Shown here: positions 1 to 50,541 of the stretch, in pieces | Numbering within the stretch: position 1 is the stretch's first letter | Layout of the letters: each line of letters starts with the position of its first letter | Assembly (NCBI GenBank): GCA_025360045.1 | Contig: JANYCY010000058.1 | Coordinates: 1-50,541, forward strand | Source: Janthinobacterium sp. | GTDB taxonomy: Bacteria; Pseudomonadota; Gammaproteobacteria; Burkholderiales; Chitinibacteraceae | Direction of reading: 5' to 3' | Length of the DNA stretch: 50,541 nt | Translations under genes and position numbers: made by a program | Notes under the pieces: generated by a model | Seen by the model: the letters and a program-made list of their open reading frames with translations, nothing else | Told to the model about the DNA's origin: nothing | The model's database searches: none

Positions 1-227
1 AAATATGGAAATAAAAGGGAAGTAGCGCTGAAATTTTAAAAAAAATGCAATTTAATGCAGGATTGTACGTTTTAAATAAAAAAAGTAGTGTATTTAAATT
101 AAAAATACATCTGCGGTGAGTTTGTGCAGACCTTCCTTAGACCTTACTTAAAATGAGTAAGTAGGTGAGTGTTTGTGTATTAATAAATAGTCTATTTAAT
201 TATCTTTTAACTTCTTCAGGGGTAATC

Positions 228-644
228 ATGCAAACATTAAATACGCGTTTTGGTGAGATTGAGATTGATCCAGAAACGGTACTGACTTTTCCGCAAGGTA
301 TGCCGGGCTTTGAGGATTGCACGCGTTATAAATTACTGCATGAAGAGCAGCCCAATCCGCGTGTGCGTTGGTTGCAATCGCTTGATGATGCGGATTTAAG
401 CTTTAGTTTGGTGCAAGTAGAGCATTTAGGCTTGTCGTATGAGGTATCGCTCAGTGATGAAGAGTGCGCTTTGATCGAGCTTGAGCAGGCTGAAGATGCA
501 ATTTTATTACTTTTATTATCGCGTCCGTTTGAGGAAGGCCAAGCCATCTCGGCAAATACGCAAGCGCCGGTGGTCTTGAATATTAAGAGTCGTAAGGCTT
601 TACAAAAGGTGGGGGTTCGGGCCGATATTGTGTTCCGAAGCTGA
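228..644 (+). CDS. fliW: Flagellar assembly factor FliW
   Basis: A 138-residue protein with the FliW signature: the N-terminus (MQTLNTRFGEIEID) and the FPQGMPGFED segment at about residues 23-32 are typical. In species where it was studied, FliW binds flagellin and antagonises the translational regulator CsrA, coupling flagellin level to flagellin translation in the cytoplasm. The ATG at 228 is chosen over an upstream in-frame GTG/ATG because an AGGGG Shine-Dalgarno lies at 218-222 and because the family begins here; a longer reading from 165 would add 21 unrelated residues. The 227 bases upstream are very AT-rich and include a small inverted repeat (CTTACT 143-148, AGTAAG 156-161). No csrA or flagellin gene is adjacent. 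Family assignment is firm; the role in this organism is inferred. Confidence 0.92.
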   Translation: MQTLNTRFGEIEIDPETVLTFPQGMPGFEDCTRYKLLHEEQPNPRVRWLQSLDDADLSFSLVQVEHLGLSYEVSLSDEECALIELEQAEDAILLLLLSRPFEEGQAISANTQAPVVLNIKSRKALQKVGVRADIVFRS

Positions 645-995
645 TGGTTTAATTTGCATAGTGCGACTATTGCGAGTTGTCAGCCAAATTGAAAAAGACG
701 CGATTTATGTCGGCTGTTTTAGTTTGACTGATGACGAGATATTTTGTGGTTTGCCATGAGGATTGCTCAGGGCCTAGATTTTTAAATGAGTTTTATGAAG
801 AAAACGGGGTTTGTGTATGCTCTTTTTTTAACAAAGTTTTCTTACAAAACAAAGGTCTAGCGCTTGGGTGGTGAATTCAGGAAATATTCGGGCTGCGAGC
901 ATCTTGGGTGCTTGCTCTGCTTGCTGTATGATCCACGAATTTTTCGGGCAGCCTATATTTAAGGCTGCTTTAGTCGCGCGCAGCAGGAGAGCAGC
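645..995. other. Intergenic region between fliW and accA
   Basis: About 350 bases without a convincing gene. It has AT-rich stretches (around 815-860) that could hold a promoter for accA, but no sigma70 hexamer pair stands out. A hairpin lies near its right end (listed separately). No terminator with a clear U-run was found directly after fliW. Confidence 0.5.
948..968 (+). promoter_or_regulatory. Hairpin in the accA 5' leader
   Basis: GCAGCCT (948-954) pairs perfectly with AGGCTGC (962-968) around a 7-base AT loop. It ends about 16 bases before the AGGAGA ribosome binding site of accA. It could affect accA translation or be the end of a transcript; there is only a short T run after it. Function is not known. 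Confidence 0.35.
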
Positions 996-1964
996 ATGAA
1001 AACGACCTTCCTCGATTTCGAGCAGCCAATCGCGGAGCTTGAGAACAAAATCGAAGAATTGCGCTTCGTTCAAGACGATTCCGCCGTTGATATTTCTGTA
1101 GAGATTGGCCATCTCGAAAAAAAGAGCCAAGAGTTAACCAAAACGATTTATTCAAAATTAGGGACGTGGCAGATTTCTCAAGTGGCCCGCCACCCGCAGC
1201 GCCCATACACCTTAGATTATATTAAGGCGCTGTTTACCGATTTTGAAGAACTGCATGGTGATCGTAGCTATGCAGATGATGCGGCGATTATCGGCGGCTT
1301 GGCACGTTTTAACGGCCAGTCGGTGATGGTGATTGGGCATCAAAAAGGGCGGGACACCAAAGATCGGCAATACCGTAATTTTGGTATGCCACGCCCAGAG
1401 GGCTATCGTAAGGCTTTGCGCCTGATGAAGCTGGCAGAAAAATTTAATATTCCGCTGATGACCTTTGTAGATACGCCAGGCGCGTATCCAGGGGTGGGGG
1501 CGGAAGAGCGTGGGCAATCAGAGGCGATTGGCCGTAATTTGTTTGAGATGGCTAAGCTGCGGATACCGGTGATTTGCACGGTGATTGGCGAGGGCGGCTC
1601 AGGCGGGGCTTTGGCGATTGCAGTGGGCGATGTGGTGCAGATGTTGCAGTACGCGACTTACTCGGTGATTACTCCTGAAGGGTGCGCGTCGATTTTGTGG
1701 AAAACCGCAGAAAAAGCACCTGAAGCAGCCGAGGCGCTGGGTATTACCGCAAATCGCTTAAAAACACTGGGCATCATCGATAAGGTGATTGCTGAGCCTT
1801 TGGGCGGTGCGCATCGTGATTATCAGCAGATGATGGTCGCGATGAGAAAAAATCTGAGTGATACCTTAAAAACCCTTCAATCTAAATCGATGGATGAGCT
1901 GCTCGATATACGTTTTGAGCGAATGATGAGTTATGGCAAGTTTAAAGAAGAAACCGTCTCCTGA
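996..1964 (+). CDS. accA: Acetyl-CoA carboxylase carboxyltransferase subunit alpha
   Basis: A 322-residue protein, the usual AccA length (about 319 in E. coli). AccA with AccD forms the carboxyltransferase that moves the carboxyl group from carboxybiotin to acetyl-CoA, giving malonyl-CoA for fatty acid synthesis in the cytoplasm. The N-terminal helix region ([19 protein letters not shown]), [22 protein letters not shown], the [16 protein letters not shown] segment and [11 protein letters not shown] (acyl-CoA/oxyanion regions) are all present. Start ATG 996 follows an AGGAGA site at about 985. The tilS gene begins inside its 3' end (32-base overlap), so the two are probably cotranscribed and translationally linked. 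Confidence 0.97.
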
Positions 1965-3297
1965 TGGTTTGTTTGCAGACTGTCGGACACGGTCGCTTCA
2001 GTTCGATAAGCTGTTAGGGCGGGTAGAGCAAAAGCTCTCCCGCTTTTTGCCCCATTCCACCCTGTGCGTGGGATTGTCGGGCGGTCTTGATTCCATGGTG
2101 TTATTGCATTTGCTGGCAGCCCTCAGGCAACGCCAGCCTTTTGTGCTGCGCGCGATTCATGTGCATCATGGCTTGTCTGAGTATGCGGATGAATGGGCGC
2201 AATTTGCGCTTGATAGTGCGGCGCAGCTTAGAGTGGAATGCAATGTCGAGCGCGTTTCGCTGGCGCCATACCTGAAGCAGGGGGTGGAAGGGGCGGCACG
2301 GACGGCGCGCTATGAGGTATTTGCTCGGCAAACGTGTGATGTGCTGCTCTTGGCTCAGCATCGTGATGATCAGGCAGAAACGGTATTACTGAATCTGCTG
2401 CGTGGCAGCGGTTTGCGTGGCTTGGCGGCGATGCCTGAATATCGGCGTTTAAATGAGCACGTCGGTATTTTGCGGCCCTTGCTGGATATTTCGCGTGCGG
2501 AGCTTGCCGAATATGCAGCAGAGCAAGGCTTAGCTTGGGTGGAGGATGAAAGTAATCTTGATTCTCGCTACGACCGTAATTTCTTGCGCAATGAAATCTT
2601 TCCCGCTTTAAGGACTGTTTGGCCCAGTGCAAATGCTACTTTGGCCCGAGTGGCGGTGCATGCGGCAGAGGCGGATGAGCTGTTGCAAGAATTGGCGGTG
2701 GCCGATTTGGTACAGTGTGTAGAGGGTGGTGTGTTTGACCTAAGTGTTGATTTGTCGCCGCTACGTTTACGCAATGCGCTACGCTTTTGGCTTACCCAAC
2801 AGGGCTTGCAATTAGACGCCCGTGCTTTTGAAGAGCTTATCCGGATTGCGCTGTTTGCCGCGATTGATGCGCAGCCTGCGCTGGTGTGGCGAGGTCGGGC
2901 CATTCGGCGTTATCGGCAGAAGCTGTATATCACGGCGGCAGAGCAGGCTGCGTTTGCCGATGCGCTGATGCCTTGGCAATTAGAGATGCGAGTGGCGTCG
3001 GGCGTATTGGCTTGGCGTGAGGCGGCTCTTGGCATTGAGCTTAGTCGCCTTCAGCAGGGGCGGTTGGAGCTGCGCAATCGCTTGGGTGGCGAGAGCTTAC
3101 GGTTACATGTCGGCGGGCCAAGACGCTCATTAAAGCAGCTGTATCAAGAAGCGGCGGTGCCCCCTTGGCTGCGTTTAAATACACCACTGGTGTATTTGGA
3201 TGGCGAGTTAGCTGCTGTGCCGGGGCTAGGGGTTGATGCGGTATTCAGAGCGGGCAATGGGCAGCAGGCGTTTACTCCCCATTGGCGGCCAGACTAA
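1933..3297 (+). CDS. tilS: tRNA(Ile)-lysidine synthetase TilS
   Basis: A 454-residue protein of the PP-loop ATP pyrophosphatase type. TilS attaches lysine to C34 of tRNA-Ile(CAU), changing both amino acid identity and codon reading to AUA; it is essential. The PP-loop SGGLDS is at residues 49-54, followed by AIHVHHGL and the [20 protein letters not shown] segment typical of TilS. The C-terminal part ([29 protein letters not shown]) matches the TilS C-terminal domain. The ATG at 1933 lies within accA in another frame; the next in-frame ATG is past the PP-loop, so the overlapping start is kept. The stop codon shares two bases with the convergent L,D-transpeptidase gene's stop. Confidence 0.95.
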
Positions 3298-4562
3298 CTG
3301 TTGGCCGTACCTTCGAAAATGATTTTCCAAATGCCATCTTCTTGTTGCCAATACTGACGTTTATTCATTTGATTATCTAAATTATTGCTACGGTAATCTT
3401 GTTTAAAGCTGGTGGTGAGGCGAGGTGTTGCGCCGCCGCTGGCGTAAATGCTTAAATTATCTAGGCGAATTTTACTCCAGCTTTTACCTGCATTTACGGT
3501 GGTTTTTTGGCTGCTCCAGCGTGCCAAGTCCTGACCATCATCACTTTTAAACTGCTTAGCATAGCGACTGAGGTAGGGTTGGGGCTTGAGCGATTCCCAG
3601 TCTTCACGCCAGCCATCAACCAAGCTTAAGGCGGCATCTCGCCTTGATTGCCACTCTACTTTAGAAACCCACTCGGCCTTGGGGACGATGACGACAGGCG
3701 TTTGCCCCACCTGAATATATTGCGCGATATCGAGCATTTCTTCGTTGCTCATTGCGACGCAACCGTTGGACGCCCATGGTGCTCGGGCATAGGTATTGGC
3801 GGGTACACCATGTAGCCAAATGCCAGAGCCGGTGCGGCCTTCGCTTTTATCTAATTCATTCGGAAATGAAATAGGCCAAGCACCCACTCCATATAGATCG
3901 GCCTGTGCGCCACGGGTTTTATCAAGGTAGGGTCTGGATAAATGGTTGTTTACAAAGTAAACGCCTAATGGGGTGCGCTGATCGCCCTCACGGAATTTAT
4001 CTGAGCCGAGCTTGCCGATGGTTGCGTAATGATCGGTAACATAAGTGGGTACACCATCGATGTTTTTAAATACGTAAATGCGTGATGCCTCCGCATCGAC
4101 CAAGATGGCGTATTGCTGTTGTGGGGCAAAAACCAGTAAATGAGCAGGAAAGCGTGTTTGTGCGGCTTGCGATTGGCGACTGCTAATGCGGGCCAGTGCT
4201 TCTTTTCGCAAGTCATCTAATCGATCGGCTGGCACTTTACCTGCACCTGCTCCCATTGTGTTGAGGGGCATGGCGCGCATGGCGTAGAGATCACCTGATA
4301 ATAAATGTGCTAGTCGATAATTGGGTTGTTCTTTGAGGAGGGCATCCACTGTGGCGCGTGCATCGGCCAAATTCCCGCTGCGGATGTGGTCAATGGCTGA
4401 CAGTATTCTTTGTTCAGGCGAGCCTTTACTGGCGATGCCTACTTTTTCTTCTAAAAAGCGGGGTTTGGCAGGGTCGGAGACAATAGGGCTGGCAGGTGGT
4501 GCAAGCATCAATAGAGCGAGCAGGCAAGCGCTACGCTTGCCCCAAATAAACAAACTACGCAT
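3294..4562 (-). CDS. L,D-transpeptidase (YkuD) with C-terminal NTF2-like domain
   Basis: A 422-residue exported protein. A hydrophobic N-terminus (residues about 10-26) is a signal peptide or anchor. Residues about 45-125 are helical and TPR-like. Residues about 150-285 are a YkuD L,D-transpeptidase domain with the catalytic pattern H251-G and S265-N-G-C268, the Cys being the nucleophile. This family makes 3-3 peptidoglycan crosslinks or attaches proteins to peptidoglycan, in the periplasm. Residues about 310-422 form an NTF2-like domain (starting near LVDGWREDWES) that resembles the C-terminal domain of the gene just upstream. It starts 6 bases after that gene's stop, so the two form an operon. 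The ATG at 4562 has only a weak Shine-Dalgarno, which fits translational coupling. Substrate unknown. Confidence 0.9.
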   Translation of the reverse strand: MRSLFIWGKRSACLLALLMLAPPASPIVSDPAKPRFLEEKVGIASKGSPEQRILSAIDHIRSGNLADARATVDALLKEQPNYRLAHLLSGDLYAMRAMPLNTMGAGAGKVPADRLDDLRKEALARISSRQSQAAQTRFPAHLLVFAPQQQYAILVDAEASRIYVFKNIDGVPTYVTDHYATIGKLGSDKFREGDQRTPLGVYFVNNHLSRPYLDKTRGAQADLYGVGAWPISFPNELDKSEGRTGSGIWLHGVPANTYARAPWASNGCVAMSNEEMLDIAQYIQVGQTPVVIVPKAEWVSKVEWQSRRDAALSLVDGWREDWESLKPQPYLSRYAKQFKSDDGQDLARWSSQKTTVNAGKSWSKIRLDNLSIYASGGATPRLTTSFKQDYRSNNLDNQMNKRQYWQQEDGIWKIIFEGTANS

Positions 4563-4568
4563 ACGTTA

Positions 4569-5624
4569 TCAGGAACCTGTTCGCTCTTCTCGGATCAGCC
4601 AGCGGCTGCCCGATTTTTCTAAGATTAAAGTTTTACCTGTCGTGCTTGATAAGTGACTGGCTTTATACGATTGGCGGAAGCGTGCTTTGGCTGTGCCATC
4701 ATCGTTGAGTTCAATTTTTAAATCGGATACTTTTACATCAATTGATTTAGGGCCACTAATACGGCTACGGCGCTCTTTTCCCCAGTCGCTAAATTTTTGC
4801 CCATTAGGCGTTTTAAAATTGTTGCCATAGGCGGCTAGGTAGCCGTTCACATTTTGCTGGCTCCAAGCCTCTGCCCAGCCATCGACTGCTGCAATAATTT
4901 GCTGCTTTTCCCCGTCACGAGCATCTGGTTTTGGCGCTGGAGTAGGAGCGGGCGTGGGTGCCGCACTTGGTTTGACTGCGGGGCTTGGTGTGGCAACAGG
5001 CTTAGGTGTTGGTGTGGCTACAGGCGTCGGTGCTGCGGTAGGTGGAGCGGTAGGTTTTGTCGTGGGGCTGATTTGCGCCACTTTAACCGGCGGGCTGGCT
5101 TTGCTATTTGTGTTCGCTACTGCGGGGCTACCAAACAGGCTGCCGACCATTTTTAGTTTTGTTTGCACTACGGTATTGCTGCCTTCCAATTGCAAGGCTT
5201 TATCATAAGCTTGAGAGGCTAGGCGAGCGTATAGATCACCTAGGTTTTCGTGCGCCGTGGCATAAGCTGGGTTAGTTTGAATGGCCATGAGCAGGGCGGC
5301 ACGCGCTTTATCTAGCTGATTTTGCTGAGCATAAAGCACGGCTAAATTATTATAGGGCTCAGGAAGCTGTGGGTTGTCGGCGGACAACTGCGTAAATGCT
5401 TTGATGCCTTCTTCGGTTCTACCCATCTCAGTCAAAATAATGCCGCGTAAAAAGCGAATTGAGGGCTCCTTAGGGGATCTTGCGAGCGACTTATCTGCAC
5501 GATCGAGTGCTTGTGGCAATTGCTTAGACTTAAGTAGCTGTTGAATATCTTCAGCATCCCCAGCGTAAACGCCGAAGGACAAAAATAGGGGGATAAGAGC
5601 TAAGGCAATGCGACGCAGTGTCAT
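4569..5624 (-). CDS. Exported TPR protein with proline-rich linker and NTF2-like domain
   Basis: A 351-residue protein when started at ATG 5624, where MTLRRIALALIPLFLSFGVYAGD reads as a signal peptide cut near residue 22; an in-frame extension to 5711 would hide the signal peptide and is rejected. Tetratricopeptide repeats occupy about residues 25-165. A Pro/Thr/Ala linker with repeated TPAPTP-like units follows, then an NTF2-like domain (VDGWAEAWSQQNVNGYLAAYG) running to the C-terminus. The same domain closes the downstream L,D-transpeptidase. It is probably periplasmic and may scaffold or regulate the transpeptidase; this is inference from operon position (6-base gap) and shared domain. Divergent from the DUF486 gene. 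Confidence 0.85.
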   Translation of the reverse strand: MTLRRIALALIPLFLSFGVYAGDAEDIQQLLKSKQLPQALDRADKSLARSPKEPSIRFLRGIILTEMGRTEEGIKAFTQLSADNPQLPEPYNNLAVLYAQQNQLDKARAALLMAIQTNPAYATAHENLGDLYARLASQAYDKALQLEGSNTVVQTKLKMVGSLFGSPAVANTNSKASPPVKVAQISPTTKPTAPPTAAPTPVATPTPKPVATPSPAVKPSAAPTPAPTPAPKPDARDGEKQQIIAAVDGWAEAWSQQNVNGYLAAYGNNFKTPNGQKFSDWGKERRSRISGPKSIDVKVSDLKIELNDDGTAKARFRQSYKASHLSSTTGKTLILEKSGSRWLIREERTGS

Positions 5625-5695
5625 ATAGGTATCCGAAACGGTTGGGCAGGCACTAAACTGCGCGAGTTTAACAAAAAATAGGGGCCTTTGTCGCA

Positions 5696-6046
5696 ATGAA
5701 CCTACCTGCAAGTGTGTTATCCATCTTACTTTTAATGGCTTCTAATGTATTTATGACGGTTGCGTGGTACGGGCATCTCAAATTTGCGCATAGTAAGCCA
5801 TGGTTGCTCGCTGCTTTATTGAGCTGGGGAATCGCTCTTTTTGAGTATTTATTGCAAGTACCCGCCAATCGAATTGGTTTTACCACCTATACCTTGCCGC
5901 AGCTAAAAATCATCCAAGAAGTGATTAGTTTGTCGGTGTTTATCCCTTTTGCCATGCTGTATATGGATCAGCCTTTTAAGTTGGATTTTGTCTGGGCAGG
6001 CTTATGTTTATTAGGGGCGGTCTATTTTATGTTTAGAGGTGGCTGA
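5696..6046 (+). CDS. DUF486 / DMT-family small membrane protein
   Basis: A 116-residue, very hydrophobic protein with about four membrane segments (near residues 5-25, 35-55, 68-88 and 97-114). The ordering VFMTVAWYGHLKF, SWGIALFEYLLQVPANRIG and LPQLKIIQEVISL is that of the DUF486 family, which resembles half of a drug/metabolite transporter. The function of the family is not established. Its promoter must lie in the 71 bases shared with the divergent TPR gene. Confidence 0.85.
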   Translation: MNLPASVLSILLLMASNVFMTVAWYGHLKFAHSKPWLLAALLSWGIALFEYLLQVPANRIGFTTYTLPQLKIIQEVISLSVFIPFAMLYMDQPFKLDFVWAGLCLLGAVYFMFRGG

Positions 6047-6205
6047 TCTATTGTAGCGACTGTTTTTATTGCTGTATTTGTGTTTTGCATAATACATTGA
6101 TAAATAAAATACATGGCTTAGATCAATAATGAGCATTTTCACCGATGCGCTTTTATGTAAGGAGCGCTACACTGAAATGTTTATCTTAGTTTTTTGGGCC
6201 TCACC

Positions 6206-6835
6206 ATGCAGATTACCGTCGTAAAACACCCCCTCGTTCAACATAAACTGGCTTTATTACGCGCAGAAAATGTCAGCACCAATAAATTTCGCTTGCTCAC
6301 AGAAGAATTGGCGCGCTTATTAGCCTATGAGGCCACGCGTGATTTGCCATTAGAAACCACCATGATTGCCGGTTGGTGTGGTCCTGTAGAAGTGCAGCAG
6401 GTCAAGGGTAAAAAACTTACGGTTGTGCCTATTTTGCGCGCAGGTATTGGCATGCTCAATGGCGTGCTGGATTTAGTGCCTTCAGCCAAAATCAGCGTAG
6501 TGGGTTTGGCGCGTAATGAAGAAACGCTGCAGCCAGAGCCTTACTTTGAAAAGTTTGTGGGTAATCTAGAAGATCGCCTTGCCTTGATTATTGATCCAAT
6601 GCTCGCAACGGGTGGCTCTTTGGTTGCGACCATTGATATGCTCAAGCGTAATGGCTGTAAAGATATTAAAGCGATTGTGATGGTGGCAGCTCCTGAAGGC
6701 GTGAAGCTGGTTAATGATGCGCATCCTGATGTAGAAATTGTGGCGGCTTCGTTAGATAGTCATCTTGATGAGCGTGGTTACATCATCCCAGGCTTGGGTG
6801 ATGCGGGTGATAAGATTTTTGGTACGACGAAGTGA
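6206..6835 (+). CDS. upp: Uracil phosphoribosyltransferase
   Basis: A 209-residue cytoplasmic enzyme that converts uracil and PRPP to UMP in pyrimidine salvage; the length matches E. coli Upp (208). VPILRAG is at residues 74-80 and the PRPP-binding DPMLATGGS at 130-138; the end ([21 protein letters not shown]) is the conserved uracil-binding tail. ATG 6206 is chosen rather than an in-frame TTG at 6194 because the family begins [10 protein letters not shown]. The Shine-Dalgarno is weak (GGG near 6197). A terminator-like hairpin separates it from the uracil permease gene. Confidence 0.96.
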
Positions 6836-6857
6836 TCTAAGTTTTAAGCTTTAAATC

Positions 6858-6884
6858 ATCCCCCTCGAAGAAGGGGGATTTTTA
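6858..6884 (+). terminator. Intrinsic terminator or attenuator between upp and uraA
   Basis: ATCCCCCT (6858-6865) pairs with AGGGGGAT (6872-6879) around a 6-base loop, followed directly by a T run (TTTTTAT). It lies 23 bases after the upp stop and 26 bases before uraA, so it would end most upp transcripts or tune uraA expression. No second hairpin competing with it was recognised. Confidence 0.8.
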
Positions 6885-6909
6885 TATCTACGTTTCAGGG
6901 GGCAGGTTT

Positions 6910-8130
6910 ATGTGGTTTGCTTTAAAGCAATTTGTGTCTGGAGCGCAAATTCTATTTGTGGCGTTTGGTGCTTTGGTTTTGGTGCCTTTGCTAACAGGTT
7001 TAAATCCTGCAATGGCACTATTGGGTGCGGGTGTGGGAACGTTAGTATTTCAGTGGATTACCGGTCGTAAAGTGCCGATTTTTTTGGGTTCTTCTTTTGC
7101 TTTTATTGGGCCAATTATTTTTGCCATGCACACATGGGGGCAGGCGGCCACGCAGTTTGGTTTATTTGCTGCGGGCTTTATGTACTTTGTGATTGCGGGC
7201 CTGATTAAATGGCGCGGCATGGGCTTTATTCATAAATTATTGCCACCTGTAGTAATAGGCCCTGTAATTATGGTGATTGGCCTTTCTGTGGCGGTGGCAG
7301 CTTCTGGTATGGCAATGGGGCAGGGCGGTGGTAAGCAGTTGGTGGCTTACGATATCTCCTTATTCTTGGCGGCCATTTCGCTTGCTACAACCATTGCGGT
7401 TTCGGTATTTGCAGGCGGCATGCTGCGCTTAGTGCCGATTTTATCTGGCGTGATTGTCGGCTATGTGTCGGCGATTTTCTTGGGCGTGATTGATTTTACG
7501 GCCATTGCGGCCGCGCCTTGGTTTGCTATGCCGCACTTTGTAACACCAGAAGTGAACTGGGCCGCAGCTTTATTTATGTTGCCGGTTGCAATTGCACCAA
7601 CAATTGAGCATATCGGTGCGGTGATGGCGGTAGGGCAGGTTACAGGGAATGATTACACCAAAACACCTGGCTTACATCGCACGCTGGCAGGGGATGGTTT
7701 TGGGGTGTGTTTTGCTGGCTTAATTGGCGGCCCGCCGATTACGACTTACTCGGAAGTCACGGGCGCGCTGATGATTACGCGCAACTTTAATCCGGTGATC
7801 ATGACTTGGGCGGCGGTATTGGCGGTGATCTTGGCGTTCTTTGGCAAATTTAATGCCTTACTGCAATCGATTCCCTTGCCGGTGATGGGTGGGATTATGG
7901 TGCTGCTATTTGGAACGATTGCGAGCATTGGCTTGAAAACGCTGATCGACGCCAAAGTAAACCTAATGGCTCCGCGTAATTTGGTGATTGTCTCGGTGGT
8001 GCTGACTTGCGGGATTGGTGGCTTAATGTTGAAGATCGGTGATTTCAACTTGGCCGGAGTCGGCTTGGTGAGTGTGTTGGCGATTGTTATTAATTTGCTA
8101 CTACCTGCTGAGCAAGAGGCCGCGGTGTAA
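6910..8130 (+). CDS. uraA: Uracil permease, NCS2 family
   Basis: A 406-residue inner-membrane protein of the nucleobase:cation symporter 2 family with about 14 membrane segments expected. The N-terminal VAFGALVLVPLLTGLNPAMALL and the PIFLGSSFAFIGP segment match UraA, and the substrate-site regions are present: IAPTIEHIGAVMAVGQVTG around residue 228-246 with the conserved Glu, and TTYSEVTGALMITRNF. It imports uracil with protons, feeding the upstream uracil phosphoribosyltransferase. The pairing upp-uraA is common. UraA is preferred over xanthine/urate permease because of this neighbour; substrate otherwise not proven. Confidence 0.9.
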   Translation: MWFALKQFVSGAQILFVAFGALVLVPLLTGLNPAMALLGAGVGTLVFQWITGRKVPIFLGSSFAFIGPIIFAMHTWGQAATQFGLFAAGFMYFVIAGLIKWRGMGFIHKLLPPVVIGPVIMVIGLSVAVAASGMAMGQGGGKQLVAYDISLFLAAISLATTIAVSVFAGGMLRLVPILSGVIVGYVSAIFLGVIDFTAIAAAPWFAMPHFVTPEVNWAAALFMLPVAIAPTIEHIGAVMAVGQVTGNDYTKTPGLHRTLAGDGFGVCFAGLIGGPPITTYSEVTGALMITRNFNPVIMTWAAVLAVILAFFGKFNALLQSIPLPVMGGIMVLLFGTIASIGLKTLIDAKVNLMAPRNLVIVSVVLTCGIGGLMLKIGDFNLAGVGLVSVLAIVINLLLPAEQEAAV

Positions 8131-8138
8131 TCGAGTAG

Positions 8139-8162
8139 CGTGGGCACTTCTTTGTGCCCACG
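8139..8162. repeat. Perfect palindrome after uraA
   Basis: CGTGGGCAC (8139-8147) pairs perfectly with GTGCCCACG (8154-8162) around a 6-base loop. There is no T run, so it is a weak terminator candidate. The same arms (GTGGGCAC and GTGCCCAC) occur in the repeat at 32644-32722, so this may be a fragment of a dispersed palindromic element. Confidence 0.6.
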
Positions 8163-8190
8163 CGAGTGGGATGTGGCGGTGCTCAGGCTT

Positions 8191-8616
8191 TTAGCGCTGC
8201 CCTAGTTTGATCGCAGCATTGACGCCTTCTTCCATGGTGGGGACGGCGTCAAATTGCACTACGCAGTAAATTTTCCAGCCATCGTCGCCACGCTTCACGT
8301 GGTAGCAAGTGCCGTACTGCCAAGGATCTAGCTCTAGTCGCGTGACTGACCAAATCAAATTAACGGTAGCAAAATGGGCGTCGATCAAAAGGATATCTTT
8401 GATCTGATAAGTTGCAGCGAGAAACCCTTGTTGCTCAAACCAGCCTAGTAAGCTTGCTGTTGCGGGAAGGAGTAAATCCATTGTTTCCCAAACAGTGCCT
8501 TGCCCTTGATGGATCGTCATAAAGGGCAGGGCAAACATGGACGAGGTCGCGTTTGCATCCAAGGCGGAATACGCCTCTCCATATCGTTCAAAAAACGCTT
8601 CCAATCCTTGCTTCAC
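8191..8616 (-). CDS. NTF2-like fold hypothetical protein
   Basis: A 141-residue protein of the SnoaL/NTF2-like type: an N-terminal helix pair (FFERYGEAYSALDANATSSMF), the PFMTIHQGQG turn and a strand-rich C-terminal half. The family contains enzymes and binding proteins, so no specific function is given. The start is uncertain: GTG 8616 is preferred because GGAG lies 8 bases upstream; a TTG at 8637 would add seven residues and has no ribosome site. The gene stands alone, with convergent uraA to its left and no operon partner. Confidence 0.65.
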   Translation of the reverse strand: MKQGLEAFFERYGEAYSALDANATSSMFALPFMTIHQGQGTVWETMDLLLPATASLLGWFEQQGFLAATYQIKDILLIDAHFATVNLIWSVTRLELDPWQYGTCYHVKRGDDGWKIYCVVQFDAVPTMEEGVNAAIKLGQR

Positions 8617-8782
8617 TTTTACTGCTCCAACATCCAAACGCTTTTTGTTTTATACATGGCGACTTAAGCGGATACAAGCATTTGCTTATGCTTTTGGCTT
8701 GCCATGTTTGTTAATAATGACCAACTCAATGTAATCGCTATTGCTCGGGCCTGCATCATTGCTGCTAATAAGGAGGATTCGC

Positions 8783-8833
8783 ATGATTGTAAAATACCCA
8801 GCCATGCGGATCTTCGTGGTTTCTATGCGTTAA
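8783..8833 (+). CDS. Possible 16-codon leader or small protein with strong RBS
   Basis: An ideal Shine-Dalgarno AAGGAGG (8770-8776) stands 6 bases before ATG 8783, which opens a 16-residue frame (MIVKYPAMRIFVVSMR) ending at TAA 8831-8833. The stop overlaps the end of the convergent PotD-like gene. Either a tiny protein, a relic start of a lost gene, or chance. No homologue is recognised. Confidence 0.25.
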   Translation: MIVKYPAMRIFVVSMR

Positions 8834-9888
8834 CGTACCTTAATCCCCGTCCAGTATCGGCTTAATAAACGCCGCTCTTTCGCGTCGTAAGCACGCAATA
8901 GCGTCCACTTGGCAAAGTCTTGTGGCTTGGGGTTGAGTACAGGGTGCTGGCTGAGTTCTGGGTCTAAAAAGGGCGCTGCGGTACTGACAGGGCTAATGCC
9001 ACCGCTGGCTTTTGATTGTGCCGCTGCTGTTTTGCCTTCGAGCAAGAAATCAATAAATTGATGGGCAAGATCGGGTCTTGGCGCGTCTTTCATGATGGTG
9101 ACGGTATCCATCCACCATTCATTACCTTCTTTTTGCGCGGTAAATTCTAAGTGGAATTTACGTTTAGTCTCTTTGACTTCGCGGCGTGCCTGAAATAAAT
9201 CCGAGCTATTGCCCATTGCTAGCCAGATATTGCCGTTAGCAAGTTGACGGCTATAGCTATCGTTATTAAATGCGGCCCAATAGGGCTTGGCTTTACGAAT
9301 CACATCGCTGGCGGCTGCAAGGTCTTCCTGCTTGCCAGAGTTGGGGTCTTTGCCCAAATACATCAGCGCTGCGGCAAATAATTCGCGCGAGCTATCTAAT
9401 ACGGTGACTTTGTTTTTGATTTTTTTGAGTTGTTCTGGGTCAAAAATAGCGGCCCAGCTGCTGGGGTCTACACCGGCAGCTTTTAATTTTTCTGCGTTAT
9501 AGCCCAGTAGGGTTACGCCGATCATAAAGGGCTGGTGATAGGCATTATTGATGTCGTAGGGCACGCGTAAAAAGGCAGGCAGAATATCTTTGCTATGTGG
9601 AAGCTTGCTTTTATCGAGGGCGAGTAGCTTATTCGGGCCGATCAGCGCAGGTAGGACAAAGGTCGATGGAAAAATGAGATCGTAACCTTTAGCGCCCGCC
9701 GCCAGCTTGGCAAGTAGCTCTTCATTGTCGCCATAATAACTTTGCTCAACACGGCATTGGCATCGAGCTTCAAATGCCTTGATGGTGCTGGCCGGCATGG
9801 AATTGCTCCATACATAAATCGATAGTTTATCGTCAGCATTCGCCCAGGATACATGAAGTAAAAAGCCTAAAAATAACCATTTCCACAT
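8830..9888 (-). CDS. PotD-like extracellular solute-binding protein
   Basis: A 352-residue periplasmic protein started at ATG 9888, where AGGAAG lies about 9 bases upstream and MWKWLFLGFLLHVSWANA is a signal peptide; an in-frame extension to 9957 would bury it. The mature N-terminus DKLSIYVWSNSMPASTIKAFEA and YDLIFPSTFVLPALI follow the family 1 spermidine/putrescine-binding (PotD/PotF) pattern. Such proteins normally deliver polyamines to an ABC permease. No permease or ATPase gene is adjacent, so it either works with a distant transporter or serves as a sensor ligand. Substrate not established. Confidence 0.8.
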   Translation of the reverse strand: MWKWLFLGFLLHVSWANADDKLSIYVWSNSMPASTIKAFEARCQCRVEQSYYGDNEELLAKLAAGAKGYDLIFPSTFVLPALIGPNKLLALDKSKLPHSKDILPAFLRVPYDINNAYHQPFMIGVTLLGYNAEKLKAAGVDPSSWAAIFDPEQLKKIKNKVTVLDSSRELFAAALMYLGKDPNSGKQEDLAAASDVIRKAKPYWAAFNNDSYSRQLANGNIWLAMGNSSDLFQARREVKETKRKFHLEFTAQKEGNEWWMDTVTIMKDAPRPDLAHQFIDFLLEGKTAAAQSKASGGISPVSTAAPFLDPELSQHPVLNPKPQDFAKWTLLRAYDAKERRLLSRYWTGIKVR

Positions 9889-10094
9889 AGTGAACACTTC
9901 CTTTAAGTAAGCTGAACTTGCTTGGTTTAGAGTGCTAAAAAAGGACTCTTTTACCAAGCTGTTTTTAAAAAAGGCGCAAAGATATCACGCAAGTGCATAT
10001 TGCCGCATTGCTGAAACATACGCCTAGACCCCAATCTGCACTTGGTTACGGTAGAATAGACGGTATCTAAGTATCTACAGAACCCTATTCAGAC

Positions 10095-11780
10095 ATGAGC
10101 AATGAAGCCCCGATTGTAAGCAATTTTATTCGTAGCACGATTGAAAGCGATCTTGCCAGCGGCAAGCATGCCAGCATTCAAACGCGTTTTCCGCCTGAGC
10201 CGAATGGCTATCTGCACGTTGGCCACGCTAAATCGATTTGTCTGAACTTTGGTGTAGCCCAAGATTACCAAGGCCAGTGCAATTTGCGCATGGACGACAC
10301 AAACCCTGAAAAAGAAAACGAAGAATTCGCGCAAGCCATTGCTAGTGATGTGAAATGGCTGGGTTTTGAATGGGCGGGCGAGATTCGCCATGCTGCCGAT
10401 TACTTTGACCAGCTTTACGCCTACGCAGAAGAGCTTATCCAAGCAGGCAAGGCCTTTGTTTGTGAGCTGAATGCCGAGCAAATGCGTGAATATCGTGGCA
10501 ATTTTGAAGTGCCAGGTAAAAATAGCCCTTCCCGTGATCGCTCTATCGAAGAAAATCTGGATTTATTCCGCCGTATGAAAGCCGGTGAATTTTCCGATGG
10601 CAGTAAAACACTGCGTCTTAAAATTGATATGGCCGCGCCTAATTTGAATTTGCGTGATCCGGTGATCTACCGCATCAAGCGCGCGCACCATATCCGCACT
10701 GGCGATAAATGGTGTATCTACCCGATGTATGATTACACCCATTGCATTTCTGATGCGTTGGAAGGCATTACGCATAGCCTGTGTACGCTTGAATTTGCTG
10801 ATCACCGCCCGCTCTACGATTGGGTGCTGGATAACATCACTATTGATTGCCATCCACAGCAGATCGAATTCTCACGCCTTGAGCTGCTTTACACCATGAC
10901 CTCCAAACGTAAGCTGGCTGCGCTGGTGAACGAAGGCTTGGTGTCGGGCTGGGATGATCCACGCATGCCTACCGTGATCGGTATGCGTCGCCGTGGTTAT
11001 ACCGCCGAAGGGATTAAATTATTTGCCCAGCGCGTAGGCGTGTCTAAATCAGAAAACATCGTTGATTTAAGTATTCTGGAAGGCGCAGTACGTGAGCAAT
11101 TAGAAAGCAGCTGCCCGCGCATTATGGCCGTGGTTCGCCCGCTGAAAGTGACGCTGACTAATTATGAAGAAGGCGTAACTGCCTCTCGTGCCGCACCGTA
11201 CCACCCACAGCACCCAGAATTTGGCGAGCGCAATGTGCCAATCGCGCGTGAGATTTGGGTAGAGCAAGATGATTTCGCCGAAGTACCACCCGCAGGCTGG
11301 CAACGCCTGACCGTGGGTAGCGAAGTACGTTTGCGCTACTCCTACGTGATGAAGTGCGATGAAGTCATCAAAGACGCTGCAGGCAATGTGATCGAGTTGA
11401 AATGCAGCTTAGATATGGCGACCTTGGGCCAGAATCCAGTTGGCCGTAAGGTAAAAGGCGTGATTCACTGGTTGTCTGCTGAGCACGCTGTGCCTGCTGA
11501 AGTGCGTTTATATGATCGCCTGTTTACTGAGGCTCGCCCGGATGCGGTACGCGGGGCCGATGGTGAGTACGTCGATTTCCGCCAGTTTATTAATCCAGAA
11601 TCATTAGAAGTGGTCACGGCCTATGTAGAAGCCGTGGCGCGCGATCTAGCGCCAGAAACACGCTATCAGTTTGAGCGCTTGGGTTATTTTGTAACCGATC
11701 GCAAAGACCACGTCGCCGGCGAAAAAATCGTGTTTAACCGCGCCGTTACCCTGAAAGACACTTGGAAAAGCGCCGTATGA
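10095..11780 (+). CDS. glnS: Glutaminyl-tRNA synthetase
   Basis: A 561-residue class I aminoacyl-tRNA synthetase that charges tRNA-Gln in the cytoplasm. The HIGH motif is HVGH at residues 41-44, in the context [22 protein letters not shown], and the KMSKS equivalent is MTSKR at 268-272. The DDTNPEKE and EFSRLELL segments and the C-terminal beta-barrel anticodon-binding domains ([23 protein letters not shown]-like) fit GlnRS rather than non-discriminating GluRS. ATG 10095 gives the normal N-terminus. Its stop overlaps the start of the next gene (ATGA). Confidence 0.96.
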
Positions 11781-12166
11781 AAAAGTGGCTAGCACTGGTT
11801 TTACTGGCATGTAGTGGTGCTGCGTTTGCGGCAACCTCTTCAGTAACGCCTGTAGTGGTTTATCAGGGCGAAGCAGGTTTACATCCCGTTCAAGTTGCCT
11901 TGGCATATCTGAAAGATAAAATCAGCAATCCTGAGGGGCAGTTTGAATATCAGCGTTTAGATATTCAGCAGCGCTCGCAGGGTGAGGATTTTGCTCACGC
12001 TCAGATCAGCGTAGAAATCAAAGGCTTGATGGATGATAGCGTGGCGAATGAGCGTTATTGTCTAAAAATGGCTTTTGTCGATGCTGCGTGGGTCATCATG
12101 GCAGAGCAAAAAGATCATCGTTGCCGTCGTGGCGTTAAGGGCTATACCCAGCAGCTTTGCCGCTAA
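11777..12166 (+). CDS. Small secreted protein of unknown function
   Basis: A 129-residue protein starting with a clear signal peptide ([18 protein letters not shown], cleavage after residue 18 likely). The mature part has Cys at about 91, 115 and 128, so one disulfide is possible. No family is recognised. Its ATG shares the ATGA overlap with the glnS stop codon, which implies translation coupled to glnS and so production in step with growth; the functional link to tRNA charging is not apparent. An earlier in-frame ATG at 11762 lies in glnS and would disrupt the signal peptide. Confidence 0.8.
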
Positions 12167-12251
12167 AAAAACGAGACAGAGCAGGTCTGTTCTTCAGCAA
12201 AACGCTCCGTTTATAAAGGGCGTGCTGCTCTAAAAGGAAAGTAATTAATCA

Positions 12252-13325
12252 ATGAGCCAATTACAAAACGATACTTTTTTACGCGCACTATGCCGTGAGC
12301 CGGTTGAATACACGCCGGTTTGGTTGATGCGTCAGGCGGGGCGTTATTTGCCTGAATACTGTGCCACTCGCAAAGTGGCGGGTTCTTTCTTGCAGCTTTG
12401 CAAAAATACTGAGCTAGCCACCGAAGTAACCTTGCAGCCGCTTGAGCGCTACCCTCTGGATGCCGCTATTTTATTCAGCGATATCCTGACTGTGCCCGAT
12501 GCAATGGGCTTGGGGTTGTATTTTGCAGAAGGTGAAGGCCCGAAGTTTGAGCGCCCCCTTAGAGACGAGCGCGATATTCTAGCGCTGACCGTGCCTGATG
12601 TAGGCACTGAGCTGCGTTATGTAACGGATGCCGTGTCATCCATCCGTAAGGCCCTAAATGGCCGTGTACCTTTGATTGGTTTCTCGGGCAGCCCATTTAC
12701 ATTGGCCTGCTACATGATTGAAGGCCAAGGGTCGGCAACATTTAGCCGCGTAAAAACTATGCTCTACGATCGGCCCGACCTGTTGCACCATATCTTGGAT
12801 GTAAATGCGCGCACGGTGATCGACTATCTGAACGCGCAAATTGAAGCGGGTGCACAGGCCGTGCAGATTTTTGATACTTGGGGCGGCGCTTTGGCCTATG
12901 GCAAGTATCAGGAATTCTCGCTGAATTATATGAAGCAGGTTATTGCCGGCCTCAAGCGTGAACATGATGGACGCAAAGTGCCGGTGATTGTGTTTACCAA
13001 GGGGGGGGGGCTGTGGCTGGAAGATATCGCCGATAGCGGCTGCGATGCGGTGGGTTTGGATTGGACGGTTGATCTGGCCGATGCACGTCGCCGTATCGGC
13101 GATAAAGTGGCTTTGCAGGGTAATTTTGATCCAAACGCTTTGTTTGCTAATCCTGCGGCGATTGAGTCTGAAGTGGATCGCTTACTGGCCAGCTTTGGTA
13201 AGGGTGAGGGCCATGTGTTTAATTTGGGTCATGGTATTTCACAATTCACCAATCCTGATCATGTAACCACTTTGGTGGATAGTGTACATAAACTGTCACG
13301 AAACTATCATCGAATTGATAAGTAA
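12252..13325 (+). CDS. hemE: Uroporphyrinogen decarboxylase
   Basis: A 357-residue cytoplasmic enzyme that decarboxylates the four acetate groups of uroporphyrinogen III to give coproporphyrinogen III in haem synthesis. The signature near the N-terminus ([15 protein letters not shown]), [32 protein letters not shown] and FDTWGGAL are all present. Start ATG 12252 is preceded by AAGGAAAG at a somewhat long spacing. Bases 13001-13010 are ten consecutive G, encoding the end of K250 and G251-G253 in the conserved TKGGG segment; slippage there would shift the frame. A DnaA-box-containing spacer follows. Confidence 0.96.
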
Positions 13326-13349
13326 AACAAGGGCTTATGTTGGTTTTTT

Positions 13350-13585
13350 TGTGAAAACTACCGATATAAGCTCAAGTTATACACATGGCTTGAATTTACA
13401 AAGTACGACTTGTCAAGTATTAAGGGTGAATTAATTTTTTGTTACGGCTTTTTTTAAGTTATTGATTTTAAACGATAAAATTTAAAGTTCAAAAAATAGG
13501 CAAGCTAAGCACAGCCCCGATTCTATTGGGGTTTTGCCGCTTATCATCAGTTAATCCACAAAGTTATCCACAAAATCTGTGGGTA
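13350..13585. promoter_or_regulatory. DnaA-box-like cluster flanking an AT-rich tract
   Basis: In the hemE-priA spacer, TTATACACA (13377-13385) and TTATCCACA (13564-13572) match the DnaA-box consensus TTWTNCACA on the plus strand. TAATCCACA (13552-13560) has one mismatch, the minus-strand reading of 13350-13358 (GTTTTCACA) has one mismatch and that of 13577-13585 has two. Between them, 13420-13500 is extremely AT-rich. This could be a DnaA-titrating or DnaA-reactivating site, DnaA control of priA, or less likely an origin, since genes to the left point toward it. Confidence 0.5.
13514..13535 (+). terminator. Weak terminator in the hemE-priA spacer
   Basis: CCCC (13515-13518) pairs with GGGG (13528-13531), extended inward by a G-T and an A-T pair around a 5-base loop, followed by TTTT. 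It could end the hemE transcript ahead of priA. The stem is short, so confidence is modest. Confidence 0.45.
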
Positions 13586-13615
13586 GTCTTGTTTTGTAGC
13601 AAATGCAGGGCGTTT

Positions 13616-15802
13616 ATGACCGGAGTATTAAAGAAATATGCGTATATTTCGGTGGCGCTTGATGTTCCGCTTACACGCCTTTTTGAATATAGCGTTTTAG
13701 AAGAGAGCTCGCCTGAGATGGGCGCTCGAGTGATTGTTCCCTTTGGCCCGCGTCGATTAGCGGGGGTGGTGTTGGGGGTGGCAGCGGAAACGCAGTTTGA
13801 TAGCAGTAAAATCCGCGCAGCGATTGCCCTGCCCGATGATATGCCGCCACTGCCAGAGGACGTACTGGCACTGAGTCGCTTTTGCGCCGAGTATTATGGC
13901 CATCCACTAGGCCAAGTGTTGGCAACAGCCCTGCCCGTCGCGCTGCGCCAGCCTAAGGCCTTTGTGCCGCCCGAGCCAAGCGGCGTGTATCAAGCCACCG
14001 ATCTAGCTGCGCTATTACAAAGTCTATCCCCTCGTGCCAGTTCACAAAAACAATTAGCCATGTTGTTGGCCCAGCCGATGGCGCGTGCCGAGCTGGCCGC
14101 TGTGTCCCCTAGTGCTAATAAATGGTTAAAGAGTTGGATGGATGCGGGCTGGGTGGCGTTTACTGAAACACTGCCCGATGCCATTCCCTTGCCGGTTGGC
14201 GCTGCCGAGGCTAATGGGGAGCAAGCCGCAGCCATTGCCTTGATTGATGCTCAGCATGCCTCATTTGCTGCGTTTTTATTATTTGGGATTACCGGCAGCG
14301 GTAAGACCGAAGTGTATTTGCAAACCATCGCAGCTTGCCTCGCCAGAGGTCAGCAAGCTTTGGTGCTGGTGCCGGAGATTAACCTTACGCCGCAGCTGGA
14401 GGCACGCTTTAGAGCGCGTTTTCCTAGCGCCCGCATTGTGGCGTTGCATAGCGGCTTAAGCGATAAAGAAAGGGTGCTCAATTGGCTGTCTGCCAGCCGA
14501 GGTGAAGCGCATATTGTTCTCGGTACGCGTTTAGCCGTGTTTACGCCGATGCCGCGTTTGGGAATGATTGTGGTGGACGAGGAACACGACGCCTCATTTA
14601 AGCAGCAAGAAGGCCTACGCTATTCGGCCAGGGACGCGGCGGTGTATCGTGCGCATCAGCGGCAGGTGCCGATTGTGCTCGGCTCAGCAACGCCAGCATT
14701 GGAGACTTGGCATAATGCCCGCCAAGGGCGCTATCGCCTGATCACCTTGCCGCATCGCGCGGTGGGCGGTGCGATGCCACCGCAAATCGAAATTATTCCC
14801 ATGCACCGCGCCAAGGTGGTGGACGGTCTGCATCAAGCCACTTTAAATATCATGCGCGATCATTTGGCGGCGGGCCAGCAGGTGCTAGTGTTTATTAATC
14901 GTCGTGGTTATGCGCCGGTGCTGTCTTGCGGCGAATGTGGTTGGTTAGGTGAATGCAAGCGCTGCTCGGCCAAGCTGGTGCTGCACTTAAAAGAGCGCCG
15001 TTTGCGCTGCCACCATTGTGGCTATGAGGAAGTGATTCCAACGGCCTGCCCCGATTGCGGCAATCAGGATATACGCCCACTTGGTCAGGGCACGCAGCGG
15101 ATTGAAGCCGCTTTAGAAACACTTTTTCCTGACGCCAAAATCTTACGCATCGATAGAGACAACACGCGGCGTAAAGGTAGCTTGCAAGAAATGCTGCGCC
15201 AAGTGAGCGCGGGCGAGGCTAATTTGTTAGTCGGCACGCAAATGATGGCTAAGGGCCATGATTTCCCCTCGCTTAATTTAGTGGTGGTATTAAACGCCGA
15301 TGCTGGGCTGTTTAGTGTTGATTTTCGCGGTGAAGAGCGCATGTATGCCCAGCTTTTACAAGTGGCAGGCAGAGCGGGGCGGGCAGGTACGCAAGGCAGG
15401 GTGCTGATCCAGACTGGTTATCACGATCATCCCTTTTACGGTCAGTTGCTGGCGCAGGATTACGCAGCCTTTGCCGATGCGCAGCTGGACGAGCGCCGTA
15501 GCATGCAGTTGCCACCGTTTGCGGCTTATGCACTATTGCGAGCAGAGGCCGAAGATGGCGCACTGGCTAAGGCATTTCTACAGCAATTACAGGCTGTGCT
15601 GGCCGATGCGGCAGGTGTGCAGATGTTCGACCCCATTGCGGCCACCATGCAGCGTAAAGCAGGTATGGAGCGCTGGCAGCTGTTGGTGATGAGCGATACA
15701 CGGCATCCACTAGTTAATGCCTTAAAACGAATCGCGCCTATGCTGGAGGCGCGCAACAATAAAGTGCGCTGTATTTTAGATGTGGATCCGATTGAGATGT
15801 AA
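13616..15802 (+). CDS. priA: Primosomal protein N' (replication restart helicase PriA)
   Basis: A 728-residue superfamily 2 helicase that reloads the replisome at stalled forks. The N-terminal DNA-binding domain (YAYISVALDVPLTRLFEYSV) is followed by Walker A GITGSGKT (residues 224-231), Walker B DEEH (321-324), the zinc-binding insertion with paired CxxC motifs (about 438-481), and helicase C-terminal motifs (GTQMMAKGHDFP, LLQVAGRAGR). ATG 13616 is chosen because the family starts shortly before YAYISVAL and an AGGG lies upstream; an upstream in-frame start at 13526 would run across DnaA-box-like sites. A strong terminator follows. Confidence 0.95.
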   Translation: MTGVLKKYAYISVALDVPLTRLFEYSVLEESSPEMGARVIVPFGPRRLAGVVLGVAAETQFDSSKIRAAIALPDDMPPLPEDVLALSRFCAEYYGHPLGQVLATALPVALRQPKAFVPPEPSGVYQATDLAALLQSLSPRASSQKQLAMLLAQPMARAELAAVSPSANKWLKSWMDAGWVAFTETLPDAIPLPVGAAEANGEQAAAIALIDAQHASFAAFLLFGITGSGKTEVYLQTIAACLARGQQALVLVPEINLTPQLEARFRARFPSARIVALHSGLSDKERVLNWLSASRGEAHIVLGTRLAVFTPMPRLGMIVVDEEHDASFKQQEGLRYSARDAAVYRAHQRQVPIVLGSATPALETWHNARQGRYRLITLPHRAVGGAMPPQIEIIPMHRAKVVDGLHQATLNIMRDHLAAGQQVLVFINRRGYAPVLSCGECGWLGECKRCSAKLVLHLKERRLRCHHCGYEEVIPTACPDCGNQDIRPLGQGTQRIEAALETLFPDAKILRIDRDNTRRKGSLQEMLRQVSAGEANLLVGTQMMAKGHDFPSLNLVVVLNADAGLFSVDFRGEERMYAQLLQVAGRAGRAGTQGRVLIQTGYHDHPFYGQLLAQDYAAFADAQLDERRSMQLPPFAAYALLRAEAEDGALAKAFLQQLQAVLADAAGVQMFDPIAATMQRKAGMERWQLLVMSDTRHPLVNALKRIAPMLEARNNKVRCILDVDPIEM

Positions 15803-15839
15803 GTTGTGGTTTGAGGAATTTGATGTTCCGCCCAAGAAA

Positions 15840-15866
15840 AAAGCCTTCCATTGTGGAAGGCTTTTA
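15840..15866. terminator. Bidirectional terminator between priA and the ABC permease
   Basis: AAGCCTTCCA (15841-15850) pairs with TGGAAGGCTT (15854-15863) around a TTG loop, with a T run to the right and an A run to the left. It serves priA on the plus strand and the permease gene on the minus strand. Confidence 0.85.
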
Positions 15867-15881
15867 TACGAGGCGCATTGC

Positions 15882-16688
15882 TTAATGAATGCCGCCGCTA
15901 GCTTGATAATGTTTCTCTAGTTTATTCACGCCTGCTGCCATTAGTAGGGTGAGGATGAGGTAGAGGAAGGAAATTGTAAGGTAAGGTTCCCAGTAGCGTG
16001 AATATGCACCCGCGACCGTTCTGGCCGCATAAGCCAGCTCGGCCAAGCCAATGGCCGACACCAAGGAGCTGTCTTTGAGCAGCATGATGGCTTCGTTGCC
16101 CAAGGGCGGCAACATGCGACGGAAGGCTTGTGGGATGATCACAAAGCGCATGGTTTGCCAGTAGTTCATCCCAAGGGAGCGCGATGCTTCAAACTGCCCC
16201 TTAGCAATAGACTGAATCCCCGCACGGAAAATCTCGGTGATATAAGCGCCCGCATTAAGGGTGAGCGCCACAAGGCCGGACATAAACGCACCGTAATCTT
16301 GGCGCAGCGTGGAGGCTAAATCACCACTAATCAGTAAGCCATCCGTTGGGTGGACCAACATCGGCATGACGGCAAAGTGAGTGAGCAAAATCTGCACAAA
16401 CAACGGTGTACCGCGAAAGAACGTGACGTAAGCGGATGAAGGCCAGCGGATTAAAAAGCGAACGGGATATTTCCAAGGGCCATGTTTTACATCTGCAAGG
16501 CGTGCCATCCCTGCAAACAGCCCAATTAAAGTACCAAATACCACGGCAATGAGGGTGATGCCGATGGTCATCTTCATGCCATCGATAAAGAGTGAACGAT
16601 ATTCCCAAACAATCTGTAATTGAAAATTAGAGAGTAGGGGAACGGCGGTTTGCATCTGTTGCCAAAAGGTAATGAAATCCATTGTCAT
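15882..16688 (-). CDS. Amino-acid ABC transporter permease (HisM/GlnP type)
   Basis: A 268-residue inner-membrane protein with about five membrane segments and the His/Glu/Gln/Arg permease signature: GMKMTIGITLIAVVFGTLIGLFAGM near the N-terminus, TFFRGTPLFVQI, then the EAA loop EASRSLGMNYWQTMRFVIIPQAFRRMLPPLGNEAI that contacts the ATPase. ATG 16688 is used because an upstream TTG at 16721 falls in a terminator stem; ATG 16682 is also possible and no Shine-Dalgarno is clear. It follows the binding-protein gene on the same strand, but no ATPase gene is found in the window, so the complex must borrow one encoded elsewhere. Confidence 0.9.
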   Translation of the reverse strand: MTMDFITFWQQMQTAVPLLSNFQLQIVWEYRSLFIDGMKMTIGITLIAVVFGTLIGLFAGMARLADVKHGPWKYPVRFLIRWPSSAYVTFFRGTPLFVQILLTHFAVMPMLVHPTDGLLISGDLASTLRQDYGAFMSGLVALTLNAGAYITEIFRAGIQSIAKGQFEASRSLGMNYWQTMRFVIIPQAFRRMLPPLGNEAIMLLKDSSLVSAIGLAELAYAARTVAGAYSRYWEPYLTISFLYLILTLLMAAGVNKLEKHYQASGGIH

Positions 16689-16706
16689 GCCATATTCAGA
16701 TTGCGG

Positions 16707-16739
16707 AATAAAAAAGCGCAAGCCAGTTGGTTTGCGCTT
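16707..16739 (-). terminator. Terminator or attenuator between binding protein and permease genes
   Basis: Read on the minus strand, an 11-base stem (arms 16729-16739 and 16714-16724, one G-U pair) with a 4-base loop is followed by a T6 run. It sits between the abundant binding protein gene and the permease gene, a common device to make more binding protein than permease by partial read-through. Confidence 0.8.
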
Positions 16740-16773
16740 CTGAAAGAGTTAATTCGATTTTAAATGATTAATC

Positions 16774-17523
16774 TTAGTTACCGAAGTATTTCTTGTGGAT
16801 TTTGTCGTAAGTACCATCAGCCTTGATGGCTGCGATGCCTTTGTTGAGTTTTTCTAAAAGCTCTTTATTACCTTTCTTTACAGCAAAACCATAGAATTCT
16901 TTAGCGAAAGTTGCATCGTCAATGGTTTTTAAGCTGGAAGACTTATTGTTAGCGATAAAATTAATGACGACGCCATTGTCGGCAACCACTGCATCAACAC
17001 CACCATTGAGTAATTCTTTAATTGCTAATGGTGTGGATTCAAAGCGCTTGATGTTGGGGTTGGTTTTGCCAAGCAACTTTTGCACAATTTCGTCGCCAGT
17101 CGTGCCCGTTTGCACACCCACTTTTTTATCTTTCAATGAGGCGAAGTTGCTAAGGGGGCTTTTTTTGCCAACAGCAATGAGTTGTTTGGCTTCAAAGTAA
17201 GGATCAGAAAAATCCATGCTGAGCTTGCGCTCTGGCGTAATGGTCACGGCTGATGCAACTAAATCACGATCCCCAGAGCTCAGCGTCGCAAAAATACCTT
17301 CCCAAGGCGTGTTATGCAATTGGACTTCTATGCCTGCTTTGGCGGCCACGGCTTTAATGACATCCATATCAAAACCAACGATTTCTTTTTTATCATTTAC
17401 GGATTCAAAAGGGGCGTAAGCAGCATCTGTGGCGACTTGATAAACCTTGGCCGCATAAGCAGGAGTAACAAGCAGCGTGGCTGCACTGGCGAGCAATAGA
17501 ATTATATTTTTTTTGCTGAACAT
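16774..17523 (-). CDS. Amino-acid ABC transporter substrate-binding protein (GlnH/HisJ type)
   Basis: A 249-residue periplasmic binding protein, family 3. Signal peptide MFSKKNIILLLASAATLLVTPAYA, cleavage near residue 24. The signature GFDMDVIKAVAAKAGIEVQ and the ligand-contact segments (YAPFES, SAVTITPERKLSMDFSDPYFEA, VGVQTGTTGDEIV) indicate a polar or basic amino acid, glutamine-like by overall pattern; the exact ligand is not determined. A hairpin terminator separates it from the permease gene downstream. The 311 bases upstream hold its promoter. Confidence 0.9.
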   Translation of the reverse strand: MFSKKNIILLLASAATLLVTPAYAAKVYQVATDAAYAPFESVNDKKEIVGFDMDVIKAVAAKAGIEVQLHNTPWEGIFATLSSGDRDLVASAVTITPERKLSMDFSDPYFEAKQLIAVGKKSPLSNFASLKDKKVGVQTGTTGDEIVQKLLGKTNPNIKRFESTPLAIKELLNGGVDAVVADNGVVINFIANNKSSSLKTIDDATFAKEFYGFAVKKGNKELLEKLNKGIAAIKADGTYDKIHKKYFGN

Positions 17524-17834
17524 GTTAGTTAAATCTCCGCATTGGGTGGTTTGCCGATTTGTGACGTATTCGGTAAGACAAGACTAAGTGCTGCTCTTTG
17601 ATTTGAATATCAGGCTATTCCCGCATTTTAAATGCAAAGTTTTTGATTGTTACTCTTCGCATATTGCCAAGGCAGAATTTTTTCTGTTTTATGCTTAATT
17701 GCTCCGTGCGCTATTTAGTTTTTTGCAAAAATAGCGAATAAAGCAATGTCTTGCTTAGCAAAAAACCGGCAATAGGCCGGTTTTTTGCTTTGATTCACGC
17801 AAGTGCATGTGTGCTACTGGGAGTGGTTTAATGA
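17524..17834. other. Intergenic region upstream of the GlnH-like gene
   Basis: About 310 bases, AT-rich, with no supported gene. It contains the HDOD gene's terminator (listed separately) and must hold the minus-strand promoter of the binding protein gene, whose hexamers I could not assign with confidence. Confidence 0.5.
17760..17786. terminator. Bidirectional terminator after the HDOD gene
   Basis: CCGGC (17766-17770) pairs with GCCGG (17776-17780), extended by A5/T5 on the flanks to a 10-base stem, with T runs readable on both strands. It lies 48 bases past the minus-strand stop of the HDOD gene. Confidence 0.85.
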
Positions 17835-18662
17835 TTAACCAATCATTTCTTCCATTCCGCTGGCAAGATCTTTGGTTTCTACTAAGTGTGCGGTGAGTGT
17901 GTCGATATCTAGCTCAAGTGCATCAAGGGATGTGAGCGGCAATCTACTGGCCAGCGCTAAGAGATCCTCACTATTTTCTTCATCATGCGCAATATGCAGG
18001 GCGAGATGTAAAATATGACTTAATTTAGAACTGGGGTCTTGCTCACTTGGTGTGTTTTGAAATTTAATTGCCATTTGGATTTCTAAAGGGAAGTTCCAGC
18101 GACGCGCTAGCTCCTCCCCGACCATGACATAATCAAAGCCAATATTGTTGGTTTCAAGGGCTACGCGGTCTGCAGCGCCGTTTTCTACGTACTGATCAAT
18201 TTTTGCAGCCAACTCAGGGGCCACAATGTGGATCAGCATTTCGCCGATGCTATGGATCATGCCCGTGGTAAAAGCGATTTCACCATTGTATTTGCCATAT
18301 TTAGATAGCCATTTAGCCAGTGTTGCAACGCGTAGGCTGTGTTTCCAGAAGCGCTTACGATCAAAGCCAGGGGTGGTGATAAATGCGCCGGTTACGCCTG
18401 ACGCAACCACTAAGGTGCGTACGGTATTGAAACCAAGCACCACGACCGCTTCGTTGACGGAGGCAATTTGTCTGGATGCACCAAAGTGCGCAGAGTTGGC
18501 TAAACGTAGCACTTTGGCGGTAATGACTTGATCGAGGGCAATTTTCTTGGCAATCGTTTCGATATCGATATCGTCTTTGCTAAAGCTATCGATTAGCTCT
18601 TGAACAACTTTGGGGATTGTAGGTAGTTTGTGTGTTTGTTCGAAGACTTCTTCAAGTTTCAT
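17835..18662 (-). CDS. HDOD domain signalling protein
   Basis: A 275-residue cytoplasmic protein consisting of one HDOD domain, a relative of HD phosphohydrolases that usually lacks catalytic residues and acts in signalling or regulation. Recognised from LPTIPKVVQELIDSF, DQVITAKVLRLANSAHFGASRQIASVNEAVVVLGFNTVRTLVVASG and TTGMIHSIGEMLIH. ATG 18662 is chosen because GGGAG lies 7 bases upstream and the domain begins at once; an in-frame start at 18686 adds eight residues without a ribosome site. Single gene with terminators on both sides; partner not visible. Confidence 0.9.
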   Translation of the reverse strand: MKLEEVFEQTHKLPTIPKVVQELIDSFSKDDIDIETIAKKIALDQVITAKVLRLANSAHFGASRQIASVNEAVVVLGFNTVRTLVVASGVTGAFITTPGFDRKRFWKHSLRVATLAKWLSKYGKYNGEIAFTTGMIHSIGEMLIHIVAPELAAKIDQYVENGAADRVALETNNIGFDYVMVGEELARRWNFPLEIQMAIKFQNTPSEQDPSSKLSHILHLALHIAHDEENSEDLLALASRLPLTSLDALELDIDTLTAHLVETKDLASGMEEMIG

Positions 18663-18760
18663 GCTGCTCTCCCGTATTGCATGCATTTTTATGTTAATGC
18701 CGTCTTTATCCTAGAACAAGCCTAGGGTCTTCGCTAGCGAATCCAACTCTACAGATTTAA

Positions 18761-18789
18761 AAAAAAGGCGACGCAAGGGTCGCCTTTTT
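18761..18789. terminator. Terminator after the LivK-like gene
   Basis: AAAAAGGCGA (18762-18771) pairs with TCGCCTTTTT (18780-18789) around an 8-base loop. On the minus strand it lies 21 bases past the stop of the LivK-like gene. Confidence 0.85.
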
Positions 18790-18809
18790 AGATGACGCCT
18801 TAATGACGC

Positions 18810-20015
18810 TTACTTTGCTTCGCCTGCAACCACTTCAACGACTTCCCATTTGCCACCCTTTACTTGATAGACAGTAATCGGGCCGTTTTTAATGTCGCCT
18901 TTCTCATCAAAGCTGATGACGCCGGTCACACCCTTGTATTCGATTTTTTGTAGTTCAGGAAGATATTTTGCTGGCTCAGTAGAGCCCGCTTTCTTCATCG
19001 CTTCAATCATGACTTTAGTAGCGTCATAGTTGTAAGGTGCGTACAGGTTAACATCTACGCCAAATTTAGCTTTAAATTTAGTTAAAAACTCTACGCCGCC
19101 AGGCATGCTTTCTTTAGACTGGCCTGGGCTGGAAGACACCATGCCTTCAGAATCTGCACCGGCTAGTTTGATAAATTCAGGGGTCTGTGTGCCATCACCA
19201 CCCATAATTTTAGCGGTAAGACCGAGTTTTTTAGCTTGTTTTTTCAGCGGAGCCGCTTGAGCATCCATACCGCCGTAAAATACGAGATCAGGCTTTGCGC
19301 CCTTAATGCTGGTTAAAATTGCATTAAAGTCTGTTTCTTGATTGGTGGTGAATTCGCGTTTTACCACTTCAGCACCGGCGGCTTTGGCGGCTTTTTCAAA
19401 CTCATCCGCTAAGCCTTGGCCATAAGCGGTGCGGTCATCAATAATGGCGACTTTTTTAGCTGCTAGTTTTTTAACGGCAAAGTCACCCAATACTTTACCC
19501 TGCTGCGCATCATTGCTCATGACGCGGAAAGCTGATTTAAAGCCTTGAGCTGTGTAAGCAACAGCAGTTGCAGATGGGGAGATTTGTGGAATACCCGCAT
19601 CAGCATAAATCTTTGATGCAGGGATGGTGGTGCCGGAGTTCATATGGCCAATAATGCCAACGACTTTCATATCGACGAAGCGTTGAGCGACGGTAGTGGC
19701 GGTTTTAGGATCGGCTTGATCGTCTTCGGAAACCAGCTCGAATTTAACTTTCTTACCGCCAATATCTGCACCACCTTCGGCATTTACTTCGTCAATGGCC
19801 ATACGCGTGCCGTTTTCGTTGTCTTTACCAAAGTGAGCGTTATTGCCGGTGAGTGGTGCAGAGTGAGCGATTTTTACGCTGTCGCCGCTGTCGCTTGCGG
19901 GTTTTGCGGTTTCGGCCGCCGCTTGGCTAGCGACTTCTTTGGGGGCTTCTTGTTTGCCACAAGCGCCTAGGGTCAGAATGGCAGCCGCGATAAGGCTGTA
20001 TCGTGCAATCGTCAT
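18810..20015 (-). CDS. Branched-chain amino acid-type substrate-binding lipoprotein (LivK-like)
   Basis: A 401-residue type I periplasmic binding protein. The N-terminus MTIARYSLIAAAILTLGAC carries a lipobox with Cys19, so the mature protein is a membrane-anchored lipoprotein with an Ala/Ser/Pro-rich tether to residue about 45. The binding fold begins at VKIAHSAPLTGNNAHFGKDNENGTRMAIDEVNAEGG, typical of LivJ/LivK, and includes SATAVAYTAQGFKSAFRV and AIIDDRTAYGQGLADEFE. Ligand could be Leu/Ile/Val, another amino acid or an amide. AAGGAAT precedes ATG 20015. No livHMGF genes flank it, so it is an orphan binding protein here. Confidence 0.88.
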   Translation of the reverse strand: MTIARYSLIAAAILTLGACGKQEAPKEVASQAAAETAKPASDSGDSVKIAHSAPLTGNNAHFGKDNENGTRMAIDEVNAEGGADIGGKKVKFELVSEDDQADPKTATTVAQRFVDMKVVGIIGHMNSGTTIPASKIYADAGIPQISPSATAVAYTAQGFKSAFRVMSNDAQQGKVLGDFAVKKLAAKKVAIIDDRTAYGQGLADEFEKAAKAAGAEVVKREFTTNQETDFNAILTSIKGAKPDLVFYGGMDAQAAPLKKQAKKLGLTAKIMGGDGTQTPEFIKLAGADSEGMVSSSPGQSKESMPGGVEFLTKFKAKFGVDVNLYAPYNYDATKVMIEAMKKAGSTEPAKYLPELQKIEYKGVTGVISFDEKGDIKNGPITVYQVKGGKWEVVEVVAGEAK

Positions 20016-20179
20016 ATCTCTATTCCTTGGGGGTGAAAGTATTGCGTCGCAGGCCGATGCCTAGGCTATTAAAGGCTATTCGTGAGTTAGCTCGCAATCG
20101 AATTTCAGCAAACAGTGATCAGCTGTATCTAAGGCGCAACAGCGGTGTAAGAAGGAGTAAGGTGTTTCCCTTGTGATGT

Positions 20180-21151
20180 CTAAATAGAGAGATCAATTTG
20201 TTGCATATTGCCGCCACTGCCATCGTCTCTTAAATAAATGCCCGATGCACGTATCTGCCCTAGTTGCTCATTATGTTGACTATTTAAATCAAAATTAGTT
20301 GTGCTGTGCCCCAAAAAAAGTGCGCCTATCCCTTTGTCGCTGAGGCTAAGCAGCTGATCTTTGCCCGTATCATCTTTAATCCAGAGTTTTAATTGAGTAA
20401 AAACAGTATCGCCCTCATCGATCCAGCCGTTTTTATCTTCATCGTATTGGGCCAAATCAGCAAAGCCATCGCCACTTTGTGCGCCAAACAGCTCGCTGCC
20501 CTGATTGATTTTGCCATCGCCATTGCGGTCTAGCGCAAGAAAGGCGCTGCCTTGCTTTAGTAAGCTGATTTGCTGCTGCGAGCCATCACTACTGAGGTCA
20601 AAGCTAAACTTTTTGTCAGAAAGAGTCGCGGCAGGTGCTGCATAGTTAAGGACGAGCGGGTCTTTTTTTTGCTTGGCGGTCGCGCCTGCATAGCCAGCGG
20701 TTTGCGTGGAAAGCGAATAGCTGCGGCTTAAAGAAAGTTCAGCCGCAAATTGAATCTCCTTGCCATCGGCCGTTTTAACTTTGCCTTTGGCTTGAAACTG
20801 AGTGCTTTCTGTTTCTGAATAGGTCGATGCAGATTCAATTGAAAAGCCTGAGAGGCTAGAAGATGGATCTTCGCTTTTTCCTGCTTGATCAGCAGAGGAA
20901 GGCGCTTCTTCATCGAATCCCCAAAATTTGATTTCATAGCCAAAGATGCTTTCTAGCAGGCTTTTAATCAATGAAACACGCTGATCCATATTGTTAAAAG
21001 AGAGCCGATGGCGTGCTGTAGGGGAGATTTCAACGTCGGTACTGGGAGATGGCGCTTGGGCGGGCTGTAGATTTATCACAAATGATTGTTGTTGGTCTGC
21101 AGCAAATTGATGCTGAGCAGTCAGGCTAACTTGGCTGTGCGTGATGCGCAT
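20180..21151 (-). CDS. EF-hand-type calcium-binding protein of unknown function
   Basis: A 323-residue protein without signal peptide or membrane segments. Residues 208-220 (DRNGDGKINQGSE) and 237-248 (DEDKNGWIDEGD) are calcium-binding loops of the kind found in the C-terminal regions of large RTX-type exoproteins, where ALDRNGDG...ELFG is followed by GFADLAQYDEDKNG. The N-terminal 60 residues are polar and Gln-rich; the middle (100-190) is Ser/Thr-rich. It may be a free-standing relative of that module. GGAG precedes ATG 21151. Single gene; function and location not known. Confidence 0.75.
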   Translation of the reverse strand: MRITHSQVSLTAQHQFAADQQQSFVINLQPAQAPSPSTDVEISPTARHRLSFNNMDQRVSLIKSLLESIFGYEIKFWGFDEEAPSSADQAGKSEDPSSSLSGFSIESASTYSETESTQFQAKGKVKTADGKEIQFAAELSLSRSYSLSTQTAGYAGATAKQKKDPLVLNYAAPAATLSDKKFSFDLSSDGSQQQISLLKQGSAFLALDRNGDGKINQGSELFGAQSGDGFADLAQYDEDKNGWIDEGDTVFTQLKLWIKDDTGKDQLLSLSDKGIGALFLGHSTTNFDLNSQHNEQLGQIRASGIYLRDDGSGGNMQQIDLSI

Positions 21152-21201
21152 GATGGCGGCTCCAGAGTATCCCTCTCTTGTCGACTTGCGACATTGCTTA
21201 T

Positions 21202-21876
21202 TTAGAGTAGGCCGAGTTCTGCCATCGAGATGACCTGATGCGCGGCAACAATGCAGTGGTCGAGTAAGCTCACGTCGATTATTTCTAATGTACTGCGTAA
21301 TTGTTGGGTGATGTGGATATCTGCATCAGATGGCTGGGGGCTGCCGGAGGGATGATTGTGCGCCACGATCACGGCGGCCGCATTGAGCGTTAAAGCACGC
21401 CTTGCCACCTCGCGTGGGTAAATGCGGGTTTCAGAGAGCGTGCCTTTAAAGAGCGTTTCGGCGCTGATAAGCTGGTGGGCGGTGTTTAAAAATAGCGCGT
21501 GAAATTCTTCATGGTCCAGCCCGCGTAGCCGTAGTTTTAAAAAGGCTTTCACCGATGTGGGTGAGGTAAAAGCATCATTGCTGCGCAGCTCCTCGCTGAG
21601 TGCACGCTTGGACATTTCGAGCACGGCTTGCAGTTGGCAGTATTTGGCTGAGCCTATGCCATGAACTTGGCAGAGTACATCGTGCGGCGCGTGGAATAGC
21701 TTTTCTAAGCTGCCAAAATGGAGCAATAAATCTCGAGCTAAATCGACCGCACTTTTGCCTTTGACGCCCACGCGTAAAAATAGCGCCAGCAGCTCAGCAT
21801 CGCTCAGCTTCTCCACACCATGGGCCAGTAGTTTTTCTCTGGGACGCTCGTCTTCGGGCCAGTCGGTGATTGCCAT
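21202..21876 (-). CDS. radC: RadC/JAB-domain DNA repair family protein
   Basis: A 224-residue protein of the RadC (YeeS/YicR) family. An N-terminal UPF0758 region with a helix-hairpin-helix (VHGIGSAKYCQL, residues 71-82) is followed by a JAB/MPN metalloprotease-like domain with HNHPSGSPQPSDAD at 173-186, the zinc-binding pattern. The old repair role of RadC is doubtful and its real activity is not established. ATG 21876 is chosen as the family starts MAITDWPEDERPREKLL; another in-frame ATG at 21891 is possible, and neither has a strong Shine-Dalgarno. Confidence 0.93.
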   Translation of the reverse strand: MAITDWPEDERPREKLLAHGVEKLSDAELLALFLRVGVKGKSAVDLARDLLLHFGSLEKLFHAPHDVLCQVHGIGSAKYCQLQAVLEMSKRALSEELRSNDAFTSPTSVKAFLKLRLRGLDHEEFHALFLNTAHQLISAETLFKGTLSETRIYPREVARRALTLNAAAVIVAHNHPSGSPQPSDADIHITQQLRSTLEIIDVSLLDHCIVAAHQVISMAELGLL

Positions 21877-21958
21877 CAGTAAAGATATCATTAAGAAGAT
21901 GTTTTTAGTGTAGGGCTGTTTAAGTGCTGATGCTGGCTCTGTGTGATATCAGCCCGTA

Positions 21959-22252
21959 CTAAGTAGTCGGTTTAAGCATCCATTGCAGGGTGATCGGCGT
22001 TTTTTTGGTGAGTAAATCGATATGGCTATCGAGCACTTCAATGACGCGCCGTGCTGCATCATCAGAATCGCCATAGCATTGAATACTGAGCGTTGTGGAT
22101 TTGCAGAGCAGCGTACAGCCGCCATAGGGGAACGCAACTTTGCCGTTGAATTCATCCATTTCTACCGGAACTTTGCGAGCAAAGTGTTTGCAAAGCTTAA
22201 ATAGATAGCGGCTTGCTTCTGGCGTATCTAAATGGGTTTGATAAGTAATCAT
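21959..22252 (-). CDS. DUF2218 family protein
   Basis: A 97-residue protein matching the DUF2218 pattern: ASRYLFKLCKHFARKVPVE near the N-terminus, then a central strand region and a C-terminal helix. Members are small, cytoplasmic and often lie near iron or haem uptake genes, as here, directly downstream of a TonB-dependent receptor on the same strand (159 bases with hairpins between). Function not established. Confidence 0.8.
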   Translation of the reverse strand: MITYQTHLDTPEASRYLFKLCKHFARKVPVEMDEFNGKVAFPYGGCTLLCKSTTLSIQCYGDSDDAARRVIEVLDSHIDLLTKKTPITLQWMLKPTT

Positions 22253-22321
22253 CGGGCTTCTTTATCATGAGGGGGGATAGGACGCACTCGAAGCGAAGCG
22301 CAGTGCGCCATAAGCAGAGGG

Positions 22322-22377
22322 TGCATAGGGTGTGCAACGATTTGCGCACCCTATGCAAAACCAAACGTTGTTTGGTT
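22322..22377. terminator. Two adjacent hairpins after the TonB receptor gene
   Basis: TGCATAGGGTG (22322-22332) pairs with CACCCTATGCA (22347-22357), extended inward to about 15 pairs. Next to it AACCAAAC (22359-22366) pairs with GTTTGGTT (22370-22377) around a 3-base loop; on the minus strand this second one is followed by TTTTGC. They lie 35 bases past the receptor's stop and probably end its transcript. Confidence 0.65.
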
Positions 22378-22411
22378 TGTGGTTTTTAGATCGTTATTTC
22401 GAGCGATGCGT

Positions 22412-24373
22412 TTAGAACTTGTAACTGGCTTCTAAGCGCACATCACGGCCTGCTTCTGGGTGGCCTAGTACTTTTTTCAGGCGACCATGGTAGGCGAAGG
22501 TGGCTTGATCGTAGTACTGCTGATCAAAGAGGTTTTTTACCGATAAACGCACGGTGAGCGTGTCTTTATTCAGCGGTAGCCAGTTCACATAAACATCGTT
22601 CACGCCATAACCTGCCTTGGTGAGCGAGGCGCTGCTTGCTACAGGCTGGTAATCCAATGCTTCAACAAAGCGGCCTTGCCAGCCTAGCTGTACACCGTAG
22701 GCAGGCATGTCGTAGGCGGCATAGGTGGTCCAGCTGCGTCCATAGCTGGTGCCTAAGCCTTGATTGCCATCATTAAAGGCTTTGCCATCGCGGTCTGAAT
22801 CACTTTTTGCGACCGATGCACCAAGGCGTAGGCTGCCGAGTTGGTAATCTGTGCTGAGCTCATAACCGGTGATTTCGGCGTCACCGGTGTTTGTTCTGCA
22901 ATCCGCTTCCGCGCTGCATTCGGCAACATCAATAAAGTTTTTGATGCGCTGCTTGAATAAATTCCCGCTTAACTTAAAGCCATTTTGGGCGAAGACAAAG
23001 CCGATTTCGGTATTGCTGGCTTTTTCTGCCTCAATTTTCGGCGCGTTTTTCCATTCGATCATATCAAGCAAAAAGACTTCATTAAGGCCTGCGCCACGCA
23101 GCGCTTGAGCATAGCCTGCTTTAAGTAAGAGGCTGTCGCTGACTTGTACGCTTACGCCTGCGCTTGGCGAAAAGCCATCGCTTTTAAAATTTTGCTGATG
23201 ATTGTCGGTGTAGTTGTATCGATCGTAACGCAGCCCTGCAGAAAAGTTGATCTTGCCAAAATCGAGCAGGCCTTCAACATAGCCACCGGCAATTTTATTT
23301 TCTTCTTGGCCGCTGCCGGTATTGCCGTAAGGGTTACGGATTTGATTGGTTTGCGAGCTTTCCTTGCGCAAATTCATCCCGTACTTAATAAGGTGATCGC
23401 CGATGGCGCTTTTTAGGGCGATATCTAAGCCTTGGGTAGTGAGCGATTCGCTGCTATATGCGCCGGTGGTGCGATCGCCTTCTACTTTAGATTGGTAAAG
23501 CGTTGATTCAATGCGTGCAATCGGGCCAAAGCCACTGCCATCGTATTTAAGTGTAGTGGTATTGCGCAGCAGGCTTTGTGGCATGGCTTCATTGGGCAAG
23601 ACAGGGTGTTTGAAACCCACCATATTGGCGCGTAAATAACGGGTGCCTTTATCTTCGCTGGCTTGATGATTGATCGAGAGGCGTTGATTTTCGGCCAGAT
23701 TTAGGCCTAATTTAAATAAGAGATTGCGCTGTTCAGAGCCAGAATTGATTTCTTCTACACCGCTGCCGCTTTTGTAATCAGCCAGATCAAGATGGCTGGC
23801 AGATAATAAGGCGTCCACGCTGCCAAAGCGGCCATAGACGGTTGCGCCGGTTTTCCAGCCGTCATTACTCATGACGCTGCCCGACAAAATAGCCCCTGTA
23901 TTCTGGCCTTCCCGCAATAGATCTGCCGCATCAACAGTCAGTACGCGCATCGCACCGCCTAAAGCGCCAGGGCCTGCGCTGGCCGCTGCGGTGCCTTTTT
24001 CTACTTCCACCCGTTTAATTAAAGCAGGGTCAATGATCAGCGCGCTTTGGTGGTGATAGAGATGGTTGTTTTGCGTTGCACCATCTACCGATACATTGAG
24101 CAGTGCTTCTTCTACGCCGCGCACATACATTTTTTGTGCTACAGGGCTGCCACCCCCGCTGATGCTGATTTCTGCATCATTGCGAAACACATCGTGCAAA
24201 TCACGTGCTTGGCTTTTTTGCAGCTCGCTGCGGCTAATCACACTATCTTGGGTTGGGGTTTGTGCTTCAACTTGCACGGCTGGGAGTTGCACTATGTTTT
24301 CGGCATAAACATTAAATGCCAGTGGCAATAAAGCCACTAAGGCGCGGACAGGAAGAGGGGGTAAGGTCAACAT
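22412..24373 (-). CDS. TonB-dependent outer membrane receptor
   Basis: A 653-residue outer-membrane transporter. Signal peptide to about residue 25 (MLTLPPLPVRALVALLPLAFNVYA), a possible TonB box (LPAVQVEA), a plug domain with DLHDVFRNDAEISISGGG, YVRGVEE and VEVEKGTAAASAGPGALGGAMRV, then a 22-strand barrel ending in the aromatic LEASYKF. A Fur-box-like site and a PchR-like regulator upstream point to iron, haem or a siderophore; the FRAP/NPNL haem-receptor motif is not clear (ALRGAGLNEVF instead), so the ligand is open. ATG 24373 follows GGAG by 5 bases. Divergent from the AraC-type gene. Confidence 0.9.
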   Translation of the reverse strand: MLTLPPLPVRALVALLPLAFNVYAENIVQLPAVQVEAQTPTQDSVISRSELQKSQARDLHDVFRNDAEISISGGGSPVAQKMYVRGVEEALLNVSVDGATQNNHLYHHQSALIIDPALIKRVEVEKGTAAASAGPGALGGAMRVLTVDAADLLREGQNTGAILSGSVMSNDGWKTGATVYGRFGSVDALLSASHLDLADYKSGSGVEEINSGSEQRNLLFKLGLNLAENQRLSINHQASEDKGTRYLRANMVGFKHPVLPNEAMPQSLLRNTTTLKYDGSGFGPIARIESTLYQSKVEGDRTTGAYSSESLTTQGLDIALKSAIGDHLIKYGMNLRKESSQTNQIRNPYGNTGSGQEENKIAGGYVEGLLDFGKINFSAGLRYDRYNYTDNHQQNFKSDGFSPSAGVSVQVSDSLLLKAGYAQALRGAGLNEVFLLDMIEWKNAPKIEAEKASNTEIGFVFAQNGFKLSGNLFKQRIKNFIDVAECSAEADCRTNTGDAEITGYELSTDYQLGSLRLGASVAKSDSDRDGKAFNDGNQGLGTSYGRSWTTYAAYDMPAYGVQLGWQGRFVEALDYQPVASSASLTKAGYGVNDVYVNWLPLNKDTLTVRLSVKNLFDQQYYDQATFAYHGRLKKVLGHPEAGRDVRLEASYKF

Positions 24374-24402
24374 CAAAGCTCCATCAGCATTCTTATCTTT
24401 CA

Positions 24403-24421
24403 GATGAGAATGATTTTCATT
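24403..24421. promoter_or_regulatory. Fur-box-like operator between receptor and AraC-type regulator
   Basis: GATGAGAATGATTTTCATT resembles the 19-base Fur consensus, with an imperfect inverted repeat (TGAGAA against TTTTCA). It lies 30 bases before the receptor start and 115 bases before the regulator start, in the right place to repress either with iron. Found by eye. Confidence 0.65.
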
Positions 24422-24536
24422 AGAATGTTGGCATTCTCACATAAGCCGTGCTGGATGTCCTTTGTGCGCGGCAACAAAAGCTTTGTGCTAACGGCAAATC
24501 TCCCTTGCGTTTTGCGGTTTTAATAAGAGGTTTGAA

Positions 24537-25481
24537 ATGGGTAAGAGCGATATTAATTTTCATCAGGCAGATCTGGCCCGCTTATTTGGTGATGACGCAC
24601 AGCACGAAGTGACTCGGCAAGAAGGCCCGCTGCTGCGTGGTCGCTTTGTGGTGGAGGATCTGCGGCCGGGCTTAGCATTGCATGGCAATGAGATTGAATT
24701 TTTGCAGGCGCATCAAAGTGAAGGCCCGCTTAGCCCCGGCCTGAGGCTGATTCTGATGCTGGAAGGAAAAGTGGACGCCCGCTTTGGCGCTTTGCCACTA
24801 GAGCTAGGTGCTGGCAATCGCTGTTTGCTGCTGTCTACGACGGAAGATGAGTATTTGCAGCGGAGTATTCATCAGCCGGGGCAACAGCGTCAGGTGGTGA
24901 TTGCTTTAGAGCCTAGTTGGTTTGAGGACGGGGGCTTATCTGGCATGGCTGATTTTAAAAAGCTTGCCCAGTTTTGCTCGCAGCACCTAGCGCATCGCAA
25001 ACTAGCGCCTAGTCGCCAAATACTCCAATTGGCAGAAGGCCTATTGCAGCCCGCGCATCGCACACCTTATCTGCATAAAATCCATTGCGAATGCAGTGCG
25101 CTAGAGCTGATTCTGGCGGCACTTGGCGAGCTTCATCACGTTATCCCTATGAAACCTCGCTCGCGTAGCCGTGTGGCGCAACTGCTGGAATTATTACAAT
25201 CAGATGCTGCTGGCTCAATGTCACTAGAACAAATGGCCTTGGCTTTGGGCAGCAATGCTACAACGTTGCAAAGGGAGTTTCGAGCCGTGCATGGCATCAG
25301 TATTTTTGCTTGGCTGCGTCGTCATAAATTACAAGAAGCTCGCCAAACATTAGAAAGTGAAATATGCAGTGTGCTGGATGCGGCGCTCTTGGCGGGCTAT
25401 AGCAACCCCGCTAACTTTGCGACCGCGTTTAAGCGCGAATTTGGCTTTACACCAAGGCAGGTGGGGCAAGGGCGTGTTTAG
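24537..25481 (+). CDS. AraC-family regulator, PchR-like
   Basis: A 314-residue cytoplasmic transcription factor. The N-terminal half is a sensor domain with the PchR-like pattern (LRPGLALHGNEIEFL, LSPGLRLILMLEGKVDARFG, PSWFED). The C-terminal AraC DNA-binding domain, about residues 215-310, has two helix-turn-helix units (MSLEQMALALGSNATTLQREFRAVHGISIFAWLRRHKLQEAR and SVLDAALLAGYSNPANFATAFKREFGFTPRQ). PchR-type regulators are turned on by a ferri-siderophore and activate its receptor gene. The divergent receptor is the probable target. AAGAGG precedes ATG 24537. Confidence 0.9.
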   Translation: MGKSDINFHQADLARLFGDDAQHEVTRQEGPLLRGRFVVEDLRPGLALHGNEIEFLQAHQSEGPLSPGLRLILMLEGKVDARFGALPLELGAGNRCLLLSTTEDEYLQRSIHQPGQQRQVVIALEPSWFEDGGLSGMADFKKLAQFCSQHLAHRKLAPSRQILQLAEGLLQPAHRTPYLHKIHCECSALELILAALGELHHVIPMKPRSRSRVAQLLELLQSDAAGSMSLEQMALALGSNATTLQREFRAVHGISIFAWLRRHKLQEARQTLESEICSVLDAALLAGYSNPANFATAFKREFGFTPRQVGQGRV

Positions 25482-25520
25482 CCTTGCCCTATACACATCA
25501 CTAAAGTCAATGAGATGCTT

Positions 25521-25636
25521 TTGTAGGATGGGTGGAGCCGTTCTGCGTGCGAGGCTTGCCTCGCTCAGCGATTTAGGCGATACCCATCAGAGTAGCTGCG
25601 TTGATGGGTATCGCTTCGCTCAACCCCATCCTACAA
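25521..25636. repeat. Composite palindromic intergenic repeat
   Basis: Ends are inverted repeats: TTGTAGGATGGG (25521-25532) and CCCATCCTACAA (25625-25636). Inside are a small hairpin (GCGAGG 25549-25554 with CCTCGC 25559-25564) and a 13-base stem GCGATACCCATCA (25577-25589) with its complement at 25602-25614. No coding. It sits between the AraC gene and the convergent PEP-CTERM gene, resembles dispersed bacterial GTAGGGTGGG-type repeats, and shares its end with 32644-32655. Confidence 0.8.
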
Positions 25637-25665
25637 GACGCTCTTAACTTAATGCGCTCAAATTT

Positions 25666-26310
25666 TTAGCAAATTTGCTGTTGTTTGCGGCGTGTAATCA
25701 CCCCAAGTAAGCCCATTAAAAGCAAGGCGTAGCTTGCTGGCTCGGGCACGGGTGATGTTACGCCGACGGCGACATTGCTGATGCCTAGCAAGGCGCGATT
25801 CTCGGCGGCTTCAAGGCTAAAGTTGGTGAAGTACTCCTCTGCACTATCGGTTTTAAATCCCTTGAATGTGAGCTGCTCTGAGCCGTTTGCTAGGCTGATC
25901 CCCGTAAAACGGTAGCTATGCAAGTTGGTGTTGATGGTAAAGCTCGCTAGTCCTGCCGTGATGGCCGCATCAAATCCAAACAGGCTGTAGGGCGTGCTGG
26001 ATGCGATTTGACCGGTGATGGGAGAGAAGTATTCATCAGATAAAACGGTTTGCTTATTCCCTATCGAGTAAGGTGTGCCACTGCCTATGGTGATGTTTTC
26101 TTGTGAGGTATAGGTGATATCACCGAGGCTAAATGGCGTGCCGGGATAGTTGAAGCCATCACCAAAATCGTCGAAATGGCTGTTGTAATGGATTTTGCCT
26201 TGTGCGTTAAAGAAGCTGCGATCATTAAACGTGGAGATACTTGCCGATGCGTTGATGCTAAAGGCGGCCAAGCAGAGGCCAAGAGTGAGCTGTTTTAAAC
26301 GAGTTTGCAT
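25666..26310 (-). CDS. PEP-CTERM sorting-domain secreted protein
   Basis: A 214-residue secreted protein with a signal peptide (MQTRLKQLTLGLCLAAFSINASA, cleavage near 23) and a C-terminal PEP-CTERM tripartite signal: VPEP, a hydrophobic segment (ASYALLLMGLLGVI) and a basic tail (TRRKQQ). In other species such tails are processed by exosortase (EpsH/XrtA), linked to exopolysaccharide production. The body is beta-rich, aromatic and of no recognised family. It is 49 bases downstream of the phospholipase C gene on the same strand, but a hairpin lies between. No exosortase gene is in the window. Confidence 0.9.
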   Translation of the reverse strand: MQTRLKQLTLGLCLAAFSINASASISTFNDRSFFNAQGKIHYNSHFDDFGDGFNYPGTPFSLGDITYTSQENITIGSGTPYSIGNKQTVLSDEYFSPITGQIASSTPYSLFGFDAAITAGLASFTINTNLHSYRFTGISLANGSEQLTFKGFKTDSAEEYFTNFSLEAAENRALLGISNVAVGVTSPVPEPASYALLLMGLLGVITRRKQQQIC

Positions 26311-26331
26311 AGGGTTCTCAAAAGAAATTGA

Positions 26332-26352
26332 GCGCCCCTTTATCTGGGGCGC
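26332..26352. terminator. Hairpin after the phospholipase C gene
   Basis: GCGCCCC (26332-26338) pairs with GGGGCGC (26346-26352) around a 7-base loop. On the minus strand it follows the phospholipase stop closely, but the T run is weak (TCAATTTCTTTT), so it may be a partial terminator ahead of the PEP-CTERM gene. Confidence 0.55.
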
Positions 26353-26359
26353 GTTTTGA

Positions 26360-29077
26360 TTAATTAACCGTAAAGTGGCAGGGGCCGCATAGCACGGAAT
26401 AGGCGTCGTTATATAAGCACCAAGCGGCGTATTCGCCAGGGGCTAGCGTACGGGTGTCAAAGGTGGCGGTCCCATTGGCCGTGCTGATGTATTGCCAGAG
26501 GATAGAGCCCACCGTGCCGGGTGTTGCGCCTACTTTCCAGATGCCGATCCAGTTTTTTGCGTTTAATTTTGAGGGAGGGATGGCGTAGTTAAAGCGGATG
26601 GCCGAGCCTTGTGTGACTACGCTGGTGTTGGTCGAAAACTGATTGACGCTAAAGCGAATGGGGCCGCCCAGCACGGTATTGCTGTTTTTATATAAATACC
26701 AGACGGCATAGTCGCCAGCAGGCAAGTCCTCACTCTTAAATGAGGCAAGTCCTCGCACCAGCGGGGCATATTGCCATTGCAGCGAATTGCCGTTGCCAGG
26801 GGATGTGCCTGCTGCGTAAATGCCGATCCAGTTTTGTGGATCGAGCTGGCCGCTAGGGGCTGTGTAGTTAAAATCGATGGGGCTGCCTTGCGCAATATTG
26901 AGTGCCGTGGCAGAGAGCGGAATGATGGCAGTTTGATTGCGGTTCTTGCCAATAGCAGGGTCGGTGCGGCTGGCGCTACCTGTTTCTACATGGCCTGCTA
27001 TGCGTCGTAGATAGTGTGGGTCGCTATCACTGCTGATGCTGAAATCGTACCAGCCAAAACTGGCTTTAAGTTTGCATTCCACTTGGCGTACTTGGCCTGG
27101 CGCTAAGCTATAGCTCACACCCGCCGCACCATAGGCATTGTCGCTCACCGTGATTTGGCAAGTTTGGATCCCTTCCACATTAGATAATGTCAGCCACAGA
27201 TTGCCGCTGAGCGCATCGTAGGTGGTGGTGATTTCTGGCCGTGCTTTGCCATCGTTGCTGAGGCTGCCTTGGAATTCACGCATAAAGCCATTTGCACCGT
27301 GCACCTTCAGCGCGTACACCTCGCCTTGCCAATTCCAAATTTCTTGCTCAATCCTTTTGCCCGCTTCAACCGTGTAATACCAAGGCCCATCCGTGCGAGT
27401 GGGAGCGTAGACGATATAAGCGGCGGCAACGAAGCCGGTGTTGGCAAAAGAGAGCTCAACTTGCCTACTGTGATTGACCTTTGCGCTGACCGATAAAGCG
27501 TAAGGCAGAGCGCAGGCGTAGCGAGTGCCGGTGGCCGTTGGGCAAGGCTCTTGCTTTGGCAGGGTCTGAGTGGCGGGTGGCTCAGGATAGGGCAGGCCGC
27601 TTACTTTGCTATAGTTTGCAGTTTTGGGGACAGATGCGGGCCATGTGCTATTGGGGCGTTTAAAATCAAAGGCTGAGGTGAGATCGCCACAGACTGCGCG
27701 TCGCCATGGTGAAATCAGCTCACAGCTGACATCGCTGCGGTTTTTGCCTAGTCCCGCCACCAGCCATTCTTCAAGAAAACGAATCTTAGAAGTGTGGTCG
27801 AAAAGTTGCGAGCAAACTCGGCCGCCCTTGCTCCATGGTGAAATAATCAGCATAGGTACGCGTGGCCCTAGGCCGACCGGCTCACCGTTATAGTTTTCAT
27901 ATTGGCCGATATCGCCGAGCGTGGTCTTGCCCATATTGTCGTTAAGCGGTGCCAGATCGGACGGCACATGGTCAAAGAAGCCATCGTTTTCGTCGTACAT
28001 CAATAGAAAGACGGTTTTTGACCATACTTCAGGATTGGCAACCAGTGCGGCTAATAAGCGTGCCGTCAGATTTTCACCGGCATTAGGCGAATTAGGTGCG
28101 TGCTCGGTGTAATCATTGGGCGCGCAAATCCATGAAACCTGCGGTAGACGATTATTACGTACATCGTCGCTAAAGGCATTGACGAGCCAGTCGCCCTTGG
28201 TGCCCGCGTAATTGGCCTCGCTCGAGCCAGCTGCGTGGGTGCGGGCTTTTTGAAATAGAGGGGATTGGCTGCCGAGTGCGCTGCCATCGGCGTTGACACG
28301 GAAGTTTTTAAAATAGGCGAGATAATTGTCGCCGTAGTTATCCCATTCTTGATAAACCTTCCAGCTGACCTGATTGGCTTCCAGAATCTCAGCATAGGTG
28401 CGCCAGTTTGGCGCGCTTTGAGTGACCTTGGGATCAAGATTGTCGTGCTTAGGATCGGTATTGTAATAGCCCGCCGCATCGATGTTATACAAGCTGCCCA
28501 TGCTGCTTAACCAGCCTTGGCTCGTGCCTGTTAGGGAGTACATGCGGTTGGGATCGGTCGCGCCAAAAATGGAGCAATGGTAAGCATCACAAATGGTAAA
28601 AGCATCGGCGAGTGCGTAGTAAAAAGGCAGATCTCCCCGATCAAAATAACCCATGGTTTGAGGTGTTTTTTGCTTGACCCAAGCATCCCAGCCCTGCCAA
28701 GTGTCTTGCGAGCCTTTCCATGAGTGATTGGTGCCAACCGACAGCGCGCTGGTGTTTTTTGCGTCAAAATGAAAAGGTAAAACATGGCCGCCGTTGGCGT
28801 CGGGCTGATACCAAACCGGCTTGCCGCTAGGCAGGGTGATCGCCCGTGGATCATCAAAGCCGCGCACGCCAGAGAGCGATCCAAAGTAGTGATCAAAAGA
28901 GCGATTTTCCTGCATAAAAATCACTACATGCTCTACATCGGCAATCGTTCCCGTGGCGTTATTGGCAGGAATCGCCAGCGCTTGCTGGATTAAGCCTGGC
29001 AGCCAACCACTGGCAACAGTTGTGCCCGCTGTTGCCGCTGCAAAGCTTAGAAAACTTCGCCTGTCTTTTGAAAACAT
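26360..29077 (-). CDS. Tat-exported phosphocholine-type phospholipase C with two extra C-terminal repeats
   Basis: A 905-residue exoenzyme of the acid phosphatase-related phospholipase C family (PlcN/PlcH type). Residues 1-36 are a Tat signal with the twin arginine DRRSFLSF. ENRSFDHYFG at 57-66 is the N-terminal active-site signature; DANGGHVLPFHFD, DPNRMYSLTG and LLMYDENDGFFDHV are also typical. Two DUF756-like domains follow from about residue 520. Known relatives are about 690-730 residues; here residues 725-816 and 817-905 are two tandem repeats of a domain with NWIGIY/W, LQWQY and GDYAVWYLY segments. It would hydrolyse phosphatidylcholine or sphingomyelin outside the cell. ATG 29077 follows AAGGATC. 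Confidence 0.92.
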   Translation of the reverse strand: MFSKDRRSFLSFAAATAGTTVASGWLPGLIQQALAIPANNATGTIADVEHVVIFMQENRSFDHYFGSLSGVRGFDDPRAITLPSGKPVWYQPDANGGHVLPFHFDAKNTSALSVGTNHSWKGSQDTWQGWDAWVKQKTPQTMGYFDRGDLPFYYALADAFTICDAYHCSIFGATDPNRMYSLTGTSQGWLSSMGSLYNIDAAGYYNTDPKHDNLDPKVTQSAPNWRTYAEILEANQVSWKVYQEWDNYGDNYLAYFKNFRVNADGSALGSQSPLFQKARTHAAGSSEANYAGTKGDWLVNAFSDDVRNNRLPQVSWICAPNDYTEHAPNSPNAGENLTARLLAALVANPEVWSKTVFLLMYDENDGFFDHVPSDLAPLNDNMGKTTLGDIGQYENYNGEPVGLGPRVPMLIISPWSKGGRVCSQLFDHTSKIRFLEEWLVAGLGKNRSDVSCELISPWRRAVCGDLTSAFDFKRPNSTWPASVPKTANYSKVSGLPYPEPPATQTLPKQEPCPTATGTRYACALPYALSVSAKVNHSRQVELSFANTGFVAAAYIVYAPTRTDGPWYYTVEAGKRIEQEIWNWQGEVYALKVHGANGFMREFQGSLSNDGKARPEITTTYDALSGNLWLTLSNVEGIQTCQITVSDNAYGAAGVSYSLAPGQVRQVECKLKASFGWYDFSISSDSDPHYLRRIAGHVETGSASRTDPAIGKNRNQTAIIPLSATALNIAQGSPIDFNYTAPSGQLDPQNWIGIYAAGTSPGNGNSLQWQYAPLVRGLASFKSEDLPAGDYAVWYLYKNSNTVLGGPIRFSVNQFSTNTSVVTQGSAIRFNYAIPPSKLNAKNWIGIWKVGATPGTVGSILWQYISTANGTATFDTRTLAPGEYAAWCLYNDAYSVLCGPCHFTVN

Positions 29078-29169
29078 CTTTGATCCTTACATAAAAAACA
29101 GGGGATCATAGGTTGTTAAGATGACATGGGCTTTGCATAAATATGACAGCTGTCCTTGCTTGAAATGGC

Positions 29170-30069
29170 TTAGTCCTCTGCGCTAATGGACGCTTGCACT
29201 AACAGCCAATCAAACACCTGCTGCACAATTTCTGCTCGTGGCTGACCCACCACCTTGGATATCCACCAGCTTGGGCCACTGAGACGTGGGTAGTCACTAA
29301 GTAGCACGAGGTGGCCTTGTTCTAAATCACCCGTGGCAAGTAAGCGGGGCATGCAGGCGATACCTCGGCCACGTAATACGGCGTCGAGCAGCAGGCGAGG
29401 GTCGTCGTAAATGGCTTGTTTACGAAAGCGGCCAAGCTGCTCACGGAACAGTTTCGCGGTGCGATCATGGGTCAGCATGGCTTCTAAGCACAGCAAGCCT
29501 GTGTGCAAAGGGTGTTGCTCCTGCGGCAGTTGTGTCAGCTGCTGGGCGAGGGGCGCCGAGCAGACGGTGATCCATTCATCTTGCAAAAACGGCCGCTCTA
29601 GTAAGCCTGCTTCTTGAATTGGCCGATCACCAATTGCGATATCTACATCTACTTCATCAATAAAACGCGCTGTTTCATCGCAAGAGAGCACAAGGCAAAG
29701 ATCGGGCAGGGCCGCTTGCAATAGATCCAGTTTGGGCTGCAGCCAGCCGTGCAAGAGAGGGGCAGGGCAGACAAGGGTGACAAGGCCCGGGTCAAGATAA
29801 GTAGCGATGCTGCTTAAGCCGTTTTGTAGCATCTCGATCGATTGCCGCACGCTACGTTGCAGTACCTCTCCGGCCACGGTGAGCTCTACGCCACGGCCAA
29901 CCCGGTGAAATAGCGGCTGGCCTAATTGCTTTTCTAAATCACTGATCTGATGGCTAATCGCCGATTGTGATAGGTAAAGCTCGTCGGCGGCTCGCGAGAA
30001 ATGCCCGAGGCGGGCGGCGGCTTCAAAGCCGATAAGGAGCTTTAGCGAAGGAATACGCTGGGCAGACAT
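29170..30069 (-). CDS. LysR-family transcriptional regulator (GcvA-like)
   Basis: A 299-residue DNA-binding regulator. The helix-turn-helix at about residues 8-65 (SLKLLIGFEAAARLGHFSRAADELYLSQSAISHQISDLEKQLGQPLFHR) is of the GcvA subgroup; the C-terminal part is the LysR substrate-binding domain. It is divergent from the first agmatine-deiminase gene (278 bases apart), a usual layout for a LysR protein and its target, and also directly upstream of the phospholipase gene on the same strand (92 bases). Its inducer is not known. Confidence 0.9.
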   Translation of the reverse strand: MSAQRIPSLKLLIGFEAAARLGHFSRAADELYLSQSAISHQISDLEKQLGQPLFHRVGRGVELTVAGEVLQRSVRQSIEMLQNGLSSIATYLDPGLVTLVCPAPLLHGWLQPKLDLLQAALPDLCLVLSCDETARFIDEVDVDIAIGDRPIQEAGLLERPFLQDEWITVCSAPLAQQLTQLPQEQHPLHTGLLCLEAMLTHDRTAKLFREQLGRFRKQAIYDDPRLLLDAVLRGRGIACMPRLLATGDLEQGHLVLLSDYPRLSGPSWWISKVVGQPRAEIVQQVFDWLLVQASISAED

Positions 30070-30263
30070 ATGAGAAAACCTAATCAGTTATAGCAATAAA
30101 CATCAGTATTCATCAAGTATGCCATGGATGCACAATGCTTTCTTGTTCAGCACATTGCGGCTATCCCTTGGTGCTTGTGTTGCGGCTGTTTTAAGCCTTG
30201 TATAAATAAGGCCAAAAAAATCCGGCTCGAAATGACATCCCAAAATAGCGTACTCAAAAAGAT

Positions 30264-30296
30264 CGTCATCCCCGATAAAACCATTCGGGGATGACG
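30264..30296. repeat. Short copy of the TCATYCCCGA palindromic repeat
   Basis: CGTCATCCCCGA (30264-30275) and TCGGGGATGACG (30285-30296) form a perfect 12-base stem around a 9-base loop. It ends 51 bases before the agmatine-deiminase start. Same outer arms as the copies at 34132-34193 and 45121-45194. No T run follows. Confidence 0.75.
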
Positions 30297-30347
30297 TGGG
30301 CGTCGTTTCGGGAAGTTAATATGGGCCAAGTTCTAAGGAGTACAAAG

Positions 30348-31490
30348 ATGAATACTCGTCGTTTATTCTTGAACCGCTGCTTTCAGGGCGGCGGCCTCAT
30401 TTTACTGGGGCCAGTACTGAGTGCTTGCGGTGGAGGCGGAGGAGGGGAAAGTAACGAGGCGGTTATTCCAACGCTTCCCCCAACGGCTACCGGTTGGCTA
30501 ATGCCAGACGAGGGTGCGCCGCATAAGGCGACATGGATGGCGTTTATTGCCGATGAAGTGATTTGGGGCCGCTCATTGCAGGGCCCTATACAAGATGCAC
30601 TGGCCCGTATCGCTAATGCCATTGTGCAGTACGAGCCGGTGAATATGCTGGTGCGTCAGCAGGATGTTGCTTTGGCAAAGCAGAAGCTGGACCCGAAAGT
30701 GCGGCTGATTGTGCAGGATTTAGACGATTTATGGCTGCGTGATACCGGCCCCGTTTTTGTGAGTAATTCTCAGGGGGAAAGGGCGGGCGTCAACTTTAAT
30801 TTCAATGGCTGGGGCAAGAAGCAGGTGTTTAGTCAGGATGGTCAGGTGGCTGCTGCGGTGACAGGGCAGGCGGGCGTCAGAATGCTCAGCACTAAGCTGG
30901 TGCTGGAAGGCGGCGGGATTGAGGTGGATGGCAAAGGCACGGCCATTATTACCGAGAGTTGTGTATTGAATGCCAATCGCAACCCCAGCTTGAGTAAGGC
31001 GGCTTGCGAGGCCGAGCTTAAAACGCTATTAGGCATTCGCAAAGTGATTTGGTTGCCAGGCATTGCGGGCAAAGATATTACCGATGGACATGCCGATTTT
31101 TATGCGCGTTTTACCAAGCCGGGCGTGGTGGTTTGTGGGCTTGAAACGGACCCTGGCTCTTTTGATTACGCCGTCACTCAGCAACATTTGGCTATTTTAC
31201 GCACCGCCACCGATGCAGATAATCAACCATTACAAGTGCATGTGCTGGAGGCCCCCGTAAAGACTCGGCCTCATTACGCGAGTAAAGATTTTGCCGCAGG
31301 CTATATCAATTTTTATGTGGTGAACGGGGCGGTGTTTATTCCTGAGTTTGGTGATGCCAAGGCAGATGAAGCGGCCAGATTGCAAATAAAAGCACTCTTT
31401 CCCAGTCGGGCGATTGTGCAGATTAATATTGACCCGATTGCGGCAGGGGGTGGCGGTATTCATTGCACCACCCAACAAGAGCCAGCTTAA
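30348..31490 (+). CDS. Agmatine deiminase-family lipoprotein with Tat signal (copy 1)
   Basis: A 380-residue member of the agmatine deiminase / Porphyromonas-type peptidylarginine deiminase family. The family hydrolyses a guanidino group, for example agmatine to N-carbamoylputrescine and ammonia. Active-site segments are DLWLRDTGPVF, NFNGWG, LEGGGIEVDG, DITDGHADFYARF and GGGGIHCTT with the nucleophile Cys373. Unlike cytosolic AguA, it starts MNTRRLFLNRCF with a twin arginine and a lipobox LSAC at Cys27 followed by six Gly, suggesting a Tat-exported lipoprotein. ATG 30348 follows an ideal AAGGAG by 7 bases; an in-frame start at 30291 is rejected. Followed after 21 bases by a paralogue. Confidence 0.88.
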   Translation: MNTRRLFLNRCFQGGGLILLGPVLSACGGGGGGESNEAVIPTLPPTATGWLMPDEGAPHKATWMAFIADEVIWGRSLQGPIQDALARIANAIVQYEPVNMLVRQQDVALAKQKLDPKVRLIVQDLDDLWLRDTGPVFVSNSQGERAGVNFNFNGWGKKQVFSQDGQVAAAVTGQAGVRMLSTKLVLEGGGIEVDGKGTAIITESCVLNANRNPSLSKAACEAELKTLLGIRKVIWLPGIAGKDITDGHADFYARFTKPGVVVCGLETDPGSFDYAVTQQHLAILRTATDADNQPLQVHVLEAPVKTRPHYASKDFAAGYINFYVVNGAVFIPEFGDAKADEAARLQIKALFPSRAIVQINIDPIAAGGGGIHCTTQQEPA

Positions 31491-31511
31491 GCCTTTTAAA
31501 ATGGAAAAAAA

Positions 31512-32621
31512 ATGACAACACGACGCGATTTTTTAAAGCAGAGTTTATTAGGTTCTGGGCTGTTGATGGCTGGATCGGTCGCGGGCCCATTGAGTCCTTT
31601 TGCGTTTGCCGCATCAGATAGCGGCTGGCATATGCCCGATGAGGGCGAGCCACATGCTGCAACTTGGATGGCATTCGGTCCGAGTGAAGATGTGTGGGGC
31701 AAGCGTTTGCAGTCTGGCGCACAGGATAATCTGGCCACCATTGCCGCTGCGATTTCCTCCTATGAAACCGTCAATATGCTGGTGCGTGAAGAAGACTACG
31801 ATGTAGCAGTGAGTAAATGCAGTGGTCGGGTTAAATTGATTGTGCAGCCGATTGATGATTTATGGATGCGGGACACTGGGCCGGTTTTTGTGCGGAATAG
31901 CCAAGGGCGGGCGGCTGCGGTTGATTTTAATTTTAATGGCTGGGGCAATAAACAAGCGCATCAGCGCGATGCTGAAGTGGCCGATTTTGTTGGCCAATAT
32001 AGCCATACCAAAATGCTGGAAACGCGCTTGATTTTAGAGGGTGGTGGCATTGAGGTAGATGGCGAAGGCACGGCCATTATTACCGAAAGTTGTGTGCTAA
32101 ACGCCAATCGCAATCCTCGCGTGAGCAAGGCGCAGTGCGAGGCCGAGCTAAAACGCCTGCTCGGTGTCAGTAAAATCATTTGGTTGCCCGGCATTGCGGG
32201 GCGCGATATTACCGACGGACATACCGATTTTTACGCCCGTTTTACCAGCCCCAGCGTGGTGGTGGCTGGTTTTGATAGCGACCCTTCTTCTTTTGACCAT
32301 GCCGTAACCAAGCGCCACTTAGAAATACTACGCAAAGCCACCGATGCCAAAGGTCGCAAGCTAAAAGTAATGGTGCTGCAAGGGCCTTCGTCTGTGCGTA
32401 AAAAATATGAAAACAATGATTTTGCCGCAGGGTATATTAATTTTTACGTGTGTAACCACGCCGTGATCGCCCCTGAATTTGGCGATGTAAAAGCTGACCG
32501 CAATACTAGGGATATTCTGCGAGATCTATTCCCTGAGCGCGAAGTGGTGATGCTGAATATCGATGCCATTGCGGCAGGCGGCGGGGGGATTCATTGCACG
32601 ACCCAGCAGCAGCCTGCTTAG
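31512..32621 (+). CDS. Agmatine deiminase-family protein with Tat signal (copy 2)
   Basis: A 369-residue paralogue of the previous gene. The N-terminus MTTRRDFLKQSLLGSGLLMAGSVAGPLSPFAFA is a textbook Tat signal with cleavage near residue 33, and no lipobox, so a soluble periplasmic or secreted enzyme is expected. Conserved segments: GWHMPDEGEPHAATWMAF, DDLWMRDTGPVF, NFNGWG, LEGGGIEVDGEGTAIITESC, DITDGHTDFYARF and GGGGIHCTT with Cys362 as nucleophile. The two copies are alike along their whole mature length, which points to tandem duplication, with different membrane attachment. Substrate in the periplasm (free agmatine or protein/peptide arginine) is open. Confidence 0.88.
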   Translation: MTTRRDFLKQSLLGSGLLMAGSVAGPLSPFAFAASDSGWHMPDEGEPHAATWMAFGPSEDVWGKRLQSGAQDNLATIAAAISSYETVNMLVREEDYDVAVSKCSGRVKLIVQPIDDLWMRDTGPVFVRNSQGRAAAVDFNFNGWGNKQAHQRDAEVADFVGQYSHTKMLETRLILEGGGIEVDGEGTAIITESCVLNANRNPRVSKAQCEAELKRLLGVSKIIWLPGIAGRDITDGHTDFYARFTSPSVVVAGFDSDPSSFDHAVTKRHLEILRKATDAKGRKLKVMVLQGPSSVRKKYENNDFAAGYINFYVCNHAVIAPEFGDVKADRNTRDILRDLFPEREVVMLNIDAIAAGGGGIHCTTQQQPA

Positions 32622-32930
32622 GATGGATGTTAACCCTGTCAACTTGTAGGGTGGGCACACAGACTTTATCGTGCCCACGCGGCTTAAGCGATGAACGCGT
32701 GGGCATAAAGGCATGCCTACCCTGCATTTTGTTGCGTAGCGCTGTTGAAACTCATCAGCTACTGTTTAAGCATATTAAAGGTAGACGGATTTCACCCGCT
32801 CTACGAATACGTTAGCAAGGCTCCGTGCCTTCTCTTCGCATGCCTTGCACCGGCTTACTCCTATCCAACAGTACTTATGGTCTATCCTCAGTTAAACTAT
32901 CATCTGTGTCTTATTTAAGAGAGCTTAGCC
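32622..32930. other. Intergenic region between deiminase copy 2 and coaBC, with palindromic repeat
   Basis: About 310 bases without a gene. From 32644 to 32722 it holds a palindromic repeat: TTGTAGGGTGGG (32644-32655) at the left end, GTGGGCAC (32651-32658) with GTGCCCAC (32671-32678), and an alternative stem CCCACGCG (32674-32681) with CGCGTGGG (32696-32703), closed by CTACCCTGCA. The remaining part must hold the coaBC promoter; no hexamers are clear. Confidence 0.65.
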
Positions 32931-34112
32931 ATGAGCCAAAAACGCATCGTACTTGGGATCACCGGCGGCGTTGCCGCGTATAAATCTGTTGAACTGGTGC
33001 GCTTACTCACGAAAGCGTCTTATGAAGTTCAAGTGGTGATGACCGAGGCAGCAACCCAGTTTGTTGGACCCGTTACCTTTCAAGCGGTATCGGGCCGCCC
33101 TGTGTTTATTGATCTATGGGATGGCCGTGCACCGAATAATATGGCGCATATTGATTTAACCCGTGGTGCGCACGCCATTGTTGTGGCCCCAGCTACGGCG
33201 GATTTTATGGCAAAAGTGGCCAATGGTTTTGCTGATGACTTGCTGTCTACCTTGGTGGCGGCTAGAGATTGCCCGCTATTATTAGCGCCCGCCATGAATC
33301 GGCAAATGTGGGAAAACCCGCCAAATCAACGCAATGTGGCACAGCTGATTTCTGATGGCGTGCATATTCTGGGACCAGGCGAGGGCGAGCAGGCCTGCGG
33401 CGAAATAGGTCTTGGCCGGATGCTGGAGCCTGAAGCTTTGTTGCAGCATATCGAGGCTTTTTTTCAGCTGAAATTACTGGCGGGTAAACGGGTATTGATT
33501 ACCGCAGGCCCCACATTCGAGCGCATCGACGCCGTGCGTGGCATCACCAATAGCAGCTCTGGGAAAATGGGTTACGCCATTGCCCGTGCAGCTTGGGAGT
33601 CGGGTGCAGATGTGGTGCTGGTGTCAGGCGAAACCGCTTTAGCCGTACCGCTAGGCTGCCGCCGTATTGATGTGGTGAGCGCCGAAGAAATGCTGCAAGC
33701 CGTGAATGCCGAGGTAGAAGAAGCCAATATCTTTATCAGTGTGGCCGCTGTTTCTGATTACTACGTGCTTAATCCTTCTGAGCAAAAAATCAAAAAAGAT
33801 GCGCACATCTTGACGCTAGAGTTGGGCCCTAATCCGGATATTCTGGCTAATATCACGGCGCGAGATAATCCGCCATTTTGCGTAGGCTTTGCTGCCGAAT
33901 CTGAAAACCTGCTGGAATACGCAGAAGCCAAGCGCAAACGCAAAAAACTACCGCTGCTGGCGGCTAATTTAGTGCAAAACGCGATGGGCTCTGATGAAAA
34001 TGAAATTATTTTGCTTGATGATGACGGTGAAACCCGATTAACTCGCGCCCCCAAGCTCGATGTGGCGCGTCGCTTGATTGCGCATATCGCACGGCTTTAT
34101 CAGAAAAGATAA
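32931..34112 (+). CDS. coaBC: Bifunctional CoaBC (phosphopantothenoylcysteine decarboxylase / synthetase)
   Basis: A 393-residue cytoplasmic flavoprotein that carries out two steps of coenzyme A synthesis: CoaB joins 4'-phosphopantothenate and cysteine using CTP, CoaC decarboxylates the product. The N-terminal FMN domain begins RIVLGITGGVAAYKSVELVR and contains PAMNRQMWENP and the active-site Cys156 in GEQACGEIGLGRM. The C-terminal CoaB half begins near LAGKRVLITAGPTFERIDAVRGITNSSSGKMGYAIA. Length and layout are normal. Its last 20 bases carry one arm of a 16-base direct repeat. Followed by dut, a frequent neighbour. Confidence 0.96.
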   Translation: MSQKRIVLGITGGVAAYKSVELVRLLTKASYEVQVVMTEAATQFVGPVTFQAVSGRPVFIDLWDGRAPNNMAHIDLTRGAHAIVVAPATADFMAKVANGFADDLLSTLVAARDCPLLLAPAMNRQMWENPPNQRNVAQLISDGVHILGPGEGEQACGEIGLGRMLEPEALLQHIEAFFQLKLLAGKRVLITAGPTFERIDAVRGITNSSSGKMGYAIARAAWESGADVVLVSGETALAVPLGCRRIDVVSAEEMLQAVNAEVEEANIFISVAAVSDYYVLNPSEQKIKKDAHILTLELGPNPDILANITARDNPPFCVGFAAESENLLEYAEAKRKRKKLPLLAANLVQNAMGSDENEIILLDDDGETRLTRAPKLDVARRLIAHIARLYQKR

Positions 34113-34246
34113 GGATTGCTTTGATTAAATGCTCATCTCCGAATGTGTCGGATGGGCCAGCGTAGATGCTGGATGTTGTCAATCGGGGATGAGTAAGTAC
34201 TTGCTCATGGTTGTATTCGATCATCCGTGTGGCTTTATCAGAAAAG
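34093..34246. repeat. 16-base direct repeat bracketing a palindromic repeat, between coaBC and dut
   Basis: GGCTTTATCAGAAAAG occurs at 34093-34108 (end of coaBC) and exactly at 34231-34246 (dut leader). Between them lies a palindromic repeat: CTCATCTCCGA (34132-34142) and TCGGGGATGAG (34183-34193), with an inner CCAGCG/ GCTGG pair. The inner element is related to 45121-45194. The repeat may be a trace of insertion or local duplication. Confidence 0.75.
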
Positions 34247-34255
34247 GTAAAAAAA

Positions 34256-34705
34256 ATGTCTCAGATTGATGTAAAGATTTTAGATGGTCGCTTGAAAGAA
34301 AACCTACCGCAATACGCCACCAAGGGCTCGGCAGGCCTTGATCTGCGTGCTTGCCTTGATGTGCCGATGGAGCTGGCGCCAGGGGCTACTCAGCTGGTGC
34401 CAACCGGTATGGCGTTGCATTTGGATGATCCGGGCCTTGCCGCCATGATTCTGCCACGCTCTGGCCTTGGCCATAAGCACGGGATTGTGCTGGGCAATTT
34501 GGTGGGTTTGATTGATTCAGATTACCAGGGACAGATTTTTGTCTCGGTCTGGAATCGCAGCCATGTGCCGTTCACCATCCAGCCGATGGAGCGCATCGCC
34601 CAGCTGGTGATTGTGCCGGTGGTGCAGGTGGAATTTAATCTGGTCGATGAATTTGCCGATTCAGATCGTGGCGAAGGGGGGTTTGGTAGCACGGGCAAGC
34701 ATTAA
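34256..34705 (+). CDS. dut: dUTP diphosphatase
   Basis: A 149-residue trimeric dUTPase that converts dUTP to dUMP, preventing uracil in DNA and supplying thymidylate synthesis. The five family motifs are present: [44 protein letters not shown] and the C-terminal [12 protein letters not shown]. Start ATG 34256 gives the usual N-terminus ([10 protein letters not shown]); an upstream in-frame ATG at 34211 is rejected. A terminator follows at 34746. Confidence 0.97.
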
Positions 34706-34745
34706 TTTAGTTGCCAGAGCGATGGCTGCTAGCAGCCTGAAAAAG

Positions 34746-34768
34746 ACGGGGGCAGTGCCTCCGTTTTT
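34746..34768 (+). terminator. Terminator after dut
   Basis: ACGGGGGC (34746-34753) pairs with GCCTCCGT (34757-34764, one G-U pair) around a 3-base loop, followed by a T5 run. The 14-base perfect palindrome at 34724-34737 (GGCTGCTAGCAGCC) lies just before it. Confidence 0.8.
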
Positions 34769-34793
34769 CATTCTAGAGCGACTATATTGCGGC

Positions 34794-35855
34794 TTAAAAT
34801 AGCTCAATACTCCCATTGTTTGGGTTATGAGCCTGAATGCTAATGTCGTCAATGGGGGCGATGGTCACTTGGTTGCGGCCATTACTTTTGGATTGATATA
34901 GCGCCTCGTCGGCTCGTCCAAGCACCGTGCTGAGGATTTCAAAATTGAGCAGGCGGGTAAAGCCGATACTGATGGTCACTTGGCCGACTTGTGGGAACAG
35001 GGTTTGTGCTACCCGCTGCCGAAAGCGCTCAACGGCGAGTAGGGCGTTGCTTTCTATTTGTGGCCCCATTAAGACCACAAATTCTTCTCCACCAAAGCGA
35101 AATAAATCATCTCCGCTGCGAAAGCTGGCTTGCATTAGCTGGGCGACGAGCAGCAGCACTTCATCTCCATAGATATGGCCAAATTGATCGTTAACACGCT
35201 TGAAATGATCAATATCCATCACGGCTAAAAAATATGAACTGTCTTCTTGCTGATTTCGGCGCTCGCTTGCGGGGCTGGTATTTTGCGGAGAAGCGAGCGG
35301 CGCGTTTTTTTGCTGGCTCATGATTTTTTGAAATTGCCGCTCTAGTGTTTTTCGATTGAGTAGGCCGGTTAGTGTGTCTGTTTCGCTGTAATTAAGGAGG
35401 GATATATGATTTTCATAAATACGTGTCATGCCGCGTAAGGCACGTAAATCTTGTTGTTTAAATAAGTGCTTGCTTTGGCAGTCGATTAATACATGCGGGT
35501 GATTGTCTATTTTAAGACAACGAATGAGGCGATGTTGGTCTATCACGATCGAATGTAAATCTTCGAGTGCGTTTTTAAGGAGGGGGTCGAAATCGGCGGA
35601 ATCACTTTGGAGCGTATTTTTCTCATTCCACTGACTTTCTTGCGTGATTTGTCTATGGGCTAAGCTAATGGTTTTTTTGATTTGCCATTCGGCATGTTCT
35701 TGCTCCGGAATGGCACGGCAATGATAAAAGTCAATTCGCTCTAGATCGAAAATTTCTTGTAAGCTAATGCCAAGGCTAATGAGTAGCGCATCCCTATCAT
35801 CTAAGCTCGTTAGTACGGTTAAGGCATCCAGCATAATAAATGGTTTTATCGACAT
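34794..35855 (-). CDS. Diguanylate cyclase (GGDEF) with N-terminal GAF-like region
   Basis: A 353-residue soluble protein. Residues about 10-150 look like a GAF-type sensor by length and pattern, but the ligand is unknown. Residues about 158-335 are a GGDEF domain that makes cyclic di-GMP from two GTP: DTLTGLLNRKTLERQF, MDIDHFKRVNDQFGHIYGDEVL and the active-site GGEEF at 255-259. The inhibitory RxxD site is present as RSGD at 246-249, exactly five residues before GGEEF, so product inhibition is expected. A low-complexity insert (183-205) sits early in the domain. ATG 35855 has GGGAG upstream. No membrane segments; single gene. Confidence 0.93.
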   Translation of the reverse strand: MSIKPFIMLDALTVLTSLDDRDALLISLGISLQEIFDLERIDFYHCRAIPEQEHAEWQIKKTISLAHRQITQESQWNEKNTLQSDSADFDPLLKNALEDLHSIVIDQHRLIRCLKIDNHPHVLIDCQSKHLFKQQDLRALRGMTRIYENHISLLNYSETDTLTGLLNRKTLERQFQKIMSQQKNAPLASPQNTSPASERRNQQEDSSYFLAVMDIDHFKRVNDQFGHIYGDEVLLLVAQLMQASFRSGDDLFRFGGEEFVVLMGPQIESNALLAVERFRQRVAQTLFPQVGQVTISIGFTRLLNFEILSTVLGRADEALYQSKSNGRNQVTIAPIDDISIQAHNPNNGSIELF

Positions 35856-36037
35856 ATCAGGACTCCCGCCAGCCTTGTCATTTACATATCAATGTTTTTA
35901 TAGCTGATCCCAGTGGCTTAAATGCTTGTTTGTCAGAGAGGGAGTCGGTGGATGGTGAGTCGATTACAGCCGGTATGGTGGGATTAAAGTGGTGTGGCAA
36001 GACGATAGGTGTTGATTTTTTGCTGTATGGATAAGAC

Positions 36038-36073
36038 AAAGCCGCTCATCTTGCGAATTGAGCGACTTTTTTT
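36038..36073. terminator. Terminator-like hairpin upstream of the diguanylate cyclase / after bfr
   Basis: CGCTCA (36043-36048 with its neighbours) pairs with TGAGCG (36059-36064), extended by AAAG/CTTT with one mismatch, around a 10-base loop. The T run is strongest on the plus strand (TTTTTTT at 36067-36073) although both flanking genes are on the minus strand. On the minus strand it would end the bacterioferritin transcript. Confidence 0.65.
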
Positions 36074-36086
36074 AATGCAAAAAATC

Positions 36087-36554
36087 TTACATCTGTGTTT
36101 GCAAATAATTTGGCAGGCCTACGGCTTTAATCAGGCCGAGTTGCTGCTCTAACCAATGCGCATGATCTTGCTCGGTATCGTCTAAGAGCTTAATCAGCAT
36201 ATTGCGGGTAACGTAGTCTTGCTCTATCTCACAAAGGGCGATAACGCGTTTAAGCGCAGCGGCGACATCGTATTCGGTGAGTAAGTCATTTTGTAGCATG
36301 GCAGGCACATCAGCACCAATACGCAGCGCATCGCGGCCTGCTACATCGGGGATGCCGCCTAAAAATAAAATACGGGCGATAAGTAGGGTGGAATGACCAA
36401 TCTCATCTTGGCGCTCGTGATCGATGCGCTCATAAAGCTTGCTATAGCCCCAGTTGTGATACATCTGGCTATGTACAAAGTATTGGTCGACGGAGGTGAG
36501 TTCGGTAACCAGCAGCTCTTTTAAGCCTGCGATTACATTTTGTTTACCTTGCAT
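36087..36554 (-). CDS. bfr: Bacterioferritin subunit, ferroxidase type (no haem Met)
   Basis: A 155-residue ferritin-like four-helix protein, second gene of the pair. The ferroxidase ligands known from E. coli Bfr are kept: Glu18, Glu51, His54, Glu94, and the E-x-x-H pair at 128/131 (shifted by one residue). The haem ligand Met52 is replaced by Ile (DEIGHS). So it can oxidise iron but not ligate the dimer haem by itself. ATG 36554 follows AAGGAAG; an in-frame extension to 36641 overlaps the partner gene and is rejected. Translated 11 bases after the partner gene, so both are likely made together and form a mixed 24-mer. Confidence 0.93.
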   Translation of the reverse strand: MQGKQNVIAGLKELLVTELTSVDQYFVHSQMYHNWGYSKLYERIDHERQDEIGHSTLLIARILFLGGIPDVAGRDALRIGADVPAMLQNDLLTEYDVAAALKRVIALCEIEQDYVTRNMLIKLLDDTEQDHAHWLEQQLGLIKAVGLPNYLQTQM

Positions 36555-36565
36555 GATGATCTTCC

Positions 36566-37036
36566 TTAGGCGTCGATTTGTGATTGGAGGTAATTTGCTA
36601 GGCCCAAGGACACTTGCAGCTCGGCTTGGGTTTCTAGCCAATCAACGTATTCTTCTTCGTCTTCGAGCAGATCTTCCAGAATATCGCGAGAGACGTAGTC
36701 TTGTTCTAGCTCGCAGGTTTCAATGGCTTGGCGCAAAGTAGTGAGATGGGCGCTGACCAGTTTTAGATCGCATTCCAGCATTTCAGGCGTGTTTTCGCCG
36801 ATATACAATTTGCCGAGCTGTTGTAAATTGGGCAGGCCTTCTAACATGAGGATGCGGTTGATGAGCTTGTCCGCACGCTTCATGGCATCGATTGATTCGT
36901 GATAGACCGCGTCATTCAGCTTTTTCAAGCCCCAGTTGCGGTACATCCGCGCGTGTAAGAAAAACTGATTGATGGCGATCAGTTCATTGCCTAGCACGCT
37001 ATTGAGCGAGCTAAGGACGAGTTTGCTGCCTTGCAT
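36566..37036 (-). CDS. bfr: Bacterioferritin subunit, haem-ligating type (ferroxidase site lost)
   Basis: A 156-residue bacterioferritin subunit, first gene of the pair. It has Met52 (YHESIDAMKRAD), the axial haem ligand at the two-fold interface, and Glu18 and Glu127, but Glu51 is Ala, His54 is Arg, Glu94 is Val and His130 is Tyr, so the ferroxidase site is broken. The rest (NWGLKKLNDAVYHES, ILMLEGLPNLQ) is close to E. coli Bfr. It probably pairs with the subunit encoded downstream. The promoter lies in the long AT-rich region upstream. Confidence 0.93.
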   Translation of the reverse strand: MQGSKLVLSSLNSVLGNELIAINQFFLHARMYRNWGLKKLNDAVYHESIDAMKRADKLINRILMLEGLPNLQQLGKLYIGENTPEMLECDLKLVSAHLTTLRQAIETCELEQDYVSRDILEDLLEDEEEYVDWLETQAELQVSLGLANYLQSQIDA

Positions 37037-37509
37037 CGTATATTCTCCAAGAGCCCGATCTAACGTTTACTTCATTAGTAGCGGGTTATTTGTCAGTTTT
37101 TAATCCCTTCACGCTGTGATGGAATTAAAAAATCAGTTTCCCTGATTTATTAGTTGATATTCTATTCTCTTTTTTATTAATTACTAGTCTCTATTTTACC
37201 ATTGAGCATTTTATATTTTTTATTACGAATGCTTCTTATTTGCTAAATAAAACAGAGAATAGTATTTTAAAAATACATAAAATGCTTAAATTTATAAGGA
37301 AGCAAGCGCCGCTTATATGCATGTTGTCATTTAGGTTAGACAGAAATCTAGCATTTATGCTGAGTTGCGGATAAAAAAATTCGGAAATGTCAATTGAAAC
37401 AGGTATTTCCTAATTTCATTGTTTTTGCGCTGGGAATAAAAACTATTATTATTTAAGCGCTATTTATGCTATTTTTTGCGAAGGATAATCGTGATTGATA
37501 GGAGTACCC
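37037..37509. other. Long AT-rich intergenic region between bfr and the HisN-like gene
   Basis: About 470 bases without a supported gene. It must hold the divergent promoters of bfr and the phosphatase. Notable are a minus-strand hairpin followed by T6 (AAATCAG 37130-37136, CTGATTT 37142-37148; T run at 37125-37130 on the minus strand), which sits in the bfr leader, and a 12-base inverted repeat AGCATTTATGCT near 37351. No certain Fur box or promoter was found. Confidence 0.5.
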
Positions 37510-38286
37510 ATGTTATTGCCTGATGAAATGATTGCACTGGCGCATCAACTTGCGGATGTCAGCGGCGCAACAATACGCCCTTGTTTTCGCAGCCCTTTGG
37601 CGATCGACGATAAAAACGATCACAGCCCCGTGACGATTGCTGATCGTGAAGCCGAACGCGTGATGCGTGAGCTGATCCAAAAGGTGCGCCCGCAAGATGG
37701 CATTATCGGCGAAGAATTTGGTCGTGAGCGGGAAGATGCAGAGTGGGTGTGGGTGCTAGACCCGATTGATGGCACCAAGTCGTTTACGGTAGGCAGGGCC
37801 TTGTTTGTGACGCTGATTGGCCTCTTGCATTACGGCAAGCCCGTATTGGGCATCATTAATCAGCCGATTCAAAATGAACGCTGGCTAGGTATTACCGGCC
37901 AAGGGGCATGGTTCAATGGAGAGCCTGTGTTGGCTAATCAAATTGAGCAGCTGCAAGCGGCAAGATTAGGTACGACGGGGCCGCAATATTTGGATGTGGG
38001 AGCGGCAGGCTTTGCGCGGTTGTCAGAGCAGTGCCGCTTTAATACCTATGGTGGAGATGGTTATTTATATGCGCAAGTAGCGAGTGGCTGGCTAGAGTTG
38101 GTGGTGGAAGAAGGCTTGAAACTGCATGACTTTGCCGCGCTTGCCCCTGTGGTGAACGGTGCAGGCGGGCGGATGACCGATTGGCAGGGCAAAGCGCTGG
38201 ATATGCATAGTGAAGGGCGAGTTTTGGCAGCTGCAAACCCAATATTACATGCTGCAGCGCTGCCATTTCTGCTGAACGCGGTATAA
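37510..38286 (+). CDS. Inositol monophosphatase-family protein, histidinol-phosphatase (HisN)-like
   Basis: A 258-residue cytoplasmic Mg-dependent phosphatase. Motifs: GEEFG at 67-71, DPIDGTKSF at 84-92 and GGDGYLYA at 181-188, with the final HDFAALAPVVNGAGG. The short length, the TKSF and the GGDGYLYA patterns resemble the HisN-type histidinol-phosphate phosphatase more than CysQ or SuhB, but fructose-1,6-bisphosphate or inositol phosphate activity cannot be excluded. ATG 37510 has AGGAG 5 bases upstream; an in-frame ATT/ATG at 37495 lacks one. Followed by a DUF3460 gene after 33 bases. Confidence 0.85.
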   Translation: MLLPDEMIALAHQLADVSGATIRPCFRSPLAIDDKNDHSPVTIADREAERVMRELIQKVRPQDGIIGEEFGREREDAEWVWVLDPIDGTKSFTVGRALFVTLIGLLHYGKPVLGIINQPIQNERWLGITGQGAWFNGEPVLANQIEQLQAARLGTTGPQYLDVGAAGFARLSEQCRFNTYGGDGYLYAQVASGWLELVVEEGLKLHDFAALAPVVNGAGGRMTDWQGKALDMHSEGRVLAAANPILHAAALPFLLNAV

Positions 38287-38319
38287 TGGACCTATTCGTC
38301 ACATCTAACGTGGATTGCC

Positions 38320-38517
38320 ATGTTTAAGAACACTCAATACGTTTCAGAATTTACTCAGTTTATGCGTGGCTATTTGGGGGATAACCCTGAAGTTGCTCAA
38401 GGCCAGCTCGAAGGCCGTGCGCTGCTTTGGGATAAAGCGCCACTAGATTTGGACGAGCGTGCACGCTCTGAAGCCTCACAAGTGCAGCAAAAACCTTATC
38501 CGTATCAGGCAGGTTAA
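38320..38517 (+). CDS. DUF3460 family small protein
   Basis: A 65-residue protein matching DUF3460 (MFKNTQYVSEFTQFMRGYL, GRALLWDKAPLDLDE), a small family seen in beta-proteobacteria with no known function. Highly soluble, no membrane segment. It ends before a strong terminator, so it may share the phosphatase gene's transcript. Confidence 0.85.
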   Translation: MFKNTQYVSEFTQFMRGYLGDNPEVAQGQLEGRALLWDKAPLDLDERARSEASQVQQKPYPYQAG

Positions 38518-38540
38518 GTTTTTAGCATGACTGCATAAAA

Positions 38541-38575
38541 AACACCGCCGTTTGCGAAAACGGCGGTGTTTTTAC
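38541..38575. terminator. Strong bidirectional terminator between DUF3460 and the chemoreceptor gene
   Basis: AACACCGCCGTTT (38541-38553) pairs over 13 bases with AAACGGCGGTGTT (38558-38570) around GCGA, flanked by A and T runs so it works on both strands. Confidence 0.92.
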
Positions 38576-38586
38576 GTGGGTGTTAT

Positions 38587-40218
38587 TTAAGTGCGGTACT
38601 GGCTAATTAAAGTGTTGAGTGTCACCGCAATTTGGCGCAGCTCTTCTGATAGTTCGCTGGTGCTGCTGGCTGTAGCGTGGTTTTCTTCGCTGGCCTGCGC
38701 GATTCTTTCAATATTATTGGCGATATCTTGACTGGCGGAGCTTTGCTCGCCAATGGCATCGGCCATTTGTGCAATATCGCTGACGGTGTTTTTAGATTGC
38801 TGCTCCAAATGCACCAAAGATTCGGCCACGCTTTGTGTATTGCGCACCCCACTTTCTACCATACGGCTGGCGTGTTGCATGCCCTCTGAGGCGGTACTGG
38901 TGTCTCTTTGCACTGCTTCAATTTTACTGGTGATTTCAGTGGTGGCTTGGGTGGTGCGTTCGGCCAGTTTTCTGACTTCGTCGGCAACCACGGCAAAGCC
39001 ACGGCCTAAATCCCCTGCTCGGGCTGCTTCAATGGCGGCATTGAGTGCCAGTAGATTGGTTTGATCGGCGATGTCCTTAATGACCATCACAATGCTGCCA
39101 ATTTCACCCGAACGCTGGTTAAGCTGGTCGATAACTGCCGCAGAGCGGTTGATGTTTTCGGCAATTTGGCGGATTTCATCTGCCGTGCGATTGGCAGAAA
39201 GTGCGCCTTCGGCGGCGGTGGAGGCCCCTTGTCTTGCTTCAGCATTTAATCCTTCTGCACTCGATGAAATCATATTTACACTGACGGATAGTTCTTCAAC
39301 TGCAGCGGCCGTTGCGCTAGAAGCAGAAGATTGTATTTCTGATGAGTCTGTCATTTGCCTTGCTGCAGTAGAGAGCATTTCGGCGGAGCTGAGTAATTGA
39401 GTGGAGTTTTTCCGAGATTCGCTAATCACTTTGCTCATGCTGATCAATAAGCGGTTAATTACTTTCGACGATTGGCTGATTTCATCGGAGCCAGATTGAT
39501 CCAATCTAAGGGCTAAATTACCTGTGTTGTCGATTTCAGTGATGGTTTCTTGCAGAGCTGCGAGTGGGCGGCGAATGCTGCGAATAATCATTAGTGCGCT
39601 GGCCACGCCAATTAAAATCGCAAAAAACATGAGGGTGACAGAAATGCTGATGGTTGCCGCTGTTAGCGTACTGAGTGTTTCGTCCATACTTTTGGCACGG
39701 CTAATGGCATCGTCCGCTAGTTTGGTTAGGCCTTCTTGCATGGCGCGAACAGGCTCTTTGAATTTAGAGAAGTCCGCGTTGATTTCGCTGGCTTTCTGGT
39801 ATTTGCTGGCTTGAATATCTTTGAATAGGCCTTTAAAACCTTCGCCATAGGCGATCAGGTTTTGGCTTAATTCTTTGATTTTTTGCAGGTCGTCTGTTTT
39901 TGCATTGCTTTCACTGCTCTTGATTGCGGAATGGGTTTTTTCGAGCGCTTGATCCCATTTCGTTTTGTATTCATTAATTTTTTCTGGGTTTTCGTAGTTC
40001 AGGAAAATATCTTTCTCGAAACGACGTAAATCAGTGATTTGATGGCGTGCTTCAATCAGGTCTAGCGAGTAGCTTAGATCATGCTCCAGCATATTTTTGG
40101 CCAGAGCTTCTTCTCTATTAAGCCCCCAAAGGCCGATTGCACCCACGCTGATTAATAAAAAAAGCAGCAGGGCAAATCCACCTGCCAGCCTTGCAGCAAT
40201 TGTAAATTTAGATAGCAT
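38587..40218 (-). CDS. Methyl-accepting chemotaxis protein with four-helix-bundle sensor
   Basis: A 543-residue transmembrane chemoreceptor. Segment 1 is at about residues 11-31 and segment 2 at about 188-212; between them lies a periplasmic four-helix bundle (35-185) with the pattern [17 protein letters not shown] typical of this sensor type. HAMP covers about 213-265, and the signalling hairpin with [22 protein letters not shown] and [15 protein letters not shown] is canonical. No CheR-binding pentapeptide is at the C-terminus (ISQYRT). ATG 40218 has GGAG 6 bases upstream; an in-frame TTG at 40230 is rejected. Ligand unknown. Confidence 0.94.
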
Positions 40219-40339
40219 GGAATTCTCCAAAGGGGAAGCAGTTGTTATAGATTGTAGAGTTGATTGACCGTATTGCCAGTAGAAAGCGCAATAGGCCGAA
40301 GAATATTTAAAAGAGGGGATTTAATCCGGCAGATAGGCG

Positions 40340-40376
40340 AAAAAAATACCGCATTCAATTGAATGAACACGGTATT
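40340..40376 (-). terminator. Terminator after the truncated-haemoglobin gene
   Basis: AATACCG (40345-40351) pairs with CGGTATT (40370-40376) and contains an inner palindrome CATTCAATTGAATG (40352-40365). On the minus strand it is followed by a T7 run (TTTTTTT), and lies 54 bases past the stop, so it ends the purT-haemoglobin operon. Confidence 0.85.
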
Positions 40377-40429
40377 AGCAGAACAATGAAGGGTCAATCA
40401 GCTATTAATTGCAGTAAATAAAGTGGGTG

Positions 40430-40819
40430 TTATTTATTACGCATAAAGTCAGCTGTACGGAAAAACGCATCTTCTAGATGATCACGTAATGCGGCCTCCA
40501 TTGGAATCTCTTCCATCGCCTGAAACATGCACATTAGCCATTGATCACGCTCGTCTTCGCCAATGGCAAAGGGCATATGGCGCGCGCGCAGCATCGGGTG
40601 ACCGTATTTTTCAATAAAACGCTGCGGCCCGCCCAGCCAGCCGGATAAAAAATCGAAAAACTTATCGCGAATCAGCGTGCTATCCCCAGCGTGCATGGCG
40701 CGGATGCCGCTGGCGCGTGGATCGCTATACATAATGTCGTAAAAGCGATCGACCAATTGACGCAATACCGCATCGCCACCCAAAAGCTGATAGGGCGTCA
40801 TTTCTGCTACTTCTTGCAT
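40430..40819 (-). CDS. Group II truncated haemoglobin
   Basis: A 129-residue 2-on-2 globin. Tyr27 (B10), proximal His81 in HPMLRARHMPF, and Trp94 (G8) in DQWLMCMF are the group II marks; YQLLGG at the N-terminus is typical. Such proteins bind oxygen and may deal with nitric oxide or peroxide. It follows purT by a 4-base gap, so it is cotranscribed and likely coupled to it; no functional link to purine synthesis is known. ATG 40819 has AAGGA; a second ATG six codons in is possible. Confidence 0.9.
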   Translation of the reverse strand: MQEVAEMTPYQLLGGDAVLRQLVDRFYDIMYSDPRASGIRAMHAGDSTLIRDKFFDFLSGWLGGPQRFIEKYGHPMLRARHMPFAIGEDERDQWLMCMFQAMEEIPMEAALRDHLEDAFFRTADFMRNK

Positions 40820-40823
40820 TATT

Positions 40824-42020
40824 TTATTCCTTAAGCGGCTTAACTAAGCTTGCTGCCAGCTTGGCGCGGCTGCGTGCTTCATCGGTGTTTGTGCCTGCCG
40901 CGACTGCCACGCCCATGCGGCGGCGGGTGAAGCTTTCAGGTTTGCCAAATAGGCGCAAATCGGCGCGGGGTACGGCAAGGGCTTGTTCTAGGCCTTCAAA
41001 AGCAATGCCGGCTTCTTCCATGCCGCCGTAAATGACTGCGCTAGCTGCAGGTTCACGCAGCGTGGCGTCAATCGGCAGCATTAAAATAGCGCGGGCGTGC
41101 AACTCGAACTCTGAAAAGCGCTGGCTAGCAAGGGTAACGAGGCCAGTGTCATGCGGGCGTGGGCTCACTTCAGAGAACCAAACATCGTCGCCTTTTACAA
41201 AAAGCTCCACACCAAACAAGCCACGGCCACCTAGATCCTGGGTGATCTTTTGGGCAATATCACGGGCGCGCTCTAATGCCAGCGGGCGCATCGCTTGGGG
41301 TTGCCAGCTTTCTACATAATCGCCATTTTTTTGGATATGCCCGATGGGGTCGCAGAAAAAGGTTTCAATCTCGCCAGACTGGCCCACTGCACGGATAGTA
41401 AGCAGCGTGATCTCGTATTCAAAATCCACAAAGCCTTCCACAATGACGCGGCCTTGATTAACGCGGCTGCCGCTGGCGGCGTAATCCCATGCGGCGTCGA
41501 TTTCGGCGGCGTCACGAATAAACGACTGGCCTTTGCCGGACGAGGACATTACCGGCTTAATGAGGCAAGGCAAGCCGATGTTATTAATGGCTGAGCGCAT
41601 TTCAGCGAGCGATGAGGCGAATTGATAGCTAGAAGTCGGTAAATTCAGCTCTTCAGCGGCTAAGCGGCGAATGCCTTCGCGATTCATGGTGAGATGGGTG
41701 GCGCGAGCACTTGGAATCACCGTGGCAAGGCCATCCGCTTCAATCTCTAGCAGGGCAGACGTTGCAATCGCTTCAATCTCGGGCACGATTAAATGCGGGC
41801 GCTCCAGCTCAACCAAGGCACGCAGCGCAATCGGGTCGGCCATATTAATCACATGGCTGCGATGCGCCACTTGCATGCCGGGTGCGTTGGCGTAGCGATC
41901 GACCGCAATCACTTCAACGCCGAGCTTTTGCAGCGCAATAATGACTTCTTTACCCAGCTCGCCACTGCCAAGCAGCATGACTTTAGTGGCGGAAGCCGAA
42001 AGAGGTGTGCCGATACGCAT
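40824..42020 (-). CDS. purT: Phosphoribosylglycinamide formyltransferase 2
   Basis: A 398-residue ATP-grasp enzyme that uses formate and ATP to formylate GAR in purine synthesis, replacing the folate-dependent PurN. The N-terminal [27 protein letters not shown], and the ATP-grasp [31 protein letters not shown] match PurT (392 residues in E. coli). ATG 42020 follows AGGGA; an in-frame start at 42065 adds 15 residues not found in the family. First gene of an operon with the haemoglobin gene. Confidence 0.96.
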
Positions 42021-42687
42021 AAGATTTCCCTGAGCCGTAGACTTGAATGTGGCGAATTTTACCATGGGGCGTGTTGGCGGTGGCTTGCATTTGGCTTGAA
42101 AGCGGGCACAGAGGCGGTTCGATAAGCAGAAGACATGAGAGCGGTATCAGCCGCGAAAGCGCTGCTGATAAAAACATTTGCAGCTTATGCTGCTCCTATG
42201 GGCTCTTTTGATCTTAGTTTGATGAAATTGATAAAGGATAAGTCCTCTCAAAGTGTGATGCTTTTTTAAGAAAAGGGGAATAAAGCCTATTAAAATAGGC
42301 TGCTGCGTGTTTAGTTGTTTTTAATAAATTACGGTCATTACTGTTTAGTGAAGGGAAGGGTAAGGGAAAGTATTTGTTTTAATAAAATACAAAACCTGAT
42401 CTTTTGTACGGGTATTTATTTATTGCAATAAGTGTGCTTTTTTTGATGCGTATTTTTAGGTGTTTATTTGGCATAAACCATGAGGCTGGTATTTTAAATT
42501 TCTCAGATTAAGGCGATTTTCTTATGTTTGATCAATAATATTACCGCTCAAATCTATTAATCTGCTTTTTAAACGTATTTTATTTACTGGTGTAAATAAA
42601 CTCGTTATGCTGCGCTCCCCTGTATCGGTTGGGGGAGGGTTGTTTACAGATTTCTACCGAATTAAATAATAAAATGATGAGCTTAAT
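42021..42687. other. Long AT-rich intergenic region between purT and the Tsx-like porin
   Basis: About 665 bases without a supported gene; it separates divergent genes and should hold both promoters. It has a perfect stem AGCCTATT (42284-42291) with AATAGGCT (42294-42301) over a 2-base loop, and CTCCCC (42615-42620) with GGGGAG (42632-42637) about 50 bases before the porin start. The purine/nucleoside theme on both sides would fit PurR/CytR-type control, but no clear operator was found. Confidence 0.5.
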
Positions 42688-43482
42688 ATGAAATTTCGCA
42701 ATATTTTAGTCGCTGCTAGCATCTTGGCCACTCCTGCAGCATTTGCCGCTAATGACTGGTCCTTTAAAAATGTCAGTGTAAATTGGCTTGATTGGTCCAA
42801 TGGCACTGAAGATCGCACCAATGCGGGTGCATTTGGTGGCAAAAAAGACTTTGCCTTTGTAGAGGTAGAAGGTGGCTTTGGCGGTGACTGGGGTGAAGCA
42901 TACGGTTTCTTCGATGTTGAAAATCCAACCAAGGGTGCGAGTGAAACCGATGGCCGTGATAATCGTCGCTATGCGGCTAAAGCCATTGCACGCTTTAATT
43001 TAGTCCAATTGGGCGGCGTGCCCGTGCAGGCTTATGTGCATCTTTATGATGCGCGTGATCATGGTAATTTCTTTAGCCAAAATCGTGTTTTAGGCTTGGG
43101 TACTAGCCTTTCTAGCGGTAATTTCTGGATTAAGCCTTTTATTGGTGGGCATCAACAGCTTGATCGCAATGTCGGCGCACACGCTAATGGCGTGATGGCA
43201 GGTTATGTGGCAGGTTATAGCTTCCAAATGTTTGGACTATCCTTTATGGCAACGCAATGGCACGAAACAGAATTTAATCGTGACGATAAATTCTTGATCA
43301 TGGGCAGCCCAGCAGGCAACACAACTAAGGCTAATGCAACCGGCCAAAATGGCGCGTTATCACTCTGGTGGAATGTCAGTAAAGAATTCACCACTGGCGT
43401 GCAATATCGCTATGCAGACCAAAAATTAGGCTCTGCTTCATATCAAAATGCCATGATTTACACGGCTAAATACAATTTCTAA
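42688..43482 (+). CDS. Nucleoside-channel-type outer membrane protein (Tsx/OmpK family)
   Basis: A 264-residue outer membrane barrel. Signal peptide MKFRNILVAASILATPAAFA (1-20), then alternating aromatic strands and a C-terminal aromatic end (YTAKYNF). The start of the mature part (DWSFKNVSVNWLDWSNG) and FVEVEGGFGGDWGEAYGFFDVENP fit the Tsx/OmpK family, channels for nucleosides or general small solutes. A strong terminator follows. Exact substrate not shown. Confidence 0.88.
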   Translation: MKFRNILVAASILATPAAFAANDWSFKNVSVNWLDWSNGTEDRTNAGAFGGKKDFAFVEVEGGFGGDWGEAYGFFDVENPTKGASETDGRDNRRYAAKAIARFNLVQLGGVPVQAYVHLYDARDHGNFFSQNRVLGLGTSLSSGNFWIKPFIGGHQQLDRNVGAHANGVMAGYVAGYSFQMFGLSFMATQWHETEFNRDDKFLIMGSPAGNTTKANATGQNGALSLWWNVSKEFTTGVQYRYADQKLGSASYQNAMIYTAKYNF

Positions 43483-43504
43483 TTGTGATTGAAGTGATGT
43501 TTTT

Positions 43505-43530
43505 AAAAAACCCGCTATGGCGGGTTTTTT
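43505..43530. terminator. Bidirectional terminator after the porin gene
   Basis: CCCGC (43511-43515) pairs with GCGGG (43520-43524) and is extended by A6/T6 (43505-43510 and 43525-43530). It also serves the convergent DUF1653 gene. Confidence 0.9.
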
Positions 43531-43563
43531 CTTGTGCAAAATGACTTATGCCACGTCATTTCA

Positions 43564-43779
43564 TTATTTTGAATGCCAACGAAAGCGCGGCATCGTTTCG
43601 CCGTTATAAGTGACTTCCTCAGTAAACATTGCCAGCGGTCTTACCCAAAGATCAAACGCACCATAGAGGCAGCGGTAAACCACCATTTTTTCCTCGGTTT
43701 CACTGTGCTTGGCGACCCCCATTACTTGGTAAAGCGGGCCTTTATAATGCTGATAAATTCCGTTTTCAATGATGCTCAT
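43564..43779 (-). CDS. DUF1653 domain protein
   Basis: A 71-residue small protein with the DUF1653 pattern (GIYQHYKGPLYQVMGVAKHSET, VVYRCLYGAFDLWVRPLAMF). Cytoplasmic; family function not established, though the fold is short and beta-rich. ATG 43779 is preceded by a purine-rich AGAAAGAG. Divergent from leuB (158 bases). Confidence 0.85.
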   Translation of the reverse strand: MSIIENGIYQHYKGPLYQVMGVAKHSETEEKMVVYRCLYGAFDLWVRPLAMFTEEVTYNGETMPRFRWHSK

Positions 43780-43937
43780 TTTCTCTTTCTTTATAAGGAG
43801 GTGGAGCGAATCGCCTGCAAGTGACTTCTTGGCGTGTTTGGCGATAGCAGGTAAGATCTAGTCGAATCTTTACGCGCATTGTATTTAATCGTATTGCGCT
43901 TGTAATCCATTTAAAGACTAGCAAAAGGTTGATCGGT

Positions 43938-45002
43938 ATGAAGATTGCAGTATTGCCAGGCGATGGCATTGGCCCAGAAATTATTAGAGAAGCCCGCAAA
44001 GTATTGGAAGTGCTGCAAAAAGAAGGCCTAGCGATCACGCTTGAAGAAGCGCCTTTGGGGGGTGCTGCTTACGATCAGTACGGCTCGCCTTACCCAGAAG
44101 TCACGCAAAAATTAGCGCGTGAGGCCGATGCGGTGTTGCTGGGGGCGGTGGGTGGCCCTGCTTACGATAATCTGGATCGCCCGCTACGCCCAGAGCGTGG
44201 TTTATTGGCGATTCGTAAAGATTTAAGCCTATTTGCTAATTTACGCCCAGCCATTCTTTACCCTGAGCTGGCGAATGCTTCCACACTCAAGCCAGAAGTG
44301 GTCAGCGGCTTAGATATCATGATTGTGCGCGAGCTGACGGGGGATATTTATTTTGGTCAGCCCCGCGGTATTCGCATCAATGCGGCGGGTGAGCGTGAAG
44401 GCTTTAATACCATGCTCTACGCCGAATCAGAAGTGCGCCGCATTGCCCATGTGGCCTTCGGCATTGCGATGAAGCGCAATAAAAAATTGTGTTCGGTGGA
44501 TAAGGCCAATGTGCTGGAAACCACGGAGTTTTGGAAAGAAATTATGATTGATGTGGCTAAGGAATACCCTGAAGTGACGCTCAGCCATATGTATGTGGAT
44601 AACGCGGCCATGCAACTGGTGCGCAATCCTAAGCAATTTGATGTGATGGTCACCGGTAATATCTTTGGCGATATTCTGAGCGATGAAGCATCGATGCTGA
44701 CTGGCTCGATTGGTATGCTGCCATCTGCCTCACTCGATGCTAACAATAAAGGCTTATACGAACCAAGTCACGGCTCGGCTCCCGATATTGCAGGCAAAAA
44801 TCTAGCTAATCCACTGGCGACGATTCTGTCGGTAGCAATGATGATGCGTTACAGCTTTAATTTAGAAGCGGTTGCGCAGCGGATTGAAAACGCGGTGAAA
44901 AAAGTGCTGGCCGATGGATTGCGCACAGGCGATATTTTTGAAGAAGGCATGCGCAAAGTAAGCTGTTCAGAAATGGGCGACGCAGTGGTCGCGGCCTTGT
45001 AA
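43938..45002 (+). CDS. leuB: 3-isopropylmalate dehydrogenase
   Basis: A 354-residue NAD-dependent decarboxylating dehydrogenase that makes the leucine precursor 2-oxoisocaproate. Motifs: [36 protein letters not shown], the Tyr/Lys active-site region ([17 protein letters not shown]), and [49 protein letters not shown] 43938 is used, as the family starts MKIAVLPGD; three more residues upstream (43929) are unlikely. leuA, leuC and leuD are not in the window. Confidence 0.97.
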
Positions 45003-45120
45003 AATAGTGGGATGGACGCATCTATAAGCAGGGCGCATATTGCGCCCTGTTTGTTTTATGACGGCGACGAAAACCGTGAATAAAAGCAGATGAGCTTTGC
45101 CATCTTTGAAGCTGAACGAT

Positions 45121-45194
45121 TGCGTCATTCCCGAATGCTCTTGTCGGGAATCCAGTACGCTGGCTCCCCGACAAAAACACTCGGGGATGACGCA
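45121..45194. repeat. Nested palindromic repeat after leuB
   Basis: Outer arms TGCGTCATTCCCGA (45121-45134) and TCGGGGATGACGCA (45181-45194) pair with one mismatch. Inside, TTGTCGGG (45141-45148) pairs with CCCGACAA (45167-45174) and CCAG (45152-45155) with CTGG (45160-45163), giving a cruciform-like double stem. T5 follows. The outer arms and inner CCAG/CTGG recur at 34132-34193, the outer arms at 30264-30296. Confidence 0.8.
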
Positions 45195-45269
45195 GTTTTT
45201 ATAAGACGTTTGTGTACTAGTTAAGATATGCCTTGTTGCTAAATGGATGGATGCAATACTTTCGGTTTT

Positions 45270-45349
45270 CTCCGTGAAACTCCGTGCTCTCTGTGCCCTC
45301 CGTGGTTCAAAATTTAGGTTTTCTCAGTGTTCTGTTGCGTAACTCTGTG
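45270..45349. repeat. CTCYGTG short direct-repeat array
   Basis: CTCCGTG at 45270, 45280 and 45298, CTCTGTG at 45289 and 45343, and CTCAGTG at 45323: the first four are spaced 10, 9 and 9 bases. The motif AATTTAGGTTTT at 45311 is echoed as GATTTAGGTTTT at 45357. Sits in the leader of the Asd-like gene, about 45 bases before its start. Function not known. Confidence 0.7.
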
Positions 45350-45392
45350 TCTACAGATTTAGGTTTTTGTATTTTTTTAAAAGGATTTGATC

Positions 45393-46355
45393 ATGGCTGT
45401 AAAACCGCTTTCTCTGGCTGTTGTTGGGGCAAATAGCACTTCGGGTGAAACATTATTGGAAGTATTGGGTGCAACATCCCAATCATTCTCGACTTTTTAC
45501 CCTCTGGCCGTAACGGATGAGGGCGAGATGGTCGAGTTTCGTGGGCAAGATTTCCCCATCATGGGCGTTGAAGAATTCAACTGGGAAGTGCCTGATTTAG
45601 TGGTGTTCTGCGGTGAAGACCCTGCTTGCGCCGCGCGCTTCGCCCAAATTGCTGCGGATGCTGGCGCGGCCGTGGTCGATTTAAGTGGTGGTGCCAATGT
45701 GCCTTTGGCAGAAGCGGATACTCGCCTAAAACGCGGTGGTGTGGCGCGTATGCCGCATGAAGTAACGACCATTTTGTTGCCGGTGTTGAAAGCATTAGCA
45801 AAAGCAGCACCTTTTTCTGGCTTGACCGTGACGGCCATGTTGTCGGTTTCGCAAGACGGCAAGCGGGCGATTGACGAGCTATCCGAGCAAACGCGTGCCT
45901 TGTTTGCGCAGAGCGAAGTACAAATCGAGCATTACGCAAAGCGCATGGCGTTTAATTTGCATCCTTCTATTGGCGCAATTGATGAGTTGGGTGCCAGTGT
46001 TGAAGAAACACGCATCATTGCCGAAGTGGCTAGCGTTTGTGTGGACGTGCCGATGTCGCTGACGTGTACTCGCGTACCGATGTTCTTTGGTCATGGTATT
46101 AGCTTAAATGTGCGCTTTGATGAGGATGTGACTCTTAATGCCTTAAAAGCGGCATTAACAGATGCAGAAGGCGTTTATCTATTAGAAGCACAAGGCGCGG
46201 CAGGCTTGGTGACGCCCCAAGATGTGATTGGTGGCGATAAAGTTTGGGTAAGCCGTGTGCGTGCCAGTGGTCAGGGTGTGTCGCTTTGGCTGACTGGGGA
46301 CAATACCCGTTTGGGCGCGATGGCGGTACTGCGTTTATTAGGCGCGGCGGCTTAA
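45393..46355 (+). CDS. Asd-family homologue (USG-1-like) lacking catalytic Cys
   Basis: A 320-residue protein with the aspartate-semialdehyde dehydrogenase fold: N-terminal nucleotide-binding SLAVVGANSTSGETLLEVL and the C-terminal VPMFFGHGISLNVRF. But the place of the active-site cysteine (ANPNCST in Asd) reads VARMPHEVT at residues 117-125, without Cys, as in the USG-1 homologues. So it should not have Asd activity. In Pseudomonas such genes follow asd beside leuB; here a true asd is absent between them. ATG 45393 follows AAGGA; an in-frame start at 45387 is less likely. Function not established. Confidence 0.85.
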   Translation: MAVKPLSLAVVGANSTSGETLLEVLGATSQSFSTFYPLAVTDEGEMVEFRGQDFPIMGVEEFNWEVPDLVVFCGEDPACAARFAQIAADAGAAVVDLSGGANVPLAEADTRLKRGGVARMPHEVTTILLPVLKALAKAAPFSGLTVTAMLSVSQDGKRAIDELSEQTRALFAQSEVQIEHYAKRMAFNLHPSIGAIDELGASVEETRIIAEVASVCVDVPMSLTCTRVPMFFGHGISLNVRFDEDVTLNALKAALTDAEGVYLLEAQGAAGLVTPQDVIGGDKVWVSRVRASGQGVSLWLTGDNTRLGAMAVLRLLGAAA

Positions 46356-46444
46356 AGTCTGAGGGCACGGGCATTGCGTCCGTGCTTGTCACCTTAGTGT
46401 CATCGGTGGTGGTTAGTATTTCAAGCTTACAAGGAAAACCACTG

Positions 46445-47524
46445 ATGAAACTTTCTGCTATTTTTGCGGGCTTACTTTTCTGTACGCCCCTTTCGAGTTT
46501 TTCGGCTGAGGCCGATCCTGTTGTGGCATCGTTCGCAACAGTGGGAGATTCCCGTGCCGAGCCTTCCAATATCTTGAATGGCCAAGATCGTATTTGGCTA
46601 CAAAATACCAAGGCATGGTCGCGGATACTGCGTGAAATTCAGCAGCAAAAGCCGCATGCGCTGTTTTTTAATGGCGATATGATCATGGGCTACACCACCA
46701 ATAAGGCGGAATTAAATCGCCAGTACGCTTATTGGCGGGGAATGGTGACTGGCTTGCAGGAGAGCGGTACGTATGTGGTGCCGGTGCCGGGTAATCATGA
46801 AGTACAAGAAAAGTTTAAAGAAGACGGCAAAACTAAGAAAATTGCTCGTCAGAGTAATGAAGACAGCTGGCGCGAGAATATGGGCGATTTAATTGTGGAT
46901 GCCGCGCGTTGGAAAAACGCCGTTGGCAGTCATTTCAGCGCATTCAACCCCAAAAACGCTCCGCAAATCGGTAGCGCAGACAAGATCAGTACCGATCAAT
47001 CGCAACTTTCGTATTCCTTTGATTTTGCAGGCACGCACTTTGCCGTGATCAATACTGATCCAGTGGGTAATGATGGCCACGCACCGGTCGCTTGGCTGAA
47101 GGAAGATTTGGCTCAGGCTCAAGCGCGCGGAGCAAAGCGCCAATTTGTGTTTGGTCACAAGCCGGCTTACACCTATTTTTATAAAGCAGGTATAGAGCTA
47201 GAAGGCTTGGATAAATATCCTGAGCATCAGCAGGCATTTTGGCAGGTCATTGAAGATGCTAATGCCAGCTATTTCTGTGGGCATGAGCATATATACAGTG
47301 CGATGCAGCCTACAAAAGACAAGGGCGGTAAGGCATGGCAAGTGATGGTGGGCTCTGGTGGCTCGCCGTTTAGCGCGGACGTTGGCGAAACCAGTAAGCC
47401 TGAAGATCGCTTCTACGCTTGGGCGCTAGTTAAAGTGCATGCCAGCGGTAAGGTCGACGTCGATAGCTATGGTTTTGATGATCAATACGGCCCGACTCAG
47501 TTGATTAAGCATATTGATATGTAA
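46445..47524 (+). CDS. Secreted calcineurin-type metallophosphoesterase
   Basis: A 359-residue exported enzyme. Signal peptide MKLSAIFAGLLFCTPLSSFSA with cleavage near residue 21. All metallophosphoesterase motifs are seen: GDSR at 34-37, NGDM at 76-79, GNHE at 116-119, then FGHKPAY near 237 and CGHEHIY near 279, which bind two metal ions. Likely hydrolyses a phosphomonoester or diester in the periplasm; no substrate can be named. ATG 46445 has AGGAAA about 10 bases upstream; in-frame starts further left lie in the preceding gene. 89 bases after the Asd-like gene. A strong terminator follows. Confidence 0.88.
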   Translation: MKLSAIFAGLLFCTPLSSFSAEADPVVASFATVGDSRAEPSNILNGQDRIWLQNTKAWSRILREIQQQKPHALFFNGDMIMGYTTNKAELNRQYAYWRGMVTGLQESGTYVVPVPGNHEVQEKFKEDGKTKKIARQSNEDSWRENMGDLIVDAARWKNAVGSHFSAFNPKNAPQIGSADKISTDQSQLSYSFDFAGTHFAVINTDPVGNDGHAPVAWLKEDLAQAQARGAKRQFVFGHKPAYTYFYKAGIELEGLDKYPEHQQAFWQVIEDANASYFCGHEHIYSAMQPTKDKGGKAWQVMVGSGGSPFSADVGETSKPEDRFYAWALVKVHASGKVDVDSYGFDDQYGPTQLIKHIDM

Positions 47525-47559
47525 ACGCAGCATTCCCTCTTGTAGGAATGCTTGCTAGC

Positions 47560-47596
47560 AAAAAGCCCCAAGGAGTAAGTATCCTTGGGGCTTTTT
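47560..47596. terminator. Bidirectional terminator between the phosphoesterase and chemoreceptor genes
   Basis: AAAAAGCCCCAAGGA (47560-47574) pairs with TCCTTGGGGCTTTTT (47582-47596) over 15 bases around a 7-base loop. A second small hairpin (AGCATTCC 47529-47536 with GGAATGCT 47545-47552) precedes it. It ends both convergent transcripts. Confidence 0.93.
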
Positions 47597-47630
47597 ACGT
47601 TTAAGCGTTTTTTGCAAATCTTAAATAAGC

Positions 47631-49949
47631 TTAGCGCCGAATCGCTGCCGCCAATTTGCTGGCCGTGCTGCTGGCGTTGATGCTGTCGTTATTCCAGTAT
47701 TCAAACACAATTTCTATCCATGCTTTTTTCAGGTCATCCTGCACGGCCATATTGTGTGCCCAAGAGGGTACGAGAGTGTTTTTGCTGGAGGATTGTGCAA
47801 AGTCTTGGGCGGAGGCTTTGCCATAGGCGTCGAGCTTTTGCACGTCAATATCGGTGCGGGCTGGGATGCTGCCCTTGTGCTTGTTGTAGGCGATTTGCGC
47901 TTCGGCACTCATCAATAGCGTTGCAAAATCGTTTTGAGCTTGCAGCCTTGCAGGATCATCTTGTCGGAAGAAGGTGAGGGTGTCCGCAGCAAAGCTGTAT
48001 TCGCCATTTTGCGTAGGAGACGCCCAGAAGAGGTAATCGGTGTTGGGTTGCTTGTTAGCGGTATCAAACTCGCCTTTTACCCAGTCGCCCATTAATTGCA
48101 TGGCAGCCTTACCGTTAATGACGTCTGCTGTGGCCAAATTCCACTCGCGCCCTGCAGGGTCGGGTGAGCAGTAGGGTTTGAGACGACGGAAGGTTTCGAG
48201 CGCTTTGATAGTTTGTGCGCTGGTGAGGGTGGCGTGATCGAGTTGGCTAAATGCTTTGAGGTAATGGGCTGCACCGCAAACACCAAGGGTCACGGCTTCA
48301 AATAGTGTGGCCACTTGCCATTTTACTTCGCTATGCGCCAATGGCGTAATGCCTTCGGCTTTGAGTCGATCGCACAGATTAAAAAACTCATCCCATGTGG
48401 CCGGTGCTCGATTTTGATTCACCCTGCGCATAATGCTGGCATTGGCCCAAAGTACGTTGACACGGGCAACGCCCAGCGGCACGGCGACATAATGGCCCTC
48501 TGCTTGCATTTGATCATTCAGCACCTTGGGTAAAATTTGCGCCCAGCGCTGCTCTTGAGCCTGCGCGTCAAGATTAGCTAACAAGCCACGGCCGATCCAG
48601 TTCTGAATTTTTACCCCGCCAATGGCTACGGCAGTGGGTAGCTTGCCGTCTTCAACCGCCTTTTTAAGCATGCCTGGCACATCTTTGCCGCTGTGCTTAT
48701 CGGCCCAGTGATGGCCAATTTTATTGAGCCTAGCCTTGATGTCAGCTACCGCGCGAAAGCCGCTGGCCGCAAACCAGCCATGCAAGACTTCAATATCACC
48801 CAACTGAAAATGTCCTACGGTTTTCATTAGATCACGAGCACGTACATCGAGCTGCTCTAGGGCACGCTTAGCTTGTAATAGTGCCGAATCGCTGGATTGG
48901 CTCATACCGTTGATTTGTTCGATTGATTTAGCCATCGTGGTGCTGGCTGCGGTTTGCTCACGAGTCGACTCGGCAATCTCTTTAACTACAATGACGACCT
49001 TGGCCATTTTTTCGCCAATGGCCAGCATTTGTTTGCGTGCTTCTTCTGCTCGCTCGGTGCTGCCTGCAATGCGCTCGGCCGTGTTGTCCATGGTGCTCAC
49101 GACATTTTGCGTGTCACGATCAACGGCTTCAATGCGATTGGTGATTTCAACGGTGGCATTGGCGCTACGTTCGGCGAGTTTGCGCACTTCATCGGCCACC
49201 ACGGCAAAACCTCGTCCTTGCTCACCCGCACGGGCGGCCTCAATGGCGGCATTGAGTGCTAATAAATTGGTTTGCTGTGCAATATCCTTAATGACACCCA
49301 CAATACTGCCAATTTCTTGCGAGTTTTGGCTGAGCGTATTCATCGTTGTGCCTAGCGCTTGGAATGAAGCGGTCATTTGGCTGACTTCATCGGCGACGCC
49401 TTGCACCGCAATGGCACTCACATTAGAAAGGGCCTGCGTTTCTTCAACGGCTTGGTCTACATCGTTTGCATTGTTAGCAATGAGCGCAATGCTGACGGTG
49501 ATCTCTTCAACGCCTGCCGCAGAGGAGGCCGCATAGTCAGATTGGGCATGGCTATCGTTAACAAGCTGGCCGGTTACGCTGCTGAGTTCGCGTAAACCCA
49601 GCGATAGCCCCTCCATATCGCGTTGAACCTCACGAAAGGTGCTTTGTAAATTTTGGCTAAATAAATTAAAGCCACGGGCAATGTCACTAAACTCATCGTC
49701 AGATTGAATCGCCATCCGAATGCTCAAATCCCCGTCGTTCTTGCTCAGGTATTGCATCGTATTGCGCAAAGATTCAAGAGGGCGCAGTAAATAACGCAGG
49801 CCAAAATATTGCAGTGCTGCGGCCAGCGGAATAAAAAGTAAGCAAGAGAGTAGGGCAGAGTTGAATACGGGGGTGGTTGCCGCAATCGCAAGGGCGCATA
49901 AGGTATTGACGGTAATGGCAAAGGCCAATAGCCGAGTACTGACAGACAT
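47631..49949 (-). CDS. Chemoreceptor fused to a sugar-type ABC solute-binding protein domain
   Basis: A 772-residue fusion. Membrane segments lie at about residues 8-24 and 31-50 with only about six residues between, so there is no periplasmic sensor. HAMP follows (51-105), then a full chemotaxis signalling domain to about 383, with hairpin tip [22 protein letters not shown] and [15 protein letters not shown] (221-261). From about 385 to the end is an extracellular solute-binding protein family 1 domain closest in pattern to glucose/mannose-binding proteins ([78 protein letters not shown]). It has no signal peptide, so normal topology puts it in the cytoplasm. AGGAG lies 6 bases before ATG 49949. 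The reading frame is continuous across the junction. Sugar or other ligand inferred only. Confidence 0.93.
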
Positions 49950-50170
49950 GTGATGCTCCTATATATCTCTGGATTCAGAGCCAAAAGTCGTGGTGGATTT
50001 TTGGCTGTCAAATGCATCGAAGCCTTTTTAGCTTCTTATTAAAGGGTGAAGTGTTGGGCTGTATTAACTAAGACTGGGGTGTTGATGCCTACGAAAGTAA
50101 TAATATTCTTATGTTCTTCTTGGGGCGGGAGCCATTCTATACAAATCCTTGTGCTGGATTGATAATTTTG

Positions 50171-50198
50171 TAGCGTTGTAGCGTTGTAGCGTTGTTGC
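50171..50198. repeat. 8-base tandem repeat upstream of the rRNA promoter
   Basis: TAGCGTTG is repeated three times exactly (50171-50178, 50179-50186, 50187-50194), followed by a degenerate TTGCGTGA. It is about 180 bases before the promoter. Could vary in copy number; function unknown. Confidence 0.75.
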
Positions 50199-50378
50199 GT
50201 GATGCACCATGTATCTTGCTCGTTTTATCCTTTACTTGGCCCTGTGTATTGGGCTGAAGTGATTTAAATCAACTTTAATTTCCCCTTTTGTAATTCAATA
50301 TAAGTTTTTAATTGTCGTTCCCATGTAATAGGAAACAAAGACTTAGCGTATTACTGCGATTTAATTGCACGCTAGCGG

Positions 50379-50407
50379 TTGACCGATACAGCCCCAGCCC
50401 GTATATT
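50379..50407 (+). promoter_or_regulatory. rRNA operon promoter (P1-like)
   Basis: TTGACC (50379-50384) and TATATT (50402-50407) are separated by 17 bases, near-ideal sigma70 hexamers. The GC-rich stretch after the -10 (CGGCCTCTCG) is a discriminator typical of stringently controlled rRNA promoters. AT-rich DNA upstream (50290-50365) could serve as UP element. The window has no other gene from 49950 to here. Confidence 0.8.
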
Positions 50408-50459
50408 TCGGCCTCTCGCTGCAGCACACACAGCAACACGGTGTTCTAGCCGCAGCGAA

Positions 50460-50541
50460 TGATCTTTAAAAAAATACAGTCGATGAGTGTGAGTGCTTGG
50501 TTCGGAAGCGAAACAAGTGCTTACATGAGTGAAGCGTAATC
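50460..50541 (+). promoter_or_regulatory. rRNA operon leader with boxA-like antitermination site
   Basis: TGATCTTTAA (50460-50469) resembles the boxA antitermination element (TGCTCTTTAA). The sequence after it (AAAATACAGTCGATGAGTG and onward) looks like the 5' leader of a beta-proteobacterial 16S rRNA operon. The 16S gene itself would begin outside the window, and no mature rRNA sequence is seen within it. Confidence 0.7.

Follow-up and report, generated by a model that had tools for sequence, protein, structure and literature searches.

The window, that is, the whole stretch of 50,541 nucleotides that was analysed, carries a gene in which a chemoreceptor is joined to a solute-binding protein (SBP). 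We read its product, with a probability of about 60%, as a membrane-anchored chemoreceptor in which a periplasmic glucose-binding protein has been moved to the cytoplasm, to become the C-terminal sensor of an internal sugar-like ligand. From sequence, this ligand is predicted to be, probably, something other than simply glucose. The original prediction had been that of a receptor reading the internal sugar pool: the fusion turned out to be real and old, and the fold very probably cytoplasmic, but glucose itself did not hold up as a likely ligand.

Architecture of the protein and side of the membrane

The frame (47631-49949, minus strand) runs from ATG to stop over 772 codons with no internal stop, in line with the predicted continuous protein of 772 residues. 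An AGGAGC 5' of the ATG (49955..49960, minus strand) is the likely ribosome-binding site, and an inverted repeat between A and T runs (47560..47596) is the likely terminator of both converging genes. Two membrane helices with a short loop between them occupy residues 5 to 51 or so (49797..49937, minus strand). Hydropathy windows of 19 residues exceed 1.6 there only, as two segments, and a weak full-length model puts the helices at residues 3-29 and 32-54. The loop has 4 residues in the window and 4 to 17 over 22 fused proteins, with rough, script-made boundaries; the periplasmic sensor domain that typical MCPs hold between the two helices is absent from the window protein. A HAMP domain follows (residues 52-102, 49644..49796, minus strand; Pfam PF00672, 6.7e-11), and after it the MCP cytoplasmic hairpin, delimited by Pfam and by invariant columns (residues 103-381, 48807..49643, minus strand). 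The MCPsignal match (PF00015, 1.1e-44) covers residues 201-349 (48903-49349), and the hairpin tip is invariant in 22/22 fused sequences. Hydropathy and Pfam agree with the two membrane segments, short loop, HAMP and full hairpin that had been described. The NCBIfam model CtpM, a Pseudomonas MCP, aligns query residues 35-382 with model positions 211-557, which are almost equal lengths, while the E. coli-type receptor models NF007309, NF011622 and NF011615 leave 26 to 31 surplus residues in the query. This CtpM-like hairpin length is what one would expect in the longer receptor class, presumably the one named 40H.

The two parts meet at a junction placed by alignment at residues 377-390 (48780..48821, minus strand). 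Four of its residues, G379, F381, L383 and D385, are unchanged in 22/22 fused proteins, and it is gap-free in the 14 fused proteins that were aligned in full. Because the junction is invariant and free of gaps, the first SBP strand appears to follow the last adaptation helix almost without a linker. Between the two parts there is neither a stop nor a signal peptide, and no signal-like hydrophobic stretch occurs in the 38 residues that precede the SBP domain.

The solute-binding domain (residues 385-772, 47634..48797, minus strand) has the fold of glucose-binding proteins, according to Pfam, PDB search and model. The Pfam profile SBP_bac_1 matches residues 428-658 (1.2e-16), and a PDB sequence search with residues 384-771 returned P. 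putida ppGBP (5dvf) at E 1.8e-84, then 5xpj, 8hqq, 4r2b and 2b3b, which confirms the predicted glucose-type binding domain of about 390 residues. An AlphaFold2 model of the domain (pLDDT 87.6, pTM 0.86) superimposes on ppGBP with a TM score of 0.93. Its rmsd is 2.1 to the unliganded form (5dvf), 1.9 to a deletion mutant (5xpj) and 2.9 to the galactose-bound form (5dvj), so that the model is nearer the first two than the last. The full-length model is poor (pLDDT 57.1, pTM 0.31) and too weak for judging coupling. With ppGBP, GltB and GtsA (5dvf, 5dvj, 8hqq, 4r2b), the fused domain shares the fold (TM 0.87-0.93, 35-39% identity), the five C-lobe sugar contacts and W36; it differs from them in having no signal peptide, in the loss of a Cys pair, in the replacement of several contacts and in its fusion to an MCP.

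Such binding proteins normally work outside the cytoplasm, and 77/77 standalone relatives have a signal-like stretch ahead of the domain (10 residues of mean hydropathy at least 1.6 within the 38 residues preceding it). Both facts would favour an inverted or exported topology that puts the binding domain in the periplasm. Among the fused loci, however, 0/72 (duplicates included) have such a stretch. All 77 standalone domains contain exactly two Cys, at ppGBP positions 288 and 356, which presumably form a disulfide in these proteins. This pair is broken in 51/51 fused domains. Cys356 is replaced by Tyr in every one (Y709 in the window, 47823..47825, minus strand), and Cys288 is lost in 25 of the 51, having become Phe in all 20 members of a group A described below (F641 in the window, 48027..48029, minus strand) and Gly in 5 members of group B, which retains it in 26 of its 31 members. 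The loss concerns the conserved pair and not every Cys, as other, unconserved Cys bring the count to 2-5 per fused domain. The loss of a pair that every secreted relative has is expected when a protein moves to a reducing compartment. Lys and Arg residues follow the positive-inside pattern in 22/22 fused proteins: the N-tail has 1-2 of them and the 20 residues past TM2 have 1-4, against 0-2 for the loop. The signalling hairpin, for its part, must meet CheA and CheW. Because of the missing export stretch, the broken Cys pair, the charges and the need of the hairpin to face CheA, the binding domain is very likely cytoplasmic, as had been proposed, and the inverted topology offered earlier as an alternative is extremely unlikely.

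Spread and origin of the fusion

The fusion was found at 51 places, each checked for the hairpin, in 35/43 Chitinibacteraceae genomes and 10/11 genera; these 51 distinct domains correspond to 72 fused loci, some genes having been fetched twice. An SBP match at E 1e-30 is present in 40/43 genomes of the family, and the 3 genomes without one belong to one genus. When the SBP half was searched in the contig collection and the best 80 of 100 relatives were kept, the top 21 loci (at least 54% identity) had the MCP hairpin in the same frame in 21/21 cases, and the hairpin motif occurred in none of the other 59. Both this result and the 51 places in the family far exceed what chance would give. These 21 loci come from Iodobacter, Deefgea, Chitinilyticum, Chitinibacter, Amantichitinum, Silvimonas, Chitiniphilus, Chitinolyticbacter, Andreprevotia and Jeongeupia, plus one unclassified MAG. 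Fused domains fall into group A (20 places, 69-100% identity to the window) and group B (31 places, 46-58%), and 16 genomes have both. In the window's own genus, inferred from I. violaceini matches to be Iodobacter, only 4/9 genomes carry the fusion.

Outside Chitinibacteraceae, no fusion was found in the sampled order genomes, phylum genomes and plasmids, in a search seeded with this SBP subfamily; for plasmids, 73 records matched and none covered 80% of the query. A junction profile run on 398 phylum genomes matched with both its halves in the window's own genome only, where two other MCPs were matched in the MCP half. The spread, which the original prediction had left to be established, is thus family-wide, with none seen beyond the family in these samples. 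Two long frames were rejected as candidates: the sole frame above 700 aa that 250 order genomes gave beyond the family (G068) and a 1224 aa frame within the family (G037) are both secreted standalone proteins with a chance open frame upstream. Six standalone loci with more than 100 aa of upstream frame (L027, L041, L045, L052, L070 and L081) lack the hairpin motif by pattern match. The standalone count of 77 derives from 80 frames, from which L137 and L138 (overlapping L002 and L003) and the cut-off L082 were removed.

In a quick tree of 83 rows, all 51 fused domains form one clade with support 99, although this tree warns of long branches, L141 included. A more careful tree of 46 rows (8 of group A and 15 of group B, that is, 23 of the 51 fused domains, and 23 standalone ones), from which 23 pocket, Cys and signature columns had been removed, gives the fused clade 96/97. 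These trees point to one origin of the fusion. Group A is a clade in the 83-row tree, and group B the remainder out of which it branches. The nearest relatives are three secreted standalone SBPs, one of Iodobacter (G030) and two of Jeongeupia (G037 and G036), which join the fused domains in a clade supported at 100/100; the wider group with the ordinary glucose-binding-type proteins of the family has 99/92 in the 46-row tree.

These three orphan SBPs lie directly after ftsK (L154:7230-8540 in Iodobacter, L155:7568-8746 and L156:7701-8855 in Jeongeupia, all on the minus strand; the locus pairs are L141/L154, L115/L155 and L148/L156). No glucose permease match was found around them in the 15-16 kb fetched, and L156 has one ATPase match, at 30%, about 7 kb from the SBP. 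They share G92, L140-G141 and A302 with the fused domain and, unlike it, are standalone and keep the signal-like stretch, W35, E41, the Cys pair and the V-x-G loop. Since the pocket is partly remodelled in these secreted sisters while W35, E41, loop and cysteines are kept, a specificity change before the fusion is probable. The order of events was probably duplication, specificity change while still secreted, capture by an MCP and loss of the export-linked features.

The dN/dS ratio was 0.015-0.096 for the SBP part in 19/19 chosen pairs and 0.011-0.175 for the HAMP and MCP part in 18 pairs, one pair being saturated; as dS often exceeds 1, these ratios are rough. Both halves are nevertheless under purifying selection, the binding domain being, roughly, as constrained as the signalling part. 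Mean column identity over 22 fused proteins is 74% for the SBP domain, compared to 70% for the whole protein. MCP and SBP distances among these 22 proteins are correlated (Mantel r 0.917, with 0/2000 permutations as high), as for a unit that is kept together. An assembly error, a frameshift or a recent decaying fusion was rejected as a negligible possibility, given 51 fused places in 35 separate genomes, relatives with the same uninterrupted fusion, frames without internal stops and low dN/dS.

A remodelled binding pocket

Twelve glucose-binding residues are listed for ppGBP in PMC7927077. Six of them (W36, W250, W270, D303, K339 and H379) are kept in the window protein and are present in 51/51 fused domains; the other six are replaced in the window, mostly by Gly or Ala (W35G, E41G, G68S, Q90A, K92G and N301A). 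Q90A and N301A are found in 51/51 fused domains, as are N141G, H143A and a deletion of residues 64-66, and G188E is found in 50/51. Position 92 is Gly in 46 domains and Arg in 5. Position 41 is Gly in 20/20 of group A and Glu in 31/31 of group B, and W35 is replaced by Gly or Ser in 20/20 of group A and 10/31 of group B. Given these differences at W35 and E41, the two groups may bind different ligands.

The sugar pocket, then, is remodelled rather than intact. The original prediction had equated loss of pocket residues with decay; half of the contacts are indeed lost, but because the changes are fixed and conserved and dN/dS is low, they point to altered specificity instead. A sugar grip that is kept in part and otherwise emptied suggests a larger or substituted sugar, and not a loss of binding.

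The retained D303, K339, W270 and H379, and the fact that the closest solved relatives bind glucose or galactose, could be taken to mean that the fused domain has kept the ligand of ppGBP, glucose (or galactose), and senses free glucose in the cytoplasm. In the window protein, however, W35, E41, Q90, K92 and N301 have been replaced. PMC7927077 reports that the glucose response of P. aeruginosa GltB was abolished by W33A (equivalent to W35) and roughly halved by K90A (equivalent to K92). The genome also has a secreted paralogue in an ABC operon-like run (two permeases, an ATPase, a response regulator and a kinase) that keeps 11/12 glucose contacts, G68 being Ala. With six of twelve contacts replaced, glucose itself is therefore an unlikely ligand, and this alternative as a whole is very improbable. 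At L138:3163-4419 (minus strand) lies a second secreted relative (36% identity, with Ile at contact 92), followed downstream on the same strand by response regulator and sensor kinase genes; it is possibly a kinase-linked binding protein.

The same replacements and the deletion of residues 64-66 would also suit a domain that binds no small ligand at all, acting as an interaction or array-spacing module or holding a protein partner in the opened cleft, and cytoplasmic partners would require no transporter. We consider this explanation unlikely. None of the six kept contacts, the C-lobe set among them, varies over the 51 fused domains, and 87 positions of the SBP domain are identical across all 51. 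Moreover, part of the remodelling is also seen in the three secreted standalone sisters, which suggests that specificity had changed before the fusion.

Proposed function and comparison with known systems

In our preferred reading, that of a cytoplasmic sugar-like ligand sensor, the two-helix anchor would do no more than position the receptor within the array. An internal sugar-like ligand, larger than glucose or differently substituted, would make the Venus-flytrap domain close, and this closure would be passed on through the short junction, altering adaptation-helix packing. From the near absence of a linker, we infer that closure shifts the last adaptation helix and thereby CheA activity. 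The cell would then steer by an internal metabolite.

The surroundings of the gene point to no particular ligand. When gene neighbours were compared over 22 loci, no conserved one named a pathway, and some are common to close relatives only; the neighbours at L009, L019 and L025 are less sure, because there the gene picker took, in place of the fusion, a frame that overlaps it. On the downstream side, four genes of the window encode a semialdehyde dehydrogenase-like protein, a metallophosphatase, a dehydrogenase of isopropylmalate/isocitrate type and a Tsx-type channel. They give no hint of the ligand, and there is no ABC permease among these four, the other side of the fusion being cut by the window end. 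A sigma-28 promoter search gave no signal: the mean score was 8.24 compared to 8.14 for shuffles, and 0/54 upstream regions, some of them near copies, reached 10. The window's genome has 40 MCPsignal matches, of which some are fragments of a single gene; it also has CheA-type domains, with 5 H-kinase_dim matches. A second, ordinary chemoreceptor, with a four-helix-bundle sensor, HAMP and MCPsignal, is encoded in the window at 38587-40230 (minus strand). At L164:1368-4292 (minus strand), a gene for a receptor of 974 aa, which combines several PAS domains with HAMP_2 and MCPsignal, lies next to a CheW gene and to the last part of a CheA-like one.

GH18 chitinases occur in 40/43 genomes of the family, from which comes the guess, based on lifestyle and rather doubtful, that the ligand is a chitin-derived amino sugar or its phosphate. 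The co-occurrence of chitinase and fusion is weak, as 5 chitinase-bearing genomes are without the fusion and chitinase absence is limited to one genus. In that genus, three genomes (G025-G027) have neither GH18 (E 1e-15) nor an SBP match (E 1e-30) and keep CheA-type domains. A fuller scenario, to which we give somewhat less than even odds, would have an SBP duplicated, respecified while secreted and captured once by a chemoreceptor, to serve the whole family as a sensor that directly reads a chitin-related sugar metabolite inside the cell, with taxis guided by uptake.

A 2020 paper (PMC7390727) recognises chemoreceptors with a C-terminal sensor as a subfamily that is little characterised and for which Pfam shows at least 17 domain types. 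According to a 2022 survey (PMC9602780), SBP profiles also match cytosolic proteins and the sensor domains of cytosolic or membrane signalling systems. A literature search over titles and abstract openings returned no paper describing this fusion. The class is thus known; new, as far as could be seen, are an SBP in this place and the family-wide conservation, single origin and relocation marks that go with it. Throughout the family, a binding protein has apparently been moved and retained as a sensor, and the sequence marks expected of such a move are present: the export stretch is gone, the Cys pair broken and the pocket rebuilt. Work on metabolism-dependent (energy) taxis has long asked if a metabolite inside the cell can guide bacteria directly. 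If the proposed function is true, taxis would be driven by what the cell has taken up, not by what is outside, and the protein would offer a natural system for studying how CheA can be controlled by a flytrap that closes at the distal end of the MCP hairpin.

Among known systems, C-terminal-sensor chemoreceptors such as the CZB type resemble the window protein in that their sensor is placed after the MCP hairpin; unlike in the CZB type, the sensor is here an ABC-type solute-binding protein of some 388 residues. The hemerythrin type is a further chemoreceptor with a C-terminal sensor. Maltose-binding protein is a separate, periplasmic protein that docks on its chemoreceptor from the periplasm. 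The likeness to that system is that a binding protein feeds a chemoreceptor; the difference is that the binding protein is covalent and internal in the window protein, and separate and periplasmic in the maltose system.
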